64,000 nucleotides of DNA from Mycolicibacterium tokaiense. GTDB taxonomy: Bacteria > Actinomycetota > Actinomycetes > Mycobacteriales > Mycobacteriaceae. Each line of letters begins with the position of its first letter. Position 1 is the stretch's first letter. The stretch covers positions 4,340,001-4,404,000 of the forward strand of contig NZ_AP022600.1 of the NCBI RefSeq assembly GCF_010725885.1. Direction: 5' to 3'. Position numbers and translations under genes: made by a program. Positions 1 through 64,000 of the stretch are shown one piece after another. The notes under the pieces are model-generated. The model had not been told where the DNA came from. It was given only the letters and a program-made list of their open reading frames with translations, and did not search any database.

Positions 1-204
1 GGCGTGGGACACACGCTCCATCCAGGATCGGCCGCAGCGCAATACGTAGGCATGTGCGTTTCGCTGCGCAGTCCCGAACTCTGACGCACGCGTTGATTTA
101 TCCGATTCCCAACGGGTAATCCCGTCGGGACGTCAACGCCGACGTCTGGTGCCCCAACGCGCCACAGCTGAGCCTTGCGGGGCCTGGACACAGAGCAGGA
201 CATC
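1..204. other. Leading gap before the first gene
   Basis: I see no supportable gene here. No open frame on either strand joins recognisable protein sequence, and no tRNA-like cloverleaf or strong hairpin is visible. It probably contains the promoter of the methyltransferase that follows. Confidence 0.4.
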
Positions 205-1101
205 GTGGCGAAACCGACTGCAGACGAGCGCGACCTGGAACCCCACTTCGAGGACGTCCAGGCGCATTACGATCTGTCCGACGACTTCTTCGAACTCTTT
301 CTCGATCCCACCCGTACCTACAGCTGCGCGTACTTCGCCCGTGACGACATGTCGCTGCAGGAAGCGCAGCTGGCCAAGATCGACCTCTCGCTGTCCAAAC
401 TCAACCTGCGCCCGGGTATGACGCTGCTCGATGTCGGCTGCGGATGGGGTGCCACCATGCTGCGGGCGGTGGAGAAATACGACGTCAACGTGGTGGGGCT
501 GACCCTGAGCCGCAACCAGGCAGCCACCGTGGAGCGTCGCTTCGCTGAAGTGGACAGCTCCCGGTCGCGGCGGGTGATCCTCGGGGGCTGGGAACAGTTC
601 GACGAGCCGGTGGACCGGATCGTGTCGATCGGGGCTTTCGAGCACTTCGGCCGCGACCGCTACGACGACTTCTTCCGGTTCGCCTACGACGCCCTGCCCG
701 ACGACGGGGTGATGATGCTGCACACCATCTGTGTGTGCTCCGAAGAAGAGATGAAGAACATCACGGTCACCATGACCCTGCTGAAGTTCATCAAGTTCAT
801 CATGGACGAAATCTTTCCCGGCGGTCGCCTGCCGTCGGTGGTGGACGTCGAAAACTATTCGGCCGCAGCCGGTTTCCGTTGCGACAGGGTACATTCACTG
901 CGGCCGCACTACGCCAAGACCCTCGACATCTGGGCCCGCGAGCTGCAAGCGCACCGCGACCGGGCGGTGCAGATCCAGTCCCAGGAGGTCTACGACCGCT
1001 ACATGCGGTATTTGACCGGCTGCGCGGACCTGTTCCGCAACGGCAACACCGACGTCTGCCAGTTCACCCTCGTGAAAGGCGCGGGACTACAAGGCGTGTA
1101 G
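205..1101 (+). CDS. Mycolic acid cyclopropane synthase / SAM-dependent methyltransferase
   Basis: This is a SAM-dependent methyltransferase of the CmaA/MmaA family, which adds cyclopropane or methyl groups to meromycolic chains of mycolic acids. The SAM-binding motif GCGWG is near residues 78-82. The family blocks [29 protein letters not shown] and the terminal [20 protein letters not shown] are all present. I chose the GTG at 205 because AGCAGGA lies just upstream and it gives 298 aa, normal for the family; a TTG at 175 would add ten residues without family support. The 3' end overlaps the converging DUF1990 gene by 15 bp. Which mycolate position it modifies cannot be read from the sequence. 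Confidence 0.92.
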
Positions 1102-1602
1102 ATAACGCTGCGTCACCAGCTTCTGCACTGCGGTCAATGCGGGGCTGCCCAGGCGCGCCCACCAGGTTCGCGGGCGCGAGAATGCCGCCACCTCCGCATA
1201 CACCGATTCGCTGGCAGGGTCGAAGCGCACCGAGAACCGTTCCTCACCGGCCACCGGATGCCCGGGCAGGGTCCCGTAGGCGAAACCGCGCCGGTTCGGC
1301 TCGTCGAGCACGTAGACCACCCGGCACGGCGCGGCAAACGGTCCGAGCCGGCCCAGCACCACAGTGCCCACCTCGGCGGAGTCCGTGCTGGCCGCCACCC
1401 GAACCCCGGCCCCGCGCAGCATGCCGTACCGCAGCACGGCGTCGGCGACTGCCTCGAAACGCTCACGTCCGCTGCCGACGCGACGGGCTGCGGCGACGTG
1501 GTGGAAGCCGGCCGGCATGCGGTCGGCGTGGACGGTGGCGCCCACCTCGGTGTAGGTCAGGGGCGCGTCGGTGAGATCGGTCAGCTTCACAGCACTCACC
1601 AT
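1087..1602 (-). CDS. DUF1990 family protein
   Basis: The 171-residue protein matches the DUF1990 family, a small soluble family of unknown function. Recognisable features are the N-terminal LTYTEVGAT block, the central [23 protein letters not shown] block and the acidic GEERFSVRF strand. The ATG at 1602 is preferred because a longer version starting at 1635 would run into the divergent aldo/keto reductase gene. The two divergent starts are only 26 bp apart, so their promoters must overlap each other's genes. Confidence 0.8.
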
Positions 1603-1628
1603 CGCATTGTCGGGCGTACGTTTGCGGC

Positions 1629-2477
1629 GTGACAACCTTCACCCTCGGCGGGGACCTCACCGTGAATCGACTGGGCTTCGGCGCCATGCGCCTGACCGGC
1701 AAGGGCGTCTGGGGTCCGCCCGCCGACCGCGACGAATGCATCCGGGTGCTGCGCCGGGCGGTGGAGTTGGGCGTCACCTTCATCGACACCGCAGACTCCT
1801 ACGGTCCGTACATCTCCGAAGAGCTGATCCACGAGGCCCTGCACCCGTACCCCGACGATCTGGTGATCGCCACCAAGGCCGGCCTGCTGCGCACCGGACC
1901 GGACGTGTGGGTGCCGCTGGCCAAACCGGCCTATCTGCGGCAGGAGGTGGAGATGAGCCTGCGCCGCCTGGAGGTCGAGACCATCGACCTGTTCCAGTTG
2001 CACCGCGTCGATCCCGACTACGCGATCGCTGAGCAGGTGGGGGAGTTGGCCGCCCTGCAGCGCGAAGGCAAGATCCGCCACATCGGGCTCTCCGAGGTCG
2101 ACATCGACACTCTGCGTGCCGCACAGCAGGAGGCCACGATCGTCTCCGTGCAGAACATGTACAACCTGACGGTGCGGCAGTCCGAGCCGCTGCTGGACGT
2201 GGCCACCGACGAGGGCATCGGCTTCATCCCGTGGTTCCCGCTGGCCGCGGGCCCGCTCGCGGCGCAGGACGGGCCGTTGCAGACCATCGCTGCCGAGCAC
2301 GGCGCCACGGCGTCCCAGCTGGCGTTGGCGTGGCTGCTCAAGCGCTCGCCGGCCATGCTGCCGATCCCCGGCACCTCCCGGGTCGCCCACCTCGAAGAAA
2401 ACGTGGCGGCGGCGGACATCACCTTGACCGACGCCGAGTTCGAGACCCTCTCCGCTGCCGGTGCCGCAGAGAACTGA
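1629..2477 (+). CDS. Aldo/keto reductase
   Basis: This is an NAD(P)H-dependent oxidoreductase with the (beta/alpha)8 aldo/keto reductase fold, 282 aa. The catalytic tetrad is visible as Asp and Tyr in DTADSYG, Lys in VIATKAG and His in FQLHRVD. The C-terminal LPIPGTSRVAHLEEN is the usual cofactor-binding signature. A TANNNT hexamer (TACGTT, 1617-1622) ends six bases before the GTG and there is no RBS, so the transcript is probably leaderless. The substrate is unknown. Confidence 0.88.
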   Translation: MTTFTLGGDLTVNRLGFGAMRLTGKGVWGPPADRDECIRVLRRAVELGVTFIDTADSYGPYISEELIHEALHPYPDDLVIATKAGLLRTGPDVWVPLAKPAYLRQEVEMSLRRLEVETIDLFQLHRVDPDYAIAEQVGELAALQREGKIRHIGLSEVDIDTLRAAQQEATIVSVQNMYNLTVRQSEPLLDVATDEGIGFIPWFPLAAGPLAAQDGPLQTIAAEHGATASQLALAWLLKRSPAMLPIPGTSRVAHLEENVAAADITLTDAEFETLSAAGAAEN

Positions 2478-2493
2478 GACCGACGGATAAGTT

Positions 2494-3114
2494 GTGTCCG
2501 TGGCCAACATGCACGCCGGGGGCGGGTTCAACCCGCCGAAGCCGACCACCAAGGGGGGACCGGACTACGGCCGGTTCGTCGCGGCGGTGCGCACGATGCA
2601 AGACCATGCCCGCGCGGCCGACGCGCCCGATCACGTGATCGCCGAAGCGGCGGACCTACTGGAGAAGGCGTCCGCGCTGCTGGCTCCCTACGACGCCGAC
2701 GAATGGTCCTCACCATCGGGGCGCCGGCTGGATCTGCCCAACCGCGGCAACATTCTCTCGGTGCCCATGGAACTGGCCAAGGGCGAGGACGGCGCCGTGC
2801 ACGGGTGGCTGCGGTTCTCCCGGTACCACCTGGGGCGCAACGGGGCGGCCCACGGCGGCGCGCTGGGGCTGGCCTTCGACTCGATACTCGGCTACACCGC
2901 GGCAGTCCTCACCGGCGGCCTGCACCAGCGCACCGCGTTCCTGCATGTCGACTACCGCAGGATCGTGCCCGTCGAGACCACCCTGCAGGTCGACGCGCAG
3001 CTCACCGAGGATGCCGGCCGCAAGATCCACGTGGCGGCCACCCTGCGCGACGGCGATGATGTGCTGACCGAGGCGCACGCCCTGTTCGTCCGTCTCAAAC
3101 CCGGGCAGCCCTAG
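2494..3114 (+). CDS. PaaI-type hotdog-fold thioesterase
   Basis: The 206-aa protein has an extended N-terminal segment (about 80 residues) followed by a hotdog domain. The hotdog carries the HGGALGLAFDSILGY helix typical of PaaI/YbgC-type acyl-CoA thioesterases, with strands TAFLHVDYRRIVPVETTLQVDAQL and EAHALFVRL. It probably hydrolyses an acyl-CoA thioester in the cytosol. The hexamer TAAGTT (2488-2493) directly precedes the GTG at 2494; if that is the -10 box, translation may really begin at the in-frame GTG at 2500 as a leaderless transcript. Its TAG stop directly abuts the next start. Confidence 0.82.
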   Translation: MSVANMHAGGGFNPPKPTTKGGPDYGRFVAAVRTMQDHARAADAPDHVIAEAADLLEKASALLAPYDADEWSSPSGRRLDLPNRGNILSVPMELAKGEDGAVHGWLRFSRYHLGRNGAAHGGALGLAFDSILGYTAAVLTGGLHQRTAFLHVDYRRIVPVETTLQVDAQLTEDAGRKIHVAATLRDGDDVLTEAHALFVRLKPGQP

Positions 3115-3540
3115 GTGAAAGAGGCACTCAAGGAGTTTCCGCGTAAGTGGGCCCGGTGGCGTGACGGGTTCCGCCACCGCCGCACCGTCGACCTGACCTA
3201 CCGGATCGTCGTCGGCGTGGTCGGGACCCTGGTCCTGGCCGTCGGCATCGTCGCCATCCCGTACCCGGGGCCGGGCTGGGCCATCGTGTTCCTCGGCCTG
3301 GGCATCCTGGCCACCGAATTCGAGTTCGCCCAGCGCGCACTGAAGTGGGCGCGGCGTCGCTATGACGCCGTGATGGACTGGTTCGGCCGCCAGGGCCTGT
3401 GGGTCAAGGCGCTGGGCGTCATCTTCACCTGTGCCGTGGTGGTGGCGACGCTCTGGCTGTTCGGCGCGCTCAGCCTGGTCGGGGGATGGGTGGGTCTCGA
3501 CTGGCCCTGGCTGAAGAGCCCGCTGGGCATGGGGTCCTGA
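3115..3540 (+). CDS. PGPGW-motif membrane protein (TIGR02611 family)
   Basis: A 141-aa protein of the actinobacterial TIGR02611/PGPGW family. After a basic N-terminus there is a hydrophobic segment leading into the signature IPYPGPGWAIVFLGLGILA, then an amphipathic EFEFAQRALKWARRRYD stretch and a second hydrophobic segment near residues 95-125. Function is unknown. It starts on the base after the preceding stop, so the two genes are probably cotranscribed. In M. tuberculosis a homologue sits at the same place relative to thrS (from memory, Rv2617c). Confidence 0.85.
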   Translation: MKEALKEFPRKWARWRDGFRHRRTVDLTYRIVVGVVGTLVLAVGIVAIPYPGPGWAIVFLGLGILATEFEFAQRALKWARRRYDAVMDWFGRQGLWVKALGVIFTCAVVVATLWLFGALSLVGGWVGLDWPWLKSPLGMGS

Positions 3541-3613
3541 GGGTCCGGCCCATCTTCGTCCCCCGATAGCATGATCGCGACCCGAACACCGCCGCCACTT
3601 TGGAGAACAGCCG

Positions 3614-5680
3614 ATGAGCGCCCCCGCACAGCCCGCACCCGCCGCCGTGATCCGGGTTCCGGCCGGGACCACCGCCGCCGCGGCCGTGCGTGCCGCGGAA
3701 CTACCGTCCCGGGGTGAGCCCGACGCCATCGTGGTGGTGGCCGACGCCGACGGCACGCTGCGTGACCTGTCCTGGGTGCCCGACACCGACGCCGACGTGA
3801 CCCCCGTGGCCGCCAACACCGAGGCCGGCCGCAGCGTCATCCGCCATTCCTGCGCGCACGTGCTGGCCCAGGCCGTCCAGGAGCTGTTCCCGGAGGCCAA
3901 GCTGGGCATCGGGCCGCCGATCACCGACGGCTTCTACTACGACTTCGACGTCGCGCAGCCGTTCACCCCGGAGGATCTGGCGGCGTTGGAGAAGCGCATG
4001 CAGAAGATCATCAAGGACGGTCAGCTGTTCGCGCGGCGGGTGTACGCGTCCAAAGACGAGGCCCGCGAGGAACTGGCCAACGAGCCCTTCAAGCTCGAGC
4101 TCGTCGACGACAAGTCCGGCGATCCCGACGTGATGGAGGTGGGTGGGGACGAGCTGACCGCGTACGACAACCTCAATCCCCGGACCAAGGAACGGGTCTG
4201 GGGTGACCTGTGCCGCGGCCCGCACATCCCCACCACCCGCTTCATCCCGGCGTTCAAACTCACCCGCAGCTCGGCGGCCTACTGGCGCGGTGATCAGCGC
4301 AATGCCAGCCTGCAGCGCATCTACGGCACCGCATGGGAGTCCCAGGAAGCGCTGGACCGCCACCTCGAGCTCATCGAGGAGGCCCTCAAGCGGGATCACC
4401 GCAAGCTCGGCACCGAGCTGGATCTGTTCAGCTTCCCCGACGAGATCGGTTCGGGGCTGGTGGTTTTCCACCCCAAGGGCGGCATCGTGCGCAACGAGAT
4501 GGAGGAGTACTCGCGCAAACAGCACATCGCCGCGGACTACGAATTCGTCAACACCCCGCACTTGACCAAGGGGCAGCTGTTCCACACCTCGGGCCACCTG
4601 GACTGGTACGCCGACGGCATGTTCCCCCCGATGCAGATCGATGCCGAACTCAACCCCGACGGCACCGTGCGCAAACCCGGCCAGGACTACTACCTGAAGC
4701 CGATGAACTGCCCCATGCACTGCCTGATCTTCCGGGCCCGCGGCCGGTCTTACCGCGAACTGCCGCTGCGGCTCTTCGAATTCGGCACCGTGTACCGCTA
4801 CGAGAAGTCCGGCGTGGTGCACGGACTGACCCGCGCCCGCGGCTTCACCCAGGACGATGCGCACATCTACGTCACCCGTGAACAGATGCGTGACGAACTG
4901 GCCTCGCTGCTGCAGTTCGTGCTCGACCTGCTCAAGGATTACGGGCTCGACGACTTCTTCCTCGAGCTGTCCACCAAGGACGAGGAGAAGTTCGTCGGCT
5001 CCGACGAGATCTGGGAGGAGAGCACCCGGGTGCTGGCCGAGGTGGCGCAGGCCTCCGGGCTGGAACTGGTGCCCGACCCGGGCGGCGCGGCGTTCTACGG
5101 CCCCAAGATCTCCGTGCAGGTCCGCGATGCGCTGGGCCGCAGCTGGCAGATGTCGACCATCCAGCTGGACTTCAACTTCCCGGAGCGCTTCGAGCTCGAG
5201 TACACCGCCGCCGACGGCAGCAGGCAGCGCCCGGTGATGATCCACCGCGCCCTCTTCGGGTCCATCGAACGGTTCTTCGCCGTGCTGCTCGAGCACTACG
5301 CCGGGGCGTTCCCGGCGTGGCTGGCGCCGGTGCAGGTGGTGGGCATCCCGGTCGCCGACGCCCATGTCGACTATCTGAAAGATGTTGCTGCTGAACTGAA
5401 GTCGCGCGGGGTGCGGGTGGATGTGGACGCCAGCGACGACCGGATGGCGAAGAAGATCGTCAACCAGACCAACCAGAAGGTGCCGTTCCTGCTGCTGGCG
5501 GGGGACAAAGACATCGAAGCCGGCGCGGTGTCCTTCCGGTTCCCGGACCGCACCCAGGTCAACGGTGTCCCCAAAGACCAAGCCGTTGCCGCGATCCTGC
5601 GCTGGATCGGAGAGCGGCGCAACGACGCACCCACGGCGGAAAACCTGGGCGCGCTCCTGGAAGCAGGCGCCGGCACGTGA
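3614..5680 (+). CDS. thrS: Threonine--tRNA ligase
   Basis: Class II threonyl-tRNA synthetase, 688 aa, close to the usual mycobacterial length. An N-terminal TGS domain precedes the editing domain, whose zinc or water-coordinating residues are seen in HSCAHVL and later in CRGPHIP. The catalytic core has MNCPMHC and the motif 2 region [20 protein letters not shown], then motif 3 ([13 protein letters not shown]), followed by the C-terminal anticodon-binding domain. GGAGA lies just ahead of the ATG. The stop overlaps the next gene by 4 bp, and thrS leads the phosphatidylinositol mannoside cluster as in other mycobacteria. Confidence 0.97.
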
Positions 5681-6234
5681 GCGAGGAGCGCAGGCTCGTC
5701 GACGTCGGCACCGGGGAGCCCGACCACCTGCAGCGGCTGTGGACGCCGCACCGGATGAGCTACATCGCCGAAGCTCCCATGAAAAAGGGGCCGGGTTCGG
5801 CGGGCTCGGAGCAGCCGTTCACCGACATCCCGCAGATGAGCGACGAGGACGGGCTGATCGTGGCCCGCGGCGACCTGGTCTACGCGGTGCTCAACCTCTA
5901 CCCGTACAACCCCGGACACCTCATGGTGGTGCCCTACCGCAGGGTCTCCGAATTGGAGGAGCTGACACCGCAGGAGAGCGCCGAGCTGATGGCGTTCGCG
6001 CAGAAGGCCATCCGGGTGATGAAGCGTGTGTCACGGCCGCACGGCTTCAACGTGGGGCTCAACCTCGGATCGTCGGCGGGGGGATCGCTGGCCGAGCACC
6101 TGCACATGCATGTGGTGCCGCGGTGGGGTGGCGACGCCAACTTCATCACCATCATCGGCGACACCAAGGTGATCCCCCAGCTGCTGCGCGACACCCGGGC
6201 GTTGCTCGCCGGGGCCTGGGACGCCGATGGCTGA
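5677..6234 (+). CDS. HIT domain protein, AP4A phosphorylase-like
   Basis: A histidine-triad protein of 185 aa. The active-site motif [10 protein letters not shown] is at about residues 145-154, and the hydrolase core [22 protein letters not shown] precedes it. Homologues at this locus in mycobacteria have been described as diadenosine tetraphosphate phosphorylase (ATP adenylyltransferase), which splits AP4A with phosphate; I infer the same activity. The GTG start overlaps the thrS stop and the 3' end overlaps pgsA by 8 bp, so the genes are translationally coupled. Confidence 0.88.
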
Positions 6235-6889
6235 CTTCTACCTGACCTCCCGCGCGGCCTACGCCAAGCTGTCCAAGCCGGTGGCGAAGGTGGCGCTGCG
6301 GGCCGGGTTCACCCCCGACAGCATCACCATCATCGGCACCGCCGGCAGTGTCATCGCCGCGCTCACGCTCTTCCCGATCGGGCAGCTGTGGTGGGGCGCG
6401 TTCGCCGTGTTCGTCTTCGTGTTGGCGGACATGCTCGACGGAGCGATGGCCCGGGAGCGGGGCTACGGGTCCCGCTTCGGTGCGGTGCTCGACGCCGCCT
6501 GCGACCGGATTGCCGACGGGGCGGTGTTCTGCGGGCTGGTGTGGTGGGCCGCGTTCGGAATGGGCAGCACCTCGCTGGTGGTGGCCACCCTGATCTGTCT
6601 GGTCACCTCGCAGGTGATCTCGTACATCAAGGCCAGGGCCGAGGCCAGCGGACTCGACGGCGGCGGCGGGTTGATCGAGCGGCCGGAACGGTTGATCATC
6701 GTGCTCAACGGCGCGGGGCTCTCCGGCCTGTTCGGGTTGCCGATCCTTCTGCACGTGGCCATGTGGATGCTGGCGGTGGCCAGCCTGGTCACCGTCGCGC
6801 AGCGCATCCATCGGGTGCGCTGCTCACCGGGGGCGATGGACCCGCTGCCACCGGCGGCGCCCCAGCCGCCCGAAGCAGGGGAGTCGTGA
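6227..6889 (+). CDS. pgsA: Phosphatidylinositol phosphate synthase
   Basis: CDP-alcohol phosphotransferase, 220 aa, with about six membrane helices. The signature D-x2-DG-x2-AR-x8-G-x3-D-x3-D is complete, from ADMLDGAMARERG to DAACDRIADG (residues about 68-90). In mycobacteria this enzyme joins CDP-diacylglycerol and inositol-1-phosphate in the cytoplasmic membrane, the first committed step to phosphatidylinositol and its mannosides. Position directly ahead of patA and pimA supports this rather than a glycerophosphate synthase role. Confidence 0.93.
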   Translation: MADFYLTSRAAYAKLSKPVAKVALRAGFTPDSITIIGTAGSVIAALTLFPIGQLWWGAFAVFVFVLADMLDGAMARERGYGSRFGAVLDAACDRIADGAVFCGLVWWAAFGMGSTSLVVATLICLVTSQVISYIKARAEASGLDGGGGLIERPERLIIVLNGAGLSGLFGLPILLHVAMWMLAVASLVTVAQRIHRVRCSPGAMDPLPPAAPQPPEAGES

Positions 6890-7800
6890 TGGTGGGTCTG
6901 CCTGGTAGCGAACAGCTTTCCGACTGGGGGTACGCGGCGGGCTGGCGGGTGGTGCGCGCCCTGCCCGAGCCCGTGGCCCGCGGCACTTTCGACGCCGGGG
7001 CCCGGTACGCCGCGCGCGGCGGCGGACCCGAGCAGCTGCGCAAGAACCTGGCCAGAGTGCTCGGGGTGGCGCCCGAGCGGGTGCCCGCGTCCCTGATGCG
7101 GGCGTCGCTGTCGTCGTACGCACGGTACTGGCGCGAGGCGTTCCGGCTGCCGTCGATGGACCTGCCCGAAGTGGCCGCGCAGGTGGACCGGCGGTTCATC
7201 GGCGCCGACAAGCTGGAGGCCGCGCACGCAGCCGGCCGGGGCGGGGTGCTGGCCCTGCCGCACAGCGGTAACTGGGACATGGCCGGGGTGTGGCTGGCGC
7301 AGAAGTTCGGCACCTTCGCCACGGTGGCCGAGCGGCTGAAACCCGAGACCCTGTTCAACCGGTTCGTCGCATACCGCGAGAGTCTGGGCTTCGAGGTGTT
7401 CCCGCTCTCCGGCGGGCAGCGGCCGCCGTTCGAGCTGCTCTCGGAACGGTTGCACCAGAACATCTTCGTGTGTCTGATGGCCGAGCGTGACCTGACCCGC
7501 AGCGGCGTCGAGGTGAAGTTCTTCGGCGAGCTCACCCGGATGCCCGCCGGCTCGGCCAAACTGGCCATCGCCACCGGGGCGCCGCTGTTCCCGGCCCACG
7601 TGTACTACGACGGTGACGACTGCGTGGTCGAGATCCACGATGCCCTCGACACCAGCTCCGGGGACGTCGGCGTCGTCACCCAAGCTCTTGCGGACCGCTT
7701 CGCGGCCAACATCGCCGAGCACCCGCAGGACTGGCACATGCTGCAGCCACAGTGGCTGGCGGATCTGTCCGAGGCGCGGCGAGCACGATTGGAATCGTGA
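6889..7800 (+). CDS. patA: Phosphatidylinositol mannoside acyltransferase
   Basis: HtrB/LpxL-type membrane-associated acyltransferase, 303 aa, that acylates the mannose of PIM1/PIM2. The His-Asp-type catalytic motif is in ALPHSGNWDM (His about residue 124), and the partner acidic motif is in CLMAERDLTRSGVEVKFFGE. ATG 6889 is five bases after GGGGAG (6878-6883) and shares its A with the pgsA TGA; a GTG at 6886 is an alternative. It lies between pgsA and pimA, as is conserved in mycobacteria. Confidence 0.92.
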   Translation: MVGLPGSEQLSDWGYAAGWRVVRALPEPVARGTFDAGARYAARGGGPEQLRKNLARVLGVAPERVPASLMRASLSSYARYWREAFRLPSMDLPEVAAQVDRRFIGADKLEAAHAAGRGGVLALPHSGNWDMAGVWLAQKFGTFATVAERLKPETLFNRFVAYRESLGFEVFPLSGGQRPPFELLSERLHQNIFVCLMAERDLTRSGVEVKFFGELTRMPAGSAKLAIATGAPLFPAHVYYDGDDCVVEIHDALDTSSGDVGVVTQALADRFAANIAEHPQDWHMLQPQWLADLSEARRARLES

Positions 7801-7801
7801 G

Positions 7802-8992
7802 ATGCGCATCGGGATGGTGTGTCCGTACTCGTTCGACGTGCCCGGCGGGGTGCAGGCGCACGTGCTCCAACTCGCGGAGGTGATGCGCGCACTCGGGCAT
7901 GTGGTCAGTGTGCTGGCCCCCTCGTCGGCGGACGTCGAGCTGCCGGACTACGTGGTCTCCGGAGGCAAGGCGACCCCCATCCCGTACAACGGGTCGGTGG
8001 CCCGGTTGCGGTTCGGGCCGGCCGCCCACCGCACGGTCAAGAAGTGGCTCGCCCAGGGTGACTTCGACGTCCTGCATCTGCACGAACCCAACGCCCCCAG
8101 CCTGTCGATGCTGGCATTGCAGGCCGCCGAAGGCCCGATCGTCGCGACCTTTCACACGTCGACCACCAAGTCGTTGTGGCTCAGCGCATTCCAGGGCGTG
8201 CTTCGGCCGTACCACGAAAAGATCGTCGGCCGGATCGCGGTGTCGGACCTGGCGCGCCGGTGGCAGATGGAGGCGTTGGGCTCCGATGCGGTGGAGATTC
8301 CCAACGGCGTGGACGTCGATTCCTTCGCCACTGCCATTCCGCTGGACGGGTATCCGCGCCCCGGCAAGTCGGTGCTGTTCCTGGGCCGCTACGACGAACC
8401 CCGCAAGGGCATGGCGGTGCTGCTGGGCGCGTTGCCCACGCTGGCGGCACGGTTCCCTGACATCGAGATCCTGATCGTCGGCCGCGGTGACGAGGACGAG
8501 CTGCGCCGCGAGGCCGGGGCCTGCGCACGGCATCTGCGCTTCCTGGGCCAGACCAGCGACGCCGAGAAGGCCTCGGCGCTGCGCAGCGCCGACGTGTACT
8601 GCGCCCCGCACACCGGCGGCGAGAGTTTCGGGATCGTGCTCGTGGAGGCCATGGCTGCCCACACCGCGGTGGTGGCCAGCGACCTCGATGCCTTCCGCCG
8701 GGTGCTTGACGACGGGGCGTCGGGAAGGCTGGTGCCGGTGGGGGATTCGGCGGCGCTGGGTGATGCGCTGATCGACATGCTGTCCGACGACGCGGCGCGG
8801 CAGCGCTATGTGGACACCGCCTCGACCGCGGTACGACGCTATGACTGGTCGGTGGTGGCCGAGCAGATCATGCGGGTCTACGAGACGGTGGCCGGAGCCG
8901 GCATCAAGGTGCAAGTGGCGGGTACGGCGGGCAGGAGCGATGGGGGTACCGCCCGGCCGGAGGCCAGGGGGACGACTCGGGGAGATCTTTGA
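7802..8992 (+). CDS. pimA: Phosphatidylinositol alpha-mannosyltransferase
   Basis: GT4-family GT-B glycosyltransferase that moves the first mannose from GDP-mannose to phosphatidylinositol at the inner face of the membrane. Seen are the N-terminal MRIGMVCPYSFDVPGGVQAHV, the acceptor-region HLHEPNAPS, the hinge EIPNGVDVDSF, VLFLGRYDEPRKGM and the donor motif HTGGESFGIVLVEAMA. The ATG lies one base after the patA stop. At 396 aa it is slightly longer than the roughly 380-390 aa usual, because of a Gly/Thr/Arg-rich tail after VYETVAGAGI that looks added. Confidence 0.95.
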   Translation: MRIGMVCPYSFDVPGGVQAHVLQLAEVMRALGHVVSVLAPSSADVELPDYVVSGGKATPIPYNGSVARLRFGPAAHRTVKKWLAQGDFDVLHLHEPNAPSLSMLALQAAEGPIVATFHTSTTKSLWLSAFQGVLRPYHEKIVGRIAVSDLARRWQMEALGSDAVEIPNGVDVDSFATAIPLDGYPRPGKSVLFLGRYDEPRKGMAVLLGALPTLAARFPDIEILIVGRGDEDELRREAGACARHLRFLGQTSDAEKASALRSADVYCAPHTGGESFGIVLVEAMAAHTAVVASDLDAFRRVLDDGASGRLVPVGDSAALGDALIDMLSDDAARQRYVDTASTAVRRYDWSVVAEQIMRVYETVAGAGIKVQVAGTAGRSDGGTARPEARGTTRGDL

Positions 8993-9999
8993 TGCAACTG
9001 CTGATCGCCCTCGGCGTGCTGCTGCTGGTGGTGCTGGTGCTGGCAGCCCTGTGGGCGTATCAGACCGCCAACCGGTTGGACCGGCTGCACGTCCGCTACG
9101 ACCTGTCCTGGCAGGCACTCGACGGGGCCTTGGCCCGGCGGGCGGTGGTGGCGCGCGCGGTGGCCGCCGACGTGGCAGCGGGCCGGCATCTGAGCGCGTT
9201 GGCCGACCTCGCTGAGCGGGCCGACCGGGCCGAACGGGAGACCGCCGAGAACGAACTGTCCGCGGCGCTGTCCCGGGTCGACATCGCCGCGCTGCCCGCC
9301 GCCCTGGTGGCCGAGCTGGCCGACGCCGAGGCCCGGGTGCTGCTGGCGCGGCGCTTCCACAACGACGCGGTCCGCGACACCCTGGCGTTGCGGGAGCGGC
9401 CGCTGGTGCGCTGGCTGCATCTGGGTGGGCGTGCGCCATTGCCGACGTACTTCGAGATCACCGAGCGCACCATGGCCGACACCCCGGGGGCGCCGCGCAC
9501 GTCGGCGCGGGTGGTGCTGCTCGACGAGGACGGCCGGGTGCTGCTGTTCTGCGGGTCCGACCCCGCGATCACCGACGGGTCGGCGCGCATCTGGTGGTTC
9601 ACCGTCGGGGGCGAAGCAATGCAGGGTGAGCGGCTGCCCGACGCCGCGGCCCGCGAGCTGGCCGAGGAGACCGGCCTGGAGGTCGACGCCGGTGCGCTGA
9701 TCGGCCCGCTGTGGCGCCGCGACGCGGTGATCGACTTCAACGGCTCGGTGATGCGCAGCCAGGAGTTCTTCTTCGTGCACCGCACCGGCTGCTTCGAGCC
9801 GTCCGCCCACGGTCGCACCGAGTTGGAGAACCGCTACATCCACGGCCACCGCTGGTGTGATGCCGCCGACATCGCGGCGCTGGTCGCCGCTGGTCAGACC
9901 GTGTATCCGGTACAGCTCGCCGAGCTGCTGGCCACCGCGAACCAGGTGGCCGACGCCGCCGGAGTGCAGTCCAGTTCGGCGGTACTGGCCATTCACTGA
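8992..9999 (+). CDS. Membrane-anchored Nudix hydrolase
   Basis: A 335-aa protein with one N-terminal transmembrane helix (about residues 2-24), a Glu/Ala-rich helical segment that may be coiled coil, and a C-terminal Nudix domain. The Nudix box G-x5-E-x7-REUxEE-x-GU is intact in GEAMQGE to RELAEETGLEV (residues about 205-227). It should hydrolyse a nucleoside-diphosphate-linked compound near the membrane. ATG 8992 overlaps the pimA stop and sits six bases after GGAGA; a TTG one codon earlier is less likely. It ends the PIM block, and its substrate is unknown. Confidence 0.87.
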   Translation: MQLLIALGVLLLVVLVLAALWAYQTANRLDRLHVRYDLSWQALDGALARRAVVARAVAADVAAGRHLSALADLAERADRAERETAENELSAALSRVDIAALPAALVAELADAEARVLLARRFHNDAVRDTLALRERPLVRWLHLGGRAPLPTYFEITERTMADTPGAPRTSARVVLLDEDGRVLLFCGSDPAITDGSARIWWFTVGGEAMQGERLPDAAARELAEETGLEVDAGALIGPLWRRDAVIDFNGSVMRSQEFFFVHRTGCFEPSAHGRTELENRYIHGHRWCDAADIAALVAAGQTVYPVQLAELLATANQVADAAGVQSSSAVLAIH

Positions 10000-10067
10000 C
10001 CGCTGCGGTAAAACCCGCTCCGCGGCAGCACTAGACTGGGCGTTTACCCGAACAAGGAGAGATAGCA

Positions 10068-11000
10068 GTGTCCGCTGAAGCTAATGGGGCCGCACACACC
10101 AATGGCTCAGCCGGCGGCGGCCAGACCGGGACTGCCCGGGTCAAGCGCGGCATGGCAGAAATGCTCAAGGGTGGCGTCATCATGGATGTCGTCACCCCCG
10201 AACAGGCCCGCATCGCCGAGGGTGCCGGAGCTGTCGCGGTGATGGCGCTGGAGCGCGTCCCCGCTGACATCCGCGCCCAGGGTGGGGTGTCGCGGATGAG
10301 CGATCCGGACATGATCGAGGGCATCATCTCCGCGGTCACCATCCCGGTGATGGCCAAGGCCCGCATCGGCCACTTCGTCGAGGCGCAGATCCTGCAGAGC
10401 CTGGGTGTGGATTACGTCGACGAGTCCGAGGTGTTGACCCCGGCCGACTACGCCAACCACATCGACAAGTGGGCGTTCACCGTGCCCTTCGTCTGTGGTG
10501 CCACCAATCTGGGGGAGGCGCTGCGGCGGATCACCGAGGGTGCGGCGATGATCCGGTCCAAGGGTGAGGCCGGCACGGGCGATGTCTCCAATGCCACCAC
10601 CCACATGCGCAAGATCGGCGGGGAGATCCGCCGGCTGACGTCGCTGTCGACCGATGAGCTGTACGTGGCGGCCAAGGAATTGCAGGCGCCCTATGACCTG
10701 GTGGTCGAGGTGGCCCGCGCCGGCAAGCTGCCGGTGACGTTGTTCACCGCCGGCGGGATCGCCACCCCGGCGGATGCGGCGATGATGATGCAGCTCGGCG
10801 CCGAGGGTGTGTTCGTGGGGTCGGGCATCTTCAAGTCCGGCAATCCGGCCGAGCGTGCGGCGGCGATCGTGAAGGCCACCACGTTCTACGACGATCCGGA
10901 TGTGTTGGCCAAGGTGTCGCGCGGGCTGGGGGAGGCGATGGTCGGCATCAACGTCGACGACATCCCGGTGCCGCACCGTTTGGCCGAACGCGGCTGGTAA
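10068..11000 (+). CDS. pdxS: Pyridoxal 5'-phosphate synthase, lyase subunit
   Basis: Synthase subunit of the deoxyxylulose-5-phosphate-independent PLP pathway, 310 aa, which condenses ribose 5-phosphate, glyceraldehyde 3-phosphate and PdxT-supplied ammonia. The signature [18 protein letters not shown] and the catalytic-lysine segment [15 protein letters not shown] are present, as is [29 protein letters not shown]. The strong AAGGAGAG (10054-10061) identifies the GTG. A TANNNT box (TAGACT, 10032-10037) about 30 bases upstream is a plausible -10, so pdxS may start a new transcript. Confidence 0.97.
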
Positions 11001-11003
11001 ACC

Positions 11004-11843
11004 TTGGCGATCGAGGAGATCCTCGACCTCGAGCAGATCGAGGTCAACATCTACCGCGGTGGTGTCTTCAGCCCCGAATCCGGTTTCCTGCAGCGCACTT
11101 TCGGCGGCCACGTCGCCGGCCAGTCGCTGGTTTCGGCGGTGCGTACCGTGGACCCGAAGTTCCAGGTGCATTCGCTGCACGGGTACTTCCTGCGGGCCGG
11201 GGACGCGCGGTCGCCGTCGGTGTACGCGGTGGAGCGCATTCGCGATGGCGGGTCCTTCTGCACGCGGCGGGTCAGCGCCATCCAGCACGGTGAGACCATC
11301 TTCACCATGTCGGCGTCGTTCCAGACCGACCAGAGCGGAATCGAGCACCAGGACGCGCCCCCGGTCACCCTGCCGCCGGACGACATCCCCGACTTCAAGT
11401 CGGCCAGCAAGGTGTTCGACGACGCCAGCTTCCGCCAGTTCGACGAATGGGATGTCCGGATCATTCCGCGGGACTCGCTGAACCTGGTGCCGGGCAAGGC
11501 TTCTCAGCAGCAGGTCTGGTTCCGGCATCGCGATCCGCTGCCTGATGATCCCGTGCTGCACATCTGCGCGCTGGCCTACATGAGCGATCTGACCTTGCTG
11601 GGCTCGGCGCAGGTGACCCACCCCGAGGAGCGTGAGCACCTGATGGTGGCCTCGCTGGATCACGCCATGTGGTTCATGCGGCCGTTCCGGGCCGATGAGT
11701 GGTTGCTGTATGACCAGTCGTCGCCGTCGGCCTGCGGGGGCCGGTCACTGACCCAGGGCAAGATCTTCAACCGCTACGGCGAGATGGTGGCCGCGGTGAT
11801 GCAGGAGGGTCTGACCCGATACCAGCGCGGCTACCGAGAGTGA
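11004..11843 (+). CDS. tesB: Acyl-CoA thioesterase II
   Basis: Double-hotdog acyl-CoA thioesterase of the TesB family, 279 aa. The first hotdog shows [22 protein letters not shown]; the second carries the family catalytic Asp in [12 protein letters not shown], the Ser region [12 protein letters not shown] and the Gln in AVMQEGL. The TTG start is chosen because [19 protein letters not shown] matches the conserved mycobacterial N-terminus, although no clear RBS is visible. It sits between pdxS and pdxT, a placement also seen in M. tuberculosis; a direct link to PLP synthesis is not obvious. Confidence 0.93.
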
Positions 11844-12436
11844 ACGCGCCGCGGATCGGGGTGCTCGCCCTGCAGGGTGACACCCGTGAGCACCTGGCTG
11901 CGCTGCGTGAGGCGGGCGCGGAGGCGTACACGGTGCGCCGCCGCTCGGAGTTGGACAGCGCCGACGGGCTGGTGATCCCGGGCGGCGAATCCACCGCGAT
12001 GACCCATCTGCTGCGCTCGTTCGAGCTGCTGGAGCCGCTGCGGTCGCGGTTGGCCGAGGGTATGCCGGCCTACGGTTCGTGTGCCGGGATGATCCTGCTG
12101 GCCTCGGAGATCCTCGACGCGGGGGTGGCCGGCCGTGAGGCGCTGCCGCTGGCGGGTATCGACATGACCGTGCGCCGCAACGCCTTCGGCCGTCAGGTGG
12201 ATTCGTTCGAAGAGCAGGTGGAGTTCACCGGCGTCGACTCTCCGGTGCACGCGGTGTTCATCCGCGCGCCGTGGGTCGAGCGGGTGGGCGACGACGTCGA
12301 GGTGCTCGCCCGCGCCGGGGAACACATCGTCGCCGTGCGCCAGGGCAAGTCGTTGGCCACGTCCTTCCACCCGGAGATGACCGGCGATCGCCGCGTGCAC
12401 AAACTGTTCGTCGAGGGGATTTCGGCGCGCCGGTAA
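11840..12436 (+). CDS. pdxT: Pyridoxal 5'-phosphate synthase, glutaminase subunit
   Basis: Class I glutamine amidotransferase, 198 aa, that releases ammonia for PdxS. The family blocks PGGESTAM and the nucleophile elbow YGSCAGMI (usually GTCAGM) are seen, with His and Glu of the triad in [12 protein letters not shown] overlaps the tesB stop by 4 bp, so translation is coupled. Its last four sense codons and stop form one arm of a long palindrome shared with the converging hydrolase gene. Confidence 0.95.
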
Positions 12437-12466
12437 CCGCTGAGCGGTTACGAGCGCGCCGAAATC
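12418..12466. terminator. Bidirectional palindromic terminator over two stop codons
   Basis: The outer arms GATTTCGGCGCGC (12418-12430) and GCGCGCCGAAATC (12454-12466) are perfect complements. Inside them TAACCGC (12434-12440) pairs with GCGGTTA (12444-12450) around TGA. The stop codon of pdxT (12434-12436) therefore pairs with the stop of the converging hydrolase (12448-12450). There is no U-tract on either side, as is common for mycobacterial hairpins. Confidence 0.75.
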
Positions 12467-14187
12467 ACTGGCAGGAGAAGGCGCGAGGACGAGAACACGG
12501 TGTTGATGCTGCTGGTGCCGACGCTGGCGTGCCGGAAATTCATGATGGCCGGCACGGCCGGGTCCTGGTCGTCACTGGCCAGGGTGATCCGGATGCGGTG
12601 CCCCGGCTGGAAGCGACGGGCGTTGGCCACCAACGGGATTCGGTAGCGCACGGGCTCGCCGACGGGCACGGCGACGGCCTGGGTGCACGGCAGCGCCGGT
12701 GCTCCGGGCGCGCTGGCCTGCTCGTCGACCGTGCGCAGGCTCGCCCGCAGCCATCCGGCCGTCACCTCGGTCACCGACCCGTCCGGGTCGACGTCGGCCA
12801 GTGTCACCATCCAGGCGGTGTCCAGGGCGGTCGCCGAGGCCACCAACGCCAGCTCGATGGGTCCCACCACATTCAGGTTGTCCGCCAGCGGGGCCGAGGT
12901 CCATGTCAGCGTCGACGGCGGGTCGGTGGGACCGGCCTTGGCGCGGTTGAGTCCGGCACCCAGCGTGAGGTACTCCCGCGTACCGGGCTCACCCTTGTCG
13001 ACGGCCAGCGAGCCGTCCGCCCGCAACGCGAACGCGCGGTGATCCGCCGGAGGCGGCCAGGTCCCGGATTCACGCCAGCCTTCGGCGCCGGGCAGCATGT
13101 ACCGCACGGGCGGCCCGTCCATGATGCCGGTGTCGATTCCCTTGAGCCAATGGTCATACCAGGCCAGCGCCTCGTGGTGCAGGCTCTCCCACGGCCAGGT
13201 CAAGCCGAACTTCCCGAGCATCGCCATCCGTACATTCGGGTTGTGCGCCAATGCCTTCCAGGCCGTGAACGTCGACGGCAGATGCAGGGGCACGTTCTCC
13301 CAGTCGCAACCCAGGTACACCGGGATGTCCACGTTCGCCAGGAGTGGCAGCAGATTGCGGTCCTCCCACCACGGGTCGCGCAGCGGATGCCGGACCATGG
13401 CGTCGAGCCACAGGTCGTCCCACGGGTGCGGGCTGTGGGGAAGCTTGAGCAGCCCGCGCATCATGGTGACAGCGGCTTCGCCGTTCATGGTGGCGAACTT
13501 CTGGTGGATCCGGGGAATGTTGAGGATCGTGCGGGCGGCGGTGATCGCCGGATTGCGGCGCCAGAACGCGTCGCTGCGGTCGGACGTCAACCCCATCATC
13601 GAGAGGAACGGGGTGATGAACGCCGAACTGGCCAACCCGTGATGGGAGGCGGCCTCGTACAGGTCGGCCGTCACCGCGACCGGGAAGATCGCCTTCAGAT
13701 GCGGGGGCCGCTGCACGGCGGCCTCCAATTGGGTCATGGCGAAGTAGCTGATGCCGATCATGCCGACGTTGCCGTCGCACCACGGCTGCGCGGCGGCCCA
13801 CTCCACCAGGTCGTACATGTCGCGGCGTTCCTGGGAGTCGAAGAACCCGAACTCGCCGCCCGATCCGCCCGTTCCGCGCAGGTTGGCGATCACGTGCACG
13901 TAGCCGCGGGACACCCAGAAGTCCGTCGCGCCGGCCTCGATGAAACCCGCGGGCGCGCCGAGATCCTGCATCTGCCGGGGGTAGGGCGAGGCGGCGATCA
14001 GCGCGGGGTACCTGCCCGCCGCATCCGGGTGGTGCACATCGGCCAGCAGGTCGACCCCGTCCCGCATCGGCACCGGTTGGTTGATGGTGTGGCTGATTCC
14101 GAACCGGGGCCGGCTGAGGTTGCGGTAGTCCCGCCCCGAGGTCTGGGGGCCGTTGAGCCGGCGCTGTCCGTGCGACATGAAATTCAC
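12448..14187 (-). CDS. CocE/NonD family serine hydrolase
   Basis: A 579-aa alpha/beta hydrolase of the X-Pro dipeptidyl-peptidase (S15)/CocE group. The N-terminal catalytic domain has MRDGVDLLADVHHP, the oxyanion region RGTGGSGG and the nucleophile elbow GISYFAM (Ser about residue 144). The C-terminal jelly-roll is seen in GHRIRITLASDDQDPAVP. Cocaine-esterase-like and glutaryl-acylase members share this layout, so the natural ester or amide substrate is open. The GTG start follows a TAGTTT -10-like hexamer by nine bases, and that hexamer lies inside a palindrome, suggesting repressor control. It interrupts the pdxT-yebC order remembered from M. tuberculosis. Confidence 0.85.
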   Translation of the reverse strand: MNFMSHGQRRLNGPQTSGRDYRNLSRPRFGISHTINQPVPMRDGVDLLADVHHPDAAGRYPALIAASPYPRQMQDLGAPAGFIEAGATDFWVSRGYVHVIANLRGTGGSGGEFGFFDSQERRDMYDLVEWAAAQPWCDGNVGMIGISYFAMTQLEAAVQRPPHLKAIFPVAVTADLYEAASHHGLASSAFITPFLSMMGLTSDRSDAFWRRNPAITAARTILNIPRIHQKFATMNGEAAVTMMRGLLKLPHSPHPWDDLWLDAMVRHPLRDPWWEDRNLLPLLANVDIPVYLGCDWENVPLHLPSTFTAWKALAHNPNVRMAMLGKFGLTWPWESLHHEALAWYDHWLKGIDTGIMDGPPVRYMLPGAEGWRESGTWPPPADHRAFALRADGSLAVDKGEPGTREYLTLGAGLNRAKAGPTDPPSTLTWTSAPLADNLNVVGPIELALVASATALDTAWMVTLADVDPDGSVTEVTAGWLRASLRTVDEQASAPGAPALPCTQAVAVPVGEPVRYRIPLVANARRFQPGHRIRITLASDDQDPAVPAIMNFRHASVGTSSINTVFSSSRLLLPVISARS

Positions 14188-14192
14188 GGTAG

Positions 14193-14210
14193 GTTGAAAC
14201 TAGTCTCAAC
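14193..14210. promoter_or_regulatory. Candidate operator at the CocE/NonD hydrolase promoter
   Basis: GTTGAAACTAGTCTCAAC is an 18-bp palindrome with a single mismatched pair. On the minus strand it contains TAGTTT, which would be the -10 box nine bases before the GTG of the hydrolase. A bound repressor would block that promoter. The regulator is not identified. Confidence 0.45.
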
Positions 14211-14307
14211 GCAAGATGAAACTCTGGGCTGCGCTGCCAGGTGAATGGTTGCGACCAAGTAGACTGGCTGGTCGAACTTCGCAGTCATGCAGAGAGGTAG
14301 TTCGCCG

Positions 14308-15063
14308 ATGAGCGGCCATTCCAAGTGGGCGACCACGAAGCACAAGAAGGCGATCATCGATGCCCGCCGCGGCAAGAACTTCGCCAAGCTGATCAAGAAC
14401 ATCGAGGTGGCAGCCCGAACCGGCGGCGGTGACCCCGGCGGCAACCCCACCCTGTACGACGCCATCCAGAAGGCGAAGAAGAGTTCGGTGCCCAACGACA
14501 ACATCGAGCGCGCGCGCAAGCGCGGCGCCGGTGAAGAGGCCGGCGGCGCCGACTGGCAGACCATCACCTACGAGGGGTACGGCCCCAACGGCGTTGCCAT
14601 CCTGGTCGAGTGCCTGACCGACAACAAGAACCGCGCCGCGGGCGAGGTCAGGGTCGCGATGACCCGCAACGGCGGCAACATGGCCGATCCGGGTTCGGTG
14701 TCCTACCTGTTCTCCCGCAAGGGCGTGGTGACGCTGGAGAAGAACGGGCTGACCGAGGACGACGTGCTGGCCGCGGTTCTGGAGGCCGGCGCCGAGGAGA
14801 TCAACGATCAGGGCGAGATGTTCGAGATCATCTCCGAGCCCACCGATCTGGTGGCGGTGCGCACGGCGTTGCAGGACGCGGGTATCGACTACGACTCCGC
14901 CGAGGCCAGCTTCCAGCCGTCGGTCTCCGTGCCGGTGGATCTCGAGGGCGCCCGCAAGGTGTTCAAGCTGGTCGACGCGCTCGAGGACAGCGACGACGTG
15001 CAGGACGTCTGGACCAACGTCGACATCCCGGACGACGTGGCGGCTCAGCTCGACGAAGACTGA
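14308..15063 (+). CDS. yebC: YebC/PmpR family DNA-binding or translation-associated protein
   Basis: The 251-aa protein starts with the family hallmark [23 protein letters not shown] and continues with the conserved [21 protein letters not shown] and [23 protein letters not shown] blocks. YebC proteins have been called transcription regulators, and more recently ribosome-associated factors that relieve polyproline stalling. ATG 14308 follows AGAGAGG (14291-14297), and TAGACT (14260-14265) may be its -10. The 3' end overlaps a converging hydrolase by 19 bp. Confidence 0.95.
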
Positions 15064-15887
15064 TCGAGGAAGCTCGTGATCGCCGCGGCGGTCTGCTGCG
15101 GCTGATCCAGCATCACCAGCACGCCTGCGTCGTCGATCCACTCCAGCCGGGCCCCGGTGAGCTGCGCCAGCCGGTGGGCGTGACGCTCGGGCATCACCGG
15201 GTTGCGTGTCCACAACACCAGTACGTCGCCGGCGAAAGCGGCCAGCGACTCGGTGGCGCGCACCAGGTCGGCCTTGTCGAAGCGGGTGCGGCAGTACTTC
15301 ACCAGATCGCGGCGGATCCGCACGTCGGCGATCCCCGCTGTCAACCAGGCGTCGGCAACAGGTTGCGGCACAGGCTTTCTCGACATCAGCCCGAGCATGA
15401 ACCACCGCCGGCGCAGCCAGCCGATGCGCATCTGCGTCATGGCCAACCGCACCGTGCCCGGTGTCCGGCTGGCCAGCCAGGCCAGCTTTCCGGGCAGCCC
15501 GGGCGGGAAGTTCTCGAACGCTTCTGACGGGCAGATCACCAGCTTGCCGACCCGCTTGTCGCGGCCGATGTCGGTCAGGAACAGCGCGCCGCCCCAGTCG
15601 CTGACCACCAGCGTCACGTCCCGCAACTCCAGCGCGTCGAGGAAGTCGGCGACGACGGCCACCATGGCCGGCATGGTCAGATCTGCGTCCGGGCGCATGG
15701 GCACGCGGTGTCCACCCAGCGGCAATGTCGGCAGCAGGTAGCGAAAGCCGTTGGGTAGCAGAGGCAGTGCGAGGTCCCACTGGGCGTCGTTCATCAGCAG
15801 CCCGTGCAGGAGCACCACCGGCGGCCCGGCCGGATCGCCCGCCTCGCGGAACTGCACCGGACCCGCGGCGGCATCCACCGTGTCCAT
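15045..15887 (-). CDS. Alpha/beta fold hydrolase with Asp-type nucleophile elbow
   Basis: A 280-aa alpha/beta hydrolase. The oxyanion segment [11 protein letters not shown] is near residue 25 and the elbow [10 protein letters not shown] near residue 95 has Asp rather than Ser, as in haloalkane dehalogenases and epoxide hydrolases. The C-terminal block [16 protein letters not shown] aligns where the catalytic His usually sits (G-H-x-x-x-x-E-x-P), but the His is replaced by Val. It may use another residue or lack hydrolase activity. It is divergent from a TetR gene with operator half-sites between them, so it is probably the regulated target. Confidence 0.78.
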
Positions 15888-15900
15888 CGGGACTCCTTGG

Positions 15901-15932
15901 CTAGAACGACTATTCTAGAACGTATGCTCTAG
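15901..15932. promoter_or_regulatory. TetR operator cluster between divergent genes
   Basis: Three copies of a CTAGA half-site occur at regular spacing. CTAGAA (15901-15906) pairs with TTCTAG (15913-15918), and CTAGA (15915-15919) pairs with TCTAG (15928-15932), so the central TTCTAGAA (15913-15920) is shared. The cluster lies between the hydrolase start at 15887 and the TetR start at 15953, the expected place for an autoregulating TetR protein. Confidence 0.6.
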
Positions 15933-15952
15933 TGTGTACCCAGGAGGAGTCC

Positions 15953-16555
15953 ATGGCAAGGTCCACCCGCGAGGCGATCCTGACCGCCGCGGCCGAACTG
16001 ATGCGTCGCAAGGGCTACGGCGCTGTCGGCATGAAGGACATCGTGACCGCCAGCGGTGCGCCCGTCGGCTCCCTGTATCACCACTTCCCGGGCGGGAAGC
16101 TGCAGATCGCGCGGGAGGCGCTGATCAATGCCGGGCGGGCCTACGGGCTGTTGATCCCCACTCTGATGGGTCCGCACACCGATCTCGGCGCGGCCATCGA
16201 GGATGCCTTCGCCCAAGCCGCGGCCGACATGGCCGGCACCGGCTTCGCCAACATGTGCCCGGTGGCCGGCGTCGCCGCCGAGACTGCCGACACCGAGGAG
16301 GAACTGCGCGAGGCCGCTGCGGCGGTGTTCACCGGCTGGCTGGACGGCGGAAGTGCGTATTTTGTTGCGCGGGGTCTGGATTCGGACACCGCCCGCGAGG
16401 TCACCGTCGCCCTGGTGGCGGCGCTGGAGGGTGCGTTCATCCTGGCGCGCACGATGCGCAGCACCGAACCGCTGATCCTGGCCGGCCACGCGTTGGCGCC
16501 GCGGTACCGCGGGGTGGCGATGTCGGCGTTTGCCCCGGCGTCGACGGGCGGTTGA
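15953..16555 (+). CDS. TetR/AcrR family transcriptional regulator
   Basis: A 200-aa regulator with an N-terminal helix-turn-helix (REAILTAAAELMRRKGYGAVGMKDIVTASG, then APVGSLYHHFPGGK) and an all-helical ligand domain. The YHHFPGGK turn and the C-terminal half resemble the LmrA/YxaF subgroup. ATG 15953 has an ideal AGGAGGAG (15942-15949) four bases upstream; the frame extends further but without a better start. It probably represses itself and the divergent hydrolase through the CTAGA sites. Confidence 0.88.
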   Translation: MARSTREAILTAAAELMRRKGYGAVGMKDIVTASGAPVGSLYHHFPGGKLQIAREALINAGRAYGLLIPTLMGPHTDLGAAIEDAFAQAAADMAGTGFANMCPVAGVAAETADTEEELREAAAAVFTGWLDGGSAYFVARGLDSDTAREVTVALVAALEGAFILARTMRSTEPLILAGHALAPRYRGVAMSAFAPASTGG

Positions 16556-16570
16556 CCCTATCCTGATCCG

Positions 16571-16939
16571 GTGCCTGAATTCCGTGACGCCGACGGCGTG
16601 AAGTGGCGCGTGCGTCGCCGCTGGTGGTCGCTGTGGTCGCTGCTGGACACCATCGACATCTCCGGCAACGGCACCTTCGGCGCCATCGTCTTCGTGCTGG
16701 CACTGCCGGTGCTGGCCATGTGGCCGCTATGGTTGCTGGCGAAGTTCTGCGGCATCCCGTGGCAGGTGGTGACCGAACGCGACGGCGACGAGGTGAGCTC
16801 GGAAAAGGTCAGGGGCTGGCGGGCTTCCGGGCGGCGGATCGCCGAGATCACCGCCGGACTGCGCGAGCTCAAGGACGACCAGATGCCGGCGCCGACGGCG
16901 ACCGAACTCAATGAGAGCGCCGGCACCGAGGCCCGCTGA
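16571..16939 (+). CDS. Small conserved membrane protein
   Basis: A 122-aa protein of unknown function. The N-terminal 30 residues are basic and Trp-rich (VRRRWWSLWSLL), followed by one long hydrophobic helix (about residues 34-60) and a polar tail that is likely cytoplasmic. TATCCT (16559-16564) ends six bases before the GTG and no RBS is present, which fits a leaderless mycobacterial transcript. It lies between the TetR gene and ruvC with no evident functional tie to either. Confidence 0.7.
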   Translation: MPEFRDADGVKWRVRRRWWSLWSLLDTIDISGNGTFGAIVFVLALPVLAMWPLWLLAKFCGIPWQVVTERDGDEVSSEKVRGWRASGRRIAEITAGLRELKDDQMPAPTATELNESAGTEAR

Positions 16940-16967
16940 CGCAGCGCAGGTGTGTCCCTACAGTCAG

Positions 16968-16990
16968 TTGTCCCCTCTACCCGCTACGCT
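16968..16990 (+). promoter_or_regulatory. PafBC-type (RecA-NDp) DNA-damage promoter of ruvC
   Basis: TTGTC (16968-16972), a 12-base spacer and TACGCT (16985-16990) match the LexA-independent mycobacterial DNA-damage promoter layout TTGTC-N12-TAnnnT. It lies directly upstream of the SOS box and about 40 bases before the ruvC start. Confidence 0.65.
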
Positions 16991-16991
16991 C

Positions 16992-17007
16992 TCGAACAGC
17001 TGTTCGT
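16992..17007. promoter_or_regulatory. LexA SOS box of ruvC
   Basis: TCGAAC-AGCT-GTTCGT matches the mycobacterial SOS box TCGAAC-N4-GTTCGA at 11 of 12 arm positions. It covers the expected transcription start just downstream of the -10 at 16985-16990, so LexA binding would block initiation. Confidence 0.8.
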
Positions 17008-17027
17008 ACCGGAAGGGGTAATCGTTG

Positions 17028-17582
17028 TTGCGCGTCATGGGCGTCGACCCGGGGCTGACCCGCTGCGGTCTCTCGATGATCGAGGGCGGAACCGGGCGTC
17101 AGGTCACTGCCCTGGACGTCGACGTGGTGCGCACGCCCTCCGATGCGCCGCTGCACCGCCGGCTGCTCACCATCAGCGACACGGTCGAATACTGGATGGA
17201 CACCCACAAGCCTGACGTGGTGGCCGTCGAGCGGGTGTTCTCCCAGCAGAACGTCTCCACGGTGATGGGCACCGCCCAGGCCGGCGGGGTGGTGGCCCTG
17301 GCTGCTGCCAAGCGGGACATCGACGTGCACTTCCACACTCCCAGTGAGGTCAAGGCCGCCGTCACCGGGAACGGCCGGGCGGACAAGGCCCAGGTCACCG
17401 AGATGGTCACCCGAATTCTGGCTCTACAGCAGAAGCCGACCCCGGCGGACGCCGCCGACGCTCTGGCGCTGGCGATCTGTCACTGCTGGCGCGCGCCGAT
17501 GATCGCTCGGATGGCCCAGGCCGAGGCCATGGCGGCCGAGCAGAAGAAGCGTTACCAGGCCAAGCTGAAGGCGGCCCGGTGA
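17028..17582 (+). CDS. ruvC: Crossover junction endodeoxyribonuclease RuvC
   Basis: Holliday junction resolvase, 184 aa. The catalytic acids are the Asp in [11 protein letters not shown], the Glu in [10 protein letters not shown] and the two Asp in [10 protein letters not shown]. The TTG at 17028 gives LRVMGVDPG, matching family N-termini; a TTG one codon earlier is possible, and GGAAGGGG (17011-17018) serves either. It leads the ruvCAB operon with both LexA and PafBC-type control elements upstream. Confidence 0.95.
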
Positions 17583-18172
17583 TCGCCTCGGTGCGGGGTG
17601 AGGTGGTCGACATCGCCCTGGACCACGCCGTCGTCGACTGTGCCGGGGTCGGCTACAAGGTGATGTGCACGCCGTCGACGTTGGCCGGGCTGCGCCGCGG
17701 TGCCGAGACGCGGCTGATCGTGGCGATGATCGTCCGCGAGGACTCCATGACGCTCTACGGGTTCGCCGACGCTGACGCGCGCGACCTGTTCACCACCCTG
17801 CTCGGGGTTTCCGGTGTGGGGCCCAAGATCGCGCTGGCCACCCTGGCCGTTTATGACGCCCAGGCGTTGCGGCAGGCGCTGGCCGACGGCGATGTCACCG
17901 CCCTGACCCGGGTGCCGGGCATCGGCAAGCGCAGCGCCGAGCGGCTGGTGCTGGAACTGCGCGACAAGATCGGTGCGGTGGCCGGATCTGCGGGTCCGAC
18001 GGCGGCAAGTGGGCACGCGGTGCGCACGCCCGTGGTGGAAGCGCTTGTCGGCCTGGGCTTTCCGCAGAAGCAGTCCGAAGAAGCCACCGAAAAGGTGCTG
18101 GCGGCAGAACCTGATGCCAGCACGTCGGCGGTGTTGCGGTCGGCGTTGAACCTGTTGGGCAAGAAGACATGA
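17579..18172 (+). CDS. ruvA: Holliday junction branch migration protein RuvA
   Basis: DNA-binding subunit that holds the four-way junction for RuvB, 197 aa. The N-terminal OB fold starts [12 protein letters not shown]. The helix-hairpin-helix pair is seen in [17 protein letters not shown] and [19 protein letters not shown]. The C-terminal domain III ([17 protein letters not shown]) contacts RuvB. GTG overlaps the ruvC stop by 4 bp, and the 3' end overlaps ruvB by 4 bp. Confidence 0.96.
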
Positions 18173-19227
18173 GCCGCTTCGAGGACGACCCGGACGTCGA
18201 ACGGGAGGTGTCGGGTGCGCTGACCGTCGGCGAGGGCGACATCGATGCCAGCCTGCGGCCCAAGTCGCTGGAGGAGTTCATCGGCCAACCCCGGGTCCGC
18301 GAGCAGCTGCAGCTGGTGATCGAAGGCGCCAAGAACCGCGGGGGCACACCGGATCACATCCTGCTCTCCGGCCCGCCGGGGCTGGGCAAGACCTCGCTGG
18401 CGATGATCATCGCGGCCGAACTGGGTTCCTCACTGCGCCTCACCTCCGGTCCCGCCCTGGAGCGGGCCGGGGACCTGGCCGCCATGCTCAGCAACCTCGT
18501 CGAAGGCGACGTGCTGTTCATCGACGAGATCCACCGCATCGCCCGGCCCGCCGAGGAGATGCTCTACCTCGCCATGGAGGACTTCCGGGTCGACGTGGTG
18601 GTCGGCAAAGGCCCCGGCGCGACGTCGATTCCGCTGGAGGTGGCGCCGTTCACCCTGGTGGGGGCCACCACCCGCTCCGGCGCACTGACCGGTCCGCTGC
18701 GCGACCGGTTCGGGTTCACCGCCCATATGGACTTCTACGAACCCGCTGAACTCGAACGGGTGCTGGCGCGCTCTGCGCGCATCTTGGGCATCGAGCTCGG
18801 CGCCGATGCCGGCACCGAGGTGGCCCGCCGCTCCCGCGGCACCCCCCGCATCGCCAACCGGCTGTTGCGCCGGGTCCGCGACTTCGCCGAGGTGCGGGCC
18901 GACGGTGTGCTAACCCGTGACGTGGCCAAGGCCGCGCTGGCGGTCTACGACGTCGACGAACTGGGGCTCGACCGCCTGGACCGCGCCGTGCTGACGGCAC
19001 TGACCAAGAGCTTCGGCGGCGGCCCCGTCGGGGTGTCCACCTTGGCCGTTGCGGTCGGGGAGGAGTCGACCACCGTCGAGGAGGTCTGCGAACCGTTCCT
19101 GGTGCGCGCGGGCATGCTCGCCCGAACCCCGCGGGGCCGGGTGGCCACCGCCCTGGCCTGGACGCACCTGGGGATGAAGCCCCCCGCCGGTGCCGCCGGT
19201 TCCGGGCAGGCCGTGCTGTTCGACTGA
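18169..19227 (+). CDS. ruvB: Holliday junction branch migration ATPase RuvB
   Basis: AAA+ motor of branch migration, 352 aa. The Walker A is GPPGLGKTS (about residue 67), the Walker B is LFIDEIHR, sensor 1 is in GATTRSG and the arginine finger lies in GPLRDRFGF. The winged-helix C-terminal domain follows. Translation is coupled to ruvA through the overlapping ATGA. Confidence 0.97.
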
Positions 19228-19251
19228 CCGCTGGTTTAGGGTCGAGCGATC

Positions 19252-19629
19252 ATGACTACCGCAGCTTTGATCTTCGCGGCGCTGGCCGCGCTCCTGCATG
19301 TCTACATCTGGGTGATGGAAGCGTTCACCTGGACCACCCCGCGCACCCGGGCCGCTTTCGGTACCACCGCCGAGGAAGCCGAGACCACGCGGCTGATGGC
19401 ATTGAACCAGGGCTTCTACAACCTGTTCCTGGCGGTGGTCACCGCGGTGGGCATCGTGGCAATCGCCTTGGGACACAGCGCCGTCGGGGCAGCGCTGGTG
19501 TACGCGGGTGCGGGGTCCATGCTGGCCGCGGCCGTGGTGCTGGTGGCCTCGGCGCCCGACAAGGTGCGCGCTGCGGTCATGCAGGGCACCTTGCCGGCGA
19601 TCGCCGTGGTGTTACTGGCCGTGTCTTAG
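19252..19629 (+). CDS. DUF1304 family membrane protein
   Basis: A 125-aa integral membrane protein of the DUF1304 family with four hydrophobic helices. The family motif [12 protein letters not shown] and the [10 protein letters not shown] segment are both visible. Function is unknown. A TAGGGT hexamer (19237-19242) ten bases before the ATG could give a nearly leaderless transcript. Its TAG stop overlaps the TAA stop of the converging carboxylic acid reductase gene. Confidence 0.85.
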
Positions 19630-22600
19630 AGCAGCCCGAGCAACTGCAGGTCCGTCACGTACTTGACGATGACGGGCGCCGACAGGTGCGGGATGTCCTT
19701 GTCATGGCCGATCTTGGCGTCCTGCACCGCCGCCCGGAACCGGTCGACCGGTGCCATGGACCCGTGCATGGGGTACTCCGGCGTGGCGTAGTTGTGCAGC
19801 AACGGCAGCAGTGACGCCTGCCGCTGCTTGTCCGGCAGGCCACGCAGCGCGGTCTCGAACCGGGCCAGCCACGTGTTGTAGTCCGACACCCGGTGCAGCG
19901 GGTAACCGGCCTCGATGAGCCAGTCGACGAAGGTGTCCATGCTGATGCCGTCGTCGTAGGGGTTCATCACGTGGTAGGTCTCGAACCCGTCGGTCACGGC
20001 GACACCGAGGGTGGAGATGGCTTCGGCGATGAACTCCACCGGCAACCCGTCGTAGTGCGCCCGGGCCCGGCCGCCGTCATCGGCGGGTTGGTAGAACGAC
20101 TCCGGTGCGATGCCGGAAGCCATCAGGCTCAACATCATCCGGGTGAACATGTCGGGCAGGTTCAGCTGACCGGCATAGGTCACGTCGGCCAGGATCATGT
20201 CGCAGCGGAACACCGAGACGGGCAACCCGCACAGATCGTGTGCTTCCCGCAGCAGGACCTCGCCGGCCCACTTGCTGTTGCCGTATCCGTTGGCGTAGCT
20301 GTCGTCGACCGACCGGGTGGGGCTGATCTCCCGGATGTCGGCGTCCTCGACAAACAGTCCGGGCTCGATGCCCGCACCCACACCGATGGTGGAGACGTAG
20401 ACGAAGGGCTTGATCTTCGTGGTCAGCGCGATCCGGATCAGCTCGGCGGTGCCCAGTGCGTTCGGCGCGAACAGCTGGCTGTAGGGCAGCACATGGTTGA
20501 CCAGGGCGGCCGGGTCCACGATCAGGTCCACGGTGTCGGCCAGGCGCTGCCAGGTGGCACCGTCCAGACCGAGGTCCGCCTCGCCCTTGTCGCCGGCGAG
20601 CACTTCCAGGTGATCGGCGGCCAAATCGCGGTAATGGCGCAGCAGCTCGGGATCACCGCTGTCGAAGGTGGCGTCCAGACGGGCGCGGGCCTCCCCGTCG
20701 GACTTGGCGCGCACCAGACAGATCAGCGTTCCGCCCACCAGGCTCAGTCGTTCCAGCCATTCCAGGGCCAGGTAGCGGCCCAGGAATCCGGTGGCGCCGG
20801 TGAGCAATACGGTGCGCACCTGTCCACCGGGTGCCGGGAGCTCGGGTGCCGCGGCCAGGGTGGCGGCGTCGATGAACTTGTCCAGCGTCAGATCGCGGGC
20901 GTGCACCTGCGTCGCTGCCTGTCCGTGCACCCCGGCATAGGTGGGCCGCTTGCTGCCGCCGCTGCGCTCGGTCTCGATGAAGGCCGCGATGGCCGCCAGA
21001 TCCGTTGCTGGGCTGACGATCACGCCCACCGGTACGTCGATGTCGAAGATCTCCTGCAGCAGGTTGGCAAAGGTCAACGCCGACAACGAATCTCCACCCA
21101 GATCGGTGAAGTGGGCGTCGGGCTGCAGGTCGGCTGCGCCCGCACCGAGCAGCGCACCGGCGGCGCGGCTGACGGTCTCGAGCACCGGTGCCTGGGCGCC
21201 GCGCTGGCGCAGCTCGCGCAGCTCGGAGGCCTGACCGTCGGCCAGTTCGGCGTAGAGCTCCTCGAGGCGAGGGCCGTAGTGCGTCTTGAGGTTCGGCCGG
21301 GCGAGCTTGCGGATTCCGGTGAGCAGACCGTTCTCGAGCGTGAACGGCGTGGTCTCGATCAGGAAGTCCCGCGGGATCTCATAGGACTGCAGACCGGCGG
21401 TACGAGCGGTGCGTTGCAGTGATTCCGCGACGGCAGCCTTGACGTCGCCCTGGGCCAGCGCCTCTTCGGTGGGCACCACGACGGCCAGCAGGTAAGACCG
21501 TGCGCTGTTGCCGTAGAGGTAGATCTGGCGCACCAGCGGTGCGCTGTCGAACACCGCCTCCAGCTTGGACACGGTGACGAACTCACCCTGGGCCAGTTTC
21601 AGGACGTTGTTACGACGGTCGAGGTATTCCAGATGGTCCGGGCCCAACTCGGCCACGATGTCGCCGGTGCGGTAGAAGCCGTCCTCGTCGAACATCGCGG
21701 CGGTGACGTCGGGCCGCTTGTAGTAGCCGGGGAACAGCTGCTCGCTCTTGACCAGCAGTTCGCCGCGGGGATGCGGACGGTCGGTGTGGAAGTAGCCCAG
21801 CTCGGGCACGTCCACCAGCTTGTAGTCGATCACCGGCGGGCGGCGGACCTGGCCGTCGACGAACACCGCACCGGCCTCGGTGGAGCCGTAGCCCTCCACC
21901 AGGTGCATGTCCAGCAGTTCCTCCACCCAGCCGTGCAGCTCGGGGGAGATCGGCGCGGAACCGCTCATCGCGGTCACGAACCGTCCGCCGAGCACGGTCT
22001 CACGCAGTTCGGTGAGCGCGTCGGAGCGCTCGCCCGACGCCCGGTCGAGCCGGCTCTGATACTCGTTGTACAGCATCTCCCAGATGCGGGGGACGAAGGT
22101 GAGCTGGGTGGGGCGGGTCAGTGCCAGGTCGTCGAGGAAGGTCGAAAGATCGCTGCGCGCAGCGAAATACACGGTGCCACCGGTCGCGAGCGCGCCGTAG
22201 AGGCTGCCGCGACCCATCACATGGCTCATCGGCATGAAGCTGAGCGCGATCGCGGGCAGCACTTCCTGGTCGGAGTGCCAGGCGGCGCGCGTGGAGGCCC
22301 GCCACATGCTGGCGACCTTGCTCTCCGGATACATCGCGCCCTTGGGGGCGCCCGTGCTGCCGGAGGTGTAGATCAGCAGTGCAAGCGGGTCGGCCTCGTC
22401 GCGGACCGGACGCGGCGCACCGGGCAGGCCGCGGCCGCGGTCCAGGACATCGGTCAGGGCCTCGAGGGTGACATCGGTACCCGAGAGCTGTTCGCGCGCG
22501 GCGTCGAACGCCTCGCGCTGGTCGTCGACGGCGGGCAGGTAGTCGAACACCACCAGCCGCCGGGGGCGGTGCGCGGTCAGCGCCAGTTCGACAGCGTCGG

Positions 22601-23123
22601 AAAGGAAGTCGACGCTGGAGGCAATGACCACGGGTTCGGTCTCCTCGACGATGGGCCGCAGCTGGGTCAGTGGAGCGCTGGTCTGTAGCGGCACCGACAC
22701 CGCGCCCAGGCCGATCAGGGCCATGTCGACCCGCGTGTAGTCCACGCTGGTGAAGCCCAGGATGGCGACGCGATCGCCGGGGCTGACGCCATCCTGGTGC
22801 CAGGCGTTCGTGAGCGCATGCACACCGTCGGCGAGTTCGGCGTAGGTGATGGTGTCGAACCGGGGGAGCAGAGTGGCTGTGGTGCGCCCGGTCTCGGGGT
22901 CGGGGCCGACGTCGACGGCTCGTGAGGCCAGCGCGGGCCGGTCGCTGTAGCCGGTCAGCACGGTGTCGACGATGTGTGCGAGATCCACGCTCGGGTCATC
23001 GACGGCCTTGCTGATGGCCTCGCTGGGACGAGCATCGGCGAACTGGGGGTCGGTGGCGTACAGGTGGGCGATGCGGTGGACCAGGCGGGTGTCGCGGGTT
23101 TCGGTGGTGTCATCAGCGGTCAT
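19626..23123 (-). CDS. car: Carboxylic acid reductase (FadD9 type)
   Basis: A 1165-aa three-domain enzyme that reduces carboxylic acids to aldehydes with ATP and NADPH. The adenylation domain has [18 protein letters not shown] and FYRTGD; the carrier domain has the phosphopantetheine site [12 protein letters not shown] (Ser about residue 685); the terminal reductase domain has [13 protein letters not shown] and the Tyr-Lys pair in [12 protein letters not shown] 23123 follows GAGGGAG, while longer frames lack support. From memory, M. tuberculosis has FadD9 next to ruvB, as here. It needs a phosphopantetheinyl transferase encoded elsewhere. Confidence 0.94.
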
Positions 23124-23197
23124 CGCGGACTCCCTCGGTAATAGCGGATTGGTGATCAGATCGGTGCGGAGCAATACGCGCCACATGATGAAACTAC

Positions 23198-23212
23198 GTT
23201 AGTAAAACTAAC
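23198..23212. promoter_or_regulatory. Palindromic operator candidate upstream of car
   Basis: GTTAGT-AAA-ACTAAC has perfect 6-bp arms. On the minus strand it contains TAGTTT, a good mycobacterial -10 hexamer reading toward car, so a repressor bound here would block car transcription. The spacing would suit a TetR-type dimer, but no regulator gene is adjacent. Confidence 0.5.
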
Positions 23213-23256
23213 TTTAATCCCGATCGGGCTGACAGTTCGCTGTGAAGTTGGAACGG

Positions 23257-23272
23257 TGTGGTCAGGGTCACA
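23257..23272. promoter_or_regulatory. CRP-like site 1
   Basis: TGTGG-TCAGGG-TCACA matches the CRP-family consensus TGTGA-N6-TCACA at 9 of 10 positions. It lies between divergent car and the membrane protein gene. Confidence 0.5.
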
Positions 23273-23290
23273 CGAAAGTAGCTGCATGCA

Positions 23291-23306
23291 GGTGATCCGT
23301 GTCACA
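23291..23306. promoter_or_regulatory. CRP-like site 2
   Basis: GGTGA-TCCGTG-TCACA matches TGTGA-N6-TCACA at 9 of 10 positions. It lies 34 bp from site 1, slightly over three helical turns, which could allow cooperative binding. Confidence 0.5.
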
Positions 23307-23459
23307 CATCCCCGGCGTGACCATCTCGCCTCAGTTTGCTGAACCATGCTGGACGCCCGCTGGTCGGCACATGTGAAAACCCTCAGAGAGATGTGTCCTG
23401 CGGCGTCGTTAGTGCGGCGAACTCCGTGGGTACCCAGCCCGCACCACTAGGAGGCCCCT

Positions 23460-24176
23460 ATGAAGACAGCTCGCGCGGTACATCCGACGGATCCCACGAC
23501 AGGCGCCGTCGACGTGTCCCACCTCAAAGGCGGCCGGATGACGATCGCCCGCAGCCGCGGAGCGGCCAGCGGATTCCTGCTGATCCTGCTCGGCATCTGG
23601 GGAGCGCTGATCCCTTTCGTCGGTCCCTATTTCGATTTCGCGTACTCACCCGATCAGCCCTGGGTGTGGACCGACGCCCGCGGCTGGCTCGAAGTCCTGC
23701 CCGGCGCGGTGACGGTGCTGGGCGGCTTCCTGCTGCTGAGTTCACGCAACCGGGCCAGCGCCACCCTGGGTGGCTGGCTGGCCGTGGTGGCCGGGGCCTG
23801 GTTCGTGGCCGGACGGGCTTTCGCGTCGATGCTGGCCATCGGTGAAGCCGGGGTGCCCGCCGCGACCACCCCGGCGAAAACCGTCGCCTTGGAACTGGCC
23901 TACTTCTCCGGGCTGGGTGCCCTGATCGTGTTCCTCGGCGCGCTGGCGGTGGGTCGGCTCTCGGTCCGCAGCGTGCGCGACGTCGCACACGCCCAGCGGC
24001 TGGCCGAGCCGGCGGCCCGGGATACTGTCGTCGAGCCCGCGTCCGCCACCGGACCGGTGCCGGTGGCAGATCAGCGCACCGAGGTCATCGGGCCCACCGC
24101 CCAGTCGCGGCCACGGCGCAGCTGGCGGGACCGGCTGCGCGGCAACCGCGGTGACCGCGACCTCGTGCACCACTGA
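23460..24176 (+). CDS. Conserved membrane protein with cytoplasmic basic tail
   Basis: A 238-aa protein of unknown function. A polar N-terminus (about 30 residues) precedes four predicted membrane helices (about 35-55, 75-95, 102-122 and 150-172). The last 65 residues are polar and end in an Arg-rich stretch. TAGGAGG (23448-23454) six bases upstream sets the ATG. The gene is alone on the plus strand between car and gabT, with CRP-like sites in its upstream region. Confidence 0.75.
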   Translation: MKTARAVHPTDPTTGAVDVSHLKGGRMTIARSRGAASGFLLILLGIWGALIPFVGPYFDFAYSPDQPWVWTDARGWLEVLPGAVTVLGGFLLLSSRNRASATLGGWLAVVAGAWFVAGRAFASMLAIGEAGVPAATTPAKTVALELAYFSGLGALIVFLGALAVGRLSVRSVRDVAHAQRLAEPAARDTVVEPASATGPVPVADQRTEVIGPTAQSRPRRSWRDRLRGNRGDRDLVHH

Positions 24177-24192
24177 TTTCGTTTTGACCGGA

Positions 24193-24229
24193 CTCGGCTC
24201 CCGACTGCCCCGCGCAGCCGGGAGCCGAG
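24193..24229. terminator. Bidirectional hairpin terminator between convergent genes
   Basis: CTCGGCTCCCG (24193-24203) and CGGGAGCCGAG (24219-24229) form a perfect 11-bp stem around a 15-base loop. It lies between the stops of the membrane protein gene (24176) and gabT (24234) and can serve both. There is no U-tract on either side. Confidence 0.75.
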
Positions 24230-24233
24230 TGCG

Positions 24234-25574
24234 TCAGAGGTCTGCCAGCAGCAGGGCCAGCACGTCGAGTCCCTCGATCAGCAGCTCGTCGCTGATGCTC
24301 AGCGGCGGCAGGAACCGCAGGATGTTGCCGTACGTCCCGCAGGTCAGCACGATCACCCCGGCTGCGTGCGCGGCCGCGGTCAACTTCTTGGTCAACTCCG
24401 GATCCGGCTCGGCGGTGCCGGATTTCACCAGCTCCACCGCGATCATGGCACCGCGGCCGCGAACGTCGCCGATGCGGTCGTCCTCGGCCTGCAGGCGGTG
24501 CAGACGATCCTTCATCAGCGTCTCGATCGCCGCCGCCCGCGACACCAGACCGTCGAGTTCGATGGTCTCGATGGTGGCCAGCGCCGCGGCGCACGAGATG
24601 GGATTGCCGCCATAGGTGCCGCCGAGGCCGGACACGTGCGGGGCATCCATGATCTCGGCCCGACCCGTCACCGCGGACAACGGCAGACCGTCGGCGATGC
24701 CCTTGGCGGTGACGATCAGATCGGGTTCGATGCCTTCGTGCTCGCAGGCGAACATCGCTCCGGTCCGTGCGAAGCCGGTCTGCACCTCGTCGGCGATGAA
24801 GACCACGCCGTTGTCGGCGCACCAGGTCCGCAGGGCGGGCAGAAACCCGGGCGCGGGCACGATGAAGCCGCCTTCACCCTGGATGGGCTCGATGATCACC
24901 GCGGCCAGGTTGGCCGCGCCGATCTGTTTGTCGATGACAGAGATGGCGCGCTCGGCGGCCAGCGCTCCGTCGTTGCCCAGATCCTTGTTCAGCAGGCCGT
25001 CGCGGTACGGGTACGACATCGGGGCCCGGTAGATCTCCGGCGCAAACGGCCCGAAGCCGCTCTTGTACGGCATCGACTTGGCAGTCAGCGCCATGGTCAG
25101 GTTGGTCCGTCCGTGGTACGCGTGATCGAACGCCACCACGGACTGCCTCTTGGTGTACGAGCGCGCGATCTTGATGGCGTTCTCGACTGCCTCGGAGCCG
25201 GAGTTGAACAGAGCTGTGCGCTTCTCGTAGGACCCTGGTGTCAGGCGGTTGAGGTGCTCGCAGACCGATACGTAACCGTCGTAGGGCGTGACCATGAAGC
25301 AGGTGTGGGTGAAATCGGCGACCTGCGCAGCCACTGCCTCCACCACGCGGGGCGACGCATTGCCCACGGTGGTGACGGCGATACCGGAACCGAGATCGAT
25401 CAGCCGGTTGCCGTCGACGTCTTCGACGATGCCCCCGGAGGCACGCCGGGCGTAGACCGGCATCGTGGTTCCGACGGCGCGGGACACCGCGGCGTTCTTG
25501 CGGCCGGCGAGTTCCACGGATTTCGGCCCGGGGATCTCGGTGGCGAGCAGGCGGCTCTGTTCGAGGGTGGACAC
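24234..25574 (-). CDS. gabT: 4-aminobutyrate--2-oxoglutarate transaminase
   Basis: Class III PLP aminotransferase, 446 aa, that moves the amino group of GABA to 2-oxoglutarate and gives succinate semialdehyde. Seen are the PLP-phosphate region NSGSEAVENAIKIAR, the Asp contact in VFIADEVQTGFARTG and the Schiff-base Lys in VTAKGIADGLPLSAV. GTG 25574 follows AGGAGCG. From memory the gabT-yajC neighbourhood is conserved in mycobacteria. Related omega-transaminases share these motifs, so GABA is the likely but not the only possible substrate. Confidence 0.9.
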   Translation of the reverse strand: MSTLEQSRLLATEIPGPKSVELAGRKNAAVSRAVGTTMPVYARRASGGIVEDVDGNRLIDLGSGIAVTTVGNASPRVVEAVAAQVADFTHTCFMVTPYDGYVSVCEHLNRLTPGSYEKRTALFNSGSEAVENAIKIARSYTKRQSVVAFDHAYHGRTNLTMALTAKSMPYKSGFGPFAPEIYRAPMSYPYRDGLLNKDLGNDGALAAERAISVIDKQIGAANLAAVIIEPIQGEGGFIVPAPGFLPALRTWCADNGVVFIADEVQTGFARTGAMFACEHEGIEPDLIVTAKGIADGLPLSAVTGRAEIMDAPHVSGLGGTYGGNPISCAAALATIETIELDGLVSRAAAIETLMKDRLHRLQAEDDRIGDVRGRGAMIAVELVKSGTAEPDPELTKKLTAAAHAAGVIVLTCGTYGNILRFLPPLSISDELLIEGLDVLALLLADL

Positions 25575-25661
25575 GGCAACGCTCCTGTCGACAACGGGGT
25601 TCCTCGTCTGAGGAGCCTAGCCGTGCAGTGCGGATGCGCCTAGCGGATAACGTGGCCATCT

Positions 25662-25689
25662 CAGGTGCAGACAAGGGAATACGCACCTG
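25662..25689. repeat. Inverted repeat in the gabT-yajC gap
   Basis: CAGGTGC (25662-25668) and GCACCTG (25683-25689) are perfect 7-bp complements around a 14-base loop. It could be a stem in a leader RNA or a protein-binding site for the divergent gabT and yajC promoters. Confidence 0.35.
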
Positions 25690-25737
25690 CCGCGCCGAGA
25701 TGCGAACGTAATCGGTTGCAGTTACCGTCGATGCAGT

Positions 25738-25762
25738 CCCCCGGTGGCGTTCCCACCGGGGG
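25738..25762 (+). terminator. Strong hairpin with pyrimidine-rich tail upstream of yajC
   Basis: CCCCCGGTGG (25738-25747) pairs perfectly with CCACCGGGGG (25753-25762) around a five-base loop, and TCTTCTTTCC follows at 25771-25780. On the plus strand this looks like an intrinsic terminator or attenuator, yet no plus-strand gene precedes it. It may end a small RNA or act in the yajC leader. Confidence 0.45.
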
Positions 25763-25953
25763 GCGGTCCATCTTCTTTCCGCAGCGGCCGCATGTGACTG
25801 CAGGTCATCATCCGTGCGATCATCGTCGCGGCCGGTCGGGCGTCATCAGCGCCAATGGCACACTGGTCACTCACAGGCACCGGCGACCTGCCGTCCCCCG
25901 CGCCGTGCCACTGCACAGACCGCAACTGAAGAAGCCACGAAAGAGTAGATGTC

Positions 25954-26292
25954 ATGGACTTGGTCGTATTCCTGCCCCTGTTGATCATTCTGGGCGCATT
26001 CATGTTCTTTGCCTCGCGCAAGCAGAAAAAGGCCATGCAGGCCACGATCGACCTGCACAACTCGCTGAGCATCGGTGATCGCATCCACACCACGTCGGGC
26101 CTGCAGGGCACCATCAAGGGCGTCGACGACGACTACATCCAGCTGGAGATCGCTCCCGGGGTGGTCACCACGTGGATGAAGCTGGCCGTGCGCGACAAGA
26201 TCGAGGACACCGTCGAGACCGACGATGAACTGGACTCGGGTAGCGAGATCACAGACACGCCCTCGGACCCCGACCGCCTGACCAAGGACTGA
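25954..26292 (+). CDS. yajC: Preprotein translocase subunit YajC
   Basis: A 112-aa single-span membrane protein of the SecDF-YajC complex. The transmembrane helix (residues 3-22, LVVFLPLLIILGAFMFFASR) is followed by the basic QKKAMQ segment and the conserved LSIGDRIHTTSGLQGTI fold. The acidic C-terminal tail is typical of mycobacteria. It precedes secD and secF in the same direction. Confidence 0.94.
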   Translation: MDLVVFLPLLIILGAFMFFASRKQKKAMQATIDLHNSLSIGDRIHTTSGLQGTIKGVDDDYIQLEIAPGVVTTWMKLAVRDKIEDTVETDDELDSGSEITDTPSDPDRLTKD

Positions 26293-26413
26293 TCGCCAGG
26301 GTCACCACGTACCCTTTCCGGGTGCGGGCGAACGATCGCCCACGAAGCCGCGGCCCGGAACCGGGCCTGAGCATGGATTTCTGCATGCATGACCTCCGAG
26401 GAGACACAAGAAC

Positions 26414-28291
26414 GTGGCATCGTCTACGGCGCCGGTGCATCCGTACCGCTACCTGACGCTGTTCCTGGTACTGCTGATCGGCGCCTTCGCGGCGGTGTTC
26501 TTCACCGGTGACAAGCATCCCGAGCCGAAACTCGGCATCGACCTGCAGGGCGGGACCAGGGTGACGCTGACCGCGCGCACCCCCGACGGCACCGCCCCCA
26601 CCCGGGAAGCCCTCAACCAGGCGCAGCAGATCATCACCAGCCGTGTCGACGGCCTCGGTGTCTCCGGGTCGGAGGTGGTGATCGACGGCGACAACCTGGT
26701 GATCACCGTTCCCGGCAACGACGGCAACGAAGCACGCAACCTGGGCCAGACGGCCCGGCTCTACATCCGCCCGGTGAAATATGCCGTTCCGGTCGACCAG
26801 CTGGCCGCCGCCACCGGCCAAGGCCAGGGCCAGCCGGCCCCCGCCGGTGCGCCGCCGGTGCCCGCCGCCCCCATTCCCGGCGCCCCGGTTCCCGGCGAAC
26901 CCATTCCCGGCGCCCCGGCTCCCGGCGAACCCGTTCCCGGCGCCCCGGTGGAGCCGCCCGCTGCCGGTGTGCCCGCGCCCGCCACCGACGCGCCGGCGGC
27001 CCAGCCCCGCCCGTACCCGCTCGAACCCGCACCGACACCGCCGCCCACCCCGGCTCCGGCCACCCCGGCTCCGGCCACCCCGGCTCCGGGCGCCCCGGCG
27101 GCCCCGGCCACCGGCGCCCCGGCGGCCCCGGCCACCGGCGCCCCCGCAGCACCGGGAGCGCAGCCCGCGCCCGACGACCGAGCGGCGCTGGCCGAGCGGA
27201 TCGCATTCGAGAAGCAGCTGCGCCAGAGCGACAACGAGAGCGTGCAGGTGCTGGCCCTGCAGTACCAGGCCGGCCGCTGCGGTGAGGAAGACGTGCTCGC
27301 CGGCAACGACGACCCGAACCTCCCGCTGGTCACCTGCTCGCAGGACAAGGCCACGGTGTATCTGCTGGATCCGTCGATCCTCAGCGGCGAGCAGATCGCC
27401 AACGCTTCGTCCGGCTTCGATCAGCAGCAGGCCCGCTACATCGTCGATCTCGAGTTCAAGCCCGAAGGCTCTGACATCTGGGCCGACTTCACCGCCCAGA
27501 ACATCGGCACCCAGACCGCGTTCACCCTGGACTCCCAGGTGGTCAGCGCCCCCGAGATCCAGGAGGCGATCCCGGGTGGGCGCACCCAGATCACCGGCCA
27601 GTTCACCCAGCAGTCCGCGGCCGAGTTGGCCAACGTGCTCAAGTACGGCTCGCTGCCGCTGTCCTTCGAATCCTCGGAGGCCGAGACCGTCTCGGCCACG
27701 CTGGGTCTGCAGTCGCTGCGGGCCGGCCTGATCGCCGGGGCCGTCGGCCTGGCCGCCGTGCTGCTGTACTCGCTGCTCTACTACCGGGTGCTCGGATTGC
27801 TCATCACGGTGTCGCTGGTGGCCGCAGGCGCCATGGTCTACGCGCTGCTGGTGCTCCTGGGCCGCTACATCGGCTACACGCTGGATCTCGCCGGCATCGC
27901 CGGTCTGATCATCGGCATCGGTACCACCGCCGACTCCTTCGTGGTGTTCTTCGAACGCATCAAGGACGAGATCCGCGAAGGCCGGTCGTTCCGGTCGGCG
28001 GTGCCACGAGGCTGGGCGCGTGCCCGCAAGACCATCGTCTCCGGCAACGCCGTCACCTTCCTGGCGGCACTGGTGCTCTATGTCCTCGCGGTCGGCCAGG
28101 TGAAGGGCTTCGCCTTCACCCTGGGCCTGACCACCATCCTCGACGTCCTGGTGGTGTTCCTGGTGACCTGGCCGGTGATCTTCCTGGCTTCCAAGTCGAC
28201 GATGTTGGCGAAACCGGCCTTCAACGGGCTGGGAGCGGTGCAACAGATCGCCCGGGAACGCCGGGCCGCGGCTTCGGCGGGACGGGGATAG
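26414..28291 (+). CDS. secD: Protein translocase subunit SecD
   Basis: Membrane component that pulls exported proteins through SecYEG using proton motive force, 625 aa. The first helix (about residues 10-30) is followed by the [13 protein letters not shown] motif, a large external domain and the five-helix C-terminal region with [30 protein letters not shown] Pro/Ala/Gly-rich insertion of roughly 110 residues (about 135-250) with short tandem repeats interrupts the external domain. GTG 26414 follows GAGGAG (26397-26402). Confidence 0.95.
26873..27145 (+). repeat. Pro/Ala/Gly tandem repeat region inside secD
   Basis: Imperfect 15- to 18-bp units encode repeated PGAP/PGEP tetrapeptides at 26873-26947 and PAPAT / APATG units at about 27046-27145. 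The two blocks flank a less repetitive Pro-rich segment. Such arrays can vary in copy number between strains. Confidence 0.7.
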
Positions 28292-28295
28292 CGTC

Positions 28296-29516
28296 ATGGC
28301 AGACAACAACGACGTCGACACCCTCGGCACGACCGAGACCGGCCAACCGCCGAAACACGGCTTCTTCGTCCGGCTCTACACCGGCACCGGTGCCTTCGAG
28401 GTCATCGGCAAGCGCAAGATGTGGTACCTGATCAGCGGTGCCATCATGCTGATAGCCATCGGCGCAATCGTGTTGCGCGGCTTCACCTTCGGCATCGACT
28501 TCGAGGGCGGCACCAAGGTCTCGATGCCGCGCGGCGATGCGGACACCACGGCGGTGGAGACGGTCTTCAGCGACACCCTCGGCGAAGCTCCGGAATCGGT
28601 GGTGATCGTCGGCAACGGGCCGTCGGCGACTGTGCAGATCCGCTCGGAGACCCTGGACAACGATCAGACCAACGCGCTGCGCCAGGCGTTGTTCGACCGG
28701 TTCCAGCCCGTCGGCGAGGACGGCCAGCCCAGCCCGCAGGCCATCAGCGACTCCGCGGTGTCCGAGACCTGGGGCGGCCAGATCACCGAGAAGGCAATCA
28801 TCGCGCTGGTCGTATTCCTGGCGCTTGTCGCGGTGTACATCACCGTGCGCTACGAGCGCTACATGGCGATGGCGGCACTGGCCACCCTGGTGTTCGACCT
28901 CGTGGTCACCGCAGGTGTCTACGCCCTGGTGGGCTTCGAGGTGACGCCGGCGACGGTGATCGGCTGGCTGACCATCCTGGGCTTCTCCCTCTACGACACG
29001 GTGATCGTGTTCGACAAGGTCGAGGAGAACACCCACGGCTTCGAGCACACCACCCGACGCACCTTCGCCGAGCAGGCCAACCTGGCCATCAACCAGACCT
29101 TCATGCGGTCGCTGAACACCGCGTTGATCTCGGTGCTGCCGATCATCGCGCTGATGGTGATCGCCGTGTGGCTGCTGGGTGTGGGCACGCTGCAGGACCT
29201 GGCGCTGGTGCAGCTGGTCGGCGTGGTGGTCGGTACGTACTCCTCGATCTACTTCGCCACCCCGCTGCTGGTCACCCTGCGCGAGCGCACGGAGAAGGTG
29301 CGCGTCCACACCCGCCGGGTGATGAACCGGCGCGCCCGCTCGTCGGCGTCGTCGGACGCCGCTGATGTGAGCGACGCCGAGGTCACCGACACCGAGGTGG
29401 GCGACGCCGGAGTTTCCGACGCCGAGCCCGCGGCCGTGGCGGCACCGTCGCGGCCCGCGCGGCCTGCCCGCTCGACGGGTCGCCCGACGGGCAAGCGCAG
29501 CCCTCGACGGAACTGA
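28296..29516 (+). CDS. secF: Protein translocase subunit SecF
   Basis: Partner of SecD, 406 aa, with six predicted helices. The motif FGIDFEGGTKVSM after helix 1 and the GWLTILGFSLYDTVIVFDKVEENT segment are diagnostic. The C-terminus is a low-complexity tail rich in Asp, Ala and Arg (last 65 residues). The ATG lies four bases after the secD stop. Confidence 0.95.
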   Translation: MADNNDVDTLGTTETGQPPKHGFFVRLYTGTGAFEVIGKRKMWYLISGAIMLIAIGAIVLRGFTFGIDFEGGTKVSMPRGDADTTAVETVFSDTLGEAPESVVIVGNGPSATVQIRSETLDNDQTNALRQALFDRFQPVGEDGQPSPQAISDSAVSETWGGQITEKAIIALVVFLALVAVYITVRYERYMAMAALATLVFDLVVTAGVYALVGFEVTPATVIGWLTILGFSLYDTVIVFDKVEENTHGFEHTTRRTFAEQANLAINQTFMRSLNTALISVLPIIALMVIAVWLLGVGTLQDLALVQLVGVVVGTYSSIYFATPLLVTLRERTEKVRVHTRRVMNRRARSSASSDAADVSDAEVTDTEVGDAGVSDAEPAAVAAPSRPARPARSTGRPTGKRSPRRN

Positions 29517-29520
29517 CCCG

Positions 29521-31170
29521 ATGGGGCTGAAACGCCGGCGCCTCGCAGCAGTGGTGGTGTCGACCGTCGCCGCACTGGGATTGGTGGGCTGCGGTGGCGG
29601 CACCGCCGACGAGATCGACTATGCCGTGGACGGTGCGCTGGTCACCTACAACACCAACAGCGTGGCCGGTGCGGCGTCCGGCGGCGCCCAGGCGTTCGCC
29701 CGGGTGCTGTCCGGCTTCGGCTATCACGGTCCGGACGGCCAGGTGGTCGCCGACCACGATTTCGGTTCCATCGCCGTGGTGGGCCGTGCCCCGCTGGTGC
29801 TGGACTACACCATCGCCGACAACGCGGTGTACTCCGACGGCAAACCCATCACGTGCGACGACATGGTGCTGACCTGGGCGGCGCAGTCGGGGCGGTTCCC
29901 ACAGTTCGACGCCGCCAGCCGCGCCGGGTACATCGACATCGCGACCATCGACTGCCAGCCCGGCCAGAAGAAGGCAAGGGTGTCGTTCGCGATCGACCGC
30001 CCGTTTGCCGATTACGGCCAGCTGTTCACGGCCACAGCGCTGATGCCGTCGCACGTGATCGCCGACGAGCTCGGTCTGGGCGAAGGCGGGGTCACCCGGG
30101 CGCTGCAGGCCTCCGATCTACCTGCGATCGACCGCATCGCGGCAGTGTGGAACACCGGCTGGAACCTCGAACCCGGTGTCGACGTCGCCCGCTTCCCGTC
30201 CTCGGGGCCCTACAAGATCGACTCGGTGCGCGACGACGGCGCGGTGGTGCTGGTGGCCAACGACCGGTGGTGGGGAACGCCGGCGATCACCCCCCGGATC
30301 ACGGTGTTCCAGCGCGGTCTCTACGTCCAGGATCGGGTCAACGACGGCACGTTCGACGTGGTGGACGTCGCGACTGGCTCCTCGGGCACCCTGACCACCC
30401 CGGACAACTACGAGCGCACCGACTCGCCGTCGACGGGGATCGAGCAGATGATCTTCGCGCCGCAGGGGGCGTTGTCGCAGACGCCCGAGCGCCGCGCCCT
30501 GGCGCTGTGCACCCCGCGTGACGTCATCGCCCGCAACGCCGAGGTGCCGGTGTCCAACGCGCGGCTGAATCCGGTGAACGAGGACACGCTGGCGCTGACC
30601 GAGAACGTCCCCGCTGCGGGGGAGTTCATGACCTCGAACCCCGTTGCGGCCCGGGAGGCGCTCGCCGGCCGACCGCTGACCGTGCGGATCGGCTACCAGA
30701 CCCCCAACGCGCGGCTGGCCGCGACCGTCGGTGCCGTCGCCAAGGCCTGTGAGCCGGCCGGCATCACCGTCACCGACGCCTCCTCGGATGTGGCGGGCCC
30801 GCAGGCATTGCGCGACGGCCAGATCGATGTGCTGATCGCCAGCACCGGCGGCGCCACCGGCAGCGGCTCGTCCGGCTCGTCGGTGGTGGACGCGTACACG
30901 TTGTTCGCCGGCAACGGCGACAACCTGTCCCGGTATGCCAACGGTCAGATCGACGGCATCATCAGCGCGCTGGCGGTCACCTCGGATCCCAAGGAGCAGG
31001 CGCGGCTCTACGGCGAGGGCGCCCCGATCCTGTGGGCTGATATGCCGACCCTGCCGCTGTACCGTCAGCAGCGCACGCTGATGGTCTCGACGAACGTCGA
31101 GGCGGTCAGCAGCAACCCGACCCGCTGGGGCGCGGGCTGGAACATGGACCGCTGGCAGAAGAATTCGTGA
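29521..31170 (+). CDS. ABC transporter solute-binding lipoprotein (family 5)
   Basis: A 549-aa secreted lipoprotein. The signal peptide runs to a lipobox LVGC (Cys about residue 24). The rest fits the oligopeptide/nickel-binding SBP_bac_5 fold, with [25 protein letters not shown] being a family hallmark. No permease genes are adjacent, so its transporter is encoded elsewhere or it has another role. It begins four bases after secF; a lipoprotein at this position is conserved in M. tuberculosis (from memory, Rv2585c). Confidence 0.87.
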
Positions 31171-31183
31171 AGGTGGCGTGAGC

Positions 31184-31708
31184 GTGAGCGACGTATCCAA
31201 GGTCATCGCGTCGTTGACGCGCGAGGTACCCGACTTCCCCGAGCCGGGGATCCAGTTCAAGGACCTGACGCCGGTGCTGGCCGACGGTGACGGGCTGGCC
31301 GCGGTGACCGACGCGCTGGCCGAGATCGCCGAGGGTGCTGACCTGGTGGCCGGCATCGACGCGCGGGGGTTCCTGCTCGGGGCCGCGGTGGCGACCAAAC
31401 TGCGCACCGGCGTCCTGGCGATCCGCAAGGGTGGCAAGCTGCCGCCGCCGGTACACCGCGAGGAGTACACGCTGGAGTACGGCAGCGCGGTGCTGGAGAT
31501 CCCCGCCGACGGCATCGACCTGGCCGGCCGCACGGTGGTGCTGCTCGACGACGTGCTCGCGACCGGCGGCACCATGGTGGCGGCGCACCGTCTGCTGGTG
31601 CAGAGCGGGGCGGTGGTGCCGAGGGCGGCGGTGGTGCTGGAGCTCGAGGCACTGGGCGGTCGCGACAAGGTGTCGCCGCTGCCGGTGACCAGCCTGCACG
31701 TGGTCTGA
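31184..31708 (+). CDS. apt: Adenine phosphoribosyltransferase
   Basis: Salvages adenine to AMP with PRPP, 174 aa. The PRPP-binding loop [14 protein letters not shown] and the family blocks [20 protein letters not shown] and [14 protein letters not shown] are clear. GTG 31184 is seven bases after AGGTGG (31171-31176) and so is preferred over the GTG at 31178. It directly precedes rel, as in many bacteria. Confidence 0.95.
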
Positions 31709-31791
31709 CGTGACCGTCCACCGGGGGCGTCCGCGGGGGGATATTCTCGGTGGCGGACACTTGTTCACCGCAGCGACAGGAGGTGGCGTGC

Positions 31792-34128
31792 GTGGCCGAT
31801 GATCCGGCAACGGTGGCAACACCGGCCGCCACGGTGCCTGACACCGAGCCCAGGGCGGAAACCCCCAAGACCACCAGCAGCGCGTCGCGCCGGGTGCGGG
31901 CCCGGCTGGCCCGCCGGATGACCGCGCAGCGCAGTGCCGTCAACCCGGTGCTCGAACCGCTGGTGGCGGTGCACCGCGAGATCTACCCCAAAGCGGACCT
32001 GACGCTCCTGCAGCGGGCCTACGCCGTGGCCGAGGAACGTCACGCCACCCAACTGCGCCGCTCCGGTGACCCATACATCACCCACCCGTTGGCCGTGGCC
32101 AACATCCTGGCCGAGCTGGGCATGGACACCACCACCCTGGTGGCGGCCCTGCTACACGACACGGTGGAGGACACCGGCTACACCCTGGAGGCGCTCACCG
32201 CCGAATTCGGGGACGAGGTGGGGCACCTGGTCGACGGCGTCACCAAGCTGGACCGCGTGGTGCTCGGCACCGCGGCCGAGGGCGAGACCATCCGCAAGAT
32301 GATCATCGCGATGGCCCGCGATCCCCGGGTGCTGGTGATCAAGGTCGCCGACCGGCTGCACAACATGCGGACCATGCGCTTCCTGCCGCCGGAGAAGCAG
32401 GCCCGCAAGGCCCGCGAAACACTGGAAGTGATTGCGCCGCTGGCACATCGACTCGGCATGGCCACTGTGAAGTGGGAGCTCGAAGACCTGTCGTTTGCGA
32501 TCCTGCACCCCAAGAAGTACGAGGAGATCGTCCGCCTGGTGGCCGACCGGGCCCCGTCCCGGGACACCTACCTGGCCAAGGTGCGTGCGGAAATCGTTGC
32601 GACGCTGAATGCTTCGCGCATCAACGCCACCGTCGAAGGGCGGCCCAAACACTACTGGTCGATCTATCAGAAGATGATCGTCAAGGGCCGCGACTTCGAC
32701 GACATCCACGACCTGGTGGGCGTACGCATCCTGTGCGACGAGATCCGGGACTGTTATGCCGCCGTCGGTACGGTGCACTCGCTGTGGCAACCGATGGCCG
32801 GCCGGTTCAAGGACTACATCGCCCAGCCCCGGTTCGGGGTCTACCAGTCGCTGCACACCACGGTGATCGGCCCGGAGGGCAAGCCGCTGGAGGTGCAGAT
32901 CCGCACGCGGGACATGCACCGCACCGCCGAGTACGGGATCGCCGCGCATTGGCGATACAAGGAGAGCAAGGGCCGGGTGCCGGCCAACCTGGCGGCCACC
33001 GAGATCGACGACATGGCCTGGATGCGGCAGCTGCTGGACTGGCAGCGGGAGGCCGCGGACCCGGGTGAGTTCCTGGAGTCGCTGCGCTACGACCTCGCGG
33101 TGCAGGAGATCTTCGTGTTCACCCCCAAGGGCGATGTGATCACGTTGCCGGCCGGCTCCACCCCCGTCGATTTCGCCTACGCCGTGCACACCGAGGTGGG
33201 ACACCGCTGCATCGGGGCGCGCGTCAACGGCCGGCTGGTGGCGCTGGAACGCAAGCTGGAGAACGGCGAGGTGGTGGAGGTCTTCACCTCCAAGGCGCCC
33301 ACCGCAGGCCCGTCCCGCGACTGGCAGACGTTCGTGGTGTCGCCGCGGGCCAAGGCCAAGATCCGGCAGTGGTTCGCCAAGGAACGCCGGGAGGAGGCAC
33401 TGGAGTCCGGCAAGGACGCCATTGCCCGCGAGGTGCGCCGCGGCGGACTTCCTCTGCAGCGCTTGATGAATGCCGACTCCATGGGGTCGCTGGCCAGGGA
33501 GCTGCGGTACACCGACGTCTCGGCGCTGTACACCGCGGTGGGGGAGGGCCACACGTCGGCCCACCACGTGGTGCAGCGCCTGATCGCCACCCTGGGCGGT
33601 GCAGAGGATGCCGAGGACGAGATCGCCGAGCGGTCCACGCCCTCGAATGTGCCGATGCGCCAGCGCAGCAGCGACGACGTCGGCATTGCGGTACCCGGTG
33701 CCCCGGGGATCCTGAGCAAGCTCGCCAAGTGCTGCACCCCGGTGCCGGGCGACGCCATCATGGGCTTCGTCACCCGCGGCGGTGGAGTCAGTGTGCACCG
33801 CACGGACTGCACCAATGCCGAGTCGCTGCAGGCGCAGTCCGAGCGCATCATCGATGTCGAATGGGCACCGGGTCCCAGTTCGGTGTTCCTGGTGGCCATC
33901 CAGGTGGAAGCGCTGGACCGGCACCGGTTGCTGTCCGACGTCACGCGGGTGCTGGCCGACGAGAAGGTCAACATCCTGTCGGCATCGGTCACCACCTCCG
34001 ATGACCGGGTGGCCATCAGCCGTTTCACCTTCGAGATGGGCGACCCCAAACACCTCGGGCACGTGCTCAACGTGGTGCGCAATGTGGAGGGTGTGTACGA
34101 CGTCTACCGGGTGACGTCAGCCGCGTAA
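31792..34128 (+). CDS. rel: Bifunctional (p)ppGpp synthetase/hydrolase
   Basis: Long RSH enzyme, 778 aa, controlling the stringent response. The N-terminal HD hydrolase has [12 protein letters not shown] and [12 protein letters not shown]. The synthetase region holds [22 protein letters not shown] ([27 protein letters not shown]), a zinc-finger region ([20 protein letters not shown]) and an ACT domain follow. The GTG at 31792 is chosen because AGGAGGT (31778-31784) lies seven bases upstream and the N-terminus then matches mycobacterial Rel. TATTCT (31742-31747) is a possible -10. Confidence 0.96.
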
Positions 34129-34754
34129 CGGGCGATGCCCTGGTGTCCCACCGGCGTCAGCGCATACGTCCCACGGGCGACGCGTTCGAACCAGCCGTAG
34201 TAGTCCTTCTGCACGATCGCCGCGGCGTGGGGAACATCGGCGGCTGCGCGCATCTGGGCCAGCGTCATCGGACCCGGCGCCAGCAGCTCGGCGCACCGCA
34301 GCGCCTCCTGGCGGTAGGACGTCATCATCGGGACCCGGGTCGAGGATCCGCCGAGGTTGGGATCACCCACACGCCGGGCATGTTCGCCGAGCAGCCGGCC
34401 CACCTTGCGTGTGTTCTTGCGGGGGGCGTAGGGCGCCGGATCCAGCAGCACCTCGGCGCGTTGGCCGGTCACCACGATCAGGCCCAGGCCCAGCCGTCGG
34501 CACAGCGTGCGGATCTCCTTGCTCTGCTTGGGAATCCGGCCGATCGCCAGGTACACCGAATCGGTGAGGGCCAGCCGGTCCACCCCCTGCAGTAGCAGCC
34601 CGAGGTTGAAGGCGCGTTTGAGTTCGACGATCACCGGCGGCCCGTCGTCCCGCACCCCGACGACATCGCAGTGCGCCACTTCACCTTTGACCACGTAACC
34701 CTGGCTCTCCAGCAGAGCCTTGACCGGCGGATAGAGGTCGCTCTCGAGCGGCAT
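34104..34754 (-). CDS. DUF2161 family PD-(D/E)XK nuclease-fold protein
   Basis: A 216-aa protein of the DUF2161 family. The N-terminal half has [20 protein letters not shown], then the nuclease-like core CDVVGV and VIVELKR, which gives the D-x(n)-E-x-K acidic triad of PD-(D/E)XK enzymes. The C-terminal half looks like a winged-helix domain ([38 protein letters not shown]). Function is unknown; the architecture suggests a DNA-acting enzyme. Its 3' end overlaps the 3' end of rel by 25 bp. Confidence 0.8.
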
Positions 34755-34806
34755 GCCGTGCAGGCTAACGCACCGCCGGGCCCGGATGTGGGAGGCAGGC
34801 GCGCGG

Positions 34807-35274
34807 TCAGGACCCCAGGATGGCGATGGTGACCTGCGCCAGCACCCGCCTGCCGTGGGTGTCGATGGCGTCGACATCCACCACGTCCCGGTCGTGGCGC
34901 CGATAGCTGGCACCCAGCAGGCCGGCGGCGCGGCGCGCAGCGGTCGCGGGGGTGTAGGTGATGGAGCCGTCGCGGCTGACCCGGGCGCGGCCCTTGTCGG
35001 TGTGGACGAACTGCGGGGGAAACAGCAGGGGCCGGGAGCCGGTCAGGATCCCGGAGACGGTGCCGCTGTGGCGGTCGAGCGCCAGTCGGGTGACGGTGAT
35101 TGGAACCCGCTCAATGGACACCCGCGTCGGTGTCATCATTAGCTGCGGATCGCCTGGCGGGCACGGCAGCGCAGCATTGTCATCGCCGGCGGCGGAACCG
35201 GCGGTCGGGGATCGGTGCACGTGGTGTGGGCGCAGCACGGTGTCCGACCCCGCCACAGCGGTGTGATCAGCCAT
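34807..35274 (-). CDS. Lone VCBS/cadherin-like domain protein
   Basis: A 155-aa protein. The N-terminal half is disordered-looking, without a signal peptide. The C-terminal half resembles one repeat of the VCBS/cadherin-like units found in large mycobacterial surface proteins: a GTVSG-type strand, a DGSITYTPATAARRAA segment and a final VDAIDTHGRRVLAQVTIAI strand. ATG 35274 has a GGGGGGAC stretch upstream. It could be a genuine small protein or the remnant of a larger one. Confidence 0.55.
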   Translation of the reverse strand: MADHTAVAGSDTVLRPHHVHRSPTAGSAAGDDNAALPCPPGDPQLMMTPTRVSIERVPITVTRLALDRHSGTVSGILTGSRPLLFPPQFVHTDKGRARVSRDGSITYTPATAARRAAGLLGASYRRHDRDVVDVDAIDTHGRRVLAQVTIAILGS

Positions 35275-35424
35275 CCGTCCCCCCCTCGTGGGTCGCGATG
35301 CGGCATCCCCCGTCAAACACCAGTGTGTTGAGGGTAAGGGGTCAAGGGTTAATCAGCAAGGATGGTTTGGGTCACCACCGGTTTGCTGGAACGTGAATAT
35401 CCCGCTGCGGCCGAATGTGGCGCC

Positions 35425-36432
35425 TCAATCCAGACGGATCGATTCGACTGTGACCGGGCGCGCCGGCCTGCCGTCGAGGTTGCCGCCCGCGACGCCGCGT
35501 TCGGCGATCTCGTCCACCGTCGCGAGCCCGGTCTCGTCGACGGAGCCGAACACCGTGTAGCTGGGCGGCAGTCGGGAGTCCTGGTAGACGATGAAGAACT
35601 GGCTGCCGTTGGTGTCGGGTCCGGCGTTGGCCATCGCAAGTGTTCCGCGCGGGTACAACACCGCCCTGGACAGGTCGGGGTCATCCGGCGGGTACTGACT
35701 GGTGGGGTACTCGTTGGCGAATTCGTAACCCGGACCGCCTGTTCCGGTGCCGCTGGGGTCACCGCACTGCAGTACCGAGAGGGAGTTGTTGGCCGTCAAC
35801 CGGTGGCACGGGGTGTCGTCGAAGTAGCCCTGCTGGGCCAGGCTGACGAAGCTGTTCACCGTGCACGGTGCGCGGCCGTTGTCCAGCTCCAGGCCGACCG
35901 CGCCGTCCGAGGTGGTCATGGTGGCCGTCACCGTGGCCGGCGCGGTGGGCACCGCTCCGCTGCGCGGGGGCTCGGCCGGTTTCGCGGCGGGCGCCGCGGT
36001 GGCGGGATAACTGCACGCGTTGCCCAGATCGGCGGGCGGGTCGAAGGCGGGCAGCGCTGCGGGCGGCGGGAGCGGGGTCAGCGGCGGGGGCGCGGCGCGG
36101 TCGTAGCGGTCCAGCTCGCTGTTGACCCACGTGAAGAACGACGACACCGCGACCACGGCCACCACCATGGTGACGATCAGCGAGTAGCCGATGATCAGCC
36201 CCGCGATCGCCAGGTTGCGCCCTTCCTGCGGGTTGGTGGCCGCGGAGCGTTTGATCTGCCACAGCGACAGGTGCCCGAACACCACCCCCAGCGGCGCGAA
36301 CAGCACGGCGGAGATGATCGACGCGACGGCCAGCCCGTTGGTGGGACGGGCCGGCTCCGGCGCGGGTTGCGGTGGCCACGGCTGCGCCGGCCACTGCGGG
36401 GTGGGCGGCCCGTAGGGCGGCGGGACCGTCAT
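35425..36432 (-). CDS. DUF4190-cyclophilin fusion peptidyl-prolyl isomerase
   Basis: A 335-aa membrane-anchored cyclophilin. A Pro-rich N-terminus (1-30) leads into a DUF4190 module with two membrane helices (about 33-57 and 75-100), a Pro-rich linker, and the cyclophilin domain (about 150-335). The latter has CHRLTANNSLSVLQCGDP, GPGYEFANEYPT and LAMANAGPDTNGSQFF. It starts seven bases downstream of the neighbouring cyclophilin and is its paralogue over the isomerase domain, which points to tandem duplication followed by change of the N-terminal anchor. Confidence 0.87.
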   Translation of the reverse strand: MTVPPPYGPPTPQWPAQPWPPQPAPEPARPTNGLAVASIISAVLFAPLGVVFGHLSLWQIKRSAATNPQEGRNLAIAGLIIGYSLIVTMVVAVVAVSSFFTWVNSELDRYDRAAPPPLTPLPPPAALPAFDPPADLGNACSYPATAAPAAKPAEPPRSGAVPTAPATVTATMTTSDGAVGLELDNGRAPCTVNSFVSLAQQGYFDDTPCHRLTANNSLSVLQCGDPSGTGTGGPGYEFANEYPTSQYPPDDPDLSRAVLYPRGTLAMANAGPDTNGSQFFIVYQDSRLPPSYTVFGSVDETGLATVDEIAERGVAGGNLDGRPARPVTVESIRLD

Positions 36433-36439
36433 GTGGTGA

Positions 36440-37339
36440 TCAGTCCAGCGCGAGCGTCTTGATCATGACCTCCTGCGCAGGCGCGCCGTCCTGGCCGCCG
36501 CCCTGCACGCCTGCCTCGGCGATCTTGTCCAGCGTGGCCAGCCCGGTCTCGTCGATGGTGCCGAACACCGTGTACTGCGGCGGCAGCTGAGAGTCGGCGT
36601 AGACCAGGAAGAACTGGCTGCCGTTGGTACCCGGGCCGGCATTGGCCATGGCCAGCGTGCCGCGCGGATACAGGACCGGCTGCTGCAGCCCGGGGTCATT
36701 CTGCGGGTACTGGTCGGTGGGGTACTCGTTGGCGAACTCGTATCCCGGACCACCCATGCCGGTACCGGCGGGGTCGCCGCACTGCAGCACAGACAGCGAC
36801 TCGGCGGTGGTGAGCCGGTGGCAGGTGGTGTCGTTGAAGTAGCCCTGCTGGGCCAGGCTGGCGAAGCTGTTGACGGTGCACGGCGACTTCGCGTTGTCGA
36901 GCTGCAGCCCGATGTTGCCCTGCGACGTGGTCATGCTGGCGCTGATCTGCGCCGGGTCGGTGGGCACCCGGCCCGCGCGCGGCGGGGTGTTCTGCTTGCT
37001 GGCAGCCTGCGCCGCCGGGTACTGGCAGTTGGCCCCGGTGCTGGCCAGCGGGGTGAACGGCGGCAGCTGGCCGTTGGCGGGCGGACTGACGGTGGGGCCC
37101 TCGTCGGACGCGGGCGCGCCCGGTTCGGTGGTGGCGGCCGACGCGGTGGTGCTGGAGCCGCCGGAATCCCGCTGCACGATCATGACGGTGGCCACCACCG
37201 CGGCGATGACGGCCACCGCGGCCACGGACCCGCCGATGATGCTCATGGTCCGGCGCTTCTTCGCCTGTTCTGCTTGCTGGCGCAGTTGTTCCTCCAGCTT
37301 GCGCTTGGCAACTTCTCGTCGTTGTTCGTTCGTCGGCAC
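36440..37339 (-). CDS. ppiB: Membrane-anchored peptidyl-prolyl cis-trans isomerase PpiB
   Basis: Cyclophilin-type isomerase, 299 aa. The N-terminus is charged and probably coiled coil (REVAKRKLEEQLRQQAEQAKKRR), then a single membrane helix (about 32-54), a Ser/Thr/Pro linker, and the cyclophilin domain with CHRLTTAESLSVLQCGDP, GPGYEFANEYPTDQYP and LAMANAGPGTNGSQFFLVY. The GTG at 37339 follows GGAGGAC by about seven bases and matches the mycobacterial PpiB start. It should act outside the membrane on exported proteins. Confidence 0.9.
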   Translation of the reverse strand: MPTNEQRREVAKRKLEEQLRQQAEQAKKRRTMSIIGGSVAAVAVIAAVVATVMIVQRDSGGSSTTASAATTEPGAPASDEGPTVSPPANGQLPPFTPLASTGANCQYPAAQAASKQNTPPRAGRVPTDPAQISASMTTSQGNIGLQLDNAKSPCTVNSFASLAQQGYFNDTTCHRLTTAESLSVLQCGDPAGTGMGGPGYEFANEYPTDQYPQNDPGLQQPVLYPRGTLAMANAGPGTNGSQFFLVYADSQLPPQYTVFGTIDETGLATLDKIAEAGVQGGGQDGAPAQEVMIKTLALD

Positions 37340-37436
37340 CGCCGATGTCCTCCGCTGAGTCGATGACACGTTGGCACCGAGTGTGCCAGCCCGCGCTGGG
37401 ACAGGGGGCTGCGACCCGCATGAGAAACTGGTCGGC

Positions 37437-37991
37437 GTGCTGATCACGGGCTTCGCCACCGGTCCGGACTCCGTCAACTGCTACCTGGTGGCCGCGGCCC
37501 CGGGAGCGGCCGCGCTGGTGATCGACCCGGGCGACGAGGCAGTGCCGACGCTGGAGTACTACTTCGCGGTCAACGGCCTCACCCCGGCGGCGGTGCTGCT
37601 GACCCACGGCCACCCGGGCCATGCCGCGTCCGCCTTCGATCTGGGCGCCGCGTGGGGCATCCCCACCTATCTGCACCCGGGGGACCGGGCGCTGCTCGCC
37701 GAACTGGGCGCCGAAGCGCCGGAGCCCCTGCTGGAGGTCCACGGCGGCGACGAGCTGACGGTGGCCGATATCCTGGTCGGCGTCGAGCACACACCGGGAC
37801 ACACCCCCGGATCGGTGTCGTACCGGGTGACTGCGGACACCGACGACGGTCTGGTCCCCGTGGTGTTCACCGGAGACGCCCCGATCACCGGCAAGCTGCT
37901 GGCCCTGGACGACCACGCCGTGGTGTTCCCTGGCCACGGCTCGTCCACCACCATCGGCGCGGCGCGCCGCTACACCATGATGGAGAACTGA
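37437..37991 (+). CDS. Metallo-beta-lactamase-fold hydrolase, degenerate metal site
   Basis: A 184-aa glyoxalase-II-like protein at the locus where M. tuberculosis has a standard MBL hydrolase. The fold is clear from [40 protein letters not shown] and [18 protein letters not shown]. The metal motif is THGHPGH, so the Asp of the usual THxHxDH is Gly. Comparison with the remembered M. tuberculosis protein also suggests about 20-25 residues are missing after FTGD. GTG 37437 gives the conserved VLITGF start. Catalysis may be altered or lost. Confidence 0.82.
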
Positions 37992-37998
37992 CGGTCAC

Positions 37999-39261
37999 GT
38001 GAGCGAGTTCAAGGCGCCCAAGGGCATTCCCGACTACCTGCCACCGGATTCGGCGCAGTTCGTCGCCGTGCGCGACGGCCTGCTCACGGCCGCGCGCCGC
38101 GCCGGGTACGGCGACATCGAGCTGCCGATCTTCGAGGAGACCGCGCTGTTCGCGCGAGGGGTGGGCGAGTCCACCGACGTGGTGTCCAAGGAGATGTACA
38201 CCTTCGCCGACCGCGGTGAGCGGTCGGTGACGCTGCGGCCCGAGGGCACCGCCGGGGTGATGCGGGCGGTGATCGAACACGGCCTGGACCGAGGGGCATT
38301 GCCGGTGAAGGTCTGTTACGCGGGCCCCTTCTTCCGCTACGAACGCCCTCAGGCCGGGCGTTACCGTCAGCTGCAGCAGGTCGGGGTGGAGGCCATCGGC
38401 ATCGACGACCCGGCGCTGGACGCCGAGGTGATCGCCGTGGCCGACGCCGGCTTCCGAGCGCTGGGGCTGACCGGTTTCCGCCTGGAGATCACCTCCCTCG
38501 GCGACGACACCTGCCGCCCGGCGTACCGGGAGCTGCTGCAGCAGTTCCTGTTCGCCCTGGATCTCGACGAGGCCACCCGGGCCCGCGCGCAGCTCAACCC
38601 GCTGCGGGTGCTCGACGACAAACGTCCCGAGGTGCGGGCCATGACCGCCGACGCCCCGGTGATGCTCGACCACCTCTCCGATGCGGCCAAGGCGCACTTC
38701 GAGACGGTGCTGGCGCACCTCGACCGGCTGGGGGTGCCGTACGTGGTGAATCCGCGGATGGTGCGCGGGCTGGACTACTACACCAAGACGACGTTCGAAT
38801 TCGTGCACGACGGCCTGGGGGCCCAGTCCGGGATCGGCGGCGGCGGCCGCTACGACGGCCTGATGAGTCAGCTGGGCGGCCAGGATCTGTCCGGCATCGG
38901 CTTCGGCCTCGGTGTGGACCGGACCCTGCTGGCGCTGCGGGCCGAGGGCAAGACGGTGGGTGCGGCCAACCGCGTCGACGTGTTCTGCGTGCCGGTGGGC
39001 GAGCAGGCCAAGTTGGAGCTCGCTGTGCTGGCGGCGACGTTGCGCGGCGCCGGTGTCCGGGTGGACATGGCCTACGGCGACCGCAGCCTGAAAGCGGCGA
39101 TGAAGGGCGCCGACCGCTCCGGTGCCACGCTGGCCCTGGTGGCCGGCGACCGCGACATCGAGGCGGGCACCGTCGGCGTCAAGAACCTGGGCACCGGTGA
39201 ACAGGTGGATGTCGCGGCGGATGCCGTTGTCGCCGAGGTGCTGTCGCGCCTGTCCCGTTAG
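37999..39261 (+). CDS. hisS: Histidine--tRNA ligase
   Basis: Class II synthetase, 420 aa. Motif 1 lies in the N-terminal GIPDYLPP to [13 protein letters not shown] region, motif 2 is [22 protein letters not shown], the His-specific loop is [14 protein letters not shown] and motif 3 is [15 protein letters not shown]. The C-terminal anticodon domain follows. The GTG is seven bases after the upstream stop. Its TAG overlaps the stop of the converging membrane protein gene. Confidence 0.97.
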
Positions 39262-39782
39262 CCGCCGACGACGGCGTTGAGCACCTCGTCGGCATTGCTG
39301 ATGCTGCCGATGAAGGGGTTGCCGCGCTTGAGCACATGCACGCCGCCGGGAGTGACGGCGACCAGCTTGGGCGAACTCGAGCCGAACTGCAGGCGCTTCT
39401 CGAAACGGATGCGGTCCAGCGGCAACAACGCACCGCCGGCGACGGTGAACAGGTTGAGCTTGCGGTCGAGCACGGCCACCGAGCGGCAGTTGCTCAGCGG
39501 CGCGGTGCGCCGGTTTCTGATCTTGCGGACCACGTAGTACGCCGGCCCGGCAACCGCCAGACCGACGATCAGGAAGAGCCCACCGAGCAGTCGCGACGGG
39601 GAGCCGGTGACCAGTGCCACGACTCCGAAACCGGCCACACACACCGCGATGACGCCGAGCACGAACGCGGCCGTGGCCAACCCCCCGGTGGCGCGGTCGA
39701 TCACGTTGACCCGGCGGCCGTCGTCGGTCACCACCAGGCCGCCGGCGTCGAGCAGGACGCGTGGGGTGGCAGGCGCGGTCAT
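39258..39782 (-). CDS. Conserved membrane protein
   Basis: A 174-aa protein of unknown function with two adjacent membrane helices (about residues 35-58 and 65-86) followed by a basic stretch (VVRKIRNRR) and a soluble C-terminal domain. That domain ([36 protein letters not shown]) resembles a small beta-rich PH-like fold. The ATG at 39782 is the first good start; longer frames overlap the antiporter gene. Confidence 0.72.
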
Positions 39783-39908
39783 GAGGTGCAGCCTGCCACC
39801 GCCGAGGACCGGCGCGGGTCGGATCGCCCACATGCCCGTGGCGGCGCGATGGGCTCCGGCCAGGTGTGACGTGTATGGCGCGTCGGTGATGTCGCCTGCG
39901 GGAACACC

Positions 39909-41123
39909 GTGGGCGTGGATGTCGAGGTCGTACTGGTGGTGGTGGGTGCTCTCGGGTGCGTGGTGGCGGTGCTGTCGGACAAGATGCGTAGTCTGCCCAT
40001 TTCCGAGCCGTTGTTGGGGTTGGTGGCAGGAATCGTGGTCGGGCCCCATGTCCTGGGCGTGTTGTCGATGTCGACGATCGTCGACGGGCAGCCCACGTTG
40101 CACGAAGCAAGCAGAATCCTGCTCGCGATCTCGGTCATGGCGGTGGCTTTGCGGTACCCCTTCGACCAGGTCCGGCGCCACGGGCGGGCGCTGCTGATTC
40201 TTCTCGGAGGCGTGTTGCCGTTGATGGCGTTGGTGTCTGGCGGTCTGGGGTGGGCGGTGGTCGGCATGCCGCTGGCGGCCGCCGCACTGTTCGGCGCCGC
40301 GATCAGTCCCACCGACCCGGTGCTCGCGTCCAGCGTGGTGACCGGAAAGGCCGCCGAGCGCGACCTCCCGGCCCGCAGCCGCCAGCTGTTGTCTCTGGAA
40401 TCAGGTTCCAACGACGGGTTGGCCTTGCCTCTGGTCTTGCTGGCGATGGTGTTGGCGGGTTCGCTGGGTGTGGGGGAGGCGCTGCTGGAGTCGGCGTGGC
40501 AGGTCGGTGGCGCCATCACGGTGGGAATCGTGGCCGGTTACCTGGGCGGCAGGGCGTTACGCCTGGGCGCCAGGCACGGGTCGACTTCGGGCGCGCCGGC
40601 GCTGTTCTTCACGGTGGTGCTCGCACTGGGGATTCTCGGCGCCGGTGGTCTGCTGGACGTGGACGGCATCCTGGCGGTGTTCGTCGGCGGCCTGGTGTTC
40701 AACATCGTCGGGACCGGGCGGGAACGCACCTCCGAGTTGTCGATCGACGAGGCAGTCAATCGCTTTGCGGTGCTACCGCTGTTCGTGCTTTTGGGGGCGG
40801 CGCTGCCGTGGGAGCAGTGGGCCGAATTGGGCTGGCGGGGAGCAGTATTGCTGGTCGCAGTGCTGCTCCTGCGGCGGCTCCCGATCGTCGTCGCGGCAAA
40901 GGGATTGCTGCAGTTGCGAACCCGGGACGCCATGTATTTGGGGTGGTTCGGCCCGGTGGGTGTCTCCGCGCTGTTCTATCTGACCCTGGAGGCCCAACGG
41001 CTGGGGGCCGACGCGCAGGTGCTCGCCGCCGGGTCCCTGGTACTCGCCGGCAGCACGGTTGCTTTCGGGATCACCGGTGTCTACGGCCGAGCGCTGTACC
41101 GACGGGCGGCAGAAGCCCAGTGA
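39909..41123 (+). CDS. CPA1-type cation:proton antiporter
   Basis: A 404-aa integral membrane protein with 11-12 predicted helices. The family signatures ISPTDPVLASSVVTGK and LSLESGSNDGLALPLVL hold the ion-binding acidic residues of monovalent cation/proton exchangers, and GPVGVSALFYLTLEA is a late-helix hallmark. It should exchange Na+ or K+ for H+. The GTG start has only weak RBS support. I do not remember this gene next to hisS in M. tuberculosis, so it may be an insertion. Confidence 0.87.
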   Translation: MGVDVEVVLVVVGALGCVVAVLSDKMRSLPISEPLLGLVAGIVVGPHVLGVLSMSTIVDGQPTLHEASRILLAISVMAVALRYPFDQVRRHGRALLILLGGVLPLMALVSGGLGWAVVGMPLAAAALFGAAISPTDPVLASSVVTGKAAERDLPARSRQLLSLESGSNDGLALPLVLLAMVLAGSLGVGEALLESAWQVGGAITVGIVAGYLGGRALRLGARHGSTSGAPALFFTVVLALGILGAGGLLDVDGILAVFVGGLVFNIVGTGRERTSELSIDEAVNRFAVLPLFVLLGAALPWEQWAELGWRGAVLLVAVLLLRRLPIVVAAKGLLQLRTRDAMYLGWFGPVGVSALFYLTLEAQRLGADAQVLAAGSLVLAGSTVAFGITGVYGRALYRRAAEAQ

Positions 41124-41142
41124 CTGGCCACGCCGGCCACCG

Positions 41143-41838
41143 CTAGATGGCCATGGCGGCGCGGACGTCGTCCTCGGAGGCGGAGCCGCCGGTGCCGCTG
41201 GAGGTGACGCGGCCCGCCTCCAGGATGTAGTACGTCTGTGCGGATTCCAGCGCGAAGCCGATGTGCTGCTCCACCAGCAGCACGCCCAGGTTGCCCCGCT
41301 GCGTCAGCGCGGTGATGGTCTCCTCGATCTCGTGCACCACCGACGGTTGGATGCCCTCGGTGGGCTCGTCGAGGATGAGCGTCTTCGGTTCGGTGATCAG
41401 CGCCCGCGCGATGGCCAGCTGCTGGCGCTGACCGCCGGAGAGCAGTCCGGCCCGGCGGGTCAGCAGCTCCTTGAGGGCGGGGAACAGGTCCAGTTGCTCG
41501 TCGATCAGTTGCTTGCCGCGCGGGCGACCGTCGGCGACCACCTGCAGGTTCTCCATGGTCGTCAACTGCCCGAAGGATTGCTGGCCCTGCGGGACGTACG
41601 CCAGGCCGCGGGCCACCCGCGCCGAGGGCCGCAGTTTGGTGATGTCTTCGCCGTCGAACATGACCTTGCCGGCAGTGCACCTGAGCAGTCCTACCGCCGC
41701 GCGCAGCAGGGTGGTCTTGCCGGCCCCGTTGTGGCCCATCACTGCGGCCACGCCGTCCGAGGGCACCTCGACACTGGCGCCGTGGATGACTTCGGACCGG
41801 CCGTACCCGGTGCGCACATCGACCAGTTGCAGCGTCAC
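41143..41838 (-). CDS. urtE: Urea ABC transporter ATP-binding protein UrtE
   Basis: ABC ATPase of the urea/short-chain-amide HAAT family, 231 aa. Walker A is GHNGAGKTT, the signature is LSGGQRQQLAIA and Walker B is LILDEPTEG. The C-terminal VEQHIGFALESAQTYYILEAGRV matches UrtE/LivF. The GTG was coupled to the original urtD stop (TGA at 41835-41837), but the urtD frame now runs past it because of a duplication. Confidence 0.93.
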   Translation of the reverse strand: MTLQLVDVRTGYGRSEVIHGASVEVPSDGVAAVMGHNGAGKTTLLRAAVGLLRCTAGKVMFDGEDITKLRPSARVARGLAYVPQGQQSFGQLTTMENLQVVADGRPRGKQLIDEQLDLFPALKELLTRRAGLLSGGQRQQLAIARALITEPKTLILDEPTEGIQPSVVHEIEETITALTQRGNLGVLLVEQHIGFALESAQTYYILEAGRVTSSGTGGSASEDDVRAAMAI

Positions 41839-42661
41839 GACGCCTCCGTCTCTTCGAGGCCGTCCGCGCCGGCGGCGGCCGTACCCAGGTAGACCTCCTG
41901 TAGACCTCCTGGACCTTGGGGTTGGCCTGGACCTCGGCCACCGTGCCTTCGGCGATCACCTGACCTCGGGCCAGCACCGTCACCGAGGTGGCGAACGCCC
42001 GCATGAAGTCCATGTCGTGTTCCACCACCACCACAGTGCGTTCGGCGCCGATGCGCCGCAACAGGTTTCCGGTTTCCTCACGTTCCTCGGCGCTCATGCC
42101 TGCCACCGGTTCGTCGAGCAGGAGCACGTCGGCGTTCTGCACCAACAGCATGCCGATCTCCAGCCATTGCTTCTGGCCGTGGGCCAGCACGCCTGCCGGC
42201 TTGTCCGCCAGATCGGCCAGCCCGGTGATCTCGAGGGCCTCCTCGATGGACGGCAACACCCCGGGCCGGCGCCTCAGCAGTGTCCACCACGAGCGGTCGG
42301 CGCCGGCGGCGATGTCGAGATTCTGCAGCACCGTGAGCTTTTCGAAGACGCTCGCGGTCTGGAACGTGCGTCCCACACCGCGCTTGGCGATCTGGTGCAC
42401 CTTCTTGCCCAGCAGTTCGGTGCCGGACTTGCTCACCGACCCGGTGGCCGACACCAGGCCGGTGATGGCATCGATGACGGTGGTCTTGCCGGCACCGTTG
42501 GGGCCGATCAGGAATCGCAGATCGCCCTGCAGCAGCGTCAGGTCCACGTTCTGCACCGCTTTGAAGCCGTCGAAATCCACGGTCAGGCCGCGTACCTCGA
42601 GGTATTGGGTGCCCATGCCGACGTTGCCGCCGGCCTTCGGTTCGGGCAGTGCGGTGGTCAT
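41835..42661 (-). CDS. urtD: Urea ABC transporter ATP-binding protein UrtD, 3'-frameshifted
   Basis: ABC ATPase paired with UrtE. Walker A is GPNGAGKTT, the signature region is LAHGQKQWLEIG and Walker B is VLLLDEPVAGM. An exact 11-bp tandem duplication (41889-41899 and 41900-41910) shifts the frame after NPKVQEVY. Removing one copy restores 271 residues ending LGTAAAGADGLEETEAS and a TGA overlapping the urtE GTG. As sequenced, the frame instead continues through urtE in another register to 41081, giving about 526 residues. The ATPase core is intact, so activity may survive with an abnormal tail. Confidence 0.88.
41889..41910. repeat. 11-bp perfect tandem duplication in urtD
   Basis: GTAGACCTCCT occurs twice without a gap (41889-41899 and 41900-41910). 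It disrupts the urtD reading frame fifteen or so codons before the normal stop. It looks like replication slippage or an assembly artefact. Confidence 0.95.
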
Positions 42662-43761
42662 GACGGCGCTCCCACCTTCTCGTTCTCGGGCAGGGGATCC
42701 GGGTCGGGGTTCTGCTCGGCGGCCTTCTTGCGCCGCTTGAGAAACACCGCCAGTCCGGCGAAGCCGGCCGGGAAGAAGCCGACCACCAGGATGAACAGCG
42801 CGCCCTGTCCATAGGTCCACGCCGACGGGAACTGTTCGGAGAACAGGGTTTGTGCCCAGGCCACCCCGATGGCACCCAGCACCGGGCCCAGCAGGGTGGT
42901 CCGCCCGCCGATCGCCACGCCGATCAGGAACGCAATGGACGGCAGGATGCCCACCTGCGACGGGGCGATGAACCCGACGATCGGCGCGAACAGCGCACCG
43001 GCGATGCTGGCGAACAGGGCCGCGACCGTGTAGGCCACCACCTTGATATTGGCCGGGTCGTAGCCCAGGAAGCGGACCCGCTCCTCACCGTCACGCACGG
43101 CCACCAGCAGTTCGCCGTAGCGGCTCTGCATCAGTTGGCGGGCCACGGCGACCACCACCAGCAGCACGCCGGCGGCGATGAAGTAGAGCATCTGCCGGTT
43201 CAGCGGATCGTTGAGGTTGAATCCGAAGAACGTGCGGAACCGGTTGAGCCCGTTGGAGCCGCCGAGCCCGGTCTGCCCGATCAGCAGGATGGCCAGTGCT
43301 GCCGCCAGCGCCTGCGACAGGATGGCGAAGTACGCGCCCTTCACCCGGCGCTTGAACACACCGAAGCCGAGCGCCGCCGCGATACCCGCGGGGACGATGA
43401 GAATGGCCAACAATGTCACCAGGGGAGAGGCGAACGGCGCCCAGTAGCCGGGCAATTCCCGGGTGCCCTGGATCTGCATGAAGTCGGGCACGTCGTCGCC
43501 GAGCAGTTGGGCGTCGGCGATCTTGAGGTGCATGGCCATCATGTAGCCGCCGAGGCCGAAGAACACCCCCTGGCCCAGCACCAGCATGCCGCCGCGGCCC
43601 CACGCCAGCCCGATGCCCACGGCGACGATGGCGAAGCACAGGAACCGTCCCAGCAGACTGAGCCGGAAATCGGACAGGACCGCGGGCATCACTCCGAACA
43701 GCAGTACCGCCGCCACGCCGAAACCGGCCCAGGTCTGCCACCTACCGAGGACGCGCGTCAT
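42658..43761 (-). CDS. urtC: Urea ABC transporter permease UrtC
   Basis: Branched-chain-amino-acid-type permease, 367 aa, with about ten membrane helices. Family segments GLAWGRGGMLVLGQGVFFGLGGYMMAMHLK and GYDPANIKVVAYTVAALFASIAGALFAP are characteristic of UrtC. The polar tail after LKRRKKA is cytoplasmic. The start overlaps the urtB stop and the stop overlaps the urtD start, each by 4 bp. Confidence 0.93.
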   Translation of the reverse strand: MTRVLGRWQTWAGFGVAAVLLFGVMPAVLSDFRLSLLGRFLCFAIVAVGIGLAWGRGGMLVLGQGVFFGLGGYMMAMHLKIADAQLLGDDVPDFMQIQGTRELPGYWAPFASPLVTLLAILIVPAGIAAALGFGVFKRRVKGAYFAILSQALAAALAILLIGQTGLGGSNGLNRFRTFFGFNLNDPLNRQMLYFIAAGVLLVVVAVARQLMQSRYGELLVAVRDGEERVRFLGYDPANIKVVAYTVAALFASIAGALFAPIVGFIAPSQVGILPSIAFLIGVAIGGRTTLLGPVLGAIGVAWAQTLFSEQFPSAWTYGQGALFILVVGFFPAGFAGLAVFLKRRKKAAEQNPDPDPLPENEKVGAPS

Positions 43762-44642
43762 ACGAGACTCCTTGTCCGAACGGTGAACAGGCCCTGCGGA
43801 CGGACCTGCAGGAAGATCACGATGACCACGAACAGGATCACCTTGGCCAGCGAGGCAGTGGTGTTGTACTCGATGAACGAGTTCAGGAAACCGATGCCGA
43901 AGGCGGCGATGACGGTGCCCTTGATCTGGCCCAGCCCACCCACCACGACCACCAGGAAGGCGTCGATCAGGTAGCTCTGCCCGATGGTGGGGCTGGTGGA
44001 TCCGATCATCGTCAGCGCCACCCCGGCCACCCCGGCCAGGCCGGAGCCGATGAAGAACGTGGTGATGTCGGTTTTGCGCGAGGAGATGCCGCTGGTCTCC
44101 GCCAGGTCGCGGTTCTGTACCACCGCCCGGATGCGTCGACCCATCGGGCTGACCTTCAAGACGACGGCCAGCACGGTCACGCACACCACGGCCAGCACCA
44201 GGATGAACAGGCGGGTCTTGGGCACCACCGCGCCCATGATGTCGAAGCCACCCGAAAGCCACTGCGGTGCAATGACGTTGACCGCCGGTGCGCCGAAGAT
44301 GTCCCGCGCCACCTGCTGCAGGATCAGGCCGACGCCGAAGGTCACCAACAGGGTGTCCAACGGCCGGTCGTACATCCGCTGTATCAGTGTCACCTCCAGC
44401 AGCACGCCGAGTGCCCCGCCGATGACAAAGCCCACGATCAACGAGATGAACAGGGAGACACCGGCGTTGGAGACGATCTGCTGCACCACGAACGCGGTGT
44501 AGCAGCCTGCCATGATGAACTCACCGTGCGCCATGTTGATGACGCCCATCTGGCCGAAGGTCAACGACAATCCGAGAGCAGCCAGCAACAGGATCGAGCC
44601 GAGGCTCAATCCTGTTGCCAGCTGTCCGATCAGGACATCCAT
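43758..44642 (-). CDS. urtB: Urea ABC transporter permease UrtB
   Basis: LivH-type permease, 294 aa, with about eight membrane helices. The N-terminus has GLSLGSILLLAALGLSLTFGQMGVINMAHGEFIM, and the cytoplasmic loop MGRRIRAVVQNRDLAETSGI contacts the ATPases. GGLGQIKGTVIAAFGIGFLN is a family hallmark. It lies 37 bases after urtA. Confidence 0.94.
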   Translation of the reverse strand: MDVLIGQLATGLSLGSILLLAALGLSLTFGQMGVINMAHGEFIMAGCYTAFVVQQIVSNAGVSLFISLIVGFVIGGALGVLLEVTLIQRMYDRPLDTLLVTFGVGLILQQVARDIFGAPAVNVIAPQWLSGGFDIMGAVVPKTRLFILVLAVVCVTVLAVVLKVSPMGRRIRAVVQNRDLAETSGISSRKTDITTFFIGSGLAGVAGVALTMIGSTSPTIGQSYLIDAFLVVVVGGLGQIKGTVIAAFGIGFLNSFIEYNTTASLAKVILFVVIVIFLQVRPQGLFTVRTRSLV

Positions 44643-44679
44643 ACTCTGTTGATTCCCCGTCGCTTCGCTGCCCGCGTAC

Positions 44680-45957
44680 CTAGCCGGACAGCCCGGCGGC
44701 CCACGGGTAGGACTTCAGGAACGGATCCGGCTCGATGGGGCCGGGTGACTCCCAGACGGTGTAGATCAGGCCGTCGGGCCGGATCTCGCCGATGCGGGCG
44801 GTCTTGGTGATGTGGTGGTTCTCGCCGTCGATGGTGACCAGACCCTCGGGGGCGTCGAAAGTCACTCCGTCGGCGTTGTCCTGGATGGACTTGGTGTCGA
44901 AGGCGCCGGCCTTCTCGACGGTGTTCTTCCAGAGGTAGACCGAGGTGTAGGCCGCCTCCATGGGATCGGAGGTGGGCTTGTTGGCACCGTAGGCCGCCTT
45001 GTACGCGTCGACGAACGCCTTGTTCACCGGGGTGTCGATGGTCTGGTAGTAGTTCCAGGCGGTCAGCTGACCGGTGATGTTCTCCACCCCGATGCCGCCG
45101 ACCTCTTCCTCGGCGATGGACACCGAGACCACCGGCATCTCCTGCGGGGTCAGGCCCACGTTCTTGTACTCGCGGAAGAACGCCACGTTCGAGTCGCCGT
45201 TGAGGGTGTTGAAGACCGCGTCGGCGTCGGCGGTACGGACCTTGTTGACGATGGTCGAGAAGTCCGTCGAGCCCAGCGGGGTGTAGTCCTCGCCCTTGAT
45301 CTCGATGCCGTTGGCCTCGGCGTACGCCTTGATGATGCGGTTGGCGGTCTGCGGGAACACGTAGTCACTGCCCACCAGGTACAGGGACGTCACGCCCTGC
45401 TCCTTCAGGTAGTCCAACGCGGGCACGATCTGCTGGTTGGTGGTGGCACCGGTGTAGAAGATGTTGGGTGAGGACTCCAGGCCCTCGTACTGCACGGGGT
45501 AGTACAGCAGCGAGTTGGCGCTCTCGAACACCGGCAGCATGGCCTTGCGGCTGGAGGAGGTCCATCCGCCGAAGACCGCGGCCACACAGTCGCTGCTGAT
45601 CAGCTTCTCGGCCTTCTCGGCGAACACCGTGGGCTCGGAGGCGCCGTCTTCCCCGATGAGTTCGATCTGCTTGTCCAGCACACCGCCGTCGGCGTTGATC
45701 TCGTCGACGGCGAGCTTGATCGCGTCACGCACGGTGACCTCGGAGATGGCCATGGTGCCCGACAGCGAGTTCAGCGATCCGACCTTGATGGTCGGGCTCT
45801 CGGTGTCGACGCACGAGGCCGCCTCGGCGGCAGTTCCGGTGTCACTGGCTTTGCTGCCGCAGCCGACCAGTACCAGGCTGGTGGCGAACAGGACGCCGCC
45901 GGCTGCCACAGCCGACCGTTTCAGCGATGAGCGCTGGGGACGCACAGATCTGCGCAT
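44680..45957 (-). CDS. urtA: Urea ABC transporter substrate-binding lipoprotein UrtA
   Basis: Periplasmic-type binding lipoprotein, 425 aa. The signal peptide ends at lipobox LVGC (Cys about residue 33). Diagnostic UrtA segments are [55 protein letters not shown] and [17 protein letters not shown] 45957 is preceded by GAAAGG; a longer frame has no better RBS. It leads the urtABCDE operon. Nitrogen control by GlnR is expected from other mycobacteria, but I could not find a convincing site. Confidence 0.95.
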
Positions 45958-46225
45958 CGAGAGCCTTTCATGAAGAGTGAACACGGCTCGCAACCAGAAA
46001 AATCCTCGTGAAAAGGCCTGTCGCGGTCCGCCTGACACCCCCCGCGGGTGCCGAAAAGGAAACTAGGGCCGTTATGTTTCTGGGAAATATCTGTGTGTCA
46101 CGAACGCATTAACCTGGTGGCCACGTGGTGTTGACCTGATGTTCGACAGCATGGCTATCGGCTTAGCTGGTTGCTGGGTCGGCGCCGCACCGAGGCGGTG
46201 TAACGATCGGGTAGCGTCGGCAGAT

Positions 46226-46657
46226 ATGACCAACATGCGAAAAGGGACAGTCACAGTTGGTGCGGCAGTGGTTCTCGCTGCCGCGGGTATCGCCGGTGCC
46301 GGGTTTGCGGGCGCCGAGCCTGAGTCGGCCGGACAGCAGGTGCGCTACACGCTGGTCTCGGCCGCCCCCTACGAGTTCGACCTGTTCTATCTGACCTCGC
46401 AGCCGCCCAGCATGGCGGCCTTCAATGCCGACGCCTATGCCTATGCCAAGCGCGAGACGGTGAACCTGGCCCCGGGCGTGCCGTGGGTGTTCGAGACCAC
46501 GATGGCGGATCCGCAGTGGGCCATCCTCCAGGTCGGCAGCACCACCCACGGTGGCCGCGCGGCTCCGAATGTGCACTGCGACATCGCCGTTGACGGCGTG
46601 GTCCAGACCGCCCACGACGATCCCTACAACGTGCGGTGCCAGCTCTCGCAGTGGTGA
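46226..46657 (+). CDS. MmpS-like exported protein
   Basis: A 143-aa protein with a signal peptide (basic MRK, then TVTVGAAVVLAAAGIAGAGFAGA, likely cleaved after AGA). The mature part resembles the C-terminal beta-sandwich of mycobacterial MmpS proteins: VRYTLVSAAPYEFDLFYL, VPWVFETTMA and NVHCDIAVDGVV with two Cys that may form a disulfide. No MmpL partner is adjacent. TAGCGT (46212-46217) eight bases before the ATG and no RBS suggest a near-leaderless transcript. Confidence 0.72.
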   Translation: MTNMRKGTVTVGAAVVLAAAGIAGAGFAGAEPESAGQQVRYTLVSAAPYEFDLFYLTSQPPSMAAFNADAYAYAKRETVNLAPGVPWVFETTMADPQWAILQVGSTTHGGRAAPNVHCDIAVDGVVQTAHDDPYNVRCQLSQW

Positions 46658-46682
46658 TCAGCCGCAGGCGTTGACACCTGGG

Positions 46683-46698
46683 TCGAACGTATGTTCGC
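46683..46698. promoter_or_regulatory. LexA SOS box at the radical SAM gene
   Basis: TCGAAC-GTAT-GTTCGC matches the mycobacterial SOS box at 11 of 12 arm positions. The -10-like TATGTT (46690-46695) lies inside the box, and the ATG is only eight bases after it, so LexA binding would occlude the promoter. Confidence 0.75.
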
Positions 46699-46706
46699 AT
46701 TGGCCG

Positions 46707-47726
46707 ATGCGATGGTCGGCCCAGGGTGTCAACGTCGATGACGGTGCGTTGCCCGGTCTGCAGCGCATCGGCTTCGTCCGCAGCGTGCGGACACCGCAGT
46801 TCGACGGCATCACCTTCCACGAGGTGCTCTGCAAGTCGGCGCTGAACAAGGTCCCCGCCGAATCTCAGCTGCCCTTCACCTACACCGTCAACGGCTACCG
46901 CGGCTGCTCGCATGCCTGCCGCTACTGCTTCGCCCGGCCCACCCACGAGTATCTGGATCTGGACTGCGGCGACGATTTCGATTCGCAGGTGGTCGTCAAG
47001 ACCAACGTCGTCGACGTGCTACGTCGCGAACTCAGTCGGCCGAGCTGGCGCCGCGAGGCGGTGGCCCTGGGTACCAACACCGATCCCTATCAGCGGGCCG
47101 AGGGGCGCTACGCGCTGATGCCCGGCATCATCGGCGCACTCACCGACTTCGGCACGCCGTTTTCCATCCTGACCAAGGGCACCCTGCTGCGCCGCGATCT
47201 GCCGCTGATCACCGAGGCTGCCACCCGGGTGCCGGTGTCGGTGTCGGTGTCCCTGGCAATCGGCGACCCCGAACTGCACCGGCAGGTGGAGCCGGGCACG
47301 CCCACGCCGCAGGCGCGTCTGCAGCTGATCTCTGCGATCCGCGAGGCGGGGCTGGACTGCCACGTGATGGTGGCCCCGGTGCTCCCGCATCTCACGGATT
47401 CCGTCGACCATCTCGACATCCTGCTCGGTCAGATCGCCGAGGCGGGTGCCACCGGGGTGACGGTGTTCGGGCTGCATCTGCGCGGCTCGACGCGGGGCTG
47501 GTTCATGTCGTGGCTGGCCGACCACCACCCCGAACTGGTGGCGCCGTACCGCAGGCTCTACCGCCAGGGGGCCTACCTGCCCGAGGAGTACCGCGACAGG
47601 CTGCGCCGACGGGCGGCACCGCTGGTGGCCAAGTACGGACTCACCGGCCGGGGCAACCAGTTTTCGCGGGTGCCGCGGCCACCGGCGGCGCCGGTGGCCG
47701 AACCGGTGCAGGCCACCCTGTTCTGA
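46707..47726 (+). CDS. Radical SAM protein, spore photoproduct lyase-related (Rv2578c family)
   Basis: A 339-aa radical SAM enzyme. The cluster motif is C-x3-C-x2-C in GCSHACRYCFARPTHEY (about residues 68-75), in the Rv2578c/SplB-related family. Other conserved blocks are VALGTNTDPYQRAEG, SILTKGTLLRRDLPL and HVMVAPVLPHLTDS. The reaction is unknown; relatives include DNA photoproduct lyases, and an SOS box upstream fits a role in DNA damage. ATG 46707 matches the family N-terminus MRW, and no RBS is visible. Confidence 0.87.
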   Translation: MRWSAQGVNVDDGALPGLQRIGFVRSVRTPQFDGITFHEVLCKSALNKVPAESQLPFTYTVNGYRGCSHACRYCFARPTHEYLDLDCGDDFDSQVVVKTNVVDVLRRELSRPSWRREAVALGTNTDPYQRAEGRYALMPGIIGALTDFGTPFSILTKGTLLRRDLPLITEAATRVPVSVSVSLAIGDPELHRQVEPGTPTPQARLQLISAIREAGLDCHVMVAPVLPHLTDSVDHLDILLGQIAEAGATGVTVFGLHLRGSTRGWFMSWLADHHPELVAPYRRLYRQGAYLPEEYRDRLRRRAAPLVAKYGLTGRGNQFSRVPRPPAAPVAEPVQATLF

Positions 47727-47735
47727 GGTGGGTTG

Positions 47736-48389
47736 TCAGCGGCGCGGGTGGTGCACAATCGCTCCGGAGAACTCCGCGATGGAACCGCCCGCGGCGATCT
47801 TCTCGCGCGCGGGGACCTCGGCCTGCTCCTTGCCCCGCAGCAGCGCGCCCAAACCCACGGCCTCCTCGGGCAGCAGGAACGCCACACCGTCGGAGTCGCC
47901 GAACACCAGGTCGCCCGGTCGCACCACGGCGCCGCCGATGCTGACCGGAACGTTGATGGCGCCTTCGATCGCCCCGATCCGCGTGGTCAGCGGGCTGTAC
48001 CCACGGGAGAACACCGGGAAGTCGTAGGCCTGGGTCTCGTCGTGATCGTTGATGGAGCCGTCGATCACCGCACCGGCCGCCCCGCGGGCCTTGGCGGTGA
48101 ACGACACCAGTCCGCCGAAGCAGGAACGGCTGTGATCGCCGGACTGGTCGACCACCAACACATCTCCGGGCCGCAGGTGATCGACCGCCAGATGCACCGC
48201 GGTGGAGTCCAGGTGCGGAATCCGCACGGTGACAGCGGTTCCCAACACCTTGACGGGGCGGCGGTTGGGGGACAGGCCGATGGCGAACCCGTGGTCGCGC
48301 AGATGCCCGAGGGTGGAGACGCATACGTCGCGCAGTTCGTCGAGCAGTGCGGGATCGACCTGCTCGGGCATGTCATTCATGGTGAACAC
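47736..48389 (-). CDS. RraA/HMG-aldolase family protein
   Basis: A 217-aa protein of the RraA-like fold, which includes 4-hydroxy-4-methyl-2-oxoglutarate aldolase and oxaloacetate decarboxylases. The block FGGLVSFTAKARGAAGAVIDGSINDHDE aligns with the active-site region, where most enzymes have an Arg-Asp pair (GxVRD); here it is Asn-Asp. The metal-binding Asp is kept but the carboxylate-binding Arg is not. GTG 48389 is used, with an ATG at 48380 as alternative. It lies 19 bases downstream of the TRAP genes and is likely the last gene of that operon. Confidence 0.82.
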   Translation of the reverse strand: MFTMNDMPEQVDPALLDELRDVCVSTLGHLRDHGFAIGLSPNRRPVKVLGTAVTVRIPHLDSTAVHLAVDHLRPGDVLVVDQSGDHSRSCFGGLVSFTAKARGAAGAVIDGSINDHDETQAYDFPVFSRGYSPLTTRIGAIEGAINVPVSIGGAVVRPGDLVFGDSDGVAFLLPEEAVGLGALLRGKEQAEVPAREKIAAGGSIAEFSGAIVHHPRR

Positions 48390-48408
48390 GGGTGTTGTGC
48401 CTTTCTGG

Positions 48409-49752
48409 TTACTGTGCGCCCGACATCGAGGGCAGGAACGTGACGATGGAGGGGAAAGCGATGAGCAGCGCGACGACCACCAGGTCGGCGACGATGAACG
48501 GAGCGATGCCGCGGAACACCCGCCCCAAACCGGCTTCGCGGACGGCGCCGGAGTAGACGAACGCGTTCATGCCGACGGGCGGGGTGACCAGGGCCATCTC
48601 GGCGACCTTCACGATGAGCACACCGAGCCAGATCCCGTCGAAGCCGTAACCGATCAGAATCGGATGCAACAGCGGCGCGGCGATCAGGATCATTGAGATG
48701 CCGTCGAGGAACATCCCGAGTGGTAGCAGGGCTGCCAGGCACAGCACCAACACCAGGTACGGCGGCAGGTCCGCCCCCGTCACCGCGCTCACCAGGGACG
48801 TGCTCGCCCCGCTGAGCGCCAGCACGTAGGTGAACACCCCGGCACCCACCATCAACAGGAAGGTCATGGCGGTCAGCCCGACTGCCTCCTGCAGTGACCC
48901 GCCGATCTCCCGCAGCCACGCCGGAGGCCGGTTGCGCAGCAGCAGCGCCAGCAGCGCCGCCAGTGCCCCGAAGGAGGCGGCTTCTGTCGGGGTGGCGATA
49001 CCGAAGTAGATGGTGCCGATGGACACCGCGAAAATCACTACGAGATAGAGAAACCCGATGATGTCGAGGCGTGGCGGGTGCTCCGGGGTCGCCGGTTGAT
49101 CGACGGCCGCGGAGATGTCGGCCGACGGCGTGCGACGACGCTGCCAGATCACCAACAACACGATGGTGAGTGCGTAGAGGGCGATGGTGAGCAGTCCCGG
49201 CCCGATCCCTGCGATCAGCAGTTGCCCGATGCTCTCCTCGGTGACCACGCCGTAGAGCACGAGCACGATCGACGGAGGGATCAGCACTCCTAGCGTGCCG
49301 CCCGCGCACACCACACCGGCAGCCAGTCGGATGCCGTACCCGGCACGCACGATCGCGTCGGTGGACACCCGGGCCATGGTGGCAACGGTGGCCACACTCG
49401 AACCGGTCACCGCAGCGAACAAGCCGGACCCGGCCAGGGAGGCCAGCGCCGGACCGCCGGGCATGCGTCGCATCGCCGCCGAGGCGAGGTCGAAGCCGGC
49501 CTGGGCCAGCCCGGCGCGCACGGCGAACACGCCCATCACGATGAACAGCGGAATGATCGTCAGCGAGTAGTCGGCAGCCGTCGAAAACGGTTGATTGGCA
49601 ACGGTACTGAGGCCGGCACCGGTGCCACGCAGCATCAGCACGCCGACGAAGGCGGCAGCCATCAGCGACAACGCGACGTGCAGGCGGATGGCCAGTAGCG
49701 CGAAGAACAGCAGCAGCACGATGATGAGCACAACGGCGGTGGTGGCGGTCAT
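48409..49752 (-). CDS. TRAP transporter large permease (DctM/SiaM type)
   Basis: A 447-aa membrane protein with 12 or more helices. TRAP large-subunit signatures are FAAVTGSSVATVATMARV, GGTLGVLIPPSIVLVLYGVVTEESIGQL, FGIATPTEAASFGALAAL and VTPPVGMNAFVYSG. It uses a Na+ or H+ gradient to import the ligand delivered by the binding protein. ATG 49752 overlaps the small-permease stop by 4 bp. Confidence 0.93.
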   Translation of the reverse strand: MTATTAVVLIIVLLLFFALLAIRLHVALSLMAAAFVGVLMLRGTGAGLSTVANQPFSTAADYSLTIIPLFIVMGVFAVRAGLAQAGFDLASAAMRRMPGGPALASLAGSGLFAAVTGSSVATVATMARVSTDAIVRAGYGIRLAAGVVCAGGTLGVLIPPSIVLVLYGVVTEESIGQLLIAGIGPGLLTIALYALTIVLLVIWQRRRTPSADISAAVDQPATPEHPPRLDIIGFLYLVVIFAVSIGTIYFGIATPTEAASFGALAALLALLLRNRPPAWLREIGGSLQEAVGLTAMTFLLMVGAGVFTYVLALSGASTSLVSAVTGADLPPYLVLVLCLAALLPLGMFLDGISMILIAAPLLHPILIGYGFDGIWLGVLIVKVAEMALVTPPVGMNAFVYSGAVREAGLGRVFRGIAPFIVADLVVVALLIAFPSIVTFLPSMSGAQ

Positions 49753-50285
49753 CGCTGAGCTCCGTTCGCCTCGGACCGCAGTGCCCTGAACGTCAGCAAC
49801 TCTTTCCACACCGCGACCACGAAGAACGCGACGAAGGACAGGAAGAGCACCACCTTGGCGGGCCAGGTGGGCAACCGCAGGATGTCGTTGGTGGTCTCGC
49901 CGCGCTCCAGGGCGCTCACCAGGACTTCGCCGAGCCCCCAGATGATCAGCACTCCGAGTGCGACCAGCAACGCCGCGCGCAGCACGGACAGGACGAGCCT
50001 CGCCGTGGGCCCGAAGCGGGTCTCGACGAGCTCGACGGTGACATGGTTGCCGTTGACCTCGGCCGCCGCCAGTCCCAGAAAGGCGATGGCCACCAGCAGC
50101 ATGGTGGAGATGTCCACCGTGCCGACGATCGAGCGTCCGCCGGCGTTGCGGCCCACCACGTCGGCGATGGTCAACGCGATGAGGGCGAGCAGCAGCAGGC
50201 CGGCCACCACGCTGAGGGCGTGCACCGCCAGCGTCAGCGGTCTCGGCAGCTCGACCTCGGAGGCGGGGGAATCCGGAAGCGCCAT
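49749..50285 (-). CDS. TRAP transporter small permease (DctQ type)
   Basis: A 178-aa protein with four predicted helices (about 20-42, 55-80, 98-120 and 140-160). The region DVVGRNAGGRSIVGTVDIS is typical for DctQ proteins. It shares one base with the upstream binding-protein gene and overlaps the large permease gene by 4 bp, so the three subunits are translationally coupled. Confidence 0.9.
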   Translation of the reverse strand: MALPDSPASEVELPRPLTLAVHALSVVAGLLLLALIALTIADVVGRNAGGRSIVGTVDISTMLLVAIAFLGLAAAEVNGNHVTVELVETRFGPTARLVLSVLRAALLVALGVLIIWGLGEVLVSALERGETTNDILRLPTWPAKVVLFLSFVAFFVVAVWKELLTFRALRSEANGAQR

Positions 50286-51367
50286 CAGATCTTTCCTTCT
50301 AGACAGGCGATGAACGGATCGGCGTAGTCGGAGGTCGACGACTCCTCGGCGATGATGCGCCGGTAGTCGTCGAGCACACCCTGCGCGTCGTAGCCGCGTT
50401 CGGCGTAGCGGTCCACCCAACCCTGGGCGATGTCGGCGCGTTCCTTCCACGCCTCGACATCCGGCGCGGGCATGGTGGACAGCTGCGCGTTGGTCTCCCT
50501 GAGCTCGGTGCAGGCCGTCTGCGCTGCCGCGCCCATCTCCTCCAGTCCGTAGCCGATGCCGTTGGCCGATGCCTCGGCGATGGCGTCCTGGTACTCCTGG
50601 GGCATGGACGCCAACAGCTCGGCGTTGATCACCACGATCGACGACGAGTACGTGCCGATGCCGGGATCGATCAGGTACGGCGTGGTGGTCGACAACCCGA
50701 AGGTGGGCAGGTTCGCGATCGCCAGGGCGGTATAACCGTCGACGACTCCGCGCTCCATGGACTCGTAGATGTCGGTGGCGGTCATCGCCACCGGGTTGGC
50801 GCCCACGGCCAGCAGAGCCTCGGAGGTGAGTCCACCCGAACGGATGCTGAGCCCGGCCAGATCCTGCGGCCGCGCAGCCGGCTGCTTCAACCCGACGAGA
50901 TTGATCCCGAGCGGCAGCGGGAACAGCAGGCGCACCCCCTGGCGATCGAAATCGTCACGGTAGGTGTCGTTCTCGTTGTACAGCCGCTCGATGGCCGTCA
51001 TCTGCACTTCGGGGTTGTTGGTCTCGAAGGGCAGCTCGATGACGGTGAACATCGACAGATCGGAGGCGGCGTAGATGGAGCCGACCTGCGCCAGGTCTGC
51101 GCGTCCGTCCAAGGTGGCCTGCACCGACTCGTCGGCTCCCACCAGGCTCTGGGAGTAGTGGAACTGCACCCGGACCCCACCGTCGGTGAGTTCTTCGACC
51201 TCCTGCGCCCACCGCTGCGCGGTCAGGGACTGATCCGAGGTCTGTGAGGAATAGGTGGTGTAGTGCAGCACGTACTCGCCGTCCTGGGCCACCGCGCAGG
51301 CGGTCAAGGCGCTTGCGGACAGGGCCACCATCGCGGCGGCGGCTCCTCGGTGAAGGCGCCCGGCCAT
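50285..51367 (-). CDS. TRAP transporter solute-binding lipoprotein (DctP type)
   Basis: A 360-aa binding protein with a short basic N-terminus, a hydrophobic signal and lipobox LTAC (Cys about residue 24), so it is probably lipid-anchored as fits a bacterium without a Gram-negative periplasm. DctP-like blocks are QRWAQEVEELTDGGVRVQFHYSQSLVG, LAGLSIRSGG, and GVVDGYTALAIANL near the ligand-binding cleft. The Arg in SIRSGG would bind a substrate carboxylate. The ligand is likely an organic acid. Confidence 0.9.
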   Translation of the reverse strand: MAGRLHRGAAAAMVALSASALTACAVAQDGEYVLHYTTYSSQTSDQSLTAQRWAQEVEELTDGGVRVQFHYSQSLVGADESVQATLDGRADLAQVGSIYAASDLSMFTVIELPFETNNPEVQMTAIERLYNENDTYRDDFDRQGVRLLFPLPLGINLVGLKQPAARPQDLAGLSIRSGGLTSEALLAVGANPVAMTATDIYESMERGVVDGYTALAIANLPTFGLSTTTPYLIDPGIGTYSSSIVVINAELLASMPQEYQDAIAEASANGIGYGLEEMGAAAQTACTELRETNAQLSTMPAPDVEAWKERADIAQGWVDRYAERGYDAQGVLDDYRRIIAEESSTSDYADPFIACLEGKI

Positions 51368-51368
51368 G

Positions 51369-52166
51369 TCAGGCCCCGGGCGTGACGCGGTAACGGCGCA
51401 GCGTCAGCGCCGGGTTGACAGCGCGGACCGCCGCGAGTCGTTCACGCTCGAGGCGGGCGATGCCGATGCCCTGGGCCTCTCCCAGCGCTGCCAGCGGAAT
51501 GCCCATCGGGTCGAGAATGACGCTGTTGCCCGAACCGGCCGGGGCGATCTGGTCGGCGGCCAGCACATAGACGGTGTTCTCGATGGCACGGGCCCGCAAC
51601 AGCGTGTTCCAGTGGTATTCCTTCAGCGGGCCGGGCACCCACTCCGCCGGCAGGGCGATGACGTCCGCGCCCGCATCGACCAGGGTGCGCGACGTCTCGG
51701 GGAAGCGGAGGTCGTAGCAGGTCTGCATGCCGATGGTGAAACCGTTGAGCTGCAACAGTTCCGGTGTGGACGGGTCTGCGGCGATCACCCGGTCCGACTC
51801 TTTGTACCCGAAGGCGTCGTAGAGGTGGACCTTGCGGTAGACGGCGGCGATCGTGCCGTCCTGGATACCGACCAGCGTGTTGTGGATCCGGCCGTCGGCG
51901 GCGGACTCGTTGACGCCCGCGATGACCGTCACCTTCGACTCGGTGGCCGCGTCGACGAGGCGGGTGACCGACGGGCCGTTCAGGGGTTCGGCGGTCTCGA
52001 CGAAGCGGTCATCCATGCTGGGCACGGTGAAGACCGAGTATTCGGGAAGGACCACGAGTTCGGCACCGCGTTCTGCGGCATCCCGTATGAGACCGACCAT
52101 GACATCGAGGTTGGCGGCCTTGTCCTCGGTGGGGGCGAACTGTGCGATCGCGGCAGTCAGGGTCAT
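51369..52166 (-). CDS. Carbon-nitrogen hydrolase (nitrilase superfamily)
   Basis: A 265-aa member of the nitrilase/amidase superfamily. The Glu-Lys-Cys triad is Glu in VVLPEYSVF (about residue 42), Lys in YRKVHLYDAFGYKES and Cys in MQTCYDLRFPE. The DLRFPE motif groups it with amidases such as Nit1/Nit2 and YafV rather than true nitrilases. It lies one base upstream of the TRAP genes and overlaps the aldolase gene by 4 bp, so it may deamidate the imported acid. Confidence 0.9.
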   Translation of the reverse strand: MTLTAAIAQFAPTEDKAANLDVMVGLIRDAAERGAELVVLPEYSVFTVPSMDDRFVETAEPLNGPSVTRLVDAATESKVTVIAGVNESAADGRIHNTLVGIQDGTIAAVYRKVHLYDAFGYKESDRVIAADPSTPELLQLNGFTIGMQTCYDLRFPETSRTLVDAGADVIALPAEWVPGPLKEYHWNTLLRARAIENTVYVLAADQIAPAGSGNSVILDPMGIPLAALGEAQGIGIARLERERLAAVRAVNPALTLRRYRVTPGA

Positions 52167-52939
52167 CGGGTGCTCCTCACATCGTTCTGGATTTCGCGAA
52201 GGTTCTGCATGGTCGAGGTGAAGCCCGCCAGCATCGCGCCGTACTGCATGGACGCGACGATGGTGTGCGCGCCCTCTTCGAGGGCCAGGCGCTGCTCGGC
52301 CGCGCTCCAGGCGGGTAGCACCCACGGCTTGCCGGCGGCGTTGGCGACCCGGGCGAGCGCACGGATGTCGGCCAGGTCCGCCTCGGTGACGGCGTAGGCG
52401 CCACGGTCGCGCCGCAGCGAAAGGTCGCTGGGGCCGATGAAGATGCCGTCCACCACCGGGAGGTCCACGATGGCGGAGATCTCGTCGTAGGCGGAGGCGT
52501 CTTCGATCATGGCGTAGCAGTGGGTGTTCCGGTCCTGGGCGGCCACCCAGTCGTCGGTGAAGCCGCGGTAGTCCGAGGTGCGGCCGCCGGCGAAGGAGCG
52601 GTCACCCAGCGGGGGGAACTTGGCGAACCCGCAGATCTCGCGGGCGTGCGCGGCCGAGGTGATGTGCGGGATCGCCACGGCATCGGCACCGAAATCGAGG
52701 GCCTGCTGAATGGGCCCGCGCTCGGGTCCCAGCACCTTGGCGATCACCCGCATGCCCTTGGCGCGGATGAACGGGATCAGCCAGTCCAGCGTGCGCAGGT
52801 CGAAGAGCCCGTGCTCGATGTCGAGGACCACGGCGTCGTAACCGGCCAACTTCCCCATTTCGACGGCGGCGATCGACGGTTCGGTGAGCCAGATCGACAG
52901 GGCGGGCTCGCGTACATCAGGTGTCTGTGGTGCTGCCAA
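52163..52939 (-). CDS. HpcH/HpaI aldolase family protein
   Basis: A class II pyruvate-type aldolase fold, 258 aa from the TTG at 52939. The metal and substrate residues are visible in VLDIEHGLFD, ALDFGADAVAIPHITS and MIEDASAYDEISAIVDLPVVDGIFIGPSDLS. It should cleave a 2-keto-4-hydroxy acid to pyruvate plus an aldehyde or keto acid. The TTG follows GAAAGG well; a GTG at 52969 has no RBS and sits close to the operator. As first gene, it sets the start of a five-gene overlapping operon. Confidence 0.85.
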   Translation of the reverse strand: MAAPQTPDVREPALSIWLTEPSIAAVEMGKLAGYDAVVLDIEHGLFDLRTLDWLIPFIRAKGMRVIAKVLGPERGPIQQALDFGADAVAIPHITSAAHAREICGFAKFPPLGDRSFAGGRTSDYRGFTDDWVAAQDRNTHCYAMIEDASAYDEISAIVDLPVVDGIFIGPSDLSLRRDRGAYAVTEADLADIRALARVANAAGKPWVLPAWSAAEQRLALEEGAHTIVASMQYGAMLAGFTSTMQNLREIQNDVRSTR

Positions 52940-52984
52940 CGGGGGACCTTTCGTCGTGGCCGAAAACACACTGTGCGGACTTCA

Positions 52985-52992
52985 TGTATACA
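52985..52992. promoter_or_regulatory. GntR-FCD operator candidate
   Basis: TGTATACA is a perfect 8-bp palindrome, a common core of FadR/FCD-type GntR operators. It lies between the divergent aldolase and GntR genes. A GntR protein bound here could control both. Confidence 0.55.
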
Positions 52993-53029
52993 CGGAGTGT
53001 CCGTTGAGTGTAAATGGTTGAATGAGAGT

Positions 53030-53698
53030 GTGCCGAGTTTGGAATCCACCTCCGACGCCACCTTGCGGGGCTCCGCGGGCAAGCGGGCCTACGAATGGAT
53101 CCGCGATGCCATCCTCGCGGGGGAGTTCGCCGAGGGCGAGTTCGTCGACGAGGTGGTGCTCGCGGCCCGGGTCGGCACCTCCCGCACGCCGGTGCGCGAG
53201 GCGCTGCAGCGCCTGCAGGTCGAGCGGTATGTGGACCTCGTCCCGCGACGCGGAGCCCAAGTGCGTGTGGTCACGGCCGTGGAGATGCGTGAGATCTACC
53301 AGGCGCGGTTTGTGCTGGAGTCCGACGCGTTGCGGACCATCTGCACCCGCCGCGCGGGAGTTCCCGACGCGGCCCGGGAGTTGGTCTTACAGATGGAGCA
53401 GGCCGGCAGCGCGCGCGACTGGAACCGATTCGCCCAACTCGACCAGCTGTTCCACTCCGAGATCGTCCGGCATCAGCGCAACGCGGTGATCGCTGATCTG
53501 TACGACTCGCTGCAACCGCGGCAGGTTCGGCTGGGCACCCGTACCCTCACCGAGGCGCCGGCCCGGCTGCTCACCATCGAGTCCGAGCATCGAGACCTGT
53601 TGGCGGCCATCGACAACCACGATGCCGAGGGCAGTGTCGACGTGCTCCGGCGGCACCTGCGCGAAATCCCGGAGCTGGTGAACGCGTTCTCGCGCTAA
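53030..53698 (+). CDS. GntR family regulator with FCD domain
   Basis: A 222-aa regulator. The N-terminal winged helix is seen in AYEWIRDAILAGEFAEGEFVDE and the recognition helix in RVGTSRTPVREALQRLQVE. The all-helical FCD ligand domain follows (IYQARFVLESDALRTI, LDQLFHSEIVRHQRN, ESEHRDLLAAIDNHDA), with metal-binding Asp and His typical of carboxylate sensors. GTG 53030 is the most plausible start although the RBS is weak. It likely senses an organic acid handled by the divergent operon. Confidence 0.87.
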   Translation: MPSLESTSDATLRGSAGKRAYEWIRDAILAGEFAEGEFVDEVVLAARVGTSRTPVREALQRLQVERYVDLVPRRGAQVRVVTAVEMREIYQARFVLESDALRTICTRRAGVPDAARELVLQMEQAGSARDWNRFAQLDQLFHSEIVRHQRNAVIADLYDSLQPRQVRLGTRTLTEAPARLLTIESEHRDLLAAIDNHDAEGSVDVLRRHLREIPELVNAFSR

Positions 53699-54126
53699 TC
53701 CTGCTGCGCGGTCTCGAATTTCATGACATCCATGTTCCAGTACCCGCGCATGTTGGCGATCTTTCCTGCGCCGTCGACGCGGTAGGTGAACACTCCGCGC
53801 ACCTCGCTGGTCAAACCGCCCTCGAACTCACTGCGCAGCACCAGGATGTGGGCGATCTCGTCGGGCGAACTCGACGGAAACGTCTCCTCGCAGGTGATCC
53901 GCAGGTTGTTCTGGGCGATGTTGGTGTCGTAGAAGGCCGAGACGGCCTCCTTGCCCCGTACGCCGGTGCCGTCGGGGTTGGTGATGGCCTGCCCGATCGG
54001 GTCCTCGATCACCACGTCCTCGGCCATCAACGCCAGCCAGGCATGCTTGTCGTGGGCCTGAACGGCCTTCCACGAACTCTGCGATGCGGCCAGGGCGGGT
54101 GCGACGTCGGTGGTGGGCTGGCTCAT
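53695..54126 (-). CDS. NTF2-like / ketosteroid isomerase-like protein
   Basis: A 143-aa SnoaL/NTF2-fold protein very like the mycobacterial steroid-binding protein Rv0760c (from memory), sharing ASQSSWKAVQAHDKHAWLALMAEDVVIEDPIG and CEETFPSSSPDEIAHILVL. NTF2-fold members isomerise or dehydrate ring compounds or just bind them. It ends the minus-strand catabolic operon, and its stop overlaps the stop of the converging GntR gene. Confidence 0.85.
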   Translation of the reverse strand: MSQPTTDVAPALAASQSSWKAVQAHDKHAWLALMAEDVVIEDPIGQAITNPDGTGVRGKEAVSAFYDTNIAQNNLRITCEETFPSSSPDEIAHILVLRSEFEGGLTSEVRGVFTYRVDGAGKIANMRGYWNMDVMKFETAQQD

Positions 54127-54130
54127 CGGT

Positions 54131-54580
54131 TCACATTAACGCCTGCCCGTACTCCGCGGACGGACTATCGAGATCGCATACCGACGGCACCAAGTCCGAA
54201 CATTCCTCTCCGCGGAGCATCCGTGTGAGCAGGCGACTGTCCCAATAATCCCGCCAGCTCACGATCAGGCCACCGCGGACCTGGAACACGCCCATCACCG
54301 GCAGATGGTGTTCCCCGCCGTCGGCGGCGGTCAGGATGTCCACCCGTTCGGTCAGCACGGTGTCTCCTGCCTCGAAACAGTGCACCAGTCGGTATTGGTA
54401 CCGGCCGGGGAAGCTGTCGAACTGTGCGGCGAGGGCGGATCTGATGGCCGCATGACCCACCGATGCCCGGGTCCCGACGTTGTGATAACTGGCGTCCGGA
54501 CTGAAATGTCGCAGCAGCGTGTCGAGGTCGCGGGTGGCGGTGTCGGTGCAGAACACACGAACCCTGTCCCCCGGAGTCAT
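54131..54580 (-). CDS. Limonene-1,2-epoxide hydrolase-type enzyme
   Basis: A 149-aa NTF2-fold protein. It keeps the full catalytic set known from limonene-1,2-epoxide hydrolase: Tyr and Asn in ASYHNVGT, Arg and Asp in ERVDIL, and a second Asp in WRDYWD. It should open an epoxide to a diol with one-step acid/base catalysis. ATG 54580 overlaps the acyl-CoA dehydrogenase stop, so the genes are coupled. The epoxide is probably made by the P450 of the same operon. Confidence 0.82.
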   Translation of the reverse strand: MTPGDRVRVFCTDTATRDLDTLLRHFSPDASYHNVGTRASVGHAAIRSALAAQFDSFPGRYQYRLVHCFEAGDTVLTERVDILTAADGGEHHLPVMGVFQVRGGLIVSWRDYWDSRLLTRMLRGEECSDLVPSVCDLDSPSAEYGQALM

Positions 54581-55719
54581 CGAGCTCCGATTAGTGACTT
54601 GGCGATAGTGTTCTTCAGTATTTCGCTCGACCCGCCGGCGATCTCGTAGGTTTTGGCGTCTCTGAGATACCTCCCGAACGGCGAGGACGTGCGGGTGCCG
54701 TGGGCACCGCACACCTGCACGGCCATCTCTGCCACCTCCGTTGCCACCGAAGAGGCAAAAAGCTTTGCTTCCGAACTGCTGCGGGCGATGTCGCGTCCTG
54801 CGTCCAGGTCACACGCGGCCTGGTGGGTCAGCAGTCTGGCTGCGTCGATCCGTGCTGCTGCCTCGGCGAAGTACCACTGGATGCCTTGAAAATCTATGAC
54901 CCTGGACGAGAAGGCCGAACGACCGATCGCGTACTGAAGTGCGGCGTCGAATGCAGCACGCGCGATACCGAGAGAAATACCCGCTGCCAGCACCCGCGAG
55001 TTCGCCAGGGTGACCATTGCCTGCTTGAGGCCGCGCCCTTCCTCGCCGATCAGGGCGTCCGGCGGCAGCAGACAGTCCAGGTGCAGATCGACGTGTGGTC
55101 CGTTACGCAGGCCGAAGGTCTGGGCTTCGGCCGTCTCCTCGGTATGCAGGCCGGTGGTCTCTCGCGGCACCGCAAAAACCGACACCCCTGCATCGGTCTC
55201 CGCGAGCACCACGAACAGGTCAGCGGCCGATCCAGAGGTGATGAATGCCTTCTGGCCCCGGACGTGCCAGCTCCCGTTCGCCTGTCGAGCGGCTTTGGTA
55301 TCCAGGGAACGAATGTCACTGCCGTGGGCACGCTCGGTCAGCGCATAGGCCGCACGCATGCCGTCCCGGTAGCGCGGGAGCAACCTCTGGCGCAGTGACG
55401 CCGAACCGAAAGCATCAATCAGTTTCTGGCTCTGAAAAATGGTGATCAGGGAGATGCCCACGATCGCGCTGCCCACCGACAGCTCCTCGAAGACGGTCAG
55501 CAGACGGGACATCGAGCTCGCACCCCCGCCCACGTCGTGTGGCAGGGTGAGGGAATTCCACCCGCGGGCGGCCGTCATCGCGATGATCTCGTCGGGGTAG
55601 CGGTCGTCGCGGTCCAGTTCCTCGGCGCGCGGGTCCACCTCCGCTGCCACGAACTGCCGCAGCTGGTCGGTCAGGTTGGCGTCCTCGAGACTGCGCCAGC
55701 GTCGTGTATCGATGTGCAT
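54577..55719 (-). CDS. Acyl-CoA dehydrogenase family protein
   Basis: FAD enzyme of the ACAD fold, 380 aa. The FAD-binding blocks YALTERAHGSDIRS and KAFITSGSAADLFVV are present, as are AMVTLANSRVLAAGISLG and QVCGAHGTRTSSPFGRYLRDAKTYEIAGGSSEI. At the usual catalytic base position (YEG-T) it has Gly (AGGSS), so the base may lie elsewhere or the enzyme may not be a simple dehydrogenase. ATG 55719 has an ideal AGGAG (minus strand, 55725-55729); earlier ATGs lack one. Confidence 0.88.
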   Translation of the reverse strand: MHIDTRRWRSLEDANLTDQLRQFVAAEVDPRAEELDRDDRYPDEIIAMTAARGWNSLTLPHDVGGGASSMSRLLTVFEELSVGSAIVGISLITIFQSQKLIDAFGSASLRQRLLPRYRDGMRAAYALTERAHGSDIRSLDTKAARQANGSWHVRGQKAFITSGSAADLFVVLAETDAGVSVFAVPRETTGLHTEETAEAQTFGLRNGPHVDLHLDCLLPPDALIGEEGRGLKQAMVTLANSRVLAAGISLGIARAAFDAALQYAIGRSAFSSRVIDFQGIQWYFAEAAARIDAARLLTHQAACDLDAGRDIARSSSEAKLFASSVATEVAEMAVQVCGAHGTRTSSPFGRYLRDAKTYEIAGGSSEILKNTIAKSLIGAR

Positions 55720-55801
55720 CGAAGCTCCTGTCATTGCTGTCATTCCGCACTTCTCAGATCGACGTCGCGGGTCTCCGGACCCCAGGCGGCACCGACCAGT
55801 G

Positions 55802-57100
55802 TCAGCAGCCCGGCGAGAATGAGAAAGACCACCGGGTGAACTCGTAGGGCATCACATTGTCGAGGTAGAGCATGTGAAAGGCGTACAACGACGGAATGAC
55901 TCCGGCCAACGCATAACCGGTGCCGTAACCGGCGGCACGAACCCCGACGGCAAACCGTTCGATGATGTAGGTGCTGGCAATACCAAAGGGCGACATCGCA
56001 ATGACCAGTGCGACCGTGTAGTAGGTCATGATGAGCCACAGCGACTCGCCGCTCTGAACGGCGCGGACCATCAGGTAGAAGGCCGGTACCGCGATCACAA
56101 GGTCCAGCACGCCTGCAATCATCAGCGCGCGTCTGCGCCCGATCCGTTGCCCGGTGATGCCGTAGACCATGTAACCGGCGGCCAGGGCGATGTTTGCCAC
56201 GAGTAGCCCGTAAATGACCTGCTGACTCGGCAATTCGAAGAAAGTCTGCAGAAGCGGGGGTGTGGCCGAGACCAGGGCGGCCGAACCCCACCACATGCCC
56301 ATCGTCACCACGATGACCTGGGCGAGTTTGCGTCCGTTCACGCCCCGGAACAGGGTCCGCAGGCTGCCCTCCCGGGTGGACTGCGCGTTCTCGCGCTTGG
56401 CTTTGAGCCATGCTTCCGACTCGGGGACCCTGGCGAATTGGAAGAACAGGATTATCCCCAGCACACCGCCCAGGATGAACGGTACTCGCCAACCCCACTG
56501 CAGATACGCCTCGTCACCGACAGAAGTGAGCATCAGCAGGGTGGCCACCGAAATGGCGATGAACCCCCACGGGTAGGCGGAGCCGATCAGGGCGCCCACG
56601 AAGCCACGGCGTGCCGGCGGTGCCTGTTCCATGGCAAGCGGATTCGCGCCGGCGTACTCGCCGCCCATGAACACCCCTCCGATGAACCGCAGGAGGATCA
56701 GCAGTCCGATCGCCCAGTATCCGAGGACGTCGTAGCCAGGTAATGCCGCCATCGCCAGCGTGCATACGGTGAACCCCGCGACGGCAATCAACGTGCTCTT
56801 TCGCCTGCCCATGGAGTCCGCCAGTCCGCCGAACATGATGGAGCCCAGCGGTCTACCCAGCAGGGTGGCGATCAGGGTCAGGTAGAACAGCGTGGTCTTG
56901 GTGGCCGGGGGCAGGTCGGCTGGCTGGAAGTAGAGGATGGCCGGAGCCAGTGCCACTACGGGTAGGTAGATGTCGTAGTAATCGACAAAAAACCCGAAAA
57001 ATGCTGCTCGGGTTGTCTTTCGAGAAGTTGCCTTGTCGACTGTCCCGGGTGCTTTGTCATCCCCGGGCTGGCCGGCGTCAACGGTGGCGCCTTGGGTCAT
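55802..57100 (-). CDS. MFS transporter (metabolite:H+ symporter type), 3'-frameshifted
   Basis: A 12-helix major facilitator protein. The N-terminal GFFVDYYDIYLPVVALAPAI, the loop GGLADSMGRRKST and FIGGVFMGGEYAGANPLAMEQAPPARRGF mark the sugar/metabolite:H+ symporter group. As read, it ends after 432 residues with an atypical tail FTRWSFSFSPGC. Adding one C to the CCC run at 55834-55836 (minus strand) restores FTPVVFLILAGLLTLVGAAWGPETRDVDL and a 453-residue protein ending at 55740. A true single-base deletion or a sequencing error is likely. It probably imports the substrate of the surrounding pathway. Confidence 0.87.
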   Translation of the reverse strand: MTQGATVDAGQPGDDKAPGTVDKATSRKTTRAAFFGFFVDYYDIYLPVVALAPAILYFQPADLPPATKTTLFYLTLIATLLGRPLGSIMFGGLADSMGRRKSTLIAVAGFTVCTLAMAALPGYDVLGYWAIGLLILLRFIGGVFMGGEYAGANPLAMEQAPPARRGFVGALIGSAYPWGFIAISVATLLMLTSVGDEAYLQWGWRVPFILGGVLGIILFFQFARVPESEAWLKAKRENAQSTREGSLRTLFRGVNGRKLAQVIVVTMGMWWGSAALVSATPPLLQTFFELPSQQVIYGLLVANIALAAGYMVYGITGQRIGRRRALMIAGVLDLVIAVPAFYLMVRAVQSGESLWLIMTYYTVALVIAMSPFGIASTYIIERFAVGVRAAGYGTGYALAGVIPSLYAFHMLYLDNVMPYEFTRWSFSFSPGC

Positions 57101-58731
57101 GTCCTGGATCCTTCCTTGCTGCCGACGGTCGGGGCTGTGGTGTACAGGGAGCGGAGCTCGATCCCGGCGGTGCGCCGGTCCCAGGCGCCGGCGGTACCGG
57201 ATTCTCGCAGGGCGGCTTTGATCACCTTCTTGGTAATCGTGCGGGGAAGCTGCTCGAGCAACTCGATGTAGCGCGGAACCATGTGATGGGGAAGCGAATC
57301 GGCGCAGTGTCGGATGACGTCCACCGGATCGACCTGGGCTCCCGGTGCCGCAACGATGCAGACCTTGATGTCGTCATCGCCGTCGAAGTCCGACGCGACG
57401 GCCACAGCCGCACATTCGGCGACCGCCTCTATCTCGTAGATGGCGCTCTCGATGTCGTAGGTCGAGATGTTCTCGGCGCGTCGCCGGATACGGTCTCCGA
57501 CCCGGTCGGTGAAGTAGACATAACCGTCGCAGTCCATCCAGCCAAGATCTCCGGTGTGGAAGAAGAAGTTCCGCCACGCGGTCAAGGTTTTCTCGGGTTG
57601 TCCCTCATACCCCTGCATCATGGTGAACGGCAGCAGTGGTCGGACCTGGAGTTCACCCACCTCACCCGCAGGGACGGGTTCATCGGTGTCGGGATCGGCA
57701 ATACGCAGGTCGAAGTACTCTGTCAGTACCTTGCCACAAGAACCTGGACGAAGTGGCTCATCCAAAGGGCGCCAGGTCGGCAGGCACACCTCGGTCATGC
57801 CCCACAATTCCACGGCTTTGAGATCAAAACGCCGTTCGAAGTCCAGGGCGATCTTCTTCGGCATCGGGGCAGCCATGATTCGGCTGACGGGATTGTCCGC
57901 GTCATCGGATCGTTCCGGAGTGTTGTGGATCATCTCCAACATCGGGCCGTGCCCGAACCCGATGGTGGCGTTGTGCCTGCGGATGTTGTCCAGCCACTGG
58001 ACCGGGTCGAACTGCCGCTCGAGCACAACATGTGCGCCGACTGTCATGGCCGCAAACACGACCATGAACTTGCCTGCCGTGTGGTGCATCGGGTGGATGC
58101 AGTAAAAGATGTCGGCATCTGTCATCCGCACTCCGTGCGCGGACGTGTCGGCGATCAACCGGAGCTGGCGGTGTGGCATCAGCACGCCCTTGGCTGGACC
58201 GGTTGTGCCGGAGGTGAATACGATCGAGCCAGTGGATCGATGGTCGTAGGAGTCCGGCAACACTACGGTGTCGGCACCGCTGCGGTCATCGAATCTGGCG
58301 ATCCGGTGGACGGCCTCGACGTCGCCGGGTGGCTGCTGGCCGATCAGGAGGACAGTGATGACCTCGGTACCGTGGATGCCTTGAGCAATTACCTCGTTCC
58401 ACTGATCGGTGACCAGCACGCGGGCCTTACTGACCGCGACGGCATGCTGCAGTGGCCTGCCGCGCAATGCCGGGTTGATCCACACCTCGGTCGCACCCAG
58501 TAGATTGGCCCCGAACCAGGCGTGAATTGCCTCCAGCGAGTTCGCGGCCATGATCAGAACGCGGTCCCCGGCTTTCACGCCTTGGTGCGCCATATCTGCT
58601 GCTGCGCAACAGGAATGGTGATAAACCTCGGCGAACGTCTCGACGCCGCCGTCGGACATCGACAGGTAGGGCTTGTCCCCGTGAGTGACGCTACGCAGGC
58701 GGAGGGTTTCGGGGAGGGTCAGACCGTGCAT
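57097..58731 (-). CDS. AMP-dependent acyl-CoA ligase (CaiC/FadD-like)
   Basis: An adenylate-forming ligase, 544 aa. The phosphate loop is IVFTSGTTGPAKGVLMPH, the A5 motif is ELWGMTEVCLPT, the A7/A8 region is FFHTGDLGWMDCDGYVYFTDRVGDRIRRRAENIS and the C-terminal Lys is in RTITKKVIKAALR. It resembles carnitine/crotonobetaine-CoA ligases and FadD proteins. It would activate the carboxylated product of the P450 pathway. Its stop region overlaps the MFS start by 4 bp. Confidence 0.9.
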   Translation of the reverse strand: MHGLTLPETLRLRSVTHGDKPYLSMSDGGVETFAEVYHHSCCAAADMAHQGVKAGDRVLIMAANSLEAIHAWFGANLLGATEVWINPALRGRPLQHAVAVSKARVLVTDQWNEVIAQGIHGTEVITVLLIGQQPPGDVEAVHRIARFDDRSGADTVVLPDSYDHRSTGSIVFTSGTTGPAKGVLMPHRQLRLIADTSAHGVRMTDADIFYCIHPMHHTAGKFMVVFAAMTVGAHVVLERQFDPVQWLDNIRRHNATIGFGHGPMLEMIHNTPERSDDADNPVSRIMAAPMPKKIALDFERRFDLKAVELWGMTEVCLPTWRPLDEPLRPGSCGKVLTEYFDLRIADPDTDEPVPAGEVGELQVRPLLPFTMMQGYEGQPEKTLTAWRNFFFHTGDLGWMDCDGYVYFTDRVGDRIRRRAENISTYDIESAIYEIEAVAECAAVAVASDFDGDDDIKVCIVAAPGAQVDPVDVIRHCADSLPHHMVPRYIELLEQLPRTITKKVIKAALRESGTAGAWDRRTAGIELRSLYTTAPTVGSKEGSRT

Positions 58732-58788
58732 GGCTGCTCCTGTCGGTCGGAGAGTGGCGAACCGAGGAATGAACGCTCACAACATGTC

Positions 58789-59628
58789 TCAGTAAACATA
58801 GAAACCCTGCCCGCTCTTGCGCCCCAGATGGCCGGACGCCACCATGTCGTCCAACAGAGCGGGTGGCCTGGGTGTACCGACCGGGTCGGCCCGGTGCAGC
58901 ACGCCGGCGATGTTGCGTAGAGTGTCGATCCCCATGAAGTCGGCGAGCTGCAGAGGTCCGAGCGGATTTCCGACAGCGCCCCGGATCAAAATGTCGATCT
59001 CCGATGCCGAGGCGCCGGTCTCCTGGTGCAGGCGCACCGCGGCCACTACATACGGTATTACCAACGCGTTGACGATGAACCCCGGCCGATCCGGGGCCGC
59101 CACGGTGGTCTTGCCCAACGGACCCTCGATCAGTGCCGCAACGCTGCGTACCACCGCGTCGGCGGTGTCTGCGGAGGGGATCAGCTCCACAACGGGCATT
59201 GCTGGGACGGGATAGAAAACGTGCATCCCGAGGAAACGGTCCGGTCGATCCGTAGCGGCGGCAAGATCCGCGATGGGCAGGGCCGACGTGGTAGTGGCGA
59301 TGATGGTGGCGTCGTCGCATCCGGCAATGCCGCCCAGCACCGCGATCTTGGTGTCGCGGTCCTCGGGGGTGGCCTCGACGATCAGGTCGGCTGCCCCCGC
59401 TTGGGCGAGGGTGGCCACGCAGCTGACCTCCCGGTCAATGGCTTTGGAGTGAAGCCAGCCCTGAATTCGTTCGCGAGCGCGGGCACGGGCGTAGCCGTCC
59501 GGGTCGACCACGACCACCTCGACACCGCCTCGTGCGCAGGCTTGAGCCAGGCCGGAGCCGATCTGGCCGGCTCCGATGACGATGACCCGGCGAATTTCGG
59601 CTTCGGTGCCGGGATTGAGTGCGCTCAT
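58789..59628 (-). CDS. 3-hydroxyacyl-CoA dehydrogenase
   Basis: A 279-aa NAD-dependent dehydrogenase of the FadB2/Hbd type. The Rossmann motif GAGQIGSGLAQACARGG is N-terminal; catalytic residues are His in GMHVFYPVP, Glu in VVELIP and Asn in GFIVNAL. The C-terminal helical dimer domain has GNPLGPLQLADFMGIDTL. It oxidises the hydroxyl made by hydration of an enoyl-CoA. Its start overlaps the P450 stop by 4 bp. Confidence 0.91.
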   Translation of the reverse strand: MSALNPGTEAEIRRVIVIGAGQIGSGLAQACARGGVEVVVVDPDGYARARARERIQGWLHSKAIDREVSCVATLAQAGAADLIVEATPEDRDTKIAVLGGIAGCDDATIIATTTSALPIADLAAATDRPDRFLGMHVFYPVPAMPVVELIPSADTADAVVRSVAALIEGPLGKTTVAAPDRPGFIVNALVIPYVVAAVRLHQETGASASEIDILIRGAVGNPLGPLQLADFMGIDTLRNIAGVLHRADPVGTPRPPALLDDMVASGHLGRKSGQGFYVY

Positions 59629-60944
59629 CGAGCTGCAGTGCCTTCTGCCGCCGGATCGGCGACGAAGGACAGATCGAGTCGTTGTAATCCGCGGACACCA
59701 TAGAGCGGAACATGGTCGTTGCGGAAGCGATCAGCCAGTCGCAGGTTCGGCAAGCGGCGAAGCAGGGTCTCGAAGGCGAGTTGGGACTCCAAACGCGCCA
59801 ACGATTGTCCTACGCAGGCGTGAATACCGCGGCCGAAAGCCAGATGAGGGTTCTCGGTGAGATTGCGGTCGAGGTCGAAGCTGTTGTCGTAGCGTGATTC
59901 ATCGCGGTTGGCAGATCCGAACATGACCATCAGCCGGGCACCCTCTGGAATGATCTGCCCTTCCAACTCGATTTCGCGGGTGGCGGTCCGGTAGAGCCCC
60001 TGCAGCGGGCTTTCCAAACGGATGGCCTCTTCGATAAAAGCGGCAATGCGTGTGGTGTCCGTCGCCAGCGTGGTATGCAGTCCGGGCTCGGTAAGGATCA
60101 GGTGCAGGGCACTGCCCAGGAAGTTCCTGGTGCTCTCGTTTCCGCCCACTAATGTCTGAGTCAGCAGACTGAGTAGTTCGCCGTTGGACAGTCCCACCCC
60201 GTCGTCGTCGGTCCAGGACACCAGACGCCCGAGGAAGTCGGTCTGGCCGAGGCTTCGGCGGTCGTGGATTTTGGCCAGGAAGTAAGCCTCGAACTCCAGC
60301 ACACTGTGCGACGCCTCAACCAGTGCGTCGTCGTCCACATTGGCGGCCTGGGCGGCAAGGAAACTGTCAGACCAGCGTTTCAACATGCGTAGTTCGGTGT
60401 GCGGGACGTCCAGGAACAACGCGATGACCCGCATCGGCAACGGGTAGGCGAATTGCTCGACGAATTCGACTTCGCCGACCCCGATGAAATCGTCGATGAG
60501 TTCATCGACGATTTCCTGAATTTGTGGGCGCAGCGTGGGTAGCGCCGACCGCAGAGCCAAGCTGGACACCAGCGCCTTGCGGTGGCGGCGGTGCTCCGGG
60601 GGGTCGGTCACCACCAACGTTCGCGTGCGGGGGTAGATCTTGGAGGTGCGCAGCACTGCCAGCGCCGCAGGGCAGCCTCGGTAGGGGTTGGTGCGGGAGA
60701 CCGAGTCGCGCGAACTGAAGTCCGCGGGATTCATCAAGACCTGTTCGCAGGTGTCATAACGGCTCACCAACCACAGTCCGAGATCTTCGGCATAGCTCAC
60801 GGGTTGGTCGCGCCGAAGGCGCTCATATGCCGGGAACGGGTTGTCGAGCGCGTCGGGCGCGAGCAGATCCACCGCGGTCGAATGGTGCGGGCACCTACTG
60901 GTCTCGGTGCTGTCGCTGACGTGGTGGTCTAGGTGCTGTGGCAT
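59625..60944 (-). CDS. Cytochrome P450 monooxygenase
   Basis: A soluble class I P450, 439 aa. The I-helix oxygen-activation motif is LVGGNESTRN (Glu-Ser in place of the usual Asp/Glu-Thr), the K-helix ExxR is EEAIRLESPL, and the heme loop is FGRGIHACVGQSLAR with the Cys thiolate. The start has AAGGAC upstream. It faces a ferredoxin and ferredoxin reductase across a shared operator region, which are its likely electron donors. The likely roles are hydroxylation or epoxidation of the module's substrate. Confidence 0.93.
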   Translation of the reverse strand: MPQHLDHHVSDSTETSRCPHHSTAVDLLAPDALDNPFPAYERLRRDQPVSYAEDLGLWLVSRYDTCEQVLMNPADFSSRDSVSRTNPYRGCPAALAVLRTSKIYPRTRTLVVTDPPEHRRHRKALVSSLALRSALPTLRPQIQEIVDELIDDFIGVGEVEFVEQFAYPLPMRVIALFLDVPHTELRMLKRWSDSFLAAQAANVDDDALVEASHSVLEFEAYFLAKIHDRRSLGQTDFLGRLVSWTDDDGVGLSNGELLSLLTQTLVGGNESTRNFLGSALHLILTEPGLHTTLATDTTRIAAFIEEAIRLESPLQGLYRTATREIELEGQIIPEGARLMVMFGSANRDESRYDNSFDLDRNLTENPHLAFGRGIHACVGQSLARLESQLAFETLLRRLPNLRLADRFRNDHVPLYGVRGLQRLDLSFVADPAAEGTAAR

Positions 60945-60956
60945 GAAGTCCTTTCC

Positions 60957-60978
60957 AAAACCGACCGGCTAGCCGGTC
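60957..60978. promoter_or_regulatory. TetR operator copy 1 (P450 side)
   Basis: This 22-bp site contains the perfect 16-bp palindrome GACCGGCTAGCCGGTC (60963-60978) next to AAAACC. It begins 13 bases upstream of the P450 ATG. Its inverted copy at 61070-61091 matches at 20 of 22 positions. Confidence 0.7.
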
Positions 60979-61069
60979 ACAAATATGATCTGAACCACAG
61001 GCAAATGTCAACCATACGGGTATCAGTGCAGTAAGAAGGTTGATATAGTTCTCGCCGTTAGTTCGATCA

Positions 61070-61091
61070 GACCGGCCAGTCGGTCGGTTTT
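61070..61091. promoter_or_regulatory. TetR operator copy 2 (ferredoxin side)
   Basis: GACCGGCCAGTCGGTC (61070-61085) followed by GGTTTT is an inverted copy of the P450-side site with two mismatches. It ends 16 bases before the ferredoxin start and overlaps the expected promoter. The TetR protein at 63300 is the natural candidate to bind both. Confidence 0.7.
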
Positions 61092-61107
61092 AGGGAGGTA
61101 GCAAATC

Positions 61108-61296
61108 GTGCGAATCGAGATCGACGACGAGCTGTGTGAGTTGCACGGTCAATGCGCAGCCGTAGCGCCTCAGGTGTTCGAACTGACCGACGACACGGTC
61201 GAGTACCCGCGCGAAGTCCCCCCCGACCACGAGGGGCCGGTACGAACAGCGGTGAAGGTCTGTCCGCAGTTGGCCATCAGCCTGGCGGAGGGCTGA
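61108..61296 (+). CDS. [3Fe-4S] ferredoxin
   Basis: A 62-aa P450-partner ferredoxin. The cluster ligands are CELHGQC and the distal CP in VKVCPQ, with His in place of the second Cys, as is common for mycobacterial CYP ferredoxins. GTG 61108 is preceded by GGGAGG (61094-61099). It heads the plus-strand operon and should pass electrons from the next-gene reductase to the divergent P450. Confidence 0.93.
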   Translation: MRIEIDDELCELHGQCAAVAPQVFELTDDTVEYPREVPPDHEGPVRTAVKVCPQLAISLAEG

Positions 61297-61299
61297 GTC

Positions 61300-62493
61300 G
61301 TGGAGCATGTCGTTATTGCCGGGGCCTCCGTTGCGGGTTTGCGAGCCGCCGAGGCGCTGCGGACCTCGGGGTGGGCCGGCCGGTTGATCATCGTCGGCGC
61401 CGAACCGTATCCGCCCTACAGCCGGCCGCAGGTGTCCAAGCAGCTCCTCACGGGGCAGCGCACGGTCGCCGAGACACGCTTACCGGCTGGCGCACTCGAC
61501 GCCGAGTGGATCCTGGGCGTGCAGGTAACCACGTGCGACCTCGGGGCCGGCACGGTCACTTTGTCCGACCATCGCAGGCTGGCGTTCGACGGGTTGGTCG
61601 CCGCCACCGGGGTTCGGCCGCGGCGCCTGCCGCTGCCGGGTCATGAGCTAAGCGGTGTCGAATACCTGCGCAGCGCAGACGATGCGGCAAGATTGCGGGC
61701 CCGACTGCAGGCGGGAGGTCGCCTGGCGGTGATCGGAGCAGGGTTCATCGGGGCGGAGGTGGCGTCTGCGGCGCGCAAGCTGGGCTGTGCGGTGACGGTG
61801 ATTGACCCCGCGCCTGCACCGATGTCCGCAGTGCTGGGGGACGTTGCCGCCGGGGAACTGGCGGCGCTGCACGGCGCACACGACGTCGACCTACGGATGG
61901 GGCGCTGCGCCGTTGCCGTGCACGGGACGGCGGCCGCCGAGGCAGTCGAACTCGACGACGGTGCTGTCATACCCGTCGACGCGGTACTGATCGCGGTCGG
62001 CAGCGTACCCAACATCGAGTGGCTGGACGCGTCCGATCTGGATTTATCCGATGGAATTCTGTGTGACAGCAGGTGTTTTGTAGTGGGTTCCGATGATCGA
62101 ATCGTTGCGGCTGGTGACGTCGCGCGGTGGCCTGTCGTGGGCAGCGGGGGGGCGGCGGCGCGCGTGGAGCACTGGTCTATCGCCGGCGAACAGGGCGCCG
62201 CGGCAGGAACAGCGCTGGCGGTGGGCCGGGCCCTGAGCGTGCCCTTCGAGTCGCTGCTGCGTGTTACCTCACGTCAGCACGGTGCCTCTTTGGCGATCCT
62301 AGGTCGCCCCGCGGCCGCACATCAGGTGGACACCACGATCAGTTCAAGGCCGGGTAAGCCGCGGTTCGTGGCTCGCTACCTCGACAGCTCGGGCCGGCTC
62401 GTGGGTGCCGCCACACTGAACGCGAATGCTGAACTGGCGGCCCTGGCTTGTGAGCTACGCGGTGCCGGGGACTCGATGGCGGGTGCCGCATGA
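61300..62493 (+). CDS. FAD-dependent ferredoxin reductase
   Basis: A 397-aa reductase of the pyridine-nucleotide-disulfide (putidaredoxin reductase) type. The FAD motif is IAGASVAGLRAAEAL, the NAD(P)H motif is VIGAGFIGAEVASAARKLG, and the second FAD contact is in IVAAGDVARWP. The C-terminal reductase domain follows. GTG 61300 lies three bases after the ferredoxin stop and the 3' end overlaps the crotonase gene by 4 bp. Confidence 0.92.
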   Translation: MEHVVIAGASVAGLRAAEALRTSGWAGRLIIVGAEPYPPYSRPQVSKQLLTGQRTVAETRLPAGALDAEWILGVQVTTCDLGAGTVTLSDHRRLAFDGLVAATGVRPRRLPLPGHELSGVEYLRSADDAARLRARLQAGGRLAVIGAGFIGAEVASAARKLGCAVTVIDPAPAPMSAVLGDVAAGELAALHGAHDVDLRMGRCAVAVHGTAAAEAVELDDGAVIPVDAVLIAVGSVPNIEWLDASDLDLSDGILCDSRCFVVGSDDRIVAAGDVARWPVVGSGGAAARVEHWSIAGEQGAAAGTALAVGRALSVPFESLLRVTSRQHGASLAILGRPAAAHQVDTTISSRPGKPRFVARYLDSSGRLVGAATLNANAELAALACELRGAGDSMAGAA

Positions 62494-63296
62494 GTGAGCG
62501 CACAGTGCCGGACATCGCCTGGGAAGTGGATGATTTCGGGGTTGGTGTGCTCACACTGGGCCGTCCCGAGCGTCGAGGTGCCTTCACCTTGGAACTCATC
62601 GACCGGTGGGCCGAGTTGCTGCGCTCGGCGGCCACCGATCCGCAGGTGCGGGTGGTGGTCCTCACCGGAGCGCCCGGTTCGTTCTGCAGTGGAATCGATC
62701 TGTCGGCGTTGCGCTCTATCGGCCATGACCCGCAGGCGTACAAGCAGATGCTCGTCGGTCGCATTCACCAGGTGGCGCACGCGTGTGAATGGCTCGACAA
62801 GCCCTACCTCGCGGCAATCAGCGGTGACGCATTGGGTGCGGGGCTGGACATGGCGCTGATGTGCGATCTGCGGTTCGCTGCGGTCTCCGCCAGGTTCAGC
62901 GAGGCATACATCAAGCTCGGCCTGGTACCCGGGGATGGCGGTGCGCACTTGTTGCCGCCCATCGTCGGTCGTTCCCGCGCTCTGCACCTGCTCTGGACCG
63001 GTGAACTGCTCACGGCTTCGCAGGCTGCAGAGATCGGTCTGGTCGACCAGGTTTTCACCGACTCAGCCCTGATGCCGGGGACCCTCGACTACGCCCGCGC
63101 GCTGGCGGCGAAACCGCCCATGGCAGTTGCGATGATCAAGCGCGCGGTGTATCAGGCGGCACGGCTGGATCTACGCACCAGCCTCGACCTGATCTCCTCG
63201 CACATGGCAGTGTTGTCCACCAGCCCGGAACACGTCAGCAGCCTCGGCGGCGCTCGGCGGGGCAGCGGTACCACAAGTGGCAGCGATCGGAGTTGA
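62490..63296 (+). CDS. Enoyl-CoA hydratase/isomerase (crotonase) family protein
   Basis: A 268-aa crotonase-fold protein. The oxyanion hole is formed by SFCSGIDLSAL and AISGDALGAGLDMALMCDLRF. The active-site stretch is FSEAYIKLGLVPGDGGAHLL, in which the Glu usual for hydratases in the PEI triplet appears to be Tyr, so it could be an isomerase or another crotonase-type enzyme. It overlaps the reductase gene and precedes the TetR gene by three bases. Confidence 0.87.
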   Translation: MSERTVPDIAWEVDDFGVGVLTLGRPERRGAFTLELIDRWAELLRSAATDPQVRVVVLTGAPGSFCSGIDLSALRSIGHDPQAYKQMLVGRIHQVAHACEWLDKPYLAAISGDALGAGLDMALMCDLRFAAVSARFSEAYIKLGLVPGDGGAHLLPPIVGRSRALHLLWTGELLTASQAAEIGLVDQVFTDSALMPGTLDYARALAAKPPMAVAMIKRAVYQAARLDLRTSLDLISSHMAVLSTSPEHVSSLGGARRGSGTTSGSDRS

Positions 63297-63299
63297 GCC

Positions 63300-63938
63300 A
63301 TGTCGATGATGATTGGACGCGATGAGGCACGCCGCCCAACTGCGGATGACCTGACCGACCTGCGCCCAGCGCATCGCAAGATACTGTTGGCTGCGGCCAG
63401 TCTCTTCCGGGAACGTGGCGTCGCTGCAGTCACCATGCAGGACATCGGGGAGGCTGTCGGACTCTCTAAAGCTGGTGTTTACCATCACGCGCCCAGCAAG
63501 GAAAAGCTGCTCGAGGAAATTGTCTATTACGGCCATGTGGTGCTGCTGCGGTCTTTCGAACGGGCTCGGTGGTCCAGCGAATCCCCGGCGGAATGCCTGC
63601 GGGTGTTCATCGAAGAGCGGATGGAGGTCATCCGGGAGCATCAGGATCTGACCTCGGTGATCTGGCAGGAAAGGCCGTTGATCGCCGGAGCCGCATTTGA
63701 GACCAGTCGCAGGATGGCCGAAGAGTACCGAGCCGGTATGCGTTTGCTCATCAAAAAGGCCCAGGACATCGGAGAGATACGGCCGGATTTAGATCCGCAC
63801 CTGCTCACGCTGGCGATCGACGGTATGACCGGCTTCGCCTGCTTCTGGTTCCAGCAAGGCGGCAGTTACACCGCGCGGGAAATCGGCGAGAAGTTCTGGA
63901 AATTTCTCGCGGAAAGCTGGTTCGTGGAGCGCAGCTGA
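63300..63938 (+). CDS. TetR/AcrR family transcriptional regulator
   Basis: A 212-aa regulator. The N-terminal helix-turn-helix is HRKILLAAASLFRERGVAAVTMQDIGEAVGLSKAGVYHHAPSKEKLLEEIV. The C-terminal part resembles KstR2-type TetR_C_33 ligand domains that bind acyl-CoA or lipids. As last gene of the ferredoxin operon it probably represses both divergent transcripts through the twin operators at 60957-61091. Confidence 0.9.
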   Translation: MSMMIGRDEARRPTADDLTDLRPAHRKILLAAASLFRERGVAAVTMQDIGEAVGLSKAGVYHHAPSKEKLLEEIVYYGHVVLLRSFERARWSSESPAECLRVFIEERMEVIREHQDLTSVIWQERPLIAGAAFETSRRMAEEYRAGMRLLIKKAQDIGEIRPDLDPHLLTLAIDGMTGFACFWFQQGGSYTAREIGEKFWKFLAESWFVERS

Positions 63939-63940
63939 AG

Positions 63941-64000
63941 TCAGAGCTGGTCCGTTAACGCTGATTCCAGTACCTGCAGCGGCAACCCGCCCAGATCCAG
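63941..64000 (-). CDS. Partial C-terminus of a gene running off the window
   Basis: The minus strand has an open frame from the window edge that ends in a TGA (63941-63943), encoding LDLGGLPLQVLESALTDQL. The coding-like GC pattern and close convergence with the TetR gene suggest a real 3' end. Twenty residues are not enough to name the product. Confidence 0.4.
   Translation of the reverse strand: MDLGGLPLQVLESALTDQL

What the first reader, a model, noticed from the sequence alone, without database searches (positions are those of the whole stretch)
41835..42661. 11-bp tandem duplication shifts the frame of urtD and uncouples it from urtE
GTAGACCTCCT is present twice in direct succession (41889-41910). 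Deleting one copy gives exactly 272 codons with a TGA that overlaps the urtE GTG, the arrangement used elsewhere in this operon. As sequenced, UrtD loses about 15 C-terminal residues and reads through urtE out of frame for about 250 more codons. This could change urea uptake or be a slippage-prone phase-variable site.
Basis: seen in the sequence. Interest (0 to 1): 0.78.

Follow-up and report, generated by a model that had tools for sequence, protein, structure and literature searches.

The report
Recent 11-bp repeat breaks urtD frame
In this mycobacterial genome an 11-letter stretch near the end of a urea-importer gene is present twice in a row, which shifts the gene's reading frame and would likely disable the importer; none of the 82 relatives read at that spot carries the second copy.

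Summary
GTAGACCTCCT stands twice head to tail at 41889-41910, near the 3' end of urtD (minus strand), in an otherwise intact urtABCDE operon of a Mycolicibacterium-like chromosome. As sequenced, UrtD keeps 254 residues (ending VQEVY), then reads 272 foreign residues across all of urtE to a stop at 41081. In 82 of 82 relatives read at the junction the protein continues YLG without a second copy; the doubled pattern is in 1 of 198 genus genomes, this one. urtD and urtE show low dN against dS, so the gene was kept working over the divergence compared. The break removes L and G of the YLG end. In the related ATPase LptB, alanine at Y, L or G each abolishes function, so loss of UrtD function is the likely outcome, with less UrtE because ribosomes no longer stop at its start. 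Assembly or sequencing error is the main rival; reads were not available. Phase variation is not supported. One new point: the shifted frame reads the second copy as AGG-AGG-UCU, a known +1 slip sequence, and the +1 frame runs without a stop into urtE. Mostly ordinary.

The parts
41889..41910 (-). two head-to-tail copies of AGGAGGTCTAC (coding strand); first-read copy 41910-41900, second 41899-41889
41081..42661 (-). urtD as sequenced: 526 aa, residues 1-254 UrtD, residues 255-526 foreign (24% Arg)
   Evidence: first 250 residues pass TIGR03411 (315.3 bits, cut-off 304.1)
41894..41899 (-). tandem AGG-AGG codons (255-256) met in the shifted frame, followed by UCU
41143..41838 (-). urtE, intact, GTG start, GGAGG a few bases upstream; its frame is open upstream to 41955, across the repeat
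41835..41837 (-). TGA overlapping the urtE GTG, not in the frame that urtD ribosomes now reach
42658..43761 (-). urtC; ATGA overlap with urtD and with urtB
   Evidence: scored from 43737
43758..44642 (-). urtB
   Evidence: TIGR03409 403.4 bits, cut-off 250.3
44680..46038 (-). urtA
   Evidence: TIGR03407 583.2 bits, cut-off 492.75

Best explanation
urtD of this genome carries an 11-bp tandem duplication that shifts its reading frame after residue 254, and this likely inactivates the UrtABCDE urea importer. Shown: the repeat, the shift, the 272-residue foreign tail running over urtE, neighbours that pass their family cut-offs, absence of the repeat in the relatives examined, and constraint on urtD and urtE over the divergence compared. 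Inferred: UrtD loses the L and G of the YLG end that is needed in the related LptB, so the ATPase would be inactive or poisonous to the complex; urtE, no longer preceded by a terminating ribosome and overrun by elongating ones, would be made less. Inferred origin: one replication-slippage event, recent enough that nothing else in the operon has decayed, in an operon that most genomes of the genus sample lack.
For: Doubled pattern in 1 of 198 genus genomes. 82 of 82 relatives read at the junction continue YLG without a second copy. dN 0.03-0.07 against dS 0.53-0.95 in urtD over five relatives. UrtA, B, C, E and the first 250 residues of UrtD pass their NCBIfam cut-offs. The PF12399 match falls from 46.7 bits (positions 1-26 of 27, relative P0001) to 33.9 (1-21 of 27). 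LptB: alanine at Y234, L235 or G236 abolished function and such variants were dominant-negative; a frameshift allele that kept LptB whole but added 34 residues was only partly functional (PMC6703430, passages). P0001 has YLG at 253-255 and its alignment to LptB 6mbn ends at 256/237, which puts YLG on LptB 234-236 if that end is ungapped. By my count of the rows, 77 of 197 other genomes have a full urtD orthologue, so absence is tolerated in the genus.
Against: No reads, transcripts or proteins were available, so an error in the assembly is possible. UrtD keeps the ATPase core and Y254, and the as-sequenced protein still passes the PF12399 cut-off (33.9 against 25.5 bits), so partial activity is possible. 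The LptB paper says its C-terminal region is only partly conserved in the branched-chain amino acid ATPases, so the analogy is not a test. One metagenome protein, P0157, reads YRG. urtE has its own GGAGG upstream. The nearest genome found is only 84% identical in DNA here, so the age of the event is poorly bounded. By composition alone about one such repeat is expected per 400 kb.
Confidence: 0.6

Rival explanations
1. The second copy is an assembly, finishing or polishing error, and the living strain has a normal urtD.
For: The operon is otherwise intact and constrained. The repeat is private to one assembly among those examined. A second ABC ATPase gene of this chromosome, near 4,690,440, also changes frame, with no tandem repeat there; this fits a background of small errors, and equally real pseudogenes.
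Against: No excess of out-of-frame tandem repeats: 0 with unit 10 or more in a 400-kb sample of this genome, 1 in 400 kb of G167, against 1.0 and 0.67 expected from resampling. An exact 11-bp duplication is not the usual homopolymer-type error (general knowledge). The genome is one contig, 100% complete by the tool's figure.
Confidence: 0.27
2. The shifted frame is partly rescued by translation: ribosomes slip +1 at AGG-AGG-UCU and make a UrtD-UrtE fusion with two ATPase domains.
For: The second copy is read as AGG-AGG-UCU; the urtE frame is open from 41955 through the repeat to the end of urtE. AGG is 2.84 per 1000 codons and AGG-AGG occurs 2 times in 108,638 sampled codons, both outside the window. 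The title of Spanjaard and van Duin 1988 reports 50% frameshift at AGG-AGG (seen in a reference list). Metagenome proteins P0122 and P0197 read UrtD and UrtE as one chain.
Against: AGG is only moderately rare here (14th rarest codon), and slippage at AGG-AGG in E. coli depends on expression level (title of Gurvich 2005, reference list). RNA folding at the junction is no better than shuffles (z 0.31). In 24 of 34 relatives without any repeat the corresponding frame is open for 242 or more codons, so the openness is no sign of selection. The fusion would still lack the YLG end.
Confidence: 0.06
3. The two copies are an unstable on/off switch (phase variation) of urea uptake.
For: A perfect direct repeat can lose a copy by slippage (general knowledge), and the relatives read have one copy.
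Against: Two copies only; 0 of 82 relatives read have two, and 0 of 197 other genomes match the doubled pattern. Known phase-variable tracts usually have many short units (general knowledge).
Confidence: 0.05

Closest known systems
Urea ABC transporter ATPase UrtD (TIGR03411) in urtABCDE operons
   Same: First 250 residues pass the equivalog cut-off; operon neighbours pass theirs
   Different: Frame lost after residue 254; no YLG end; 272-residue foreign tail; no in-frame stop at the urtE start
LptB C-terminal region (YLG end, PF12399), PMC6703430
   Same: Related ATPases with the same terminal motif; loss of Y, L or G there abolishes function, extensions impair it (passages)
   Different: LptB exports LPS; the functional tests were made there, not in UrtD, and the region is only partly conserved between them
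Frameshift alleles and slippage at rare AGG codons (rpoB CCC-AGG-C, PMC7022156, passages; AGG-AGG, Spanjaard and van Duin 1988, title only)
   Same: An indel brings rare AGG codons into the frame being read
   Different: In rpoB the slip restores the original frame and was measured; here +1 leads into urtE and is untested
Metagenome UrtD protein P0037
   Same: Also leaves the frame just before VQEVY and enters a matching shifted frame (GCRRSTS...)
   Different: Shift lies a few codons earlier; its DNA was not seen; unnamed source, one contig

Membership tests
UrtD (TIGR03411) | score above the curated cut-off | tested here: met
   315.3 bits against 304.1, residues 1-250 only; the whole 526-aa reading was not scored against it
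UrtD (TIGR03411) | complete C-terminal YLG end, as in relatives | tested here: not met
   YRR instead of YLG; 82 of 82 relatives read have YLG
UrtD (TIGR03411) | place in a urtABCDE operon | tested here: met
   urtA, B, C, E pass their cut-offs
Phase-variable repeat locus | repeat tract present with varying copy number among relatives | tested here: not met
   0 of 82 junctions with two copies; doubled pattern in 0 of 197 other genomes
Phase-variable repeat locus | mixed alleles in a clonal culture | not testable with these tools
   no reads
Programmed ribosomal frameshift | slip-prone codons in the frame that ribosomes read | tested here: met
   AGG-AGG-UCU at codons 255-257; slip-proneness itself is from the literature on E. 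coli
Programmed ribosomal frameshift | conservation of the shift site and its frames | tested here: not met
   relatives read these bases in the original frame; site private to this genome among those examined
Programmed ribosomal frameshift | stimulating RNA structure | tested here: not met
   z 0.31 against shuffles for 111 nt around the junction
Programmed ribosomal frameshift | measured frameshift product | not testable with these tools
   needs a reporter or peptides
Translationally coupled gene pair | stop of the first gene at or next to the start of the second, in the frame in use | tested here: not met
   as-sequenced stop at 41081, beyond urtE; in relatives the two lie from 1 base before to 11 bases after in 77 of 80, 3 not determined

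The most novel reading that the evidence does not exclude
The duplication did not simply kill urtD: in one step it placed an SD-like AGGAGG five bases upstream of tandem AGG-AGG codons, making a +1 slip site whose product is a single UrtD-UrtE double ATPase, while the unslipped product is a dead-end tail. A de novo recoding site and gene fusion born from one slippage event.
Probability: 0.05. Interest if true: 0.65.

Novelty: new member of a known kind. Interest (0 to 1): 0.24.

Why it matters
If real, it is a clean example of a gene caught soon after breaking: constrained before, lost by one short duplication, with a possible polar effect on its partner. It also gives a natural test of whether the YLG end shown to matter in LptB matters in the urea and amino-acid transporter ATPases. 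If it is an error, it is a warning for the annotation of this genome.

Tried and rejected
Phase variation: rejected because no other genome examined has two copies. The pattern allows 2 mismatches and would miss a doubled copy of a diverged unit; the junction readings cover that. Systematic tandem-repeat artefact of the assembly: not supported by a 400-kb sample. A functional meaning of the long open tail: rejected; the matching shifted frame in 34 relatives is open for 10 to 267 codons, and in one to the end of the locus, without any repeat. New start codon after the doubled AGGAGG: no ATG, GTG or TTG in the next 22 bases. RNA structure at the junction: none beyond shuffles. Paper searches: urtD with frameshift, 0 papers; urtD with urea ABC transporter and mycobacterium, 2 papers, listing only, titles on other subjects; searches on tandem duplications, frameshift suppression, urt mutants and coupling gave listings, of which I opened passages of PMC4222082 and PMC6603209 (not used). 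The review PMC5009743 was opened for AGG-AGG; the held part has no such passage. Structure prediction of the as-sequenced protein was started but had not finished at any of eight later looks and is not used.

Full report
What is there. On the minus strand of the window the urea-importer operon urtA-urtB-urtC-urtD-urtE runs from 46038 to 41143. UrtA, UrtB, UrtC, UrtE and the first 250 residues of UrtD pass their NCBIfam cut-offs. Near the 3' end of urtD the 11-mer AGGAGGTCTAC stands twice head to tail (41910-41889). Eleven is not a multiple of three, so the frame changes after the first copy. Residues 1-254 are UrtD, ending VQEVY; 272 foreign residues follow, 24% arginine, across the whole of urtE to a stop at 41081. 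The TGA that overlaps the urtE GTG is not in that frame. urtB-urtC and urtC-urtD overlap by ATGA.

Where it comes from. The genome is one contig of 6,328,149 bp. The best named matches to UrtD are Mycolicibacterium species (the first listed, M. neoaurum, 90%; the tool says that records of the genome itself may be left out). This is a Mycolicibacterium-like organism, species unknown.

Is it more than chance. Perfect tandem repeats with a unit of 10 or more, not a multiple of three, number 1 in the window (0.2 expected), 0 in 400 kb sampled from the same genome (1.0 expected) and 1 in 400 kb of relative G167 (0.67 expected) (order-1 random resampling). By composition alone the repeat is thus uncommon but not extraordinary. 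The comparison decides. The doubled pattern, with up to 2 mismatches, is in 1 of 198 genus genomes, this one. By my count of the rows, 77 of the 197 others have a full urtD orthologue, and the remaining ones match only as more distant ATPases. I read the junction in all 77 and in 5 more from a search of 396 genomes, which listed further orthologues that I did not read. The script found the junction in 80 of 82; the other 2 were read separately. All 82 continue YLG; of the 80, 75 read YLGTAAA; no second copy was seen. Five named loci also read intact; some may be the same genomes.

Age. In five relatives compared, dN is 0.03-0.07 with dS 0.53-0.95 for urtD residues 1-254, and dN 0.03-0.09 with dS 0.56-1.05 for urtE. 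The genes were constrained over that divergence. The nearest genome found is 84% identical in DNA here, so no close sister dates the event.

What it would do. PF12399, the short C-terminal family of these ATPases, is matched over positions 1-26 of 27 in relative P0001 (46.7 bits) and over 1-21 in the as-sequenced protein (33.9 bits, still above the cut-off of 25.5). Lost are the L and G of YLG and the tail behind. In LptB, a related ATPase, the C-terminal helix and loop sit at the dimer interface; alanine at Y234, L235, G236 or F239 abolished function, such variants were dominant-negative, and a frameshift allele that kept the protein whole but added 34 residues was only partly functional (PMC6703430, passages). 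The same paper calls the region only partly conserved in branched-chain amino acid transporters. P0001 has YLG at 253-255, and its alignment to LptB 6mbn ends at 256/237, which places YLG on LptB 234-236 if that end is ungapped. The alignment to the branched-chain amino acid ATPase 1g9x ends on the same motif (YIG there). By analogy UrtD here is likely inactive. For urtE, loss of the overlapping stop removes coupling, and ribosomes reading the tail pass over its start; it keeps a GGAGG close upstream, so some UrtE may still be made. In relatives the urtD stop and the urtE start lie from 1 base before to 11 bases after each other in 77 of 80, with 3 not determined. The functional steps are inferred.

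A curiosity. The conserved codons CAG-GAG-GTC of QEV, read one base later, are AGG-AGG-TC. The shifted frame therefore meets AGG-AGG-UCU at codons 255-257, with the first copy's AGGAGG five bases upstream. AGG-AGG is a known slip sequence in E. coli (title of Spanjaard and van Duin 1988, seen in a reference list; the paper is not held), and a rare AGG codon enabled rescue of a frameshifted rpoB there (PMC7022156, passages). A +1 slip here enters the urtE frame, which is open from 41955 to the urtE stop, and would give a UrtD-UrtE fusion. 63 of 80 relatives carry AGGAGG at this place but read it in the other frame. AGG is 2.84 per 1000 codons in 254 sampled ORFs, and AGG-AGG occurs 2 times in 108,638 codons, both outside the window; the as-sequenced urtD was not in that sample. 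I give the slip a low probability.

Against the main reading. A second ABC ATPase gene of the chromosome, near 4,690,440, also changes frame, without a tandem repeat there. So small frame breaks, real or from sequencing, are not unique to urtD. Without reads the error explanation keeps about a quarter of the weight. The genome has a urease alpha match (PF00449) and one UrtA above the cut-off among 8 matches, so no full second Urt system was found by the UrtA and UrtE models; a UrtE-like ATPase below the cut-off (219.7 bits against 285.8) lies at the start of the contig, beside ORFs that look like permeases by eye.

Noticed in passing
L221 361-660 (G000:C1 about 4690260-4690560): A second ABC ATPase gene of this chromosome changes reading frame shortly after its Walker A motif, with no tandem repeat there.
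   Followed up: partly
L223 2-3977 (G000:C1, first 4 kb of the contig): An ABC transporter cluster with a UrtE-like ATPase (219.7 bits, below the UrtE cut-off) and ORFs that look by eye like a second ATPase, permeases and a binding protein.
   Followed up: partly
P0037 and P0102: Two UrtD proteins of unnamed source leave the frame just before or a little upstream of VQEVY; the P0037 tail resembles the window's foreign tail.
   Followed up: partly
P0122, P0197, P0121: Proteins of about 510 aa from unnamed sources that read UrtD and UrtE as one chain; P0121 passes through what looks like an out-of-frame stretch first.
   Followed up: partly
window 41889-41911 and relatives: 63 of 80 relatives carry AGGAGG in the QEV codons of urtD, so any shift into that frame would meet tandem AGG codons.
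   Followed up: yes
P0157: A UrtD-like protein of unnamed source with YRG in place of YLG.
   Followed up: no
window 35425-37477: Two neighbouring ORFs for similar proteins that look like peptidyl-prolyl isomerases (name recalled, not searched).
   Followed up: no
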